Below are positions 1 to 45,664 of a stretch of DNA of 45,664 nt, in pieces (position 1 is the first letter of the stretch; every line of letters starts with the position of its first letter). The DNA is from Phycisphaerales bacterium (GTDB lineage Bacteria > Planctomycetota > Phycisphaerae > UBA1845): NCBI GenBank assembly GCA_013140575.1, contig JABFSN010000018.1, positions 1-45,664 on the forward strand, given 5' to 3'. Position numbers and translations under genes: made by a program. A model generated the notes under the pieces. That model made no database searches, was not told the origin of the DNA, and saw only the letters and a list, made by a program, of their open reading frames with translations.

Positions 1-158
1 CTTGCGGCCAGCCGGCCCCCGCGAGACACTGCCTTCCATGGCTCCGCCTCCAGGATATCCGGGTTCCTATGACTCCCGGTATCTTGGAGGCAAGCCAGTT
101 TCCTTTTCAAGTGGACCTATTTAGTGTTGTGACGCAGATTAAGTTTCGGGTCGGGTCG

Positions 159-186
159 CACGGACAACGGTACTCCGTTGTCCGTG
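159..186. repeat. Perfect 12-bp palindrome with TACT loop
   Basis: CACGGACAACGG is followed by TACT and then its exact reverse complement. The stem length and the TACT loop are the same as in the palindromes at 237-264 and 32658-32685, although the stem bases partly differ. This points to a REP-like family whose structure is conserved more than its sequence. Confidence 0.75.
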
Positions 187-236
187 TGAAACCCGCCAGC
201 GCGTTGAAATCGCAGTCGAGGCCGAAAGTCGGAGAT

Positions 237-269
237 CACGGGCAAGCGAGTACGCTTGCCCGTGCCACC
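237..269 (+). repeat. Dispersed palindromic repeat, copy 1
   Basis: CACGGGCAAGCG, loop AGTA, then the exact reverse complement, followed by CCACC. The whole 33-nt unit recurs exactly, inverted, at 32653-32685. Both copies are intergenic, as expected for a REP-like dispersed repeat. Confidence 0.8.
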
Positions 270-375
270 CCGAAAAATTAGGTGTGACGGAACACTAGCC
301 GCCCACCACCTTCGCTGTTTGGCGCCATTGCCCGGCGGATTGGATTCTGCGATCGCCGACCTTAGAATCAAGGCG

Positions 376-1209
376 ATGAATTTTATCAAAATGCATGGCG
401 CGGGAAACGATTTCGTATTCGTTGATCGATTCACCGAACGCGTGGCGGATCCCGCCGACGTCGCCCGGCGGATGTGCGACCGCCACGCCGGCGTCGGGGC
501 CGACGGGTTGATTCTGATTTGCCCGTCCACGACGGCGACCGTGCGGATGGAAATGTACAACACCGACGGTTCGCGCTCGCAAATGTGCGGCAACGGCATC
601 CGCTGCGTGGCCAAGTACGCATACGAGCGCGGGTTGACCCGCGAAGCGTCGATTCCCATCGAAACCGATGACGGCGTGAAGTTGGCCGAATGCACCGTGG
701 AGGGCGGCCGCGTCACGCGTGTGCGCATGGACATGGGCCGGCCGCGGTTCGCGCCGCAGGAGATTCCCGTCCGTCTGACCGGTCCCGCGGTGGTGAATCA
801 TCCCATCGAAATCAACGGCAAGCCGTTTCGCATGACGTGCGTGTCCATGGGCAATCCGCACGCGATTATCTTCGTCGACGATTTGCAATCCGTCGCCTTG
901 AACATCGATGGTCCGGCCGTGGAACGGCACTCGTTATTTCCCGAGCGGGTCAACGTCCATTTCGTGCGGGTCGTCGGCCCGACGCGGGTCACCATGCGTA
1001 CGTGGGAGCGCGGCAGCGGGGCGACGCGGGCGTGCGGAACGGGGGCGTCGGCCGTCTGCGTCGCGGGCGTTCGGACCGAGCGGACGCAGCGCCGCATCAC
1101 CGCCTGCGTCCCGGGCGGGGAGCTGGAATTGGAATGGTCCGAAGCCGGATCGGTGTACATGACCGGACCGGCCGTCGAGGTCTTTCACGGCCATTGGCCC
1201 GGCGAATAG
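376..1209 (+). CDS. dapF: Diaminopimelate epimerase
   Basis: Cytosolic cofactor-independent enzyme that interconverts LL- and meso-diaminopimelate for lysine and peptidoglycan synthesis. The 277-residue product is normal length for DapF. The start at 376 gives MNFIKMHGAGNDFVF, the classical family N-terminus; the frame is open further upstream but without family sequence. Both active-site cysteines of the two-base mechanism are present: Cys71 in MCGNGIRC and Cys220 in RACGTGAS. The substrate-binding signatures YNTDGSR and GNPHAI are also intact. It ends 26 bases before the CMD-like selenoprotein candidate, so the two could be co-transcribed, but no functional link is obvious. Confidence 0.97.
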   Translation: MNFIKMHGAGNDFVFVDRFTERVADPADVARRMCDRHAGVGADGLILICPSTTATVRMEMYNTDGSRSQMCGNGIRCVAKYAYERGLTREASIPIETDDGVKLAECTVEGGRVTRVRMDMGRPRFAPQEIPVRLTGPAVVNHPIEINGKPFRMTCVSMGNPHAIIFVDDLQSVALNIDGPAVERHSLFPERVNVHFVRVVGPTRVTMRTWERGSGATRACGTGASAVCVAGVRTERTQRRITACVPGGELELEWSEAGSVYMTGPAVEVFHGHWPGE

Positions 1210-1235
1210 TCGGCCGAAGCGCGGGAGTGATGACG

Positions 1236-1838
1236 ATGGATCCGATGTACTTGCCCGGCGTGGAACACGCGGAAGTCGGCGGCGCCTACGGCGACCGAAT
1301 CGGGGCGATGAAGTCGCAGGGGCTGCCGGTTCCGCAGATCTGGCACTTGTTCGGGTTCAAGCACGACGCGACCCGGCACCTGGCGCAGTACACGCAGCAG
1401 GTCATGCGCGGTCCGTCCCCGTTGCCGCCCGGTCAACGGGAGTTGATCGCCGCGTTCATTTCGCGGAAGAACCAATGCCGATTCTGAGTGGGCGCCCATG
1501 CCGCGGTCGCGGCCGAACTGCTGGGTGATCAGGCGACGGTGGACGCGGTTCTGGACGACTACCGGACGGCGTCGATTTCCGAAAAGGATCGCGCCCTGTT
1601 CGCGCTCGTCGACCGGATCAACCAGGCGCCGGAACGTGTTTCCCGTGAAGATGTGGAACGCGGACGGCGGGCCGGCTGGTCCGACGAGGCATTGTACGAC
1701 GCCATCACGGTCTGCGCGCTGTTCCGATTCTACAACACCTGGATCGACGCGACCGGCGTGCAGGACATGCCCGCGGCCATGTACCATCACACCGGCAAAC
1801 GTCTGGCCGCCGACGGCTACGCGCCGGCGGACGGGTAG
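1236..1838 (+). CDS. CMD/AhpD-like peroxidase-related protein with in-frame TGA (candidate selenoprotein)
   Basis: Read through one TGA at 1485-1487, the frame gives a single 200-residue protein of the carboxymuconolactone decarboxylase/AhpD-like fold. Members use a CxxCxxxH motif as a thiol redox centre. Here the motif reads Cys81-Arg-Phe-TGA-Val-Gly-Ala-His88, so the stop lies exactly where the His-activated second cysteine belongs. Both sides are family-like (PPGQRELIAAFISRKNQC before, VGAHAAVAAELLGD after) and the frame does not shift. A hairpin follows the TGA at SECIS distance. The likely product therefore has selenocysteine at residue 84 and would be a peroxidase or thiol oxidoreductase. 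GGGAG lies nine bases before ATG 1236; ATG 1230 and GTG 1227 are alternatives. A standard gene caller would split this into two fragments. A nonsense mutation or base error is the main alternative. Confidence 0.8.
1485..1513 (+). promoter_or_regulatory. Candidate bacterial SECIS element after the TGA
   Basis: The TGA at 1485-1487 is followed 12 bases later by GCCGC-GGTC-GCGGC (1500-1513), a perfect 5-bp stem with a GGUC tetraloop. Bacterial SECIS hairpins lie inside the reading frame and present a G or GG(U) in the apical loop roughly 16-37 nt after the UGA. Here 17 bases separate the TGA from the loop. CCCA 1495-1498 can also pair with TGGG 1522-1525 across an asymmetric internal loop. The stem is short and the DNA GC-rich, so chance formation is possible. 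Confidence 0.55.
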
Positions 1839-2215
1839 ACGCGACGGAAGCGCGGCGCGTCATCGGCGATAGTTGTTTTTCGGTAACTGGTCAGCCATTT
1901 GCCATGTTGCGAAGGCGATACCGGGCGACGAACGCACCGTAGGGCGGGTTTCACCCGCCGTCGCATGGCGCCGTTCCGCCGGGCAAACGGCGGGTGAAAC
2001 CCGCCCTACCACTGCAACCACCGCTTGATGGGGTGATCGCGACATTGCAATCGGCTGATCTGTTACACAAGAACCAGCACCGGCCGGTTTTGATTCGATA
2101 ATTCCTGGCCGGTTTTCACCTGATGGATGGCAGCCCTACCCACGGAACTTAACAGTGTGTTCGTTCTCGGGGTATGGCACTCGGCTGACTTGGTACGAAT
2201 CATAAATCCGCGCAT
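1839..2215. other. Intergenic region between convergent genes
   Basis: This non-coding stretch separates the plus-strand selenoprotein candidate from the minus-strand giant dockerin gene. It contains the large inverted repeat at 1939-2009 and a short direct repeat GGCCGGTTTT near 2083 and 2107. I recognise no gene in it. Confidence 0.5.
1939..2009. repeat. Large inverted repeat with 23-bp perfect arms
   Basis: Arms 1939-1961 and 1987-2009 are exact reverse complements and flank a 25-base centre. Each arm is itself a hairpin (GGCGGGT-TTC-ACCCGCC). It begins GTAGGGCGGG, resembling GTAGGGTGGGC at 44464-44484. It could act as a bidirectional terminator, but it lies over 200 bases beyond the minus-strand stop and has no T-run. 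A dispersed REP-type pair is more likely. Confidence 0.8.
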
Positions 2216-2249
2216 GGCAGGGGCCGCCCGTTACCGGACGGCCCCTGCC
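2216..2249 (-). terminator. Terminator-like hairpin after the first giant dockerin gene
   Basis: In the minus-strand transcript this forms a 15-bp stem (one G-U pair) closed by a GUAA loop, starting 24 bases past the stop codon. It lacks a clear U-run. A sequence-related hairpin sits at the same place after the paralogous gene (8604-8638), which supports a functional 3' end. Confidence 0.6.
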
Positions 2250-2273
2250 TGCATCAATCAACGAACGTGCGTC

Positions 2274-5200
2274 CTACCGCACGTACACGGTCACTTCGGC
2301 GTTCGACCGCAGCGGGATGACCCGCCGACCGGAGCCGACTAGAACCGTGGCGTTTTCACCATCGCGAACCGCCAGTCGGAACGTCCCGCTCGCGTCGTCC
2401 GACGCGTGGAACGTGAACGATCCCAGATAGGCCTTGCCCGGGTTGGTCACCGAACCGGCGCCCACCGCGGCCGCCAATCGGCCCGTGGACAAGTCCTGCG
2501 CCCGGTAGCTTTCGTGGTGCCCGAACACGTAACTCTTGTGGTTTACGTTCACCGCCAAGTTACGGAGTTCGAGCGCCCCGCTCCGGCCGCCGCCCGCATC
2601 CACGGCCAACTGATAGCCGCGGAAATCGGCCACGCCGTCCGCATACACGTGCACGATCACGTCCTGCCCGGCACGGACCGCGGACTTCTCCGGCACCAAC
2701 TGCAACGACACCGGAGCGATGGCCCGACTTGCATCGGATCGCAACGCTGCGTCGTCACCAACCGGGCTCGCCGGCGAAGGCCCCGCCGAACAATTGCACG
2801 AGTTTACCCCCGAGAATGCATCGAGCACGCCGAGGATATCGAATATGTCGTGCATCCCGTCGCCCGTGCAGTCGGCGAGGTCCGTGTCCAGCGACGAACA
2901 CGTGGTGAACACGCCCGCGAAGCCGTCCAGCACGCACAGGATGTCGAATATGTCGACCATCCCGTCGTGATTAACGTCGCCGAACACGTTTTGCGTGTGC
3001 GTGCAACCGGCGGCGGTGCACTGGTCCCACGTACAGACGTCGTTGTCGTCGCAGTCCTCCTGCGTCGTGCACGCCGGCGCTGCGCAGTCGCAGCAGATCC
3101 GGTTGATGCCGCCTCCGAGGGGCACTACGGTCTCAACGCAGGTCATGCCCGGCACGCACAGACCGACGCACCTGGGCGCCAATCCTGGAACCGGCGCCTC
3201 AACCACCTGGCACGAGTTGGGATCGCGGCACTCGCAATCCGCGACCGAGGTCACGCCCGTGAGCACGTTGTAGTCCATGCACCGCGGGATGCACTGGTCG
3301 TTGCCGGCCTGGCCGATGCCCATCCGGATGGTACCGGTGGTCGAGCCCATCATTCCGGCCAGCAGACTGCCGGGTGCACCCTGGAACTCGATCTCGTAGA
3401 AGATGTCGAAGAAACTATCGACCGCGAAACCGCTGCCCGGCGGGCCCTGACGCACCAACGTGGTATGGCCCGGGCTGGGCATGCCGAAGCCCGTTCCGGC
3501 CCTGATCCGCAGCAGATCGAAGTCCGGATCACCCGGCGGCAGTTGGCCTTGCAGCATGAACATCTCGGTCGGGAACGACTGCACCTCCGACCCCGGCGTG
3601 CGCGGTCCGGTATGGGTCTGGCACTGCACCTGCATGGCGATGTTGCGGTTGAAGCCGCCCAGCGGTCCCGTTCCCTGCATCTGCATGAAGAGGAACGAGT
3701 CGAAGGTCTCGATCGCCCCACCGAGGCTCCCGCCCGGCATCTCCGTCTGATTAAAGAACTTGTCGTGATTCGCGTCGACCTCGATCGTCGCGCCCGCCGG
3801 CAAGCCCGCAATCATCTCGTGGAGATCCTGCGGACTGACGTACCCGCCGCAACCCGCCGGCGGCAGCGTAATCGTCCCGCCGCCGTTGTCGGGCACCACG
3901 CAGGGCGCGCCGGCCGGCGTCGGTGAAGGCGGACAGGCAAACGGCAGACAATCCGCAACGCCGGACAGATCCGGTTCGCAATCCACCACGACTGGAGTGC
4001 AATCACAGCAGATTTCATAACCGCCGCCCGCGATCGGCGTGATCGTCTCCTCGCACGTCTCGTTCGTCGGGCACGCCCCCGTGCAGAACGGCACGACACC
4101 CGGAGTTACGTCCAGATGGCAGTCATTCGGCAGGCGGCAGTCGCACTCGATGACCGTGACGTTGCCCTGCACAACCTGCGCACAGCGCGGTTGGCAGTTT
4201 TCCTGTGTCGGCACGATCGTTGTCTGGCAGTCCTGCGTTTGCAGGTTGGCACACGGCGACACAGGCGGCGCCGGCAGCAGCGGGCACACCGAGTTCGGCG
4301 GCTCGCAAGCGTCGTCCGTACCGTTCATCGGATTGAGGTCGCCCAGACAGGTCGAACCTGCGCCCTGCGGCGTCCCGCCCGCCTCGTCACAGCACAGCGG
4401 ATCCATGTTTAGGCAACCGCCTCCAGGGTTGGGGATGCAGCAGGCTTCCGTGGCCGCGCCGCACATCGAACCCGCGGGCTGAACCGAGGCGCCCGGAATC
4501 ATCGCGCAGCAATCGGGATCGAGATTGGAGCACACGCCATTGACGCAGCACGGTTGCGGCGTACACGGAGTCAACGCGCCCGCGATGAACGTGCCGTTGC
4601 AGCACTCCGAGAACTCGATCGAGCAGTTGCCGGCCGCGTCGCAGCACTTGCCCTGGTTTCCGCAGGTGGCCGCGCCGGTAAACATTCCGCCCTGCGCTTC
4701 GCAACACGACTGGAACATGATCTGACAGGTCCCGTTGATGCAGCAGGCGCCCAGCGGTCCGCACGGGACATTCGGGCCCAACCACGTCCCCTGGCAGTCT
4801 GCAAGGGTGGTGATGAGACAACCGTTGCCCAGCGCGCTCAATTCGCAGCACGCACCCGTGTCGCACGGATCGTCGGGAATCTCTTCCCAACTCGTATCGC
4901 TGTGGATGTTCACGCCGTGCTTCGGCGGCGGCGTGCAGTGCGACACAAACTTGATGACACCGACGATCGGACCGCCGCCCACGTTCGTAAACGGAACGTC
5001 CGGCTGACCGTTGGGCGTGACGAACCACAGTTCCGCGGGGGGCAGTTCAATAACGGGCCCGCCCACCACGTGAACCGCGTTGAGCGCCCGCACGGTCATG
5101 CCCATGCCCTGCAATTCCATGTCCACAAAGACATCGAAGAAGCTATCCACCGACGGCAATTCCAACGCCGGCGGCGGCTCGGACACCACCGCGCCGTGAC

Positions 5201-7991
5201 TCTGCTGGTTGGGGTTCAGCGTCATGCGAACCGCTCCCAAGACTGGATGTGCGCCCACCAGGTCCATGGCGATGATCTCGGTCTCGATTTGCGGCGCCCC
5301 CGGCAGCTTGTTCGTGCGACTGATCACCGTCGGTCCCTGCAGCTGCAAATCAAACATCTGCCCCGGGAACGCGTTCAGTGCAATCGTCACCTGCGCCGTC
5401 GTGACCGGCATCTCGTCGACCCCGCCCTTCGGATACTTCCGGATCGGCGGCCGCGGCTGCGGTAGTGCCGGCACGCCCGGATTCACCGGTTGGCACCACA
5501 GCGCCTTGCGGCACGGCGTGCCGTCGGCACAATTGGCGTCCGTCTGGCACGCCATACCGTTCTCGCACGTTCCGTATTTGTGCAGATTCAGCAGGTAAAA
5601 CGCCATGTCGATCGACTTGGTTGGATCGTCGCAGCACTGCGTGTAGGCCGGCTGGCTGCAATGCAGCTCGTTCATCCAGTGATAGACCCACTCGCCCGGG
5701 CAGCCCATGTGGAGCGACCCCATGAAGGCGTCGTCCTTGTGCTGGTAGCCCGGAGGCGTCGTGTGCCACCCCCAGAAATCCTGGGTAATGGTCTCGCCGG
5801 TTTTGATCCCCTGCCACTGACCGGGGATCGGTCCGGGGATGGGCACCAGACCGACCTCCGCCTGGATGCTCAGCCAGTAGGTCTTGCTCGGACGCGGCGT
5901 GAAAACGCCCGTCGTCGGATCGAATTCATCGGGCGCCGCGAAGTTGTGGTCCAGACACTGCGGCAGGTCGACGTCGTAACAGAAGATACGATGACCGTCC
6001 CAGCCGGTCTTGGAAATATCCGTCCGCGTCACCTGATTATTCGGCACCACCCACTGAATCAGGAGGTTGCCCGGGCGGCTGACGGCCGTGTTGCAGTCGG
6101 ACGCGCCGCCTACCGCGTTGACGACGAGGGGACCAAGGCCCTGCTGGCAGGTCGTGATCAGGCTGGGGTTCAGGTACCCGCAGATGCGGACCATGCTCCC
6201 CACGCCGTACGTCCCGAGCGCCGCGGGATTAAAGATAAGGTATTGGAACGAGCTGCCCTTGGGTTGGAACAGGATGCAGCCCGCTTCCACGCCCTGAATT
6301 AGTGTTCCGCACAGATCGATCGGGGCCAACCCCGGCGGCGTCGGTCCACAAGCCGTCGGCGGAACGTCCTCGTGGACGGCGACGAACCACCCGTCCGGAT
6401 TCCGCAACGATGTACCGCCGCCCACGGGCGGTTCAAACGCTGAATCAAAGTAACTTCCGTACCATCGGATGCGGTCCACCGACCGTCGTGGGGCGGCGGT
6501 GTTGCAGCAATCGAGACCGCCGGTCGCCAGACACTGGTAAACCCCAAGGTCGCCCAAATTGATCAGGCCGTCGCAATTCAGATCGGCGCGATCACAGCCC
6601 GCGGCCCCGCCCCCGCCAAAGCAACTGGCGATGAAACCCTGATCTGTAGCGTTGCAAAGACCGTCGGCGTTGAAATCGCAGGTGCAATCGGGGCATTCGA
6701 CGCAGAAGTCGTCGGCGATGACCCAGTTTTCGTACGGCGGAGGGTCGTTCGGGCAGGTCACCGTCACGCAGTTGTCGCCGATAAACGGCTGGCCCTGCCA
6801 TATCTGAGTGCACTCAAGCGGAAGAACGTCGATGCACCGTGTGCCGGGCAGCTTGGCCGGCTTGCAGCACGCCGCGGTGACCTTGTCATCGTTGGGAATT
6901 TTGCCCGGATTGGCCGGCGCGATGCCGTGGGCGATCAACATGGCCAATTCCGGCGAGATGCCCGGCTTGCGGATGTCCGGCGGCTGACCGCCGCCCCCGC
7001 ACTCGCAGGCCAACTGACAGGGACCGTTCGCCAGACCGCCGCAACCGACATCCCACCCGCCGAAGCAGCAAGCTGGATTAATGCCGCACACACACTGCTC
7101 GCACGCCGGATCGCCGCAGCCCGGCTGAAACGGGGGTTGGGGGTCACAGCACGGACCCACGCCGGCGGGGAGGGGCGCTCCGCAGCCTTCCATCCACTGG
7201 CCAGGGAAAAAGTCGCCTGCGGCGAATCCGTTGTTCGTGGCGGTATCGACCAGGCCGTCGCAGTCGCTGTCAAAACTGGTGCCCGGGTCGAGGTGCGACA
7301 GCGTCGGTCCGGAGGCCGATCCGCTGTGCGTCCACCAGCCCGTGGCGGTAAGTGACAAGGTCGTGGTCAACGACACCGGGCTGCCGACACCGCCGCCGAC
7401 GCGCGAAAACGTCAGCACGGCGTTGACCGGCAGGGTGTTCGTGTAGGAACCGCCCTCGGCGCACTCGTGATTCAACGTCATCGTGCCCGTGGTCTGCGTC
7501 GCATCCAGGCACACGTCCACATCCCACTGTTCCGTGGAACTGTTGGCGTAAGTGACCGTGATCGGGTCGCAGCTTGCCAGGTGCAACGCCACGATCTCGA
7601 TGGGGATCAGCTCGCCGACGCTGCCGGTGGTGAACGTCGGTGCCGTGGGCGCCAACCGACGCACGATCGTGTCGACCGGCGCGTTGGGCACGGGGGTGGG
7701 GAATATGGTCAGCGGAACACCCCCCAGCACGACACCGCTGTTGTACTCCACCGAACTCGAGCCGCCGAGCGACGTAAAAAAGCCGGCGGAGATCGTTTGG
7801 TAGTCGTAGGTTCCGCCGCCGCACGGCGTCACCCAAAGATCGTCACCCGGGCTGACCGGTCCGCTCGCCGCGACCGGTTGCACGGCCCATGCCAATGTGG
7901 CCGCGACACCGGCGACGAACGTCGCACGCCGCCACGGTCGATTCGTTTCACCTGACATCCAACACCGTCCCATTTGTTTCACCATGTTCAT
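2274..7991 (-). CDS. Giant secreted Cys-rich dockerin/cohesin-like protein
   Basis: The product is 1905 residues from ATG 7991 (MNMVKQMGRCW). That start precedes a signal peptide with hydrophobic core FVAGVAATLAWAVQPVAASG; an upstream GTG frame lies in the leader and lacks one. In order come a beta-rich N-terminal region, Cys clusters, a first dockerin-like pair (CDFNADGLCNATD, DLNCDGLINLGDL), a beta-rich middle and a dense run of Cys repeats such as CCVNGVCSNLDPDCC. Then comes a module of about 200 residues starting CVVPDNGGGTITLPPAGC, a C-terminal dockerin pair (GDVNHDGMVDIFDILCVLD, GDGMHDIFDILGVLD) and a cohesin-like beta domain (about 145 residues). Likely extracellular or surface-attached. 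The module recurs twice in the neighbouring paralogue. No catalytic domain was recognised, so the role is unknown; adhesion or scaffolding is inference. Confidence 0.85.
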   Translation of the reverse strand: MNMVKQMGRCWMSGETNRPWRRATFVAGVAATLAWAVQPVAASGPVSPGDDLWVTPCGGGTYDYQTISAGFFTSLGGSSSVEYNSGVVLGGVPLTIFPTPVPNAPVDTIVRRLAPTAPTFTTGSVGELIPIEIVALHLASCDPITVTYANSSTEQWDVDVCLDATQTTGTMTLNHECAEGGSYTNTLPVNAVLTFSRVGGGVGSPVSLTTTLSLTATGWWTHSGSASGPTLSHLDPGTSFDSDCDGLVDTATNNGFAAGDFFPGQWMEGCGAPLPAGVGPCCDPQPPFQPGCGDPACEQCVCGINPACCFGGWDVGCGGLANGPCQLACECGGGGQPPDIRKPGISPELAMLIAHGIAPANPGKIPNDDKVTAACCKPAKLPGTRCIDVLPLECTQIWQGQPFIGDNCVTVTCPNDPPPYENWVIADDFCVECPDCTCDFNADGLCNATDQGFIASCFGGGGAAGCDRADLNCDGLINLGDLGVYQCLATGGLDCCNTAAPRRSVDRIRWYGSYFDSAFEPPVGGGTSLRNPDGWFVAVHEDVPPTACGPTPPGLAPIDLCGTLIQGVEAGCILFQPKGSSFQYLIFNPAALGTYGVGSMVRICGYLNPSLITTCQQGLGPLVVNAVGGASDCNTAVSRPGNLLIQWVVPNNQVTRTDISKTGWDGHRIFCYDVDLPQCLDHNFAAPDEFDPTTGVFTPRPSKTYWLSIQAEVGLVPIPGPIPGQWQGIKTGETITQDFWGWHTTPPGYQHKDDAFMGSLHMGCPGEWVYHWMNELHCSQPAYTQCCDDPTKSIDMAFYLLNLHKYGTCENGMACQTDANCADGTPCRKALWCQPVNPGVPALPQPRPPIRKYPKGGVDEMPVTTAQVTIALNAFPGQMFDLQLQGPTVISRTNKLPGAPQIETEIIAMDLVGAHPVLGAVRMTLNPNQQSHGAVVSEPPPALELPSVDSFFDVFVDMELQGMGMTVRALNAVHVVGGPVIELPPAELWFVTPNGQPDVPFTNVGGGPIVGVIKFVSHCTPPPKHGVNIHSDTSWEEIPDDPCDTGACCELSALGNGCLITTLADCQGTWLGPNVPCGPLGACCINGTCQIMFQSCCEAQGGMFTGAATCGNQGKCCDAAGNCSIEFSECCNGTFIAGALTPCTPQPCCVNGVCSNLDPDCCAMIPGASVQPAGSMCGAATEACCIPNPGGGCLNMDPLCCDEAGGTPQGAGSTCLGDLNPMNGTDDACEPPNSVCPLLPAPPVSPCANLQTQDCQTTIVPTQENCQPRCAQVVQGNVTVIECDCRLPNDCHLDVTPGVVPFCTGACPTNETCEETITPIAGGGYEICCDCTPVVVDCEPDLSGVADCLPFACPPSPTPAGAPCVVPDNGGGTITLPPAGCGGYVSPQDLHEMIAGLPAGATIEVDANHDKFFNQTEMPGGSLGGAIETFDSFLFMQMQGTGPLGGFNRNIAMQVQCQTHTGPRTPGSEVQSFPTEMFMLQGQLPPGDPDFDLLRIRAGTGFGMPSPGHTTLVRQGPPGSGFAVDSFFDIFYEIEFQGAPGSLLAGMMGSTTGTIRMGIGQAGNDQCIPRCMDYNVLTGVTSVADCECRDPNSCQVVEAPVPGLAPRCVGLCVPGMTCVETVVPLGGGINRICCDCAAPACTTQEDCDDNDVCTWDQCTAAGCTHTQNVFGDVNHDGMVDIFDILCVLDGFAGVFTTCSSLDTDLADCTGDGMHDIFDILGVLDAFSGVNSCNCSAGPSPASPVGDDAALRSDASRAIAPVSLQLVPEKSAVRAGQDVIVHVYADGVADFRGYQLAVDAGGGRSGALELRNLAVNVNHKSYVFGHHESYRAQDLSTGRLAAAVGAGSVTNPGKAYLGSFTFHASDDASGTFRLAVRDGENATVLVGSGRRVIPLRSNAEVTVYVR

Positions 7992-8460
7992 AATCCCCGA
8001 ATCTCCTCGCCGGTCGCTTCGCGCCGGCCGCCCTTGTGTTGCGCTGGTGCTAGACGGTCGGAACTCCGTAGCGCAGACGCCACGAAACACGCTACTCCAT
8101 CAACACGACAACCAACCCAGAAATCGATCCGGAAGTGATGACCGCGACGGAGCCCGGGTGGAATTCCCGGCTGCACTCCAACCCGGTCGCCCTCCCCCTT
8201 CTGCTAAATCCACCGCCGAGGGTGACACCCATCGGCAACAATCGACGCTTCATTTCGTTTCCCCCGCGCCCGCAATTCTACGCAACGCGGAAAGCCCGCG
8301 AACCCGATGCGCCAACGGCGAGTGAACGCTTCCGCGTATGAACGCCTTCGCGAGTGAACCCGCCGTGCGGACATGTTGCACGGCGCGCCCCGGTCGTCGA
8401 GGCACACCTCCGCCCTTTGCGTCTGAACGCGTAATGGGACCTACGACCGGCTCAAACAAC
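7992..8460 (-). promoter_or_regulatory. Long conserved 5' leader of the first giant gene
   Basis: About 470 bases separate the predicted promoter from ATG 7991, and the region aligns along its length with the leader of the paralogue (11395-11848). Shared plus-strand blocks include GTGTTGCGCTGGTGC, CACGAAACACGCTA, AACACGACAACCAA, GGTCGCCCTCCCCCT and TCTGAACGCGTAATGGGACC. GAGGAG lies about 11 bases before the start. It may be a regulatory 5' UTR or simply the remains of a duplication. No known riboswitch was recognised. Confidence 0.5.
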
Positions 8461-8464
8461 CGCC

Positions 8465-8494
8465 ATGTTAAGCGAAATGTTAATAAAAATGCAA
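8465..8494 (-). promoter_or_regulatory. Predicted sigma-70-type promoter, first giant gene
   Basis: On the minus strand, TTGCAT (8494-8489) and TAACAT (8470-8465) are separated by 18 bases. The homologous place upstream of the paralogue has TTGTGT-18-TATCAT. Conserved spacing and -10-like boxes support the call. Transcription would start near 8458. Confidence 0.45.
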
Positions 8495-8603
8495 CAAAAA
8501 TGCCGCGACAACACAACCAGTTTTATGGGAACTGTAAGTACTAGAGTCACGTATTACGATTCTGTTCATTATGGGTGGATTTCTGGAACCACCCTCGGCG
8601 CAT

Positions 8604-8638
8604 GGCAAGGGCCGCCCGGTGTCCGGACGGCCCATGCC
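8604..8638 (-). terminator. Terminator-like hairpin after the second giant dockerin gene
   Basis: A 16-base stem with one mismatch and one G-U pair closes on a three-base loop, 24 bases beyond the stop codon. The sequence is homologous to the hairpin at 2216-2249 (shared GGGCCGTCCGG core). There is no T-run. Confidence 0.55.
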
Positions 8639-8661
8639 TGAATCACTCAACAAGCTGCGGG

Positions 8662-11394
8662 TTAGCGCACTTGCACGGTCAATTGGGTCGCCGGGCGTAG
8701 CGGGATCAACTCCCGACCCGACCCGACCAAGACGGTGGCCTCGTCGCCTGTGCGGACCGCCAGCCGAAACCTGCCGCTCGCATCGTCGGACGCGTGGAAC
8801 GTAAACGAACCGAGGTACGCGTGACCCGAGCTGGTCACCGAACCGGCGCCCGAGGCGCCGGCCAGACGGCCCGAGGACAAGTCCTGCGCCCGGTAGTTTT
8901 CGTGGTTCTCGAACACGTAGTCCTTGTGGTTCACATCCACCTCCAGGTTGCGGAGTTGGAGCGTCCCACGACGACCGCCGCTCGCGTCCACGGCCAACTG
9001 GTAGCCGCGGAAATCGGCCACGCCGTCCGCGTACACGTGCACGATCAGGTCTTGCCCGGCCCGGAGCGCCGTACGATCCGGCACCAACTGCAACGACACG
9101 GGAGCGACGGCCCGACCTGCGTCGGATCGTAGGGCTGCGTCGCTGACCGGACTCGCCGGCGACGGCCCGCCCGGACAATTGCACGAGTTCACCCCCGCGA
9201 ATGCATCGAGCACGCCGAGGATGTCGAAGACGTCGTGCATCCCGTCGCCGCCGGGGCAGCCGGCCAGGTCCGTGTCCAGTGCGGTACAGGTGGTGAACAC
9301 TCCGCCGAACGCATCCAGCACGCACAGGATGTCGAATATGTCGACTGTGCCGTCGTGATTGACGTCGCCGTAAATGGTCAGCGTGTGCGTGCAACCGGCG
9401 GCCGTACACTGGTCCCACGTGCAGACGTTGTTGTCGTCGCAGTCCGCCTGCGTCGTGCACGGCGGCGCCACACAGTCGCAGCAGGTCCGGACGATGCCCG
9501 GTCCGATGGTTTGCACGGTCTGGTTGCAGGTCGTGCCGGTGGGGCAGCCGCCGGTGCAGAACGGCACCGTGCCCGGAACCTGGAACACGTGACACTCGTT
9601 CGGGTTACGGCATTCGCAATCGACGACCGATGTCTGGCCTGTTTGCAGGTCGTGGTCCATGCACCGCGGGATGCACTGGTCGTTCACGGGCGTACCGATC
9701 GCCATCCGAATGGTGCCGGTGGTGGAACCGCTCATGCCTCCGAGCTGACCGCCCGGACGACCGATGAAGTCGATCCGGTATTCGATGTCGAAGAAGCTAT
9801 CAACCGCAAAGCCGCTGCCGGGCGGGCCCTGACGGACCAGCGTCGTGTGACCTGGGCTGGGCATGCCGAAGCCGCTGCCCGCCGTGATCCGCAGCAGATC
9901 GAAGTCCGGATCGCCCATGATCTGCCCTTGCAACAGGAACATGTCCGTCGGGAACGACTGAACGGGCGAACCCGGCGTGCGCGGCCCGGTATGGGTCTGG
10001 CACTGCACCTGCAGGCCGATGAACCGATTGAACGGGGCCAGGGGCCCGGTTCCCTGCATCTGCATGAACAGGAACGACCCGAAGTTCTCGACGTTTCCGC
10101 CGAGGGTGCCGCCGGGGCCTTCGTTCTGATTGAAGAACTTGTCGTGCCGCGCGTCGACCTGAATCGTCGAGCCTCCGGGCAAGCCGTTGATCATCTCGTG
10201 CAGATCGTCGGGACTGACGTATCCGTTGCAGCCCGCGGGCGGCAACGTGATGGTCCCACCGCCGTTGTCGGGAACGACGCACGGAGCTCCGGCCGGCGAC
10301 GGCGCAGGCGGACACGCGAACGGGTCGCACTGCGTGAAGGTCGGATCCGGCTCACAATCCACGGCGATCGGCACGCAATCGCAGCACAGCTGGTATCCAC
10401 CGACTGCGAGCGGCGTGACCGTCTCCTGGCACTGCTCGTTCAGCGGGCACGACCCCGTGCAGAACGGCACGACGCCCGGAAGTACCTCGACGTGGCATTC
10501 CTGCGGCTCGCGGCAGTCACACTGCACGACCGTCACGCCTCCCTGGTTCACCTGAACGCAACGGGGCTGGCAGAACTCGGTGGCACCGCCCGCCGCGCAA
10601 TCCTGGATCAGCGCGCCCGTACATGCGGCAATTGCCGGCGGCGGAGGCGGCGGACAGAAGCCCGAGGGCGTACCGATGGCCATGCGGATGGTGCCGGTGG
10701 TGGATCCGCTCATTCCGCCGAGCGGGCCGCCAGGTTTACCGACGAAATCGATCCGATAAAAAACGTCGAAGAAGCTGTCGACCGCATAGGGGCTGCCTGG
10801 CCCGCCCTGACGCACCAGCGTCGTATGGCCTGGGCTGGGCATGCCGAAGCCCGTTCCGCCCGTGATCCGCAACAGATCGAAGTCCGGGTCGCCCAACGTC
10901 TGCCCCTGCAACATGAACATGTCGGTCGGGAACGACTGAATGGGATCGCCCGGCGTGCGCGGCCCGGTATGGGTCTCGCACTGAACCTGCAGGGAGACGG
11001 GGTGGTTGTATCCGGCCAGCGCGCCGGTTCCGTTCATCTGCATGTTCAGGAACGACCCGAACGTCTCGATCTCGCCGCCCAGGCTGCCGCCCGGCATGTG
11101 CATCGGGTTGAAGAACTCGTCGTGCCGCGCGTCGACCTGAATGGTCGAGCCTAACGGCAAGCCATTGATCATCTCGTGCAGATCGTCGGGACTAACGTAT
11201 CCGTTGCAGCCCATGGGCGGCAAGTTGATCGTCCCGCCGCCGTTGTCGGGCACGATGCAGGGCACGCCCGCCAGAACCGGGCTGGTCGCGAACGCCCACG
11301 CCGCCGCCGCAACGGCGACCCTGGTGGCACAATGCCCCGGTCGATGCAAGTTCCGTATGATACAACACCCTCCCGTTCGTTTCACCATGTTCAT
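8662..11394 (-). CDS. Secreted dockerin/cohesin-like paralogue with two copies of the CxVPDNGGGTI module
   Basis: The product is 910 residues from ATG 11394 (MNMVKRTGGCC). The start is placed by the signal peptide (VAVAAAAWAFATSPVLAG) and by homology to the start of the giant neighbour. It contains two tandem modules of about 200 residues, beginning CIVPDNGGGTINLPPMGC and CVVPDNGGGTITLPPAGC, both with HTGPRTPG and FGMPSPGHTTLVRQG. Cys-rich linkers (FCTGSCPLNEQCQETV) separate and follow them. Next come a dockerin pair (GDVNHDGTVDIFDILCVLD, GDGMHDVFDILGVLD) and a C-terminal cohesin-like beta domain (ADGVADFRGYQLAVDA). No catalytic motif was recognised. It is likely exported and disulphide-bonded, with calcium bound in the dockerin loops. 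Its leader and terminator are also homologous to those of the 2274-7991 gene, so it looks like a duplication of a whole transcription unit. Confidence 0.85.
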   Translation of the reverse strand: MNMVKRTGGCCIIRNLHRPGHCATRVAVAAAAWAFATSPVLAGVPCIVPDNGGGTINLPPMGCNGYVSPDDLHEMINGLPLGSTIQVDARHDEFFNPMHMPGGSLGGEIETFGSFLNMQMNGTGALAGYNHPVSLQVQCETHTGPRTPGDPIQSFPTDMFMLQGQTLGDPDFDLLRITGGTGFGMPSPGHTTLVRQGGPGSPYAVDSFFDVFYRIDFVGKPGGPLGGMSGSTTGTIRMAIGTPSGFCPPPPPPAIAACTGALIQDCAAGGATEFCQPRCVQVNQGGVTVVQCDCREPQECHVEVLPGVVPFCTGSCPLNEQCQETVTPLAVGGYQLCCDCVPIAVDCEPDPTFTQCDPFACPPAPSPAGAPCVVPDNGGGTITLPPAGCNGYVSPDDLHEMINGLPGGSTIQVDARHDKFFNQNEGPGGTLGGNVENFGSFLFMQMQGTGPLAPFNRFIGLQVQCQTHTGPRTPGSPVQSFPTDMFLLQGQIMGDPDFDLLRITAGSGFGMPSPGHTTLVRQGPPGSGFAVDSFFDIEYRIDFIGRPGGQLGGMSGSTTGTIRMAIGTPVNDQCIPRCMDHDLQTGQTSVVDCECRNPNECHVFQVPGTVPFCTGGCPTGTTCNQTVQTIGPGIVRTCCDCVAPPCTTQADCDDNNVCTWDQCTAAGCTHTLTIYGDVNHDGTVDIFDILCVLDAFGGVFTTCTALDTDLAGCPGGDGMHDVFDILGVLDAFAGVNSCNCPGGPSPASPVSDAALRSDAGRAVAPVSLQLVPDRTALRAGQDLIVHVYADGVADFRGYQLAVDASGGRRGTLQLRNLEVDVNHKDYVFENHENYRAQDLSSGRLAGASGAGSVTSSGHAYLGSFTFHASDDASGRFRLAVRTGDEATVLVGSGRELIPLRPATQLTVQVR

Positions 11395-11848
11395 AATTCC
11401 CGCATCTCCCCGCCGGTCGCTATGCGCCGGCCGACTTTGTGTTGCGCTGGTGCCGGATGGTCGGAACTTCGCAGCGCACACCCCACGAAACACGCTATCC
11501 CAGTAACACGACAACCAATCAAGAAATCAATTCGGAAGTGATAACCGCGATGGGATCCGGAACGACTTTCCGGCCATGCCCCACTCCGGTCGCCCTCCCC
11601 CTCCCGAGAAACCCACCGCCGCCGGTGACGCCGGTCGGCACGAATGGGCCGTTCAATCCACTTGAACCGGCACCCGCTTTTCTGCGCGCCGCGGAAAGTT
11701 CGCAAACCCATGACCGCGGCCGCAAGTGAACACGGATGCGAACCGACCCGCCGTGCGGATGAGTCGCGCGGTGCGCCACGATCGTCGGGGCACACCTCCG
11801 GCCTTCGTGTCTGAACGCGTAATGGGACCTGCGACCGGCTCAAACAAT
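11395..11848 (-). promoter_or_regulatory. Long conserved 5' leader of the second giant gene
   Basis: About 450 bases align with 7992-8460 upstream of the paralogue, including the bases just before the start codon (CATGTTCATAATxCCCG on the plus strand). No separate gene is apparent. A regulatory leader RNA is possible, but shared ancestry alone could also explain the similarity. Confidence 0.5.
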
Positions 11849-11852
11849 CGTG

Positions 11853-11882
11853 ATGATACGCGAAACGCCAACATGAACACAA
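11853..11882 (-). promoter_or_regulatory. Predicted sigma-70-type promoter, second giant gene
   Basis: On the minus strand, TTGTGT (11882-11877) and TATCAT (11858-11853) are 18 bases apart. They match the position and spacing of the predicted promoter of the paralogous gene. The remaining 228 bases up to the aminopeptidase start at 12111 show no gene. Confidence 0.45.
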
Positions 11883-12110
11883 CAGGATTACTGCGTCATT
11901 ACAATTGATGTCCTCGTGAATTGACAACGTCGATTTGCACACTTCAATTTTCCCGGTCCTGCGTGGGTTGTCGGACGTTCGGGATGGAAAACCAGGTTTT
12001 GTCGCGGCCGCAGTTGGCCGGTAGATTCTCGTTCGCACGGTTGGAATTCGAGCGCACCGTCGCGCCGGAAGTTCACCACGCGGACAGCCCTGGAAGGAGC
12101 AGCTTCGATC

Positions 12111-13247
12111 ATGCACGATCAACGCCTTGAACGCCTCGCCCGGGTGCTGGTGGACTACTCGATGGCGGTCAAACGGGGGGATGTCGTGGGGATTCGGATG
12201 TCCCCCCTCGCGGAACCGCTGGTGCTGGCGTTGTACAGGTCGGTGCTTGGCGCCGGGGGTCATCCCGTGGTGCGGATGGCACCCGAAGAATGCGCTGAGT
12301 CGCTGGCGAAAAGCGGAACCGCCCGGCAACTGGCCTACCTGTTTCCGCCGGATTTGGTCGAGATCGACGAGCTCGACTGCTACGTGACCGCGTGGGGATC
12401 GCGGAATTCCCGATCGATGAGCAACGTCGACCCCGACGCCCAGGCCGCAATCAGCAAAGCCCGTCGACCGTTGTTCGACGCCATTCTCAAGCGAATCGGG
12501 CAGTCCGGTCCGCGGAAGCTGCGTTGGGTGGGGACGCAGTTTCCGTGTCACTCGGCCGCACAGGACGCGGAGATGTCGCTCTCGGAATACGCCGACTTCG
12601 TGTTTGGCGCCGGGCATCTTGATCGGCGCGACCCGGTCGGGGAATGGAAACGGATGGGGATCGCGCAGCAACGCGTGGCGGACCATCTGAACAAGGCCCG
12701 CGAGCTGCGCTATGTGACCGAACAGGGAACCGACATTCGCTTCGGCATCCACGGTCGGAATTGGATCAACTGCGACGGCAAGAACAACTTCCCGGACGGC
12801 GAAGTGTTCACCGGTCCGATCGAATCGGCCACCGAAGGCGAGGTGCGATTCAATTTCCCGGCCGTTTTTCAGGGGCGGGAAATCACGGATGTACGGCTGA
12901 AGTTTCGTGGTGGGAAGGTGGTCGACGCGGACGCCGCGAAAGGCCGCGATTTTCTTTACAAGATGATGGATCAGGACGCGGGCGGGCGGATTCTGGGCGA
13001 GGTGGCCATGGGCACGAATTACTCGATTCAGAAGTTCACACGCAACACGCTGTTCGACGAAAAGATCGGGGGCACGGTGCACATGGCGTTGGGGGCGTCA
13101 TTGCCGCGTTCGGGCGGGAAGAACAAAAGTGCGTTGCACTGGGACATGGTGCTCGACCTGCGCCGTGGCGGGCGGATCGAGGCCGACGGCAAGGTCATCT
13201 CCAAAAACGGGCGATTCACCCGCGCTGGGTTTCCGCGGCCGCGCTGA
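12111..13247 (+). CDS. M29-type (thermophilic) aminopeptidase
   Basis: A 378-residue metallopeptidase of the AmpS/aminopeptidase T type, which removes N-terminal residues from peptides in the cytosol. The length fits the family. The C-terminal metal site is visible: TGPIESATEGEV carries the first Glu, GEVAMGTNYSI the second, and ALHWDMVLDLR gives His343 and Asp345. The EKIGGTVHMALGAS stretch is also family-typical. AAGGAG lies about 12 bases before the ATG. It stands alone between the divergent dockerin gene and the permease gene, so its physiological substrate cannot be inferred. Confidence 0.88.
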   Translation: MHDQRLERLARVLVDYSMAVKRGDVVGIRMSPLAEPLVLALYRSVLGAGGHPVVRMAPEECAESLAKSGTARQLAYLFPPDLVEIDELDCYVTAWGSRNSRSMSNVDPDAQAAISKARRPLFDAILKRIGQSGPRKLRWVGTQFPCHSAAQDAEMSLSEYADFVFGAGHLDRRDPVGEWKRMGIAQQRVADHLNKARELRYVTEQGTDIRFGIHGRNWINCDGKNNFPDGEVFTGPIESATEGEVRFNFPAVFQGREITDVRLKFRGGKVVDADAAKGRDFLYKMMDQDAGGRILGEVAMGTNYSIQKFTRNTLFDEKIGGTVHMALGASLPRSGGKNKSALHWDMVLDLRRGGRIEADGKVISKNGRFTRAGFPRPR

Positions 13248-13472
13248 TCGCGAATAGTGATTTCATTCCGGTGGCGTCGTTCGGAAAGGTCGCAAGACCT
13301 GACGGCGCCGCGGCGAGCAGCGGCCCGCCACTCGCGTGGCGGGTTCTGATTCGGCGCAAGCGCGACCGCGCCGGGTTCTTGCACCAGTGCCGCCGCGAGT
13401 TACGGCCACCCATTCCCGCATCGCGCAACTCCTTGTACGCTATTCGACCAAGGTAATCGAGGGTCAGCGCGG

Positions 13473-15164
13473 ATGCGTGCGTTCGTCAAACACGATCTGG
13501 ATGGCTTTTTCGGGCTGTTCATCGACAACCTGGTGCAGCTCCTGTTGATCGTCGCGCTGTGCGGCGGGATGTGCGGGATGACCGGCGAACACGCCCGCTT
13601 GATCCACGAACGGATTCTGCCCGGGGCGGCCGTTTCGATCCTTCTCGGCAACCTGTTTTACGCATGGCAGGCGCATCGCGTGGCCGCACGCGAACGCCGC
13701 GACGACGTCACCGCCCTGCCCTTCGGCATCAACACGCCGTCGCTGCTGGTGTACGTCTTTTTCGTCATGGCCCCGGTGTACCGCTCGACCGGGTCACCGG
13801 AGGCCGCGTGGCGGATGGGATTGCTGGCGTGCATCGGCAGCGGGCTGATCGAGTTTTTCGGGTCGTTCGTGGCCGAGCGCATCCGCCGGAACACGCCGCG
13901 GGCGGCATTGCTATCGACGCTGGCCGGCATCGCCATCGGCTTCATCGCCATGAAGTTCGCGCTGGAGATTTTCGTCTCCCCGGTGGTGGGGATGCTGCCG
14001 ATGGCGATCATTCTGGTCACCTATTTCGCGAACCGGCGGATGCCGCTGGGGCTGCCGGGCGGGTTGATGGCCGTCGCGTGCGGCACGTTGATTGCGTGGT
14101 GCCTGCCCGGCGATTGGCTGATTCATCCGATGTCGGCCGCGGCGGTGGGCGAGGCATGGATGAGCAAGGGGTGGCATCCACCGCAATGGGCGGGCGACGC
14201 GATCCGGTCCCTGGCGGAACTGTCACCGGCCGACTGGTTGGGGTTCGTGTCGGTGATCGTGCCGATGGGGCTGATCAACGTGGTGGCGAGTCTGCAGAAC
14301 ATCGAGTCGGCCGAAGCCGGCGGCGACCGGTTCAACACCACGTCGTCCCTGGCCGTCAACGGAATCGGGACGCTGGCGGCGGCCGCATTCGGGAGTTGTT
14401 TTCCGACGACGATCTACATCGGCCACCCGGGTTGGAAGAAGCTGGGCGCTCGCGCGGGCTACTCCACGTTGAACGGCTTGGTGATTACGGCGCTTTGTTT
14501 TACGGGCACGGTGTCGTTGGTGAACAGCCTCGTGCCGCTGGAAGCGGGAATCGCCATTGTGCTGTGGATCGGGCTGGTCATGACCGCGCAGGCGTTTCAG
14601 GCCACGCCGCGCGAACACGCACCCGCCGTAGCGCTGGGGTTGTTCCCGGCCATCGCGGCGTGGGGGGCGACGGTCATGTGGGGGGCGTTCTTCGCAGCGC
14701 AACTGACCGTCACAGACGTCGCGTCGGTGTCCGACGGCGTCATCGAGACCCGCGTCCTGTCGCCCGTCGGATCGGCCACGACGATGCAGACGTTATTGGA
14801 AATGGACCACTCCGGCGCGGGCCGTTCGTCCATGGTCAACGGGTTTCTGATCCACGGACTGAATCTGATGGAGCGCGGCTATATCTTCACGTGCATGGTG
14901 CTGTCGGCGCTGGCCGCTTCGCTGATTGACGGTCGATTTCGCGCGGCGGCCGTGTGGGCGATTGTGGGCTCGGTATTCGCGGCCGTCGGCTTGTCGCATA
15001 GCTATACGCTGGTGGGAAATACGGTGGACTATCATCTGTTATTCGGCGACGCGCCGGACGGGGCGTATGCTTATTCGGCCTGGCCGATCGCGATTGGCTA
15101 TTTGATGGTGGCGGGGGTCTGTCTTGCATTTGCGCGGCAGCGGGAGACAACTGCCGGGTCGTAA
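13473..15164 (+). CDS. NCS2-like (xanthine/uracil family) membrane permease
   Basis: A 563-residue polytopic inner-membrane protein with about 12 or more hydrophobic segments. The layout resembles nucleobase/ascorbate (NCS2) transporters: an N-terminal core including [18 protein letters not shown] and a second repeat containing [20 protein letters not shown]. In that family the two inverted repeats bind a purine or pyrimidine and couple uptake to protons or sodium. The specific substrate is not readable from sequence, and a solute other than a nucleobase is possible. GAGGG lies about ten bases before the ATG. The following ABC operon starts about 100 bases downstream. Confidence 0.65.
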
Positions 15165-15268
15165 CTCTCGCGCCGGTTCCCACGCAGCGGGGGTGTATGT
15201 GTTCAGTCCCTGGCACGGAGGCCGGATCCGGTGCCGGCGCGTTTTTCTCGGAGTGTGGATTCAACGGA

Positions 15269-16273
15269 ATGTCGGGTATAAAGGTCCGTCATCTGGTCAA
15301 GGTCTATCGCGTGCACGAGAAGCCGCACGGACTGCGGGCGTCGGTGCGGTCCCTGTTCCGCCGTACCTACAAGCAGGTGCGGGCGGTCGACGGCATTTCG
15401 TTCGACATTGAGCCGGGGGAAATGGTCGGTTTTCTGGGTCCCAACGGAGCGGGTAAGACGACCACGTTGAAGATATTGAGCGGTTTGATCTATCCCACGA
15501 CGGGGACGGCGGAAGTGCTCGGGTTTGTTCCGTGGCAGCGGCGCAATGCCTATCGGCGGCAATTCTCGCTCTTGATGGGCCAGAAAAACCAGTTGTGGTG
15601 GGATCTGCCGGCCAGTGAATCGTTCCGATTGCATCAAGCCATCTATGGAATCGAAGAGCGGCAGTTCGCTCGCGTGTGCGGTGAGTTGACCGCGCTTCTG
15701 AAGGTGACTGATCTGGTCAATCAGCCGGTGCGGGAGTTGAGCCTTGGAGAGCGGATGAAAATGGAGCTGATCGCGGCGTTATTGCATTCGCCGCGGGTCT
15801 TGTTTCTGGACGAACCGACCATCGGACTCGACGTCGTCGCCCAGTCGAATATCCGCCGGTGCCTGCGCGACTACAATCGCGACAATCAAGTCACCATCGT
15901 GCTCACCAGCCACTACATGCGCGATATTGAGGCGCTCTGCGACCGCGTGCTGGTCATCAACCACGGCCGGCTGATTCACGACGGGCCGCTGTCGGACATC
16001 GTCAGCCGGTTCGCGACCAGCAAACTGCTGACCCTGCGCTTTCTTGATGGTGTGTGGCCGGCCGGTCTGGAGTCGTTTGGCGAAGTGGTGACGGCGAATC
16101 CGCCGATGGTCACGCTGCGTGTGCCCCGTGAGGCGATCGCCCGGACCACCGCGCAGTTCCTTCAAGAGTTCGATGTCGCGGACATAAACGTCGAAGAGCC
16201 GCCCATAGAGGAGGTGATCGGCCAGATGTTCGCCGCGTCTCCGGCGCCTCACAACGAGACCCGCGATGCGTAA
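15269..16273 (+). CDS. ABC-2 exporter ATP-binding protein
   Basis: A 334-residue cytosolic ATPase that would power the two permeases encoded downstream. It has Walker A GPNGAGKTT (residues 57-65), ABC signature LSLGE (157-161) and Walker B VLFLDEP with catalytic Glu182. It is the long COG4586-like type, with an insertion before Walker A (HEKPHGLRASVRSLFRR) and a C-terminal extension of about 100 residues. Start 15269 (MSGIKVRHLVKVY) gives the usual N-terminus; an in-frame ATG at 15197 follows a GGGGG tract and is possible. The stop overlaps the next start by 8 bases, indicating translational coupling. Confidence 0.9.
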   Translation: MSGIKVRHLVKVYRVHEKPHGLRASVRSLFRRTYKQVRAVDGISFDIEPGEMVGFLGPNGAGKTTTLKILSGLIYPTTGTAEVLGFVPWQRRNAYRRQFSLLMGQKNQLWWDLPASESFRLHQAIYGIEERQFARVCGELTALLKVTDLVNQPVRELSLGERMKMELIAALLHSPRVLFLDEPTIGLDVVAQSNIRRCLRDYNRDNQVTIVLTSHYMRDIEALCDRVLVINHGRLIHDGPLSDIVSRFATSKLLTLRFLDGVWPAGLESFGEVVTANPPMVTLRVPREAIARTTAQFLQEFDVADINVEEPPIEEVIGQMFAASPAPHNETRDA

Positions 16274-17069
16274 ATACCGGACTGTGTTCATGGTCGCCCT
16301 GGCCGACCGGTTGGTATATCGGGTGGACTTCTTCGTCTCCACGTTTCTCATGTTCATCCCCATCGTCACCACCGTTCTTCTGTGGCGGGCGATTTACAGC
16401 GGGGCGGGCGGGGAGAATATCGGCGGTCTGAACTATTCAGACATGGTGTCTTACTACCTGCTGGTGATGGTGGTGCGGGCGTTCGGTTCCATGCCGCGCC
16501 TGGCGTCAACGGTGGCGTCGGATATTCGCGACGGGGAACTCCGGAAATACCTATTGCAACCGATCAGCTATCTCGGCTACCAGGGGACGCTTCGCCTCGC
16601 GCACAAGATAATTTATTTCATCATGGCCGCGGCGCCGTACGCACTAGTGTTCTGGATTTGCCGGCGGTTCTTGCCGGCATGGCCCGACGGCGGAACGCTC
16701 TGCCTCTGCGTGGTGTCACTGGTGCTGGCCGGAGCGATCGGTTTTTTTATCAACGCATTGATCGGTCTGTTGGGGTTCTGGTTCCTGGAGATCGCCAGCT
16801 TTCTGCACTTGTTCATGACCGTGCAGTATTTTCTCAGCGGTCACATGTTTCCTCTCGCGTTGCTGCCGGCGTCCGTACGCACCGTCATCAGTTACCTGCC
16901 CTTCGCCTACGAAACCTATTACCCGACGCTCGTGCTCCTGCAGCGGACGGAGATGGCGTCCGCGGTGGAGGTGATCGGCGTGCAGGCGGTGTGGGTGACG
17001 GTTCTCGCGATCGTCACGCGCGTGGCGTGGTCACGAGGGCTGCGGCGCTACGCGGCATTCGGGGGATAG
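16266..17069 (+). CDS. ABC-2 type permease subunit 1
   Basis: A 267-residue integral membrane protein with about six hydrophobic segments, of the COG4587/ABC2_membrane_6 type. It begins MRKYRTVFMVALADRL and has the typical FFVSTFLMFIPI first segment. It should form a heterodimer with the product of 17109-17909, driven by the ATPase encoded immediately upstream, whose reading frame it overlaps. Related three-gene systems export toxic organic cations such as viologens or other compounds; the substrate here is unknown. Confidence 0.8.
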   Translation: MRKYRTVFMVALADRLVYRVDFFVSTFLMFIPIVTTVLLWRAIYSGAGGENIGGLNYSDMVSYYLLVMVVRAFGSMPRLASTVASDIRDGELRKYLLQPISYLGYQGTLRLAHKIIYFIMAAAPYALVFWICRRFLPAWPDGGTLCLCVVSLVLAGAIGFFINALIGLLGFWFLEIASFLHLFMTVQYFLSGHMFPLALLPASVRTVISYLPFAYETYYPTLVLLQRTEMASAVEVIGVQAVWVTVLAIVTRVAWSRGLRRYAAFGG

Positions 17070-17108
17070 GACGGCGGTCGCGATCGGCGATGGAGAATGG
17101 GGCGTGGG

Positions 17109-17909
17109 ATGAGTCGCTACCTGTGCATTCTGGGGCGTTTCTGGAAAAACAGCCTGTTGCGCGAGATGTCTTTTCGCGGGCATTTCGCGGTCAATGTCTT
17201 CGGTGAACTTCTATGGGTCGTCCTGCTGCTAGTCTTTATCGACGTGATTTATTCCCGGACGCCGGACATCAACGGATGGACGGAGGCGGAATACCTGTTT
17301 TTGACGGGTACACACCTTCTGGTCACCGGCCTCTTTGAAGCCTTCTTCTTCGAGAATTGCTGGCGGATCAGCGGTCTCGTTCGCCGGGGTGATCTGGATT
17401 TCGTTCTCTTGAAGCCGGCCAACACCCAGTTCCTGCTCAGTTTCCAGCAGATCAGCTACTCGTCACTGGCCAACGCTCCGGTGGGCATCGGCGTGTGCCT
17501 GTATGCACTCCGCGGCGACACACAGGGGGTCTCGGCCGGCCAATGGGGTTGGTTTTGCGTGCTGGTCGCGGCCGGCGTCGTTGTTTTGTATTCGGTGCTG
17601 TTCATGTTCGCCCTGACCAGCGTTTGGCTGATTCGGCAAACGGGGGTCGATCATCTGTGGTTTTACGCCGTCAGCCTGGCGCGATATCCAGCGGAGATCT
17701 ATCGCCGTTTTGTCGGCGGGGCGCTCTATTTTTCGCTCGTGTTCGTCGTTCCTCTACTACTGGTTTCCAATCTGCCGGCCAACGTCGTGGTACGCACCGT
17801 AGAGCCGTGGATGGTGGCATACCTGTTGTCGGCGACGGCGGTGCTGCTGTCGCTGTCCGGCGTCGTGCTCCGCGCGGCGCTGCGGTCGTACCGGTCGGCC
17901 AGCAGTTAA
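17109..17909 (+). CDS. ABC-2 type permease subunit 2
   Basis: A 266-residue integral membrane protein of the COG3694-like type, partner of the previous permease. Hydrophobic segments include VNVFGELLWVVLLLVFIDVIY, LVAAGVVVLYSVLFMFALTS and YFSLVFVVPLLLVSNLP. Start 17109 (MSRYLCILGRFWKNS) is preferred because GGGG lies six bases upstream; ATG 17097 is an in-frame alternative lying directly against GGAGA. The gap of 39 bases after the preceding permease supports a single operon. The gene converges on the dockerin gene that ends at 17965. Confidence 0.8.
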   Translation: MSRYLCILGRFWKNSLLREMSFRGHFAVNVFGELLWVVLLLVFIDVIYSRTPDINGWTEAEYLFLTGTHLLVTGLFEAFFFENCWRISGLVRRGDLDFVLLKPANTQFLLSFQQISYSSLANAPVGIGVCLYALRGDTQGVSAGQWGWFCVLVAAGVVVLYSVLFMFALTSVWLIRQTGVDHLWFYAVSLARYPAEIYRRFVGGALYFSLVFVVPLLLVSNLPANVVVRTVEPWMVAYLLSATAVLLSLSGVVLRAALRSYRSASS

Positions 17910-17948
17910 CGCGTCGCCACGGGCGCCGGTTCGTGATGCGAAAAGACC

Positions 17949-17966
17949 GACCGGCCTGCGCCGGTC
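17949..17966. terminator. Short hairpin between convergent genes
   Basis: GACCGG and CCGGTC pair around a six-base loop. The hairpin lies between the ends of the ABC permease and DNRLRE genes and overlaps the stop codon of the latter. There is no T-run, so a terminator role is tentative. Confidence 0.3.
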
Positions 17967-19179
17967 ATGGACAGAGCGGACAGACGATGCTGCCCGCGAA
18001 CGCGTCCAGAACGGCCAGGATGTCAAATATGTCGATGATGCCGTCGCCGGCGCACGGGCTGAGGTCCAGGTCCGCCAGGGGGCACGTGGTGAAAACACCC
18101 CCGAAGCCCTCCAAAACGCAGAGGATATCGAAGATGTCCACGCTCATGTCATGGTTGACGTCGCCGAAGAGATCGACGTTGACGCATTCGCATTCGTCGG
18201 GCACGCCGTTTCCATTCGCATCCGGGCTGGTCATTTCAAGGATGTCGCAACGATCGAAAAGCATGTTGCCGTTGCAGTCGGCGCTGGCGCACGAGGCCCC
18301 GGGAAAGTGTGCGCCGCCTGCCGCGTCGCACGCGTGACCGGGCAAATCGTCGCACAGACCCGGTCGGCAACAGCCGCCCACGGCGCATATCTCCGGATCG
18401 CACGCCCCGGCCCCGACAAACGTCCCCCCCATTCCGGCGCAGTCGCCGGGCGTCAGATTCTGGCAGGCTCCGGCCACGCAGCAGACGTTGTTGATGTACT
18501 CGATGAACAGGACCGGGCGATTGAGCGCCGTCGCAAACTCATCACTGTCGAATCGCTTGGCGGTGCCCGTGACCGACTCGTTGCCGCGGAGAATCCACCC
18601 GAAATTGGACGACGGGTTGTCCAGCCAGCCCTGAACATCCGCGACCATGGTGCCGGTCGCCCCCCATCCATAAAACCCGACATCGGTAACGTCGGTGCTC
18701 GCCGACGGAATGCCCGCCCAGTCGCCGCCCTGGTTGGTCCACGTCGTGCCCGGGCTGAAGCGATGCAACCACGTGGCGTCGCCGGCCGTCGCCGCGGCGC
18801 CGGTGCCTTCCTGATTCAACGCATTGGACGTCCCCTCGCCCCAGTCGGCGTTCAACCGGTGCAGTGTCACAGCCGTGGTTTGCAACCCGCTGGCCACACG
18901 GGAAACACTCAATTGCAACGCGACGCTCTGGATCACCGCGCCCACCGGGATCGCCGCCGCGACGTTGAAATGAACCACCGCCCGGCGAATGTCGCCGCCC
19001 GCAAATGCCTGGTTGCGACCCACGAACATATGACTCCCCCGGCCGTTGCTGATCCCGCCGGTGGCGTGTTGGTAGAGTGTGTTATCCCGGTCGGCGGGCA
19101 AACTGACCATGTCGGCCCAAGTCGGAATGGCGAACAGCGCAGCAACCCCCCACGCGACAGTGCATTGTCGGAAGCACAT
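17965..19179 (-). CDS. Secreted DNRLRE-domain protein with Cys repeats and dockerin pair
   Basis: A 404-residue exported protein. ATG 19179 follows GGAGGTGG and starts a signal peptide (VAWGVAALFAIPTWAD). The first ~230 residues form a DNRLRE-type beta domain: DRDNTLY, GGDIRRAVVHFNV, DATWLHRFSPGTTW, and VQGWLDNPSSNFGWILRG. Next come Cys repeats (CCVAGACQNLTPGDCAGMGG), a calcium-type loop (DCNGNMLFDRCDI, DANGNGVPDECE) and a dockerin pair (GDVNHDMSVDIFDILCVLE, GDGIIDIFDILAVLD) ending CPLCP. DNRLRE domains are linked to cell-wall or carbohydrate-binding proteins; a catalytic role is not indicated. A close paralogue of the same architecture lies at 24639-25976. Function unknown; surface or matrix attachment is inference. 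Confidence 0.87.
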   Translation of the reverse strand: MCFRQCTVAWGVAALFAIPTWADMVSLPADRDNTLYQHATGGISNGRGSHMFVGRNQAFAGGDIRRAVVHFNVAAAIPVGAVIQSVALQLSVSRVASGLQTTAVTLHRLNADWGEGTSNALNQEGTGAAATAGDATWLHRFSPGTTWTNQGGDWAGIPSASTDVTDVGFYGWGATGTMVADVQGWLDNPSSNFGWILRGNESVTGTAKRFDSDEFATALNRPVLFIEYINNVCCVAGACQNLTPGDCAGMGGTFVGAGACDPEICAVGGCCRPGLCDDLPGHACDAAGGAHFPGASCASADCNGNMLFDRCDILEMTSPDANGNGVPDECECVNVDLFGDVNHDMSVDIFDILCVLEGFGGVFTTCPLADLDLSPCAGDGIIDIFDILAVLDAFAGSIVCPLCP

Positions 19180-19546
19180 CGATCCACCTCCGTTGTTCCT
19201 GGAACGGCCCTCGCGGTTCCAAGTCTCCTGCGTACCCATGCCCGGCTTGAATTGGCGTCATCGGCCGATCGCCCGTTCGAGATGGGACGATCGCGTGGAT
19301 GGGTGCGCGTTCAGCGACGGAACCCGCAGCCTATCAGGACATGATGATAACGAGTCTACTGGGGAATGACAGCGTGAATTTTTGGAGGAATCGGCTTGCG
19401 CACATTCACTTGATCTTTTCTCGGACGCGCGGCCGAAGGGTGATCCCCGTTCCCGCGCCAAGTGGGAAGGAGGGGCGCCCCACCGGTTCGCGGACATGCG
19501 TCGGACCGCGGTCAAGCGGCGGACCACGGGCGGGGTGATCGGCGAC
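19180..19546 (-). promoter_or_regulatory. Intergenic region with possible promoter for the DNRLRE gene
   Basis: Non-coding gap between two minus-strand secreted-protein genes. On the minus strand CTGTCA and TATCAT (19349-19344) are spaced 17 bases apart, a weak promoter candidate about 165 bases before the ATG. Otherwise I see no gene or clear repeat here. Confidence 0.3.
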
Positions 19547-21364
19547 CTACGGGCACAGCGGACAAACGACACCGCCGGCGAATGCGTCCAGCACCGCCAG
19601 AATGTCGAATATGTCGATGGAACCATCGCCCCGGCACGGTGCCAAATCGACATCCGCGAACGCGCAATCGGCGAACACGCCGGCGAAGCCGTCCAGCAGG
19701 CACAGAATGTCGAAAATGTCCACGGTCATGTCGTGGTTCACGTCGCCAAAAAGAGCGACATCCACGCATTCGCATTCATCGGGTACGCCGTTGCCATTCA
19801 CGTCGGAGCTGGTGAGTTGCTCGATGTCGCAGGCATCGAGGATGGAATTGGCGTTGCAATCTTCGCTGCCGCAGGTCATGCCCGGGTGATGTTGACCGCC
19901 GTTGGCGTCGCACACATGCCCGGGAAGATCGGTGCACAGGCCCGGCTCGCAACAAGCGCCCACCACGCACACGGCATTGTCGCATTTTCCGGGCCCCACG
20001 AACGTCCCGCCGGCCAAGCCGCACGCGGTCTCGTCGAGGTCGGCGCAGGATTCGCCCACGCAGCAGACGTTGGTACAGAACGCATCGTCAATGTTGCCAG
20101 CGATCAGGTAGGACCGGCCGCGGTTGCCCAGGTCCGACGCGGCGGTGATCAGGTAATCGTACCGGCCGTCGCCGTCGACATCGCCCATGCCGTTGGCGTC
20201 GAAACCGAAGCCGGCGCCCGCCACGTTGTGGGTGAATGTTTCCAGCACGCTGCCGTCGGCGCCCGAATAGACAAATGCCTTTCCCGCGTTGGCGGCGCCG
20301 TTATTGCTGATCCATGCGGCGAGGATGAAGTCGGCGAGGCAATCACCGTTGACGTCCGGGGTCATGCGGCCGATGCCAAACTGCCCGTTGTTGTCGCCCA
20401 TGAGTGTGCGGATGAGCGTCCCGTCCAACCCGGAAAAAACATGGGCGCGATTGACGGCATAGTCGTTGACGTAGAAATCAGGCACCCCGTCGCCGTCCAC
20501 GTCGTGGCCGCCGCTCATGAACCACAGGCCGAAATCGAGCGCGGGACCGGGCGGCGGGGCAACGACGTATTCCTGATTGCAGTTGGCCCCGTCGAACGAG
20601 TACACATAGGCGCGGCCCACGGCGCCGGCGCCGGCGTGTTGCGCGCCGACCAGGATTTCACTGCGCCCGTCTCCGGTGTTGTCGCCGATCATGGTCACGC
20701 TCGATCCGAAGAACGCACCCGCGGACGGACCGTCGAGGGTGCAGATCAACGCGAGTCCAGAACCGGAGTATACGTACGCCCGCCCGGCGTTTGCGCCGGC
20801 CGCGTCGTTTTGCGGAGCGCCGACGACGACATCCGAAACGGCATCTCCGTTCACGTCAAACCCGCCGCTGACGCGGAATCCAAACTGGTCGGAGAACGCC
20901 TGACCGTTCAGCGTCTGAAGGACGCTCGCGGAAGTGCCGTTGTAAGTGTAGATGACGGCGCGGCCCGCCATACCGCCCGGGGCGCCCGCGATGACTTCCG
21001 GTCGGCCGTCGCCGTTCAGGTCGCCGGCGCCGGCGGCATCGAACCCGAGCTGCCAGTTCGCGCCCGGTCCGGTGGCCCGGAACAGTTCGGCCCCGGAGGC
21101 GCCGGAATAAACATAGATTCGTCCCGAGTTCGAGCCGTTTCCGCCGTTCGTGGGGGCGGTCAGGACCAGATCATTGATGCCGTCGCCGGTGAGATCGCCG
21201 ACGTTGTTCGACACCCAGCCGTGCTGATCGCCCGCGGCCTCGCCTTCCCACGTGTGGATGGCCACGCATCCCTCCGTGCACTGTGCCCGGGCGGATGCGG
21301 CCGGCAGGACCACGCACGATGCGGCGAGAACCCAGTTGATCGGAAGTTCGTTCAATCGTTTCAT
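19547..21364 (-). CDS. Secreted FG-GAP/integrin-like beta-propeller with Cys repeats and dockerin pair
   Basis: A 605-residue exported protein starting at ATG 21364 (MKRLNELPINWVLAASC), with GAGGG upstream and a signal peptide ending near SARAQ. About 400 residues form repeated FG-GAP blades, each with a calcium-type loop: DLTGDGINDLVL, DLNGDGRPEVIAGAP, DVNGDAVSDVVVGAP, DVDGDGVPDFYV, DVNGDCLADFIL, DVDGDGRYDYLI. Cys repeats (CCVGESCADLDETACGLAGG), DCNANSILDACDI and a C-terminal dockerin pair ending CPLCP follow. FG-GAP propellers mediate adhesion or ligand binding outside the cell. It is divergently placed from the ECF sigma gene, with only 218 bases between them. Confidence 0.88.
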   Translation of the reverse strand: MKRLNELPINWVLAASCVVLPAASARAQCTEGCVAIHTWEGEAAGDQHGWVSNNVGDLTGDGINDLVLTAPTNGGNGSNSGRIYVYSGASGAELFRATGPGANWQLGFDAAGAGDLNGDGRPEVIAGAPGGMAGRAVIYTYNGTSASVLQTLNGQAFSDQFGFRVSGGFDVNGDAVSDVVVGAPQNDAAGANAGRAYVYSGSGLALICTLDGPSAGAFFGSSVTMIGDNTGDGRSEILVGAQHAGAGAVGRAYVYSFDGANCNQEYVVAPPPGPALDFGLWFMSGGHDVDGDGVPDFYVNDYAVNRAHVFSGLDGTLIRTLMGDNNGQFGIGRMTPDVNGDCLADFILAAWISNNGAANAGKAFVYSGADGSVLETFTHNVAGAGFGFDANGMGDVDGDGRYDYLITAASDLGNRGRSYLIAGNIDDAFCTNVCCVGESCADLDETACGLAGGTFVGPGKCDNAVCVVGACCEPGLCTDLPGHVCDANGGQHHPGMTCGSEDCNANSILDACDIEQLTSSDVNGNGVPDECECVDVALFGDVNHDMTVDIFDILCLLDGFAGVFADCAFADVDLAPCRGDGSIDIFDILAVLDAFAGGVVCPLCP

Positions 21365-21546
21365 GCTCGTTACCCTCAATTGATGGCGGGTCAGCGCCGT
21401 GGCGAACGCGGACCCTTGGCCGATAATGCCGCAGGCGGCGATTCCCGTCGCCCGAAACGGCGACGCGTCGCCACCACACCCGCGGTGGTTTCGATTAGCG
21501 CCGTGATTCGGCCGGAATCGCGAATCGAATCCGGGCGCGGCGTTGC

Positions 21547-21552
21547 TACAAT
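21547..21552 (+). promoter_or_regulatory. Possible -10 element upstream of the ECF sigma gene
   Basis: TACAAT lies about 31 bases before ATG 21583 in the 218-base divergent gap. No convincing -35 box stands at the right distance, so an alternative sigma factor, possibly autoregulation, cannot be excluded. Confidence 0.25.
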
Positions 21553-21582
21553 GGAAAGCGACAGAAAGGCTCCCAGACCGAC

Positions 21583-22230
21583 ATGACCGGCATGGCCGGG
21601 GTTGGAAGCGGGGAATCGCAACGCTTGGAAACGAACACCGACATTTCACCCGAGATCGCCGGCACCCGGGACGGATCGAACGAGACGCTACGCCACCTGT
21701 TGCCGCTCATCTACCGGGAATTGCATGGCCTGGCCGCGAGCGCCCTGCGGCGGGAGCGCGGCGACCACACGCTCCAGCCGACGGCGCTGGTTCATGAGGC
21801 GTACATGCGTCTGCTGCGCCAATCCCGCATCCGATGGGATGACCGGGCGCAAGTCCTTTCCGCGGCCGCGCAGATCATCCGGCATGTGCTGGTGGACCAC
21901 GCGCGTACCCGCCGCCGGAAGAAACGACAGGGGGACCAGATACGCGTTCCGCTTAGTGATTCCATCGCGGTGTGCGGCGCTCGCGACGTGGACGTGCTGG
22001 CACTGGACGAGGCCATTGCCGGGCTTGCGGCACAATCGCCGAGATGCGCCCGCGTGGTGGAGATGCGTTTTTTTGGCGGTGCGACGGCCGCGGAGATAGC
22101 CGTGATTTGCGGCGTGAATCCGCGAACCGTGGAACGCGACTGGCAATTCGCGAGGGCGTGGCTGTATCGGGCGCTGTCGTCCAACGAACCGCGTTCCGTG
22201 ACGGTTGAGGCGAATCCCCATGCGGCCTGA
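21583..22230 (+). CDS. ECF-type RNA polymerase sigma factor
   Basis: A 215-residue sigma factor resembling the planctomycete/acidobacterial ECF group of TIGR02999 type. Region 2 is LLPLIYRELHGLAASALRRE through PTALVHEAYMRLLRQ; region 4 is FFGGATAAEIAVICGVNPRTVERDW, with the DNA-recognition helix. There is no separate anti-sigma gene. Instead the stop overlaps the start of a Ser/Thr kinase gene by 11 bases. In planctomycetes such kinase-linked ECF factors are thought to be controlled by phosphorylation; that is inference here. AAAGG lies about a dozen bases before the ATG. The N-terminal ~30 residues are non-conserved, so the start may be later. Confidence 0.88.
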   Translation: MTGMAGVGSGESQRLETNTDISPEIAGTRDGSNETLRHLLPLIYRELHGLAASALRRERGDHTLQPTALVHEAYMRLLRQSRIRWDDRAQVLSAAAQIIRHVLVDHARTRRRKKRQGDQIRVPLSDSIAVCGARDVDVLALDEAIAGLAAQSPRCARVVEMRFFGGATAAEIAVICGVNPRTVERDWQFARAWLYRALSSNEPRSVTVEANPHAA

Positions 22231-24556
22231 TTCGCACGACCGAATCGACGAGTTGTTCCACGCGGTTCTGGAATACCCGGTGCGTGACCGGACGGGGCGA
22301 TTAGCCCATCTGACCGCGGGCAATGACGGTCTGCGCCGGGAATTGAAATCGCTGCTGGCCGCGCATGCTTCTGCGGACGGTTTTCTCGGCGAACCTGTAT
22401 TCGGCGTGTTGAGCGACGCGGACCTTTCATCGGCCACGTCACGGTCCGGCGATGCGGCGGCGCTGATCGGCGCTCAACTTGGTGAATACCGCATTGAAGA
22501 ATTGATCGGCGAAGGGGGCATGGGCGTCGTCTATCGCGCTGTGCGGACCGTCGATTATCAGCAGGAAGTCGCCGTCAAGCTGGTTCACCGGGGTTTGCTG
22601 TCGGACGCCCTGCGACGGCGATTTCACGCGGAACGCCAGACGCTGGCCCGCCTGCGGCACGATTCCATTTCGCGGTTGATCGACGGCGGATCGACGCCCG
22701 ACGGTTCCCCCTACCTGGTGATGGAGTACATCGACGGCCGGCCGATCGATGTTTCCTGCGACGATCGGGTGCTTGGTGTCCGCGACCGCATCGCGCTGTT
22801 TTGCGAAGTTTGCGACGCCGTTCACTATGCCCACCAGAATTTGGTCGTGCACCGCGATCTTAAGCCGACGAATATCCTGATCGCCGTTGACGGCCGCCCC
22901 AAACTATTGGATTTCGGCATCGCGAAGCTGATTCAGGATGAACCGCGGATCGCTTGCGGCGACGCGACCACCGGCGTGTTTCGATTGCTGACGCCGCGTT
23001 ATGCCGCGCCGGAACAGATGCGCGGCGACCCCGTCACGACGGCGGCGGACGTCTATTCGCTCGGCGTTATTTTGTATGAACTCCTGTCCGGGCGCCGGCC
23101 GTTCGATTTGGATTGTGCCGGGCTTGCCGCGGCGAACGGCGGCCGCGGCGCCAATTCGCCGGTTTCACCCAGCGCCGCGTTTTCTCGCCCCGATCGCGCG
23201 AGCGCGCGGCTTAACGACCCCGGTGGAACCCCCGCGGCGCGCGTCGCGGCCGCGCGATCGGCAACGCCCCATGCCTTGCGAAAAGCGCTGCGCGGCGACC
23301 TGGACAACATCGTGCTGAAGGCGATGGAAGTCGAAACGCATCGCCGCTACGGCTCCGCCCAGGAATTGGCGAACGAACTGCGGAAGTACCTGGCCGGCCT
23401 GCCGGTGGCGGCCAGGAATGGGTCCGGCGCCTATCGTGCTGCGAAATTCGTCCGACGCCACAAGGCCACCGTCGCGCTTTCGGCCGCGCTGGCTCTCGCA
23501 CTCGTCACCGGCGCCGTCGGCACGAGTTTCGGGTTGATCGAGGCGCGGCGCGACCGACGATTGGCTGAACGACAACGGAACACCGCCGTCGCCGCCCAGC
23601 GCGAAGCCGAGTCCGTCGCTGCGTTTCTCAAGGAAACCATGACGTCCGCCAATCCCTACCAAACCGGCCGCGACGCCGGCACGATACTCGATCTGCTGGC
23701 CGACGCCGGCGACCGGATCGACACCGCCTACGCGGGTCAGCCGGCCGCGGAGGCCGCCGTGCGTTACGCGATCGCCGAAACCTACGCGGGACTGTGGCGG
23801 TGGAAGGACGTCGAGCGGCACGCCGCGCGGGCGCTTCAGGTGAATCGGGATTTGCACGGCGATAAACACCCAACCGTCGCCGACTGCCTGATCCTGCTCG
23901 GTCGGGCGCGGACCTTTGCCGTGGACGCCCGCGCGGTAGACCTGCAGGCGGAAGCGCTGGCCATCCGCCGCGGACTGTTCCGCGAGGACAGCCCGGAGGT
24001 GGCGTGGAGCAAGGCGGTGCTGGCCTTCGCGCTGTGGCATGCGGCGAGTCCGCCACGCTTCGAGGAGGCGGAATTACTTTATCTGGACGCGGTGTCCGTG
24101 TACCGCCGCAAATCGGCGTCGTACCCGATGAAGCTGGGCATGTGCCTTCATTCCCTTGGCGCCATGTACGGAACCGCCGGTCGGCACGCCGAGGCCGCCC
24201 GGGCGCTGGACCAGGCCCTCGCCGTCTATCGATCCATGCCCGTGCAACGCAACCGCTACCTGGCTGAATGCGTGCGGTCCCGTTCGAACGCCGTGGCCTC
24301 GCTCGGGCGGCACGATGAGGCCATGGCCCTACTTCGGGAATACATCGAATTGACGCCGCCGGGCTTCCGTTCCGACACGCAGGCGTGCGATGCGGTTACC
24401 CGAATGACCTACTTCCTGGAACGCCGGGCCGAGTGCGCCGGCAGCCCCCACGACGCCGCGTTCTTCCGCAACGCGGCCACGGGGTACCAGGAGTTGTTTG
24501 CGGCCGATTGCAACGATGACACGGCGTCCACCGCGCTCGCCACCGCATCGCGTTGA
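22220..24556 (+). CDS. Transmembrane Ser/Thr protein kinase with TPR-like C-terminus
   Basis: A 778-residue protein with an N-terminal helical segment (RRELKSLLAAH) typical of sigma-linked kinases. The Hanks-type kinase domain spans about residues 90-395: glycine loop GEGGMG (97-102), catalytic Lys120, HRDLKPTN from 211 and DFG 231-233, with activation-segment APEQ. One membrane segment runs about 416-439 (VALSAALALALVTGAVG). The C-terminal half is helical and TPR-like (CLHSLGAMYGTAGRHAEAA). The catalytic residues are complete, so it should be active. Start 22220 overlaps the ECF sigma gene by 11 bases, and the two probably form a signalling pair. Targets may include the sigma factor (inference). 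Confidence 0.93.
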   Translation: MRPDSHDRIDELFHAVLEYPVRDRTGRLAHLTAGNDGLRRELKSLLAAHASADGFLGEPVFGVLSDADLSSATSRSGDAAALIGAQLGEYRIEELIGEGGMGVVYRAVRTVDYQQEVAVKLVHRGLLSDALRRRFHAERQTLARLRHDSISRLIDGGSTPDGSPYLVMEYIDGRPIDVSCDDRVLGVRDRIALFCEVCDAVHYAHQNLVVHRDLKPTNILIAVDGRPKLLDFGIAKLIQDEPRIACGDATTGVFRLLTPRYAAPEQMRGDPVTTAADVYSLGVILYELLSGRRPFDLDCAGLAAANGGRGANSPVSPSAAFSRPDRASARLNDPGGTPAARVAAARSATPHALRKALRGDLDNIVLKAMEVETHRRYGSAQELANELRKYLAGLPVAARNGSGAYRAAKFVRRHKATVALSAALALALVTGAVGTSFGLIEARRDRRLAERQRNTAVAAQREAESVAAFLKETMTSANPYQTGRDAGTILDLLADAGDRIDTAYAGQPAAEAAVRYAIAETYAGLWRWKDVERHAARALQVNRDLHGDKHPTVADCLILLGRARTFAVDARAVDLQAEALAIRRGLFREDSPEVAWSKAVLAFALWHAASPPRFEEAELLYLDAVSVYRRKSASYPMKLGMCLHSLGAMYGTAGRHAEAARALDQALAVYRSMPVQRNRYLAECVRSRSNAVASLGRHDEAMALLREYIELTPPGFRSDTQACDAVTRMTYFLERRAECAGSPHDAAFFRNAATGYQELFAADCNDDTASTALATASR

Positions 24557-24638
24557 TGCCGTGCCTGGGGGATGATCCGCGTATTCCGAGCCGTTCGTCG
24601 AACCGACACGACGGCCGGCATACACTGCCTGCCCGCCA

Positions 24639-25976
24639 TCACGGACACGGCGGGCAGACGAGTTCTCCGGCGAATGCGCCCAGCACCGCCAGAATGTCGA
24701 AAATGTCGATGGACCCGTCGCCCCGGCACGCGGCTAAATCGACATCGGCGAACGCGCAATCGACAAACACGCCCGCGAAGCCGTCCAGCACGCACAGAAT
24801 GTCGAAAATGTCCACGCTCATGTCGTGGTTCACGTCGCCGAACAGGTCGACGGTCACGCATTCGCATTCATCGGGCACGCCGTTGCCATTGACGTCGGGA
24901 CTGGTCATGTCCAGAACCTCGCAACGATCAAAAAACTGATTGTCGTTGCAATCCTCGCTGCCGCACAGGGTTCCCGGGAAATGGGTGCCTCCCGCCGCGT
25001 CGCACGCGAAGGCGTCACGGTCGTTACAAACGCCCGCGCTCGGCTCGCAGCAGGCGCCGATCACACAAGTCTCGTCGTCGCACCCGCCCGTGCCTTGGAA
25101 CGACCCTCCCGCCAACCCACAGGCGATCGAGTCAAGCGCTTGGCATGCGCCACCGACGCAACAGACGTTGCATACCAAGCTGGTGCATCCTCTCGTTCCC
25201 TGGTATGTCCCGCCCGCTTGGGCGCAGGCCACTTCGCCAAGCGTCTGGCAGCCGCCGCCCACGCAACAGGTGTCGGCGGGAACCGGCGTGAATTGAACCG
25301 TCAGCACGGGTCGGAAGATGACGTTGGGCGAATTGCGGCTGCCGAGTCGCTTGGCTGTGGCACCGAAACCCTCTTCGCCGCGAATGAGCCAGCCGAAATT
25401 CGTCGCGGGGTTATCCAGCCAGTTCTGCACGCCGGTCACCATCGCGGGCGTCGACGTCCACGTGTAAGTGCCCGTCGTGGTGATGTTGATCGACGCGACC
25501 GGCGTGCCCGTGAAGTCGCCGCCCGCCGTGGTCCAGCTCGTGCCCGGTGAGAACCGGTGCAGCCATGTGGCATCGCCGGCCGCCGATGGCGCTCCGCCGC
25601 CGCCCGGCGAAGAGTTGGACGTACCTTCGCCCCAATCGGCCAGGACGGTATGCAGCCTTGCCGGGCGCGACACCGAACTCCGAACCTGCAACACGCGGAT
25701 GGTCAGGGCCACGCCGTCAATGGTCGCCCCGGACGGAATGGCGGCGGCCACGTCGAACCGAACCAACGCCCGGCGGATGAGATTGCCGCCTAGGGTGCCG
25801 TTTCGTCCCATGAACAGCGAAGCGCCGCTACCGTTACTGATTGTGCCCAGCGGGTCTTCGTAGAGTGTATTGTCCTTGCTCGGTGCGATGTCAACGCTAT
25901 CCGCCGGAACCGGCGCCGGCCAGGCCGCCAGAAGGATCGCGCCAAGACTCGCCGTGCTTCTTGATCGGGGAACCAT
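24639..25976 (-). CDS. Secreted DNRLRE-domain protein with Cys repeats and dockerin pair (paralogue)
   Basis: A 445-residue exported protein starting at ATG 25976, seven bases after GGAGG; signal peptide ASLGAILLAAWPAPVPADS. The DNRLRE-type beta domain has SKDNTLYEDPLGTISNG, RRALVRFDVAAAIPSG, DATWLHRFSPGTSW and VQNWLDNPATNFGWLIRG. Three Cys repeats (CCVGGGCQTLGEVACAQAGG and two more), DCNDNQFFDRCEV, DVNGNGVPDECE and a dockerin pair ending CPPCP follow. It is a clear paralogue of 17965-19179 with one extra Cys repeat. It converges on the kinase gene, 82 bases away. It is probably surface-located; no enzyme motif is visible. Confidence 0.87.
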   Translation of the reverse strand: MVPRSRSTASLGAILLAAWPAPVPADSVDIAPSKDNTLYEDPLGTISNGSGASLFMGRNGTLGGNLIRRALVRFDVAAAIPSGATIDGVALTIRVLQVRSSVSRPARLHTVLADWGEGTSNSSPGGGGAPSAAGDATWLHRFSPGTSWTTAGGDFTGTPVASINITTTGTYTWTSTPAMVTGVQNWLDNPATNFGWLIRGEEGFGATAKRLGSRNSPNVIFRPVLTVQFTPVPADTCCVGGGCQTLGEVACAQAGGTYQGTRGCTSLVCNVCCVGGACQALDSIACGLAGGSFQGTGGCDDETCVIGACCEPSAGVCNDRDAFACDAAGGTHFPGTLCGSEDCNDNQFFDRCEVLDMTSPDVNGNGVPDECECVTVDLFGDVNHDMSVDIFDILCVLDGFAGVFVDCAFADVDLAACRGDGSIDIFDILAVLGAFAGELVCPPCP

Positions 25977-26217
25977 GTGCTCGCCTCCGTTGAAATGAAC
26001 GACCGGGCACGCGCGTGCCCCAACGTCTGCGGTAAGGAAGGGTACTCCGCCGCGACCGACATTGCAAGCGACGTGACTTGACGCGAACGGTTCCGGAACT
26101 CGACCGCGACGGCCCTGCCGACCGCAAGTCTCGCGGCGGGTGGCGATGGAATCCCATTCCAGAAGCCGCCGACGTCCGACCCGGATTACCTGCCAGGTTG
26201 CCGTCGTCCGAAGGCAA

Positions 26218-28119
26218 CTACGACGCGTCCACGCGTCCCTGCCACGCCGCGTCCACCTCGGCCAGCTCCCGCTCCAGCGCGTCGGTCTCTTCCTGGAGCT
26301 CCTCCAACAGATTCGGATCCTTGTAGACGCCCGGGTCGCCGAATCGCTCCTGCAGAGCGGCCAACGCCGTCTCGTGCCGAACAACGAGCGCCTCCAGCTC
26401 GTCGACGCTTAACCGGTCGAAGCGCGACTTCGATGACGGCTTCGGGCCGGCGGACTTCAGTCGTTTTGGTTTCGCGCGCACGACCGGTTCGGCGGGTCTG
26501 CGTTGCGTCTCAACGGACTGAACATAGAACGTGTAGTTTCCTTCGTAGACCGCGTATCCGTCGGGACGCATGACCAGCAGCCGATCGACCAGCCCATCCA
26601 AAAAGTACCGATCGTGGCTGACCACGACGATCGTTCCGGGAAACTCCCGCAACGCCCCCTCCAATGCTTCACGCGAGCGGATGTCCAGATGATTCGTCGG
26701 CTCATCCAACACGAGCATGTCGGGCGACGTCAGAATCAACTTGATCAATCGCACCCGCGACATCTCCCCACCGGAGAGTTTGCCCAGCGGTTTGAACACA
26801 TCGTCGCCCGTGAACAGAAATCGCGCCAGCAGCGATCGTGCCTCGGCCTCGCTGAACACGCCGCACGTCTCGCGGACTTCATCGACGACGGACCGTTCCG
26901 GATCGAACGCGACGTGCTCCTGACCGTAGTAGCCGACCTGAAGCTTGCGATCGAGCGTAACCGACCCGGCCGTGGGCGCGATCTCGCCCAGAATGATCTT
27001 CAGAAGCGTCGTCTTTCCGCATCCGTTGGGGCCGGTGATGCCGAATCGCGTGCCTCCGTGGATATGGAACGAAAGGTCTTGAAACAGCCGATGAGCGCCG
27101 TAGGCCATGGCCAGCGTTTCCGCGCGCAGGATGACGCCGGTCTGGGCGCGCGTCTCCTGAAAACCGATCCTGGCGGTTCGGGATTCCGCCCTCGTCGCCG
27201 TGGTGAATTCGCCGGCCTTGAGCCGGCGCTCCAACCGTGTCCGGCGTCCCTTGGCCTCCTGCGAGCGCTGACCGGCGAGGTGCTTGGCGATGAACGCCCG
27301 TTCCTTGCGGATGAATTCGGCGTCCTTCACGAATTCGCGTTGCTCGGTCAGCATTTGCACGTCGCGCGTTTCCGCATAGCGGGTGTAATTCCCGGAATAA
27401 CTGGTCGCCTGCGTGCGATTCACCTCGATGATCCGCTCACACAATCGATCGAGCAGATAACGATCGTGCGAGATGATGACCGCCCCGCCTTTGTGTCCGG
27501 CCAGGAACTTCTCGAGCCAGCGCGTCGCGTCGATGTCGAGGTGGTTGGTCGGTTCGTCGAGGAGCAGATAAGTTCGGTTGCGGAGCAGAAGTTTGGCCAG
27601 CGCCACCCGGCATTTCTGCCCGCCGGAAAAAATCGCCACTTGCTTCGTATAATCCGCCGGCGAAAAGCCCAGACCGCCGAGGATTTCGTGAATCCGGGTC
27701 TCGAACGTGTGCCCGCCGGCGGCGACAAACCGGGCCTCCAATCGATGGTACGTCTCCATCAGCTCCGGCAACCGCGGATCGTCGTGCAGGGCGGCCATTT
27801 CGTCCGCCACCGCGTGCAGCTTGTGTTCCAGCGCCAGCAGATCGGTGAACACGCTGCCCACCTCGTCGTGCAACGTCCGCTCGAGCGAGATGTCGGGTTC
27901 CTGGCGCAGGACGCCGATTTCGAGGCCGCGCTCCCGAACCACATTCCCCAAATCGGGTTGCAGGTCGCCGCTGATCAGCTTCAACAGCGTGGTCTTGCCC
28001 GCGCCGTTGTCGCCGACCAGCCCGGTGATCTGCCCGGCGTGCAGGTCCAGCGACACGTCGCGGATCACGATCTGCGTGCCGAATTGCTTGACTACGTTGT
28101 GAAGCGTGATCGCCGCCAT
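26218..28119 (-). CDS. ABC-F family ATPase (Uup-like)
   Basis: A 633-residue soluble protein with two complete ABC domains and no membrane segment. Walker A motifs are GDNGAGKTT and GPNGCGKTT, signatures FSGGQ and LSGGE, and Walker B LLLDEPTNHLD and LVLDEPTNHLD. A linker rich in charged helices (RKERAFIAKHLAGQRSQEAK) joins them, as in ribosome-acting ABC-F proteins. The C-terminal tail (EELQEETDALERELAEVD) is a coiled coil like that of Uup. ABC-F proteins act on ribosomes or branched nucleic-acid structures rather than in transport. Start 28119 (MAAITLHNVVKQFG) gives the usual N-terminus. No resistance-specific features were recognised. Confidence 0.92.
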   Translation of the reverse strand: MAAITLHNVVKQFGTQIVIRDVSLDLHAGQITGLVGDNGAGKTTLLKLISGDLQPDLGNVVRERGLEIGVLRQEPDISLERTLHDEVGSVFTDLLALEHKLHAVADEMAALHDDPRLPELMETYHRLEARFVAAGGHTFETRIHEILGGLGFSPADYTKQVAIFSGGQKCRVALAKLLLRNRTYLLLDEPTNHLDIDATRWLEKFLAGHKGGAVIISHDRYLLDRLCERIIEVNRTQATSYSGNYTRYAETRDVQMLTEQREFVKDAEFIRKERAFIAKHLAGQRSQEAKGRRTRLERRLKAGEFTTATRAESRTARIGFQETRAQTGVILRAETLAMAYGAHRLFQDLSFHIHGGTRFGITGPNGCGKTTLLKIILGEIAPTAGSVTLDRKLQVGYYGQEHVAFDPERSVVDEVRETCGVFSEAEARSLLARFLFTGDDVFKPLGKLSGGEMSRVRLIKLILTSPDMLVLDEPTNHLDIRSREALEGALREFPGTIVVVSHDRYFLDGLVDRLLVMRPDGYAVYEGNYTFYVQSVETQRRPAEPVVRAKPKRLKSAGPKPSSKSRFDRLSVDELEALVVRHETALAALQERFGDPGVYKDPNLLEELQEETDALERELAEVDAAWQGRVDAS

Positions 28120-28271
28120 TCGACTATCATAAGGCACTTACTGGAGAACCGAAAGCGGGGCGGCGCCGACGGGCGTTGATCGTACGGGGCAGGTGGGAAT
28201 CGTATCCTCGCCCCGGCTCCCGCCAGGGTGGATCGGACGAGCCTGAACGACCCCCGTCCGGTGACTCACGA

Positions 28272-28553
28272 ATGCTCTTCATGGACCCCATTTACCAAGA
28301 ACTGATCGACCAGCGCGTCGTCCTCGACACCGGCGGACCCATCGTCTACCTCGGCACGCTCGTCGCCGTAACCGAGTCGGTGTTCGTCCTCGCCGACGCC
28401 GACATCCACGATTCTCGCCTCGGCCACGCCACGCCGGAAGCCTACATCAACGACGCCCGCCAATCGGGCGTCTCCCCCAACCGCCGTCGCGTCATGGTGA
28501 TGCGCACCGCGATCATCAGCCTGTCCCAGCTCGATGACGTGGTCACGGAATGA
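28272..28553 (+). CDS. Small conserved-looking beta-rich protein
   Basis: A protein of 93 residues from ATG 28272 (ATG 28281 is an alternative). Alternating strands such as RVVLDTGGPIVYLGTLVAV, VFVLADADIHD and RVMVMRTAIISLSQLDDVV suggest a small SH3/Sm-like beta-barrel, and no signal peptide is present. I do not recognise the family. It is divergent from the ABC-F gene (152 bases) and precedes a pseudopilin gene across a repeat-bearing gap. An RNA- or protein-binding role would be only a guess. Confidence 0.6.
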   Translation: MLFMDPIYQELIDQRVVLDTGGPIVYLGTLVAVTESVFVLADADIHDSRLGHATPEAYINDARQSGVSPNRRRVMVMRTAIISLSQLDDVVTE

Positions 28554-28600
28554 CCATCGGGCACGCCATTCCAGTCCATTCACTCCGATAATCCAGTGCA

Positions 28601-28650
28601 GGGGCGAGAATCCTTTCTCGCACCCACTCTTCGCGGGAATCCCCTCCCGC
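28601..28650. repeat. Paired-hairpin repeat unit
   Basis: Hairpin 1 (28601-28624) is G[G]GGCGAGAA-TCCT-TTCTCGCACC; hairpin 2 (28633-28650) is GCGGGAA-TCCC-CTCCCGC. An eight-base spacer lies between them. The same two-hairpin unit occurs twice in tandem at 45361-45460. Confidence 0.75.
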
Positions 28651-28776
28651 ACCCGCTTCAGCCATCGCCCCGTCCGCCGCCCGGCGTTCCTTGTTCATCC
28701 TCAAAGGAATCGCTAACGTGGTTCACACGGGCCGGGCTTTGCGCCCCGCGAACCCATTGCCGACGGAACCCGCGCA

Positions 28777-29742
28777 ATGACGACCGACGTTCACCGATGC
28801 TCAGCCGTCGTGCCCGCGCGCCGGTTCACGGGCGATGCCTCGGCCTTCACGTTGGTCGAGCTGCTCGTGGTCATCAGCATCGTCACGCTGCTGCTGGCCA
28901 TTCTGGTGCCGGCGCTATCGACCGCCCGGCAGCAGGCCCGCGGCGTCAAGTGCCGCGCCCATCTGCATGGGCTCGGCAACGCGCTGACGATTTACACCGT
29001 CGAAAATCGCGACGTCTTCGTCCCCGGACGCATGCCCAAGGTCGACAATTGCAATTGGGTCTCGCAGATCGCCGGCGGTTTGAAGTACCGCCCCACCTTC
29101 CTGGCCATGATGAGCGCCAAAATCGGCATTCCCCCGTTCGACGACCCCAAGGCCTGCGAAAACGAACTCGACCGGCACGGCAACCACGGCGACCGGCAGG
29201 ATTACGTCAGTCCGGTCTACGTCTGCCCGCAGGTCTCGAAATGGACCGACGAACGCAACGGCAGCTACGGCTACAATTACCAGTTCCTGGGCAATTCGCG
29301 GTTGCGCGACACCGCCGATCTTCATTCCTTCAAGAACTGGCCGGTCATCGCCACACGCATCCGCGTTCCATCGGACACGGTTGCGGTGGCCGATTCGATG
29401 GGAACGGCCGCCGCCTACCCGCCGAACGCGCGGCATGAATACCAGGGCAAGTCGCGGGACGCCGATCGCTACGGAAACGAGGGCTTCAATCTCGATCCGC
29501 CGCGCGTCGATCCCGTCGACGGCGAGATGACCGGTCTGGAAGGAGGCCACCGCACCGCGGTTCACACCCGCCACCGCGGCGTAGGCAACGTGCTATGGGT
29601 CGACGGCCATGCCGATGTGCGCACCGAAAAACAACTCGGCTACGTCAACAACCCCGACGGCGGCATCGGCTTCGAGGGCCGCAACTTTCTATGGTCCGGC
29701 ACCCGCCGCGACGAACCCTGGATCGATCCCGCCCGCCGCTGA
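28777..29742 (+). CDS. Type II-type pseudopilin with H-x9-DG C-terminal motif
   Basis: A 321-residue membrane-anchored protein. The prepilin signal is A23-FTLVELLVVISIVTLLLAI, with Glu at mature position 5, so prepilin peptidase would cleave before Phe24 and methylate it. The rest is an extracytoplasmic domain ending with HRGVGNVLWVDGHADV, the H-x9-DG motif common in the very numerous planctomycete pseudopilins. These resemble type II secretion or type IV pilus minor pilins; the exact machine is unknown. The first 20 residues are unusually long for a leader, so a later start is possible, but no other ATG fits before the motif. Confidence 0.87.
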   Translation: MTTDVHRCSAVVPARRFTGDASAFTLVELLVVISIVTLLLAILVPALSTARQQARGVKCRAHLHGLGNALTIYTVENRDVFVPGRMPKVDNCNWVSQIAGGLKYRPTFLAMMSAKIGIPPFDDPKACENELDRHGNHGDRQDYVSPVYVCPQVSKWTDERNGSYGYNYQFLGNSRLRDTADLHSFKNWPVIATRIRVPSDTVAVADSMGTAAAYPPNARHEYQGKSRDADRYGNEGFNLDPPRVDPVDGEMTGLEGGHRTAVHTRHRGVGNVLWVDGHADVRTEKQLGYVNNPDGGIGFEGRNFLWSGTRRDEPWIDPARR

Positions 29743-29773
29743 ACCGGGTTGCTGGTGTCTGGCACTCGCCGAC

Positions 29774-30346
29774 CTACCACGGCGGTCCGCACAGGTCGAT
29801 GACCCCGTCGATCGGACCATCCCGCCGTACGCGAAGCGTCATGGTGCGGTCGAACGTGAATTCCACAATCGCGCCATACTGCCGGACCAGCAGCGTGCCG
29901 CCAAACTCCCGCCAGCCCAACCGTGCATAATAGGGGATCAAATCAGGCTCGCATACCAACAGCGCGAACATCACGTCCGCCTGTTCCTGAAAAAACTCGA
30001 TCGCCCGCTGGACCCCCAGCGCCGCATACCCGCGCCCACGTGCGGCCGGGTGCGTCTTGACCCCGCCGATTCCACCAATCGGCACGGCCCGCCCGTCGTG
30101 CGTCGCCTGTCGCAACACCACGCCGATGTACGACGCAAGTTCCCCGTCACCGCCCCAAACCCGGACGCACCGCGGCGGCTTCTCCCACTCCAGTTTCCGC
30201 CCTGGCCAATCCGCCCACTCCGCCGGCGGATACACCGCCCGCGACAGAACGTCGACGGCGTCGCGTTCGCCCGCGTTAAGATCGGCCACTGCGGTGAACG
30301 CCACGTTCGCTTTCAATCGGATGTCCTTTCCCACCGGAAACCGCAT
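29774..30346 (-). CDS. GNAT-family N-acetyltransferase
   Basis: A 190-residue soluble acetyltransferase. The acetyl-CoA pyrophosphate loop is visible as HPAARGRGYAALGVQRAI after the beta-4 strand GGIGGVKT. A second half-fold has FALLVCEPDLIPYYARLGWREFGG, a typical GNAT ending. The C-terminus IDLCGPPW is distinctive. The substrate is unknown; aminoglycoside-type and protein N-terminal acetylation are both conceivable. It is divergent from the ABC ATPase gene at 30450. Confidence 0.82.
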   Translation of the reverse strand: MRFPVGKDIRLKANVAFTAVADLNAGERDAVDVLSRAVYPPAEWADWPGRKLEWEKPPRCVRVWGGDGELASYIGVVLRQATHDGRAVPIGGIGGVKTHPAARGRGYAALGVQRAIEFFQEQADVMFALLVCEPDLIPYYARLGWREFGGTLLVRQYGAIVEFTFDRTMTLRVRRDGPIDGVIDLCGPPW

Positions 30347-30449
30347 CGACGTTGACGGATCATACCAACGTCTGCTATCAACGGCACGGTATCCGTTACG
30401 TTCACCCGGCGACGGTCCGGTCGTTCGGAACGCGGACGGGAGGCGGCGC

Positions 30450-31154
30450 GTGGCCTACATCGAACTCAAAAACGTCTCCAAAGCCTACCGCAAGCGGAAC
30501 ATCGACGTACCCGCGCTGAACGGGCTGAACGTCTCCATCGAGCGCGGCGAGTTCGTGGCCTTGATGGGTCCCAGCGGCTCCGGCAAGACCACCCTGTTGA
30601 ACCTCATCGGCGGGCTGGACTCGCCCGACGGCGGCGCCGTTCGCGTCGGCGATTCCGACCTGCACGCCATGAACGAGCGGCAATTGACCGCCTGGCGTAG
30701 CCGGCACGTCGGCTTCATCTTTCAGATGTACCACCTGCTGCCGGTTTTGAACGCGGCCCAAAACGTCGAGTTGCCCTTGTCGCTTTTTCGCATGAAGCCC
30801 GCCGAACGGCGGCAACGCGTGGAGGTCGCGCTTTCCGTCGTCGGACTGGTCGACCGCGCCGACCACAAGCCGTCGCAGCTTTCCGGCGGTCAGGAGCAGC
30901 GCGTGGCCATCGCCCGGGCCATTGTCACCGACCCCGAGCTGCTGCTCGCCGACGAACCCACCGGCGACCTCGACGCCGACAGCGCCCACCAGGTGCTGCT
31001 GCTCCTCGAACGCCTCCGGGCCGAGTTCGGCAAAACCATCATCATGGTCACCCACGACCACAAGGCCGCCACCCACGCCTCGCGCATCGTCCATCTTGAA
31101 AAGGGCGCCATGTTCGCCGATTCACCGGAGGCCGAAACCGTTGTCAGCTATTAG
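30450..31154 (+). CDS. ABC transporter ATP-binding protein, LolD/MacB type
   Basis: A 234-residue ATPase with Walker [10 protein letters not shown]-loop [18 protein letters not shown], signature [14 protein letters not shown] and Walker [13 protein letters not shown]. The LNLIGGLD and FQ-YHLLP signatures place it with LolD/MacB/FtsE-type systems that do mechanical work on envelope lipoproteins, lipids or peptides. The start is GTG 30450, six bases after GGGAGG. The partner permease is at 31471, separated by an unusual 316-base gap holding an inverted-repeat element, so the operon may be split or attenuated there. Confidence 0.92.
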
Positions 31155-31470
31155 CGGATTCCGACCGAAATCCCGGCATGCCCACCTCAGGCACGTCTCG
31201 CGGCATGGGCTACCCGCGCAGCACATGTTTAGCGTAGGTCCGTCACTTCCGTCGTCTTTCCGCCCCGGCGGGGCGGCGGACTGTAGCCACGGGTGGAGCG
31301 AGGCGCAGCATCGCGCAACCCGTGGACGCCGTCGCGCACGAAACCCCGCCCCGGCAGGGGCGGAGGAGTTGTTGCACATGACGCTAAACACGCTTCCAGC
31401 CCATGCCTTCACCGGCAGGATGCCCGTGCCACGCACCGCCAACCGGCACGGGAAACGGAAACGGTAACCC
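31155..31470. other. Gap between ABC ATPase and permease genes
   Basis: No gene is apparent. It holds the inverted-repeat element at 31226-31390 and a further stem CCCGTGCC/GGCACGGG at 31423-31452, just before the permease start. Stable structures inside an otherwise ATPase-permease operon could reduce downstream expression. Confidence 0.5.
31226..31390. repeat. Composite inverted-repeat (MITE/REP-like) element
   Basis: Outer ten-base inverted ends TGTTTAGCGT (31226-31235) and ACGCTAAACA (31381-31390) enclose nested stems. These are CCGCCCCGGCGGGGCGG near 31260-31276, CCACGGGT/ACCCGTGG (31287-31294 and 31318-31325), and CCGCCCCGGCAGGGGCGG near 31347-31364. No target duplication was identified. 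The architecture fits a small non-autonomous mobile element or an extended bacterial interspersed mosaic element. Confidence 0.55.
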
Positions 31471-32628
31471 ATGTCCGGCGTCACATTGCTCCTCAAAAAC
31501 CTGACCCGTAACAAGCTCCGCACCCTGTTGACGGTTGCGGCCATCGCCCTGCCCATGCTGGTGTTCACCGTCGCCCGATCGTTCGTTGACGTGGTCGATC
31601 TGGTCCTGCGCGAATCCGACCGCAACATGCGCGTCGCGGTCCATCAAAAGCTGACCTACACCACCTACATGCCCCAACGCCTCCGTGGCGAAATCGAATC
31701 CCTGGCCCCACCAGGCGCCGTCACCGCCATCTGCCGCACCAGTTGGTTCGGCGGCCACATCGAAAACACGCAGAGCACATTTCCCAACATGGCCGTCGAT
31801 CGCGACACGTTCCCCATTGTCTACAGCGAGTTTGGCCTCTCTCCCGAAGCCGTCGAGCGCTTTCGCAACGAACGCCGCGGCGCCGTCGTCGGACGTCCGA
31901 CGGCCGACCAGATGAACTGGAAGATCGGGGATCGGGTTACGCTCGTGGGCGGTCTGCCCCCGTTTCTGACGCTGGAGTTCGTCATCGCCGGCATCATCGA
32001 GAAAACGAACAACCCCTGGCTTTATTTCGGTCTGGACTATTACAACGAGTGCTACCAGCAGGCCACCGGCGAGGCCGTCGGCATTCATAATTTCTGGCTC
32101 AAGTGCGGATCGCCGTCGGCCCGCGAGTGGGCCCTGTCCGAAATCGACAAGCACTTCGCCAATACCGACCACGAGACCCGCACCGAAATGGAATCCACCT
32201 TTCTGGCCGCCTTCACCCGCAGCGGCGGCGACTGGGTGGGATTGGTCTGGACCGTGGGCCGGTTGATCGTACTGGTCGCCGTGTCCGTCGCGTTCAATAC
32301 CTTGAGCATGGCTTTTCGCGAGCGCACCCGGGAGCTGGCCGTGTTACGGGCGCTGGGATTCTCGGCCGGCAAAATCGTTCGGATGGTGCTGTACGAGGGT
32401 TTCGTACTGGGGTTACTCGCGGCCCTGATCGGCGTGCTGCCGCTGTACGTCCTGACCCGGCTCGTGGAATTGCAGTTGCCCAGCATCCCCTTCGCGGTGT
32501 CCATCTCGGGAACAACCCTGACCGTGGCGTCTACGGTCGCGATCGCCTGCGGCGTCCTGGCCGCCATCGTCCCGGCCTGGAGATCAAGCCGATTGAAAGT
32601 CGCCACCGCGTTGCGCAAGGTGGTCTAG
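31471..32628 (+). CDS. FtsX/MacB-like ABC transporter permease
   Basis: A 385-residue inner-membrane protein. It has an N-terminal membrane segment (LRTLLTVAAIALPMLVFTVA), a periplasmic domain of about 200 residues, and three C-terminal segments (WTVGRLIVLVAVSVAFNTLS; VLGLLAALIGVLPLYV; TLTVASTVAIACGVLAAIVPA). It has the classic RELAVLRALGFSAGKI coupling stretch and ends in AWRSSRLKVATALRK. It should pair with the ATPase at 30450-31154 to form a mechanotransmission-type transporter acting at the envelope. The substrate is unknown. Confidence 0.9.
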   Translation: MSGVTLLLKNLTRNKLRTLLTVAAIALPMLVFTVARSFVDVVDLVLRESDRNMRVAVHQKLTYTTYMPQRLRGEIESLAPPGAVTAICRTSWFGGHIENTQSTFPNMAVDRDTFPIVYSEFGLSPEAVERFRNERRGAVVGRPTADQMNWKIGDRVTLVGGLPPFLTLEFVIAGIIEKTNNPWLYFGLDYYNECYQQATGEAVGIHNFWLKCGSPSAREWALSEIDKHFANTDHETRTEMESTFLAAFTRSGGDWVGLVWTVGRLIVLVAVSVAFNTLSMAFRERTRELAVLRALGFSAGKIVRMVLYEGFVLGLLAALIGVLPLYVLTRLVELQLPSIPFAVSISGTTLTVASTVAIACGVLAAIVPAWRSSRLKVATALRKVV

Positions 32629-32652
32629 TGCTCCGTCGAGGCTTATTTCTTG

Positions 32653-32685
32653 GGTGGCACGGGCAAGCGTACTCGCTTGCCCGTG
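32653..32685 (-). repeat. Dispersed palindromic repeat, copy 2
   Basis: An exact reverse-complement copy of the 33-nt unit at 237-269: 12-bp stem CACGGGCAAGCG with loop TACT. It lies between the convergent permease and TPR lipoprotein genes, where it could also serve as a transcription end. Confidence 0.8.
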
Positions 32686-32837
32686 GTCTTGCCGACCGCG
32701 CTTCATGTTGGTTTCATCATCGGCGAACGCCACCCGTGGACAACGGAACGCCGTTGGGGCGTCCCAACGACGTGCCCGGCGCGTTGCCCGTGCATTTAGC
32801 TTCCTGAAGACGCCCCGCCAACCAGGTGGAACTACGC

Positions 32838-33545
32838 CTACGGTTCAAGCGGCGCCGTGGTGCGAGGCAGGGAAACGCCCTTTTCCGTGAGGATGTCGGC
32901 CACGCCCTTCTCCATCGGGTTCAACTCATACGCGCGAAGCAGGTGTTCGATCGCCGCGCGGTCGTTGCGCAGGCGCAGCATGAACGCGCCGATCGCCGCG
33001 TGGGCGGAAGGGTTCTTCGGTTCAATGGCGACGGCCTGTCGGTAGCGCAGCAGTGCGGCATCGAGGTCGCCGCGCTCCTCGAGCTCGCGCGCCAGAAAAA
33101 TCTGGGACCGGGCGGTGGGCCCGATAAAGGTCATGTTCCACTCGGCCGCGGAAAGGGCGTCGTCGTACTGGCCCTTCAGCTCCAGGACTTCGTTCTTGGC
33201 GACCAGCGCCGCGTACATGCCCGGCGCGGCCTCGATGGCCCGGGTGAAGTAGTCCGCGGCGCGGTCCAGCTCGCGCATGGCCGCCGGGTTGTTTTGCTCG
33301 TTGAGGCGTTTACGAGCGAGGGCCATGTGCACGGCGCCGAGATCGAACAGATTCTGTGCGTCCTCTGGCCACATCACTGCGGCGCGTTCGAAATTGTCCT
33401 TGGCCACCGCCAGGCGATCGTCGAACATCGCCTTCTGCCCGTCGACGCGGAGTTGGTGAAACGTGGGGCCGCACGCCCCGCAAAACATGGCCAGGGCGGC
33501 GGCGGCGAGAACGGCGTGCGGTCGACGAAATCGATTGATGTTCAT
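32838..33545 (-). CDS. TPR-repeat putative lipoprotein
   Basis: A 235-residue exported protein. GGGAGGG precedes the ATG. The N-terminus RRPHAVLAAAALAMFCGAC is a signal peptide with an imperfect lipobox before Cys25, so lipidation is likely but not certain. The rest is helical TPR repeats (LAVAKDNFERAAVMWPEDAQ; LLRYRQAVAIEPKNPSAHAA; AIEHLLRAYELNPMEKGVA). TPR lipoproteins typically act as docking subunits for envelope machines. It converges on the FtsX-like permease gene and is divergent from the phosphoesterase gene; partners are unknown. Confidence 0.8.
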   Translation of the reverse strand: MNINRFRRPHAVLAAAALAMFCGACGPTFHQLRVDGQKAMFDDRLAVAKDNFERAAVMWPEDAQNLFDLGAVHMALARKRLNEQNNPAAMRELDRAADYFTRAIEAAPGMYAALVAKNEVLELKGQYDDALSAAEWNMTFIGPTARSQIFLARELEERGDLDAALLRYRQAVAIEPKNPSAHAAIGAFMLRLRNDRAAIEHLLRAYELNPMEKGVADILTEKGVSLPRTTAPLEP

Positions 33546-33688
33546 GGTTTATCCCTCCCGGTCGTTCGGTTCATCCGCGGGGGAATATAGTGGATTGTCC
33601 CGGAAATTGCATGGTGGAAAATTACGGCGTCGCCCTTCGTCCGCCCGCCAGTGGAGAACGGGGGCGTGTGTGAGGATATAGTGGGGCG

Positions 33689-34057
33689 ATGACCCCCGAC
33701 GCGCTCCAGCGGTTTGTGATCCTGCACCATGCGGCGCCGGCGGGCGAGCATTGGGATCTGATGCTGGAGACAGGGGATCGCCTGGCCACATGGCAGTTGT
33801 TGAGCGCGCCGACCGGCGCGGCCGCGTGCCCCATCGAGTGCGTGCGGATCGGGGAGCATCGCAAGCTGTACCTGGACTATGAAGGGCCGATCAGCAGGGG
33901 TCGCGGCGAGGTGCGGCGCGTGGATCAGGGAACCTACACATTGCGGTCCCGGGCTGACGACGAGTGGATCGTGACGCTGCATGGGGAAACGTTGATCGGC
34001 GAGTTTCGGTTGCGGCATACGGGCGACGGGGAACGCTGGGTCCTGGCGAAACATTGA
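33689..34057 (+). CDS. Stand-alone LigD-type 3'-phosphoesterase domain protein
   Basis: A 122-residue protein made only of the DNA ligase D 3'-phosphoesterase domain. RFVILHHAAPAGEHWDLMLE contains the metal-binding His and Asp, followed by LATWQL, KLYLDYEGPISRGRGEVRRVDQGTY and LHGETLIGEFRLRH, the usual core. In LigD this domain trims 3'-phosphates and ribonucleotides at DNA ends during non-homologous end joining. Here no ligase or polymerase domain is attached and no Ku gene is in the window. It may act alone in end cleaning (inference). Confidence 0.88.
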   Translation: MTPDALQRFVILHHAAPAGEHWDLMLETGDRLATWQLLSAPTGAAACPIECVRIGEHRKLYLDYEGPISRGRGEVRRVDQGTYTLRSRADDEWIVTLHGETLIGEFRLRHTGDGERWVLAKH

Positions 34058-34072
34058 ATCGGCGGCGTTGAC

Positions 34073-34103
34073 CCTCCGCGCTCTCTGCGCCTCCGCGGTG
34101 AAA
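34073..34103. repeat. Copy of the CTCxGCGxCTCxGCGGTGAAA-type intergenic repeat
   Basis: CCTCCGCGCTCTCTGCGCC continues into TCCGCGGTGAAA. This phrase pattern resembles a dispersed intergenic sequence seen in many bacterial genomes. It sits between the convergent phosphoesterase and pilT genes. A weaker, related phrase (TTGCGCCTTTGCGTGAGC) occurs near 37888-37905. Confidence 0.4.
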
Positions 34104-34117
34104 TCCCAATGCCGCGG

Positions 34118-35251
34118 CTATCGTCCGCCGCGCACACGGCCGACGAGTCCCTGGGCCGAGGTTTTGATGCCCTTGACGGCGCTGGCCAGCGCTTCGCGGC
34201 TGGGGGCGTACTCCATGGCGATGTCGTAGTAGATTTTTTCGTTTTCGATCAGTTCGGCCAACGAATGCGTGAAATTGCGCATGCCCTCGTCCTTGCTCTG
34301 CGCGATGATCGCGGCCAGATCCTGGTCTTCGCCGCGGCGGATCTTGTCGCGGACGGTGGAGTTGTTCAGCAGCACCTCGGTGGCGGGCACGCGGGAATCG
34401 GGTTCGATGCCGGGCAGCAATCGCTGACACATGATGGCACCCAGGCTGACCGACAGGGACGAACGGATGAACTCGTGCTCGTCGTGGCTGAAGAACTCCA
34501 GGATGCGGGCGAACGTCTGGGCGGCGTCGGAACAGTGCACCGACCCCAGCACCAGATGCCCCGTTTCCGCCGACTGAATGGCTGCGAGCATGGTCTCCTT
34601 GTCGCGCATTTCGCCGATGAAGATGACGTCGGGATCCTGGCGGACCACGTAGCGGAGCGCTTCGCTGTAGCTGGGGATGTCGATGCCGATCTCGCGCTGC
34701 GAAATGATCGACTTGGCCGGCTGGAATACGTACTCGACCGGGTCTTCAATGGTGATGATGTGCTCGCCGCGGGTTTCGTTCACGTGCTGCAACAGCGCCG
34801 CCAGCGTGCTGCTCTTGCCGCTTCCGGTGACGCCGCTCACCAGGATCAGCCCGGCGTGCGTCTTGCGGATGGTCTCCTCGTAAATCTTGGGTAGCTGCAG
34901 CGATTCAAACGAGGGAATCTGGCTTTGCACGCGACGGATGGCCGCGTGCATTTCGTTGGTCGCCCGGAAGATGTTGACCCGGAACCGGTCGCCCTGTTCC
35001 CCCTTCACCGAAAAATCGAGATCGCCGCGGCGTTCGTACTCCTCGCGCCGGGCCGCGGGCACGATTTCGCGAAACATCTCCTCGACATACTGGGTGGACG
35101 GAACCGGCGGCAGATCGATCTGCTTGAGATGTCCCGCGACGCGATAGTACGGCTTGTAGCCGACCTTAACGTGCAAATCGGAAGCGCCGAACCGGGACAT
35201 GCTCGCGAGCAACTCGTGAATCGTTTCCTTGGGTGACATGCCCGGTTTCAT
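34118..35251 (-). CDS. pilT: Type IV pilus retraction ATPase PilT
   Basis: A 377-residue hexameric cytoplasmic ATPase driving pilus retraction for twitching motility and DNA uptake. Start 35251 (MKPGMSPKETIHELL) lies seven bases after GGAAG. Features in order: N-terminal PAS-like domain (SDLHVKVGYKPYYRVAG), Walker A GVTGSGKS (140-147), Asp box HIITIEDPVEYVF, Walker B VIFIGEMRDKETM, His box GHLVLGSVHCSDA and AIMCQRLLPG. The length fits PilT and not the longer PilB. No other pilus assembly genes are in the window, apart from the pseudopilin 5 kb away. Confidence 0.93.
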   Translation of the reverse strand: MKPGMSPKETIHELLASMSRFGASDLHVKVGYKPYYRVAGHLKQIDLPPVPSTQYVEEMFREIVPAARREEYERRGDLDFSVKGEQGDRFRVNIFRATNEMHAAIRRVQSQIPSFESLQLPKIYEETIRKTHAGLILVSGVTGSGKSSTLAALLQHVNETRGEHIITIEDPVEYVFQPAKSIISQREIGIDIPSYSEALRYVVRQDPDVIFIGEMRDKETMLAAIQSAETGHLVLGSVHCSDAAQTFARILEFFSHDEHEFIRSSLSVSLGAIMCQRLLPGIEPDSRVPATEVLLNNSTVRDKIRRGEDQDLAAIIAQSKDEGMRNFTHSLAELIENEKIYYDIAMEYAPSREALASAVKGIKTSAQGLVGRVRGGR

Positions 35252-35345
35252 GTGAACACTTCCATGTGCGTCGCGACGCCAATCGGACTCCATCGACGCG
35301 CCGGCGGCCCGACCGCGATCGACAAACTCGTGAACGCGAACGCCG

Positions 35346-36089
35346 TCAGCGCACGAACAACACCACCAGATTGAGCACGATGACGGCCGCGGCCAGCACG
35401 GCGACGGCCGCGATGACCCCCGTGAACCATCGCCCCTGCCGGGCAAACAGTCCGGTCATCCGTTCTTCGCGGACGGCCGCCTCACACTGCGCGCGGGCCA
35501 TCACGTCGGCCGATTGCACCAGTGTCTGCCGCATGACCCCCACCGATTCGCCAAACCCGGTCAACGACGCGGCCACCCGTTCATGCGTCGATTGGACCGC
35601 ACCAAGATGCGCGGAGACCGATTGCAGGTTGTCGCGCTGGGCGTCCACCAGATTGGGAATCTGGGCGATGGCCTGTTCCCAGCGGGCCTGACGACCGTCG
35701 CTGGTTTCGAGCAGACGGGCGATCGACGCCAACTGCTCCTGTTGCACGCGGGCGACCTCGGTCATGCGTCCGACCGTGGCCGAAAGCTGAATCAGCGAGT
35801 CGGCCACCTGCCGGGTGCGCTCGTCGCGCACCTCCAGATGCCGATGGATCGAATCAACGAGACCGGACAACTTGTGATACCCCTCCTCGAGCCGCTGGAG
35901 CGAAGTCATCTGCGCCGGGCGGCGAAGCAGGGCCCCACCCGTGCTTCCATTCCCGCCGTGTTGATCCGACACTGGTTTGATCAGCCCGTCACCATCGGTG
36001 TCAAAATCGTGGTCGTTCAGTCGGTCGCCCGAGTCGCCCGGCTTGAACCAGTGGCCCATCCGTGTCCAGAATCGGTGCACGCTTGTCAT
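35346..36089 (-). CDS. Coiled-coil protein with C-terminal membrane anchor
   Basis: A 247-residue protein of unknown family, starting after AAGGAGACTGCC. Residues of the N-terminal third are acidic/glycine-rich with a DTDGDG loop. From about residue 70 to 215 it is a long amphipathic helix or coiled coil (LEEGYHKLSGLVDSIHRHLE; SATVGRMTEVARVQQEQLAS), like the cytoplasmic helices of chemoreceptors. A single C-terminal membrane segment (VIAAVAVLAAAVIVLNLVVL) follows. It has no signal peptide, so the coil should be cytoplasmic and tail-anchored. It is co-directional with pilT, 94 bases upstream, and may be co-transcribed. Confidence 0.65.
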   Translation of the reverse strand: MTSVHRFWTRMGHWFKPGDSGDRLNDHDFDTDGDGLIKPVSDQHGGNGSTGGALLRRPAQMTSLQRLEEGYHKLSGLVDSIHRHLEVRDERTRQVADSLIQLSATVGRMTEVARVQQEQLASIARLLETSDGRQARWEQAIAQIPNLVDAQRDNLQSVSAHLGAVQSTHERVAASLTGFGESVGVMRQTLVQSADVMARAQCEAAVREERMTGLFARQGRWFTGVIAAVAVLAAAVIVLNLVVLFVR

Positions 36090-36308
36090 GGCAGTCTCCT
36101 TACCACCCAGGGTTGAACCATCCGTGGCCCGTGACCCCTCTTTTATCTTAGAAACCGTCGGACGCACCGTCAATCAGATTCTTCCGAAAGCCCGCGGCTG
36201 ACGACTCCCGATAGAAAACCGACTCCCACCACCGATCAGGCTCCTCGCTCGATTTCGGCGAACGCGGATGGACGGCCGTCAGGATTGACCGCTATCTGTT
36301 TGCCCGGA

Positions 36309-36956
36309 TCAGGGCGATTGCCCGGCGACCCGCTTTTGGAAGTGCCCGCGCCAGTCGGCGGAAAGCGACGTCAACGCCGCGGCGCGCCGGGCGCCGTCAA
36401 GATTGCCGTGGTCGAAATGCCGCAGGTGCGACATTTCGACCACGGTCATGCGCGCGTCGTCCGTGGATACACATGCGACCGCATCACCGGCGGCGATTCG
36501 GCCCTCGCACAGAACCCGGAGATAAAAACCGACCCGACCGCTTTTGAGGAACGCCGCCGGAAACGCAGCGGACTTCATTTTGATGCCCAATTTGAGGCAC
36601 GGCGCCCGCGGCTGGGACACCTGCAGTTCGGCCGACCCGATTCGGAACACGTCGCCGATATGGACCGTGGATTCGCCAAGCCCCTCGATGGTGAGGTTCT
36701 CGCCAAATTGACCCGGCGAAAAGTCGCCGCGGCCTAATTCGGCGGACCATGCCGCGTAGTGCTCCCATGGATAGGCGTAGACGGCCTTTTCCGGCCCTCC
36801 GTGGACGGAAAGATCGGCTTGCACGTCGCCCGCCAGGCCGTGTGTGTGGACCGCGATCGGTCCATCGACCGGCGTCTTGAAAATGCCCGTGGAAACGGGG
36901 CGGCCGTTGTGCATCACCAGCCGCGCCCGACCGACGTTGACGGAAAGAACCCTCAC
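36309..36956 (-). CDS. MOSC-domain protein (YiiM-like)
   Basis: A 215-residue protein of the MOSC superfamily, which carries sulphur or molybdenum-cofactor-linked reactions; YiiM-like members reduce N-hydroxylated substrates. VHTHGLAGDVQADLSVHGG, FGENLTIEGL and SQPRAPCLKLG with the invariant Cys120 are present. It ends with a helical YiiM-type tail (DWRGHFQKR). The first start is GTG 36956 (VRVLSVNVGRA) and no good ribosome site is seen. It stands apart from the flagellar block. Confidence 0.85.
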   Translation of the reverse strand: MRVLSVNVGRARLVMHNGRPVSTGIFKTPVDGPIAVHTHGLAGDVQADLSVHGGPEKAVYAYPWEHYAAWSAELGRGDFSPGQFGENLTIEGLGESTVHIGDVFRIGSAELQVSQPRAPCLKLGIKMKSAAFPAAFLKSGRVGFYLRVLCEGRIAAGDAVACVSTDDARMTVVEMSHLRHFDHGNLDGARRAAALTSLSADWRGHFQKRVAGQSP

Positions 36957-37072
36957 GGAGGGGCAATGTGGGGCAAGTCACCCCGGCGGTCAACGCTCGC
37001 CCCATCGACGGGCCGGAATGGGCTCGCATCGATATGAATTCCCGGTTCCCACCACGGACCCACCCGATTTAT

Positions 37073-37336
37073 TTACGATCGCCGGGGCCGCTTCGCCTTT
37101 GGCTTCGACTTCGAGCCGTTGATCGGCGCGATTCGCGTGATGTGAATGGGATCGCAATAGACTAGTTCCATCGGCAAACCATCGGCGAGAGGATTTACGC
37201 CGATGGCCACGGCGAGAAGGGTGATAATTATGTTGTCCGGATGGCGAACGTCGTAGGAAGATCCATCCGACAGATGGATGCGCAGCGGCGTGAATGGCTG
37301 TTGGCGAACTCGCTTTAATACCTGCGAAGCGTGCAT
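37073..37336 (-). CDS. Small hypothetical protein
   Basis: A protein of 87 residues from ATG 37336, with a possible TTG start at 37354. PFTPLRIHLSDGSSYDVRHPD followed by a hydrophobic strand segment (NIIITLLAVAIGV) and a lysine/arginine-rich tail. Similar small proteins are common in planctomycete genomes, but I cannot name the family or function. There is no signal peptide or obvious partner. Confidence 0.5.
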   Translation of the reverse strand: MHASQVLKRVRQQPFTPLRIHLSDGSSYDVRHPDNIIITLLAVAIGVNPLADGLPMELVYCDPIHITRIAPINGSKSKPKAKRPRRS

Positions 37337-37402
37337 TCTTGCAGATTCTAGCAAATCGAGCGGTATCGGGCAACCGGCGCGGAATCACCGAAAACGATCG
37401 CA

Positions 37403-37729
37403 TTATCCCGCAACGTCCAGATGCAGCCGACCGTCCTTGTCGCGAGTCAGGCCGGCGTCGGCCTCATTGGGATGATCCTCGTGATGTTCCTGCCCCGGCT
37501 GCTCGTGCTCGCGGCCTTGCCCGCCGGCGCCCTCGGCGTCCGTGAACACGGCCGTGTCGTTGTCGCTGGTTTCGATCAGGTTGCCGGCGTCGTCGATGGC
37601 ACGGGCATTGCGCCGAGCCGCGTTGGCTTCACCGGACCGCGCCGCGTTTCGCGTGCGGGCGACTTCGGACTGAACGAAACCGGACTGGGCGGCCGATCCG
37701 GCGACATGCGGTGGAACAATGTCGGACAT
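37403..37729 (-). CDS. Small hydrophilic protein near fliA
   Basis: A 108-residue hydrophilic, Ala- and charge-rich protein from ATG 37729. No signal peptide, cysteines or membrane segment. The N-terminal part looks helical (SDIVPPHVAGSAAQSGFVQS, ARSGEANAARRNARAIDD) and includes DTAVFTDAEGAGGQG; the tail is acidic and His-rich and ends DGRLHLDVAG. I recall similar sequences in planctomycetes but know no function. It lies downstream of fliA on the same strand across 199 bases. A FlgM-like or other flagellar role is a guess only. Confidence 0.55.
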   Translation of the reverse strand: MSDIVPPHVAGSAAQSGFVQSEVARTRNAARSGEANAARRNARAIDDAGNLIETSDNDTAVFTDAEGAGGQGREHEQPGQEHHEDHPNEADAGLTRDKDGRLHLDVAG

Positions 37730-37928
37730 GGCGTTCACATGGCGCGGCGAGTGTCGGTTACCGAAGAACTTGCATCACCCGAAGGCGCGACGCTCGCAAA
37801 GAACGAACAGACCATCAACTCCGCCAACCCGATTGCGAACCAAGACAAGCAAATCGCCGGCGGCTTTTTCCTGCTTCTTGGCGACCGTTGCGCCTTTGCG
37901 TGAGCTTCACGCGCAGCGCGACCATTCC

Positions 37929-38717
37929 CTACGCCGCGAATTCCTCGATTTCCAGCGGCTTCAGCGTCAACTGCGCTTTCAGCCGTTCGAGGATGGCCGA
38001 GTGCATCTGGCTCACTCGGCTCTCCGACAGGTCCAGCGTCATCCCGATTTCCTTCATGGTCATCTGTTCGTAGTAATAGAGAATCAGTATCAGGCGTTCC
38101 GCCCGTGTCAGTCCCCGCGTCATCAGATCGCGGATGTCGCGCTTCTGGGCCTCTTCCATGGGGTCCGTCCCCCGGCGGTCCACCAGCACGTCGATCTCCC
38201 GCACCTCGCGGCTGGAATCCGTCTCGAACTGACGACGCGACAGCGACACCTGCGTGATCGCTTTGGAATCGCGGACCAGCCGCTCGAAATCGTCCTGCGG
38301 CAGCTTCAGATGTCGCTGCAGATCGTCGACCGTCGGCATCTGACCGTTCTGCGCCAGCAGGCTCCGCGTGGCATGATCCAGGCGATGAGCCCGGCTGCGC
38401 ACCAGACGCGGCACCCAGTCCATGGCCCGCAATTCGTCCAAAATGGCCCCGCGAATCCGGGCCGCGCAATACGTTTCGAACTTGACGCCGCGCTCCAGGT
38501 CGAACGACTCGATGGCGTCGACCAGCCCGAACACTCCGGCAGACACCAAATCCTGGGTGTCCACCTCATCCGGCAGCTTGGCCGCGATGCGTTCGGAATT
38601 GTAGCGCACCAGCGGAAAGTAGATTTCCATCAGGCGGTTGCGCAGTTCCTCGGAAGCGGTGGCCTTGTATTCCACCCACATCGTGACCAGTTCTTCTCTC
38701 GAGACGGTCGGCTGCAT
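37929..38717 (-). CDS. fliA: Flagellar sigma factor FliA (sigma-28/WhiG type)
   Basis: A 262-residue sigma factor directing transcription of late flagellar genes. It starts MQPTVSREELV at ATG 38717, after GGGAGG. Region 2 is ERIAAKLPDEVDTQDLVSAG and VFGLVDAIESFDLERGVKFE, with the TYCAARIRGAILDELRAMDW core; region 3 follows, and region 4 is YEQMTMKEIGMTLDLSESRV. Position next to flhF/flhG agrees with planctomycete and proteobacterial flagellar clusters. It is normally held by an anti-sigma factor FlgM, which I do not recognise in the window. Confidence 0.92.
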   Translation of the reverse strand: MQPTVSREELVTMWVEYKATASEELRNRLMEIYFPLVRYNSERIAAKLPDEVDTQDLVSAGVFGLVDAIESFDLERGVKFETYCAARIRGAILDELRAMDWVPRLVRSRAHRLDHATRSLLAQNGQMPTVDDLQRHLKLPQDDFERLVRDSKAITQVSLSRRQFETDSSREVREIDVLVDRRGTDPMEEAQKRDIRDLMTRGLTRAERLILILYYYEQMTMKEIGMTLDLSESRVSQMHSAILERLKAQLTLKPLEIEEFAA

Positions 38718-38821
38718 GTCCCTAACCTCCCTTGGGTCCGCACGCTCGTGACCGGGCATCCTGCGGTCACGCGGCGGAACGGGTCTGCCCGGATGATTCG
38801 GGCCTCGCGGCATCCGAACGA

Positions 38822-39130
38822 TCAAGTACGCATCGGCTGCGCACGCGGACCGGTCGAACTATTTCGCCGGTCGTCCGGATCGGACGGACCGGACTGATCG
38901 GACGTCGCTTCCGCTTCGCCAAACAACGATTGTTCTCGGCGGTGCGCATGTTCGCGGACCACAACATGCGCCGCCCAACCCACGCACAGCCCGATAAGGC
39001 AAAACAACAACATCGCCCAGACGGCGCGCTGCAGAATCAGCACCGGCGGATTGCGCACCCACAGCCCGGTCAGAACGGTCGTGGAGAAGGCCAGCAACCC
39101 GAAGGCCGCACCGGTCGCACGAGGTGTCAT
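38822..39130 (-). CDS. Small two-segment membrane protein of the flagellar cluster
   Basis: A 102-residue protein with two membrane segments (GAAFGLLAFSTTVLTGLWV and ILQRAVWAMLLFCLIGLCVG) and a hydrophilic, acidic C-terminus. Its ATG overlaps the stop of the flhG-like gene (ATGA), so translation is coupled. It lies 104 bases before fliA. Family unknown; a flagellum-linked role is inferred from position only. Confidence 0.65.
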   Translation of the reverse strand: MTPRATGAAFGLLAFSTTVLTGLWVRNPPVLILQRAVWAMLLFCLIGLCVGWAAHVVVREHAHRREQSLFGEAEATSDQSGPSDPDDRRNSSTGPRAQPMRT

Positions 39131-39891
39131 GGTCTGTCACATCCGCGCCACGTTGCGTGAACGGCCCGATGCGACGGAACGCAGGAATCGCGGGGAATCG
39201 AACCAACCGGCTTTCGGATCCATCCGCGGTCCTTCGACCGTGTTCTCAAGCCGCCGGCTTCCCTGCCGGCAACCGCGTGATCCCCAGGCGATGGAAACCA
39301 CGCGACCAGCCCGACCTGTCGCGCCAACACACCGTCGGGCATTCGCCGCGCCGCCGGCACCTTCAATCGTGCCGCCAACGCGCTCAAACACATGCTCGCC
39401 GGCGATCGCGGGTCACGCAATGCCACAGGGCGTTGCCCGCGGACCGCCGCGTCAAGACCGGCATCTTGTAGAATGCGGCCGCCATATGCAAGATTAAAGT
39501 TCAAAAAAGTTTGGGAAACTTTCGCGACCCGCCGCCCCACCGATTCAGCAGCGCTACGAGTTTCGGCACGGTTAACCACGAATTGAATCGACCAGTGATA
39601 TCTCCCCGCCGACAGCTTCTTAATTATTGTAAACACATCAGTTAGCGATGCTCGATCAGATTTGCTCACAACCACCATCACGTCCGCCGGCCACGCGAGT
39701 CTCATCGCGTTCGCGATGATGTCGTGCACCGCGAATTCCGACCGCCCACCCAGCCGCAGGACTCCTTGCGACAGCAATTCATGTTCGCCATTGGACATGT
39801 CGGCCGGCGCGCGCCGGTGCCGCGAACCCGTTCCCGCCCGACCCTTTTCGGCTGACGGATACGCCGCGGTTCGTCGTGCGGATTTCAGCAT
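39127..39891 (-). CDS. FlhG/FleN-like protein lacking the P-loop half
   Basis: A 254-residue protein in the place where MinD-like FlhG normally follows flhF; its ATG overlaps the flhF stop by seven bases. The middle resembles the C-terminal half of FlhG: ADVMVVVSKSDRASLTDVFT, IKKL, QFVVNRAETRSAAESVGRRV, FLNFNLAYGGRILQDAGLDA and VRGQRPVALRDPRSPA. The N-terminal nucleotide-binding half with a KGGVGKT Walker A is missing. Only EKGRAGTGS is remotely similar and it lacks the fold around it. The last ~80 residues are not family-like. FlhG normally restrains flagellar number by stimulating FlhF GTPase activity. This may be a degenerate or repurposed form, or a deletion or frameshift. Confidence 0.55.
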   Translation of the reverse strand: MLKSARRTAAYPSAEKGRAGTGSRHRRAPADMSNGEHELLSQGVLRLGGRSEFAVHDIIANAMRLAWPADVMVVVSKSDRASLTDVFTIIKKLSAGRYHWSIQFVVNRAETRSAAESVGRRVAKVSQTFLNFNLAYGGRILQDAGLDAAVRGQRPVALRDPRSPASMCLSALAARLKVPAARRMPDGVLARQVGLVAWFPSPGDHAVAGREAGGLRTRSKDRGWIRKPVGSIPRDSCVPSHRAVHATWRGCDRP

Positions 39892-41096
39892 GTGGCGCTC
39901 GCCGCACCGGTCCTCACGGCCTTGAATTGCACCGGTGGGCCCAGAATCAGATCGGCCACACGCTCCGATTCACCCCGTTCGATGTCGTGGGGAACGGTCT
40001 GCCCGGTGGTCATGTATGATAGTCGCCCGCGGGCTCGATTCAGGCAGTTCAGAATGATGCCGAATCCTACCGCTTCGTCCAATCTGGTCATGATGACCCG
40101 ATTGACGCCCAGCCCGGCGAACCCGTCGATCGTCCGCAGCAGCACCGGCCAGGCCGACGTCCCGGGCAGGACCAAATGGGTTTCATGCGGTTTCGCGGCC
40201 GACAGCAATTCGCCCAATTCGGCCAATCGCGATGCGTCGCCCGGGTTCCGCCCGGGCGTGTCAATCAACACGACGTCGCGATCGTTCCATTGCGCGAGGG
40301 TGTCCCGCATTTGTCCGGGCGTCGCCACGACGCGCAATTCCAGCCCCAGAACGTCCGAATAGGTGCGTAACTGCTCGACGGCCGCGATGCGGACCACGTC
40401 GGTCGTGATCAGCCCGACCCGTCGGCGATCACGCAGCGAATAATTGGCCGCCAGTTTGGCCACCGTCGTGGTCTTTCCCACGCCGGTGGCGCCCACCAGC
40501 GCGACCACCCACGGTCCCGCATCGTGCCGCGGCGCCGGCCGCGGCGCGACCGGGACCATCGACCCCACAAACCCGGCCAACTGGGCTCGGACGGTGCGCG
40601 GGCATCGCCGTTGTTCGTCGGAAAGCTCGACGCGCAGCCGACGCACCAGTTCATCCGCCAATTCCGCGGCGACTTCGGATTCGATCAATCGTCGGTGGAC
40701 GCCGTTCAATTCGTCGGAACGAAGCGGACTATCGGTCGGAAATGCCGGCGTCGGAGCGTATTCCGCGCCGGAAGACGCGGTGCCACGCGCACGGTCGCCG
40801 CGCGAAGGATGCTCCTGCACCACTGTCCGGTCGCCGTCGCGCGTCAAATGGGCGGCCCGGTCTGCCTTCAACGCACCCCCCGACGCGGGCTTCACCCGGA
40901 CCATGCCCGCGGCGGAATTCACGGAGACTCGATCCCTGGAGGCCGTGATTTCGACAATCGGTGACCCCAACCGGCCCAAACCCGGCCCGCGCCGGTAGGA
41001 TCGCGTGTTCACGATGAACGCATCGGCCCCCAATGCTCGTTTCACCCTGGCAAGAGCCTCCGCCATCGTTCGGCCTTCAAACACTTCAAGCTTCAT
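39885..41096 (-). CDS. flhF: Flagellar placement GTPase FlhF
   Basis: A 403-residue SRP-type GTPase that positions flagella at the pole. It begins MKLEVFEGRTMAEALARVKR, the FlhF signature. A low-conservation linker (about residues 60-130) precedes the NG domain: P-loop GATGVGKTT (202-210), DTPGRN (279-284) and MTRLDEA, with conserved TTGQTVPHDIE and ERVADLILG at the end. It overlaps flhA by 11 bases upstream and the flhG-like gene by seven downstream, so the three are translationally coupled. Confidence 0.93.
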   Translation of the reverse strand: MKLEVFEGRTMAEALARVKRALGADAFIVNTRSYRRGPGLGRLGSPIVEITASRDRVSVNSAAGMVRVKPASGGALKADRAAHLTRDGDRTVVQEHPSRGDRARGTASSGAEYAPTPAFPTDSPLRSDELNGVHRRLIESEVAAELADELVRRLRVELSDEQRRCPRTVRAQLAGFVGSMVPVAPRPAPRHDAGPWVVALVGATGVGKTTTVAKLAANYSLRDRRRVGLITTDVVRIAAVEQLRTYSDVLGLELRVVATPGQMRDTLAQWNDRDVVLIDTPGRNPGDASRLAELGELLSAAKPHETHLVLPGTSAWPVLLRTIDGFAGLGVNRVIMTRLDEAVGFGIILNCLNRARGRLSYMTTGQTVPHDIERGESERVADLILGPPVQFKAVRTGAASATC

Positions 41097-43203
41097 GCTT
41101 CAACACCACCATCCCGCAGGTTTCGATTTCGACGCCGCGGACGATCTCCCCGAACGACAGCACGGCGATGTGCGGCAATACCGGCTCGATCATCCGCCGC
41201 ATCCACAACCGGACGCGGGGCGCGCTGACCACGACCGGCGTGCGCCCCTTCAGCGTCGGCAGCGCCCGTTCCACCTCATTCCGGACGGCCTCCACGATCC
41301 GCGACTGCATGATCGGCGGCATGGTCCACTGAATGCCACGGTCCGACACTTCCAGATGCGCGGTGACCGACTCTTCCAGGCCGGGATCCAGCGTAATGCA
41401 CGCCAGGACGCCCTTGTCGTTGGTGTGTTGCCCGCAGATGGTTCGCGCCAGCGCCGCGCGCACGTATTCGACCAGAATGTCGGGGTCCTTGGTTCGCGGC
41501 GACCAGTCCCCGATGGTCTCGATGATGGTCTCCAGATCGCGGATCGGCACCCGCTCGTTCAACAGGAAGTGCAGCACCTTTTGCACGTCGCCCGGTTTGA
41601 TGACGTTGGGGATCAGCTCCTCCACCAGCTTCGGCGCCCGCTCCCGGAGGGTGTCGATCAACCGGTTCACTTCCTGCCGCGACAGCAACTCCGGCGCGTG
41701 CCGCTTGATCGTTTCCGTCAGGTGCGTCGACACCACGCTCGACGCCTCCACCACGGTGTAATTCCGCTGCTCCGCCGCATGACGGCGGTCCGGCGCAATC
41801 CAGACGGCCGGAAGCCCGAACGCCGGCTCTTTCGTCTCCGTCCCGCTGACCCGCTCCGTCACCATCCCCGAATCGATCGCCAGCAGGTGGCCCGGCAACA
41901 CCTCGCCGCTCGCCACCTGATTGCCCCGGATCTTGATCGCGTATTGATTGGGCTGCAGTTGCATGTTGTCGCGGATGCGCACCGGCGGAACGACGATGCC
42001 CAGTTCTTGCGCGATCTGCCGCCGCATGTTCGAAATGCGGTCCAGCAGGTCGCCGCCCTGCTGCCGATCCACCAGCTTGATCAACCCGTACCCCACTTCC
42101 ATTTCCATCGCGTCGGGCAAAATCAGCTTCTCCGGTGCGTCAGCCGGCTTGGCCTTGCTTTTGGCCACCGCCGCCTTCGCCGCCGTCTGACGCGTCTTGG
42201 TGAACATGGTCCCCATCGTCACCAGCGCCGCCGCGAATCCCAGCAGTGGCAACTTCGGCAGCGGCGTCGCCAGCAACGCCACCAGGAACGCGCCCGTCAG
42301 AATCATCGCCACAGGCTGCTGAACCAGTTGCGCCACCATCTCCTCGCCGAGGTTCTTTTTCGACGCCGACCGGGTCACGATCAATGCGGCCGCGATGGAC
42401 ACAATGAACGCCGGGATCTGCGACACCAGTCCGTCGCCGATGGTCAGCTTGGTGAACACCTCCAGCGTTTCCATCAACGGCATCTTCTCGTTCACCATCC
42501 CCACGTAGACGCCGCCCAGGATGTTCACGAACGTGATGATCAGTCCCGCGACCGCGTCGCCGCGCACGAACTTGCTCGCCCCGTCCATCGCCCCGTAGAA
42601 ATCCGCTTCCATGCTGATCTGTTCGCGACGCCGCCTCGCCTCGGCCTCGTCGATCAACCCCGCGTTCAAATCCGCGTCGATGGCCATCTGCTTGCCGGGC
42701 ATGCCGTCCAACGTGAAACGGGCGGCCACTTCCGCGATGCGCGTCGCGCCCTTGGTGATGACCACGAACTGGATGATCACGATGATCGCGAAAATGATCA
42801 CCCCCACCATCAGCACGTCGCCGGCCACGAACTCCCCGAACACGCGGACCACCTCGCCCGCCGCCGACGGTCCTTCCTTCGCGTTCGTTAGAATCAAGCG
42901 CGTGGTGGCCACGTTCAGCACCAGTCGAAACAACGTCGCCGCCAGCAGCAACGACGGAAACGCCGTAAAATCCAGCGCCCCTTTCATGTACATCACAGTC
43001 AGGAGGACTACCGCCGAGAAGGTGATGTTCCCGGCCAATAGCACGTCCATGATCGACGGCGGCAATGGCACCAGCATCACCATGATCATGCACAGCGAAA
43101 AAATCGGCAAAACGACCGAATGGTGTTTTCCGACGATCCTCGCCACGCCCCGCGGCGTCAGGTCGCGCAAGGTCTTGAATGGGTCACTAACGGCTATAGC
43201 CAT
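41086..43203 (-). CDS. flhA: Flagellar export gate component FlhA
   Basis: A 705-residue inner-membrane protein forming the nonameric ring of the flagellar type III export gate. About eight N-terminal membrane segments (MIMVMLVPLPPSIMDVLLAG and following). The FHIPEP-type region is TLFRLVLNVATTRLILTNA and includes GEFVAGDVLMVGVIIFAII; DGMPGKQMAIDADLNAG is the loop region. A large cytosolic domain follows from about residue 350. It is complete and starts at ATG 43203. Gap to flhB of 135 bases holds palindromes. Confidence 0.95.
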   Translation of the reverse strand: MAIAVSDPFKTLRDLTPRGVARIVGKHHSVVLPIFSLCMIMVMLVPLPPSIMDVLLAGNITFSAVVLLTVMYMKGALDFTAFPSLLLAATLFRLVLNVATTRLILTNAKEGPSAAGEVVRVFGEFVAGDVLMVGVIIFAIIVIIQFVVITKGATRIAEVAARFTLDGMPGKQMAIDADLNAGLIDEAEARRRREQISMEADFYGAMDGASKFVRGDAVAGLIITFVNILGGVYVGMVNEKMPLMETLEVFTKLTIGDGLVSQIPAFIVSIAAALIVTRSASKKNLGEEMVAQLVQQPVAMILTGAFLVALLATPLPKLPLLGFAAALVTMGTMFTKTRQTAAKAAVAKSKAKPADAPEKLILPDAMEMEVGYGLIKLVDRQQGGDLLDRISNMRRQIAQELGIVVPPVRIRDNMQLQPNQYAIKIRGNQVASGEVLPGHLLAIDSGMVTERVSGTETKEPAFGLPAVWIAPDRRHAAEQRNYTVVEASSVVSTHLTETIKRHAPELLSRQEVNRLIDTLRERAPKLVEELIPNVIKPGDVQKVLHFLLNERVPIRDLETIIETIGDWSPRTKDPDILVEYVRAALARTICGQHTNDKGVLACITLDPGLEESVTAHLEVSDRGIQWTMPPIMQSRIVEAVRNEVERALPTLKGRTPVVVSAPRVRLWMRRMIEPVLPHIAVLSFGEIVRGVEIETCGMVVLKHEA

Positions 43204-43250
43204 GAATCCAATCGTCCTGTGTCAAGCCGGCTTGCAAACGCATTTCAGAG

Positions 43251-43270
43251 CCGCGGGCCCAAGCCCGCGG
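43251..43270. repeat. Perfect 8-bp hairpin between flhB and flhA
   Basis: CCGCGGGC-CCAA-GCCCGCGG. It lies inside the flagellar operon, together with a degenerate hairpin at 43304-43328 related to the GGTGCGAGAA family. Confidence 0.7.
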
Positions 43271-43303
43271 ACGACCACCAATGCAGTCGTCTGGGCCCTC
43301 GCT

Positions 43304-43328
43304 GGTGCGAAAACCCCCTCTCGCGCCC
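43304..43328. repeat. Degenerate copy of the GGTGCGAGAA hairpin
   Basis: GGTGCGAAAACCCCCTCTCG followed by CGCCC resembles hairpin 1 of the repeats at 28601 and 45361, but the stem has several mismatches. It ends ten bases before the flhB stop codon. Confidence 0.45.
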
Positions 43329-43338
43329 CGCCGCATCT

Positions 43339-44415
43339 CTAACCCGCCGCGCGGCGCCGAACGCTCTTCCCGCTCAACTCGTAGACGTACGCCAAAATTT
43401 CCGCGACGGCGCGATAGAACCGCTCCGGGATTTCCGCCCCGACGGCCACGTCGGCATACAGCCGCCGCGCCAGTTCCGGTTTCTGCACGATGGGCACGCC
43501 CGACACCATCGCGATCTCGCGAATCCGCTGGGCCAGGTAATCCGCCCCCTTGGCCACCACCTTCGGCGCGACCATCTCTTCGACGTCGTAACGCAACGCC
43601 ACCGCGTAATGCGTGGGGTTGGTCACCACCACGTCGGCCTTGGGGACCGCCGTCTTGATCCGCTGCGCGGCCAGTTTCAATTGCACCTCGCGCCGGCGCC
43701 TCTTGATCACCGGGTCGCCTTCCATGCGCCGCATCTCCTCTTTCACTTCCTCCTTGGTCATCTTCAGTTGTTTTTCGTGCCGGAAGCGCTGATACAGATA
43801 GTCCAGAATCGCGAGCACAATTAACGCCGCCGCCAGACGCAGCGCGACGTGGGTCACCAGTTTCGACGCCAGCGGCATGGTCAGCACGAAATCGACGGTG
43901 TGCGCCAACAGCATTTCACTGATAATCGGCCGGACCGACAGCCAGGCCACTCCTCCGACCACGATCAGCTTCATGATGTTTTGCGCCAGATGCACCAGCG
44001 AATTCGGCGAAAACATCCGCTTGAATCCGCTGACCGGGTTCAATTTGTCCAGATTCGGCGTTATCGGCTTCCATGTGAACAACAATCCCACCTGCGAGAG
44101 CGTCACCACCAGTCCCACGAACAACAGAAACACCATTAGCGGAACAATGGACTTGAACGACTCGACGAACGACTCCGCGGTCAGGACCAGCACCGCGTCG
44201 ATCCCCTGGCCGTCGCTTCCGTCGATCGCCCGCTGCGTGATCGCGACCATCGTGGTCCAGATGTGGCGACCGAACAGCAACAACGCCACAATCGCGGCCA
44301 GCAGACCGACGGCCGCGTTCAAATCCTGGCTGCGCGCGATCTGCCCCGACTGGCGCGCTTCATTCCGCCTCCGCGGTGTTGGGGCTTCGGTTTTGTCGCC
44401 GTGTTCGTCCGCCAT
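43339..44415 (-). CDS. flhB: Flagellar export switch protein FlhB
   Basis: A 358-residue inner-membrane export protein that switches substrate class on self-cleavage. It begins MADEHGDKTEAPTPRRRNEA, the family N-terminus. Four membrane segments follow, then the cytosolic domain with the autocleavage motif NPTH (266-269) in DVVVTNPTHYAVALRYD. C-terminal VPIVQKPELARRLYADVAVG and IPERFYRAVAEILAYVY are typical. It is complete and starts at ATG 44415, 77 bases after fliR. Confidence 0.95.
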   Translation of the reverse strand: MADEHGDKTEAPTPRRRNEARQSGQIARSQDLNAAVGLLAAIVALLLFGRHIWTTMVAITQRAIDGSDGQGIDAVLVLTAESFVESFKSIVPLMVFLLFVGLVVTLSQVGLLFTWKPITPNLDKLNPVSGFKRMFSPNSLVHLAQNIMKLIVVGGVAWLSVRPIISEMLLAHTVDFVLTMPLASKLVTHVALRLAAALIVLAILDYLYQRFRHEKQLKMTKEEVKEEMRRMEGDPVIKRRRREVQLKLAAQRIKTAVPKADVVVTNPTHYAVALRYDVEEMVAPKVVAKGADYLAQRIREIAMVSGVPIVQKPELARRLYADVAVGAEIPERFYRAVAEILAYVYELSGKSVRRRAAG

Positions 44416-44463
44416 TGCGCCCTCTCCGCTCGCCTACCCATCTATTTCGAACGCAGTTCCCCT

Positions 44464-44484
44464 GTAGGGTGGGCACTGCCCACC
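44464..44484. repeat. Small palindrome between flhB and fliR
   Basis: GTAG then GGTGGGC-ACT-GCCCACC. It resembles a half-arm of the large inverted repeat at 1939-2009 (GTAGGGCGGG...). It lies ten bases before the end of fliR. Confidence 0.55.
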
Positions 44485-44492
44485 TCTTTCCT

Positions 44493-45272
44493 CTACCCAC
44501 CCAATCCAAACGCACTCCGCAACGCCTCGAACACATTTACGATCTCGTCGTGAATCAGGTCATAGGACAACGACATCGACAACGCCGCGGCCGCCAGCGC
44601 CACAAACGCACGAATCGCGAACCCGACCGTCAAAATGTTGAGCTGCGGCATGGTGCGGGACATGAATGCCATCACCAGCGAGGCGATAAACAACGCCGTC
44701 AACGCCGGCGCCGACAGTCGCATCCCGAAAATGAACGCGCTGCGCAGCACGTCCTCCAACAGCGTCACCATCGATTCGCTCAACCGGAACGAGCCGGGCG
44801 GAATGGTCTGATAGGTGTCCAGCAACGCGGCCACCGTCGACCGATGCCCCCCGATGGCCAGGAAGACCATCAGCATCACCAGGAAATAGACCTGCCCGAT
44901 GATCGACGATTCCTCGTCCAGCATGGGGTTGACCACCTGCCCTAGCGCCAGACCCGCCTGCTGCCCGATCATGGTGCCGGCCAATTCCGCGCCCGAAAAC
45001 ATCACGCTGACCGTCGTGCCGATGATCAGCCCGATCAGCAACTCGCCGAACACCACCACGATCACGGACCCGATCGTCAAGAACGTCGGCGCCGTGCGAA
45101 GCACCACCGGGAAGATCATGCACGACACGATGAAACTGAACGCCACCTTCAACTGGGGCGGGTGGGCCGAACTGGAAATCAACGGCGCCGTCAGCGTCAG
45201 ACCGCCGACGCGAAACAACACGATTGCAAACGCCGGGAGCATGAACTGAATATCGAAAATCGCCCACGGCAT
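44493..45272 (-). CDS. fliR: Flagellar export gate protein FliR
   Basis: A 259-residue polytopic inner-membrane protein, part of the FliPQR export pore. About six hydrophobic segments. FAIVLFRVGGLTLTAPLISS, GTMIGQQAGLALGQVVNP and RLSAPALTALFIASLVMAFM are FliR-like, with the final MPQLNILTVGFAIRAFVALA. It starts at ATG 45272. fliP and fliQ, normally just upstream, are not present before the insertion sequence at 45544. Confidence 0.93.
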   Translation of the reverse strand: MPWAIFDIQFMLPAFAIVLFRVGGLTLTAPLISSSAHPPQLKVAFSFIVSCMIFPVVLRTAPTFLTIGSVIVVVFGELLIGLIIGTTVSVMFSGAELAGTMIGQQAGLALGQVVNPMLDEESSIIGQVYFLVMLMVFLAIGGHRSTVAALLDTYQTIPPGSFRLSESMVTLLEDVLRSAFIFGMRLSAPALTALFIASLVMAFMSRTMPQLNILTVGFAIRAFVALAAAALSMSLSYDLIHDEIVNVFEALRSAFGLGG

Positions 45273-45360
45273 CTCGTCCGCCCTTGCAAATCACAACTCG
45301 CCGGTCAATCACGATTACGACCAACGAAAACCGCCCGCAGGACGCCATCCCGGCCTCGCT

Positions 45361-45460
45361 GGTGCGAGAATCACTTCTCGCACCCCTGTTTGCGGGAATC
45401 CCTTCCCGCTGGTGCGAGAATCCTTTCTCGCACCCACTCTCCGCGGGAATCCCTTCCCGC
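45361..45460. repeat. Tandem paired-hairpin repeat (two units)
   Basis: Each unit is GGTGCGAGAA-TCxC/T-TTCTCGCACC followed by 7-8 bases and GCGGGAA-TCCC-TTCCCGC. Unit 1 hairpins: 45361-45384 and 45392-45409. Unit 2: 45411-45434 and 45443-45460. The same unit occurs at 28601-28650. It lies in the 5' region of fliR, next to the insertion sequence. Confidence 0.75.
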
Positions 45461-45543
45461 GAACCCGAACCACCCCGCCATCACCCTCGAACGGCAATGA
45501 CCCGACTGCCGCCATCCTCTCGCCCGGAGGGCGCACGAACTTA

Positions 45544-45664
45544 GGGCCTATCCCAAAAACAGTTTCGACGCCTGAAAGGTAATGCAGGCCAGGGTCATAT
45601 GCAGCAAGCCCAGATAATTCTCCGGTTTCTTCTCCCAGCGAATCAGAATGCGTCGAAATCGGTT
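45544..45664 (-). mobile_element. 3' end of an IS5-type insertion sequence, cut by window edge
   Basis: GGGCCTATCCCAAAAAC beginning at 45544 looks like a terminal inverted repeat, preceded by TTA that may be part of the target duplication. The transposase end is encoded leftwards. Subgroup (IS427/IS1031-like) is tentative because only 121 bases are visible. Confidence 0.7.
45548..45664 (-). CDS. IS5-family transposase, C-terminal fragment
   Basis: The last 38 codons of a transposase running off the right edge, ending with TAG at 45550-45548. The translation NRFRRILIRWEKKPENYLGL then LLHMTLACITF is the typical IS5-group C-terminal end: FRRxxxRWEKKxxNYxxLLxxA. The catalytic DDE core lies outside the window. 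The element sits about 270 bases upstream of fliR and may have separated it from fliPQ. Confidence 0.8.
   Translation of the reverse strand, partial: NRFRRILIRWEKKPENYLGLLHMTLACITFQASKLFLG

Follow-up and report, generated by a model that had tools for sequence, protein, structure and literature searches.

The reading frame at positions 1236–1838 of the window (the whole 45,664-nt stretch of DNA analysed here) contains one in-frame TGA, which raises the question of whether this codon is a terminator, an accident of sequencing or decay, or a codon for selenocysteine (Sec). We consider it highly probable that this frame is a selenoprotein gene belonging to the AhpD-like "peroxidase-related" family, with Sec84 inserted through a hairpin downstream of the TGA and with a probable role in peroxide or disulfide reduction. 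Computation establishes the reading frame, membership of the family and its fold, conservation of the TGA, the presence of the machinery genes and the constraint on the hairpin. The features to which the argument refers are as follows.

256–1209, + strand: dapF (diaminopimelate epimerase), co-directional and 26 nt upstream of the Sec-AhpD gene; not a conserved neighbour
1223–1227, + strand: GGGAG, a likely ribosome-binding site spaced 8 nt from the ATG at 1236, picked by eye
1236–1838, + strand: Sec-containing AhpD-like gene (TIGR01926, CMD fold), 200 aa plus TAG stop, from frame, family and fold
1440–1442, + strand: Glu69 (GAG), conserved active-site Glu equivalent to AhpD Glu118, from alignment and PMC3141380
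1476–1478, + strand: Cys81 (TGC), the resolving Cys that partners Sec in the CxxU motif, conserved in homologues
1485–1487, + strand: in-frame TGA, Sec codon (residue 84) where AhpD has its peroxidatic Cys, from frame and homologues
1497–1499, + strand: His88 (CAT), conserved active-site His equivalent to AhpD His137, from alignment and PMC3141380
1500–1513, + strand: bSECIS-like hairpin GCCGC-GGUC-GCGGC with its loop at 1505–1508, from folding and homologues (rules in PMC13188914)

The TGA at codon 84 is the sole internal stop of the 200-codon frame, which runs without a frameshift to a TAG at 1836. When the TGA is translated as Sec, the motif reads KNQC81-R-F-U84-V-G-A-H88, so that the first-pass annotation was right in placing the TGA exactly at the second redox position of a CxxCxxxH-type motif (C-x-x-TGA-x-x-x-H). 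Matches to two family profiles span the TGA, one to Pfam CMD (39.5 bits against a cut-off of 23) and one to NCBIfam TIGR01926 (100.3 bits against a cut-off of 81.8), the latter making the protein a member of that family. Annotation that treats TGA as a stop only would cut such genes into two pieces.

The AlphaFold model built on the family alignment (pLDDT 96.5, pTM 0.92) displays a predicted all-helical fold of the AhpD-like "peroxidase-related" type. Its best structural match is 6k40 from D. radiodurans (Z 22.2), and together with 2oyo, 3c1l, 2prr and 2pfx this structure shares the fold over 183–185 residues (Z 20.7–22.2) at 22–26% identity, with a CxxC aligned to the CxxU of the window protein and thus Cys for Sec. 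The confidence of the model, the Z of 22.2 and the conserved residues all agree with the CMD/AhpD fold, that is, an all-helical protein with a Glu...CxxC...His catalytic hairpin; among the homologues, Glu69, Cys81, residue 84 and His88 hardly vary. Sestrins share the AhpD-like fold as well, with a weak sequence match (E 0.0064) and a structural Z of 14.5 to the window protein.

A proton relay of Glu118, Cys130, Cys133 and His137 in M. tuberculosis AhpD is supported by mutagenesis (PMC3141380). This protein is distant from the window protein (Z 10.9, 13% identity), and the spacing of its four residues is identical to that of E69, C81, U84 and H88, including the 12 residues from Glu69 to Cys81. 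We take Cys133 to be the attacking residue of AhpD, and Sec84 occupies its place. In the mechanism that we propose, SelB with Sec-tRNA(Sec) would bind the hairpin downstream of the UGA at 1485–1487 and insert Sec84, after which translation would continue to the TAG at 1836. Within the Cys81-x-x-Sec84 pair the attacking residue would be Sec84, made reactive by His88 and Glu69, and it would either reduce organic hydroperoxides or act as a thiol-disulfide adaptor by way of a selenenylsulfide with Cys81, which a cellular thiol donor would subsequently reduce. For this protein we infer actual Sec insertion, peroxidase chemistry, a substrate and an electron donor; as to function, a Sec-dependent peroxide or disulfide reductase appears the best reading.

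The strongest competitor concerns the chemistry. Sec might serve another reaction of the same fold, either reductive dehalogenation of the kind performed by the debrominase Bmp8, which has this fold (Z 16.7), or a regulatory disulfide switch, as the Sestrin2 match at Z 14.5 could suggest; deiodinases dehalogenate by Sec. The nearest solved structures and the name of the family nevertheless point to peroxidase and antioxidant proteins, AhpD's Glu-Cys-Cys-His set is present in full, and no conserved gene neighbourhood hints at the substrate. We therefore regard such other chemistry as unlikely, although it deserves to be kept in mind, and retain peroxide or disulfide reduction as the probable role.

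The planctomycete genome containing the window (5.05 Mb, 96% complete, a draft of 268 contigs) was searched for selA, selB, selC and selD, as the first-pass annotation had advised, and carries all four, the set expected in the genome of a bacterial selenoprotein. A tRNA-Sec (selC) with anticodon UCA scores 66 bits, above the Rfam cut-off, and selB adjoins selA on contig 263, both above cut-off. The selD gene has an in-frame TGA of its own within the motif SCAG-U-AGK (locus L018, 1531–1533) and is itself a selenoprotein gene. A general reassignment of TGA in this genome, for example to Trp or Gly, would also have TGA read through in both the AhpD-like gene and selD. However, selA and selB terminate with TGA, so the codon still serves as a normal stop in this host, and a genome-wide change of code does not account for the finding. 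The UCA-anticodon tRNA that was found is tRNA-Sec, codon 84 aligns with Cys in the Cys-type homologues, and table-11 frames of up to 1938 codons occur in the window, so that we give reassignment virtually no credence. The host genome also harbors a second, distant Sec-AhpD paralogue (contig 95, about 3648–4073; L076/L180) with a CHYU motif and 30% identity, in which Val replaces the conserved Glu69 and the hairpin is placed differently.

Homologues were drawn from 200 relatives, from the GTDB contig collection and from a draw over the phylum, and were reduced to codons. The contig search was not biased toward TGA, because one of its patterns carried Cys at the site of codon 84. Among the first 96 aligned homologues, codon 84 is TGA in 91 and TGT or TGC in 5, with no further stops, which supplies the comparison of Cys and TGA at residue 84 for which the first-pass annotation had called and places the in-frame TGA in register with the redox Cys of homologues. 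At E ≤ 1e-40 all 37 distinct homologues carry the TGA, and so does every Planctomycetota match checked at E ≤ 1e-25. Judging from record titles, these 37 homologues span at least five phyla, namely Planctomycetota, Acidobacteriota, Gemmatimonadota, Krumholzibacteriota and Chloroflexota, and the cultured isolates Gemmatirosa kalamazoonensis and Roseisolibacter sp. H3M3-2 are among the TGA homologues. Mean identity of the homologues to the window protein is 57% before codon 84 and 56% after it; together with the two profile matches across the TGA, this bears out the earlier claim that family sequence continues on both sides with no frameshift.

Such a pattern leaves little room for a sequencing or assembly error, or for a decaying pseudogene in which the TGA is a mutated TGC or TGT and the second half is dead. 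The draft state of the assembly, with its 268 contigs, would permit an error; the same TGA is nonetheless present in 37 of 37 independent homologues, isolates included, conservation is equal on both sides of it, and further stops are absent. Chance, decay and sequencing error are excluded by the conservation of the TGA at codon 84, and the probability that we leave to them is negligible. The first-pass annotation had named scattered other stops in close homologues as the sign of a decaying gene; the close homologues retain the single TGA, and with the machinery in the same genome its selenoprotein reading is upheld. That the TGA is a true terminator between two cooperating pieces, residues 1–83 and a 116-aa frame opened by the GTG directly after the TGA, is wholly improbable, since relatives have ATC, ATA, ATT, ACC, ACG, GAC or CTG in place of the GTG, the split would part Cys81 from its pairing residue, and the Sec machinery is present.

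Reading the TGA as Sec would call for a bSECIS element, and the hairpin begins 12 nt after the TGA, with 17 nt between the TGA and the GGUC loop. Published rules ask for a loop of 3–9 nt with a G in its first two positions and an upper stem of 4–16 bp, located 16–37 nt from the TGA and with an MFE ≤ -7.5 (PMC13188914). The window hairpin satisfies all four rules, the folding energy of 1482–1530 being -16.2 kcal/mol, and the test in coded form is passed by 32 of the 37 homologues compared with 18% of all TGAs in the window. Energy alone was rejected as evidence, being ordinary for the GC-rich composition (z = +0.65). Covariation alone was likewise judged weak: paired changes in the stem are seen (C-G to U-A and C-G to G-U), and a partner slid by +3 columns scores equally, so that a third-base test was used instead.

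This synonymous test covered the 45 codon columns at which several sequences conserve a four-fold residue. Mean third-base entropy is 0.54 bits at hairpin codons 89–93 versus 1.34 elsewhere, and codons 89, 90, 91 and 92 have the four lowest values of the 45 columns, for which we claim no p-value, given the relatedness of the sequences and a choice of codons made with the fold in mind. The synonymous constraint is the decisive test for the hairpin, and its strength means that the family provides a clean data set, drawn from nature, on the rules of bacterial SECIS elements. In the family's more distant TGA paralogues the hairpins differ and sit elsewhere: one type, GACCTC...GAGGTC, starts some 18 nt past the TGA, and another reads GGAGC...GCTCC. 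Within this single protein family, SECIS-like hairpins of at least three kinds occur, and their distances from the TGA vary.

The distribution of Sec and Cys forms offers a further level of detail. In a quick maximum-likelihood tree of 109 Sec and 19 Cys proteins (128 in all), only 3 Sec/Cys changes are needed, in whichever direction, versus 18 with shuffled labels. The window protein falls within a supported group of 37 rows, each of them Sec, and no Cys member was found among the close homologues (E ≤ 1e-40). The full-length reading is established for the whole clade, with members from Planctomycetota, Acidobacteriota, Gemmatimonadota, Krumholzibacteriota and Chloroflexota. In the genomes behind the loci from the GTDB contig collection, selA is above cut-off in 20 of 25; Roseisolibacter and one further genome (G002) have selB and selC and no selA match. 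Three small Actinomycetota MAGs carrying a TGA homologue yielded no selA, selC or above-cut-off selB, probably as a result of incompleteness. Across relatives, the TGA gene and selA co-occur (p 8e-6 overall), a signal that was set aside as a reflection of kinship: within the order there is no association (44/9 versus 50/10), because selA is found in nearly all its members. In one planctomycete genus group, Sec-AhpD genes occur as tandem pairs in which each copy has the TGA (L063 3001–4190; L116, L117 and L120).

On plasmid 2 of G. kalamazoonensis KBS708 (NZ_CP007130.1), a Sec-AhpD gene immediately precedes selA-selB on the 5' side, and selD and selC occupy the opposite strand. The whole module fits within 5.1 kb, at about 455134–460223 (L156 3135–8224), and its gene identities are backed by Pfam SelA, SelB wing and AIRS domains. 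A second, lone Sec-AhpD lies on the same plasmid about 100 kb from the module (L147). In 20 other selA regions inspected, no AhpD gene was found near selA, and the linkage is therefore special to the G. kalamazoonensis module. We tentatively suggest, as a possibility that we would not yet favor, a Sec-obligate AhpD-like subfamily that has spread horizontally across phyla and is able to travel with a selA-selB-selD-selC module carrying its own Sec-AhpD client. If true, it could be the enzyme, as the trait under selection, that takes the Sec code to new hosts. A cultured Gemmatimonadota strain with this plasmid module offers a practical system for studying the spread of the selenocysteine trait.

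How much of this is new can be judged against earlier surveys. Work on the Sargasso Sea in 2005 (PMC1088965) and on Global Ocean Sampling data in 2008 (PMC2398784) had already yielded CxxU AhpD-like and CMD-domain selenoproteins, in agreement with the first-pass annotation, which mentioned AhpD-like selenoproteins from metagenomic surveys. A 2026 catalogue has the entry "AhpD-like protein, TIGR01926, CxxU" (PMC13188914), and for Planctomycetes there is a report of both selenoproteins and Sec machinery (PMC4807772). The supposed novelty of a C-x-x-U form beside dapF consequently fails, as the form was already known and catalogued and the dapF neighbour is not conserved. The known AhpD-like selenoproteins (COG2128/TIGR01926; for example MCB9421940.1) are of the same family and share the CxxU with Sec at the second redox position. 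Unlike these, which come mostly from marine metagenomes, the window gene has a genome context with machinery and belongs to a clade with the TGA in all members found. NF041238 (AhpD_rel_CFYUT) and NF053654 (GroundWater_YciW) are likewise AhpD-related and annotated as Sec-containing, but the window protein is a member of neither (43 bits against a cut-off of 175, and 22.7 against 310, respectively). Our literature search found no report of an all-Sec, multi-phylum AhpD-like clade, nor of the G. kalamazoonensis plasmid module of selA-selB-selC-selD with its own Sec-AhpD; the one paper in the literature searched that mentions Gemmatirosa together with selenocysteine is, to go by its title, on soil metaproteomics.

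The surroundings of the gene were also considered. No dapF was found near other homologues, this neighbour being peculiar to the host genome, and conserved neighbourhood was dropped as a clue to function, the neighbours being common only to very close relatives. A local scan of the window for further CxxU or UxxC frames gave nothing that convinced by eye. Convergent with the selenoprotein gene lies a Cys-rich frame of 1938 aa (2274–8090, - strand), which displays a match to DUF6073 and a sub-threshold match to dockerin.
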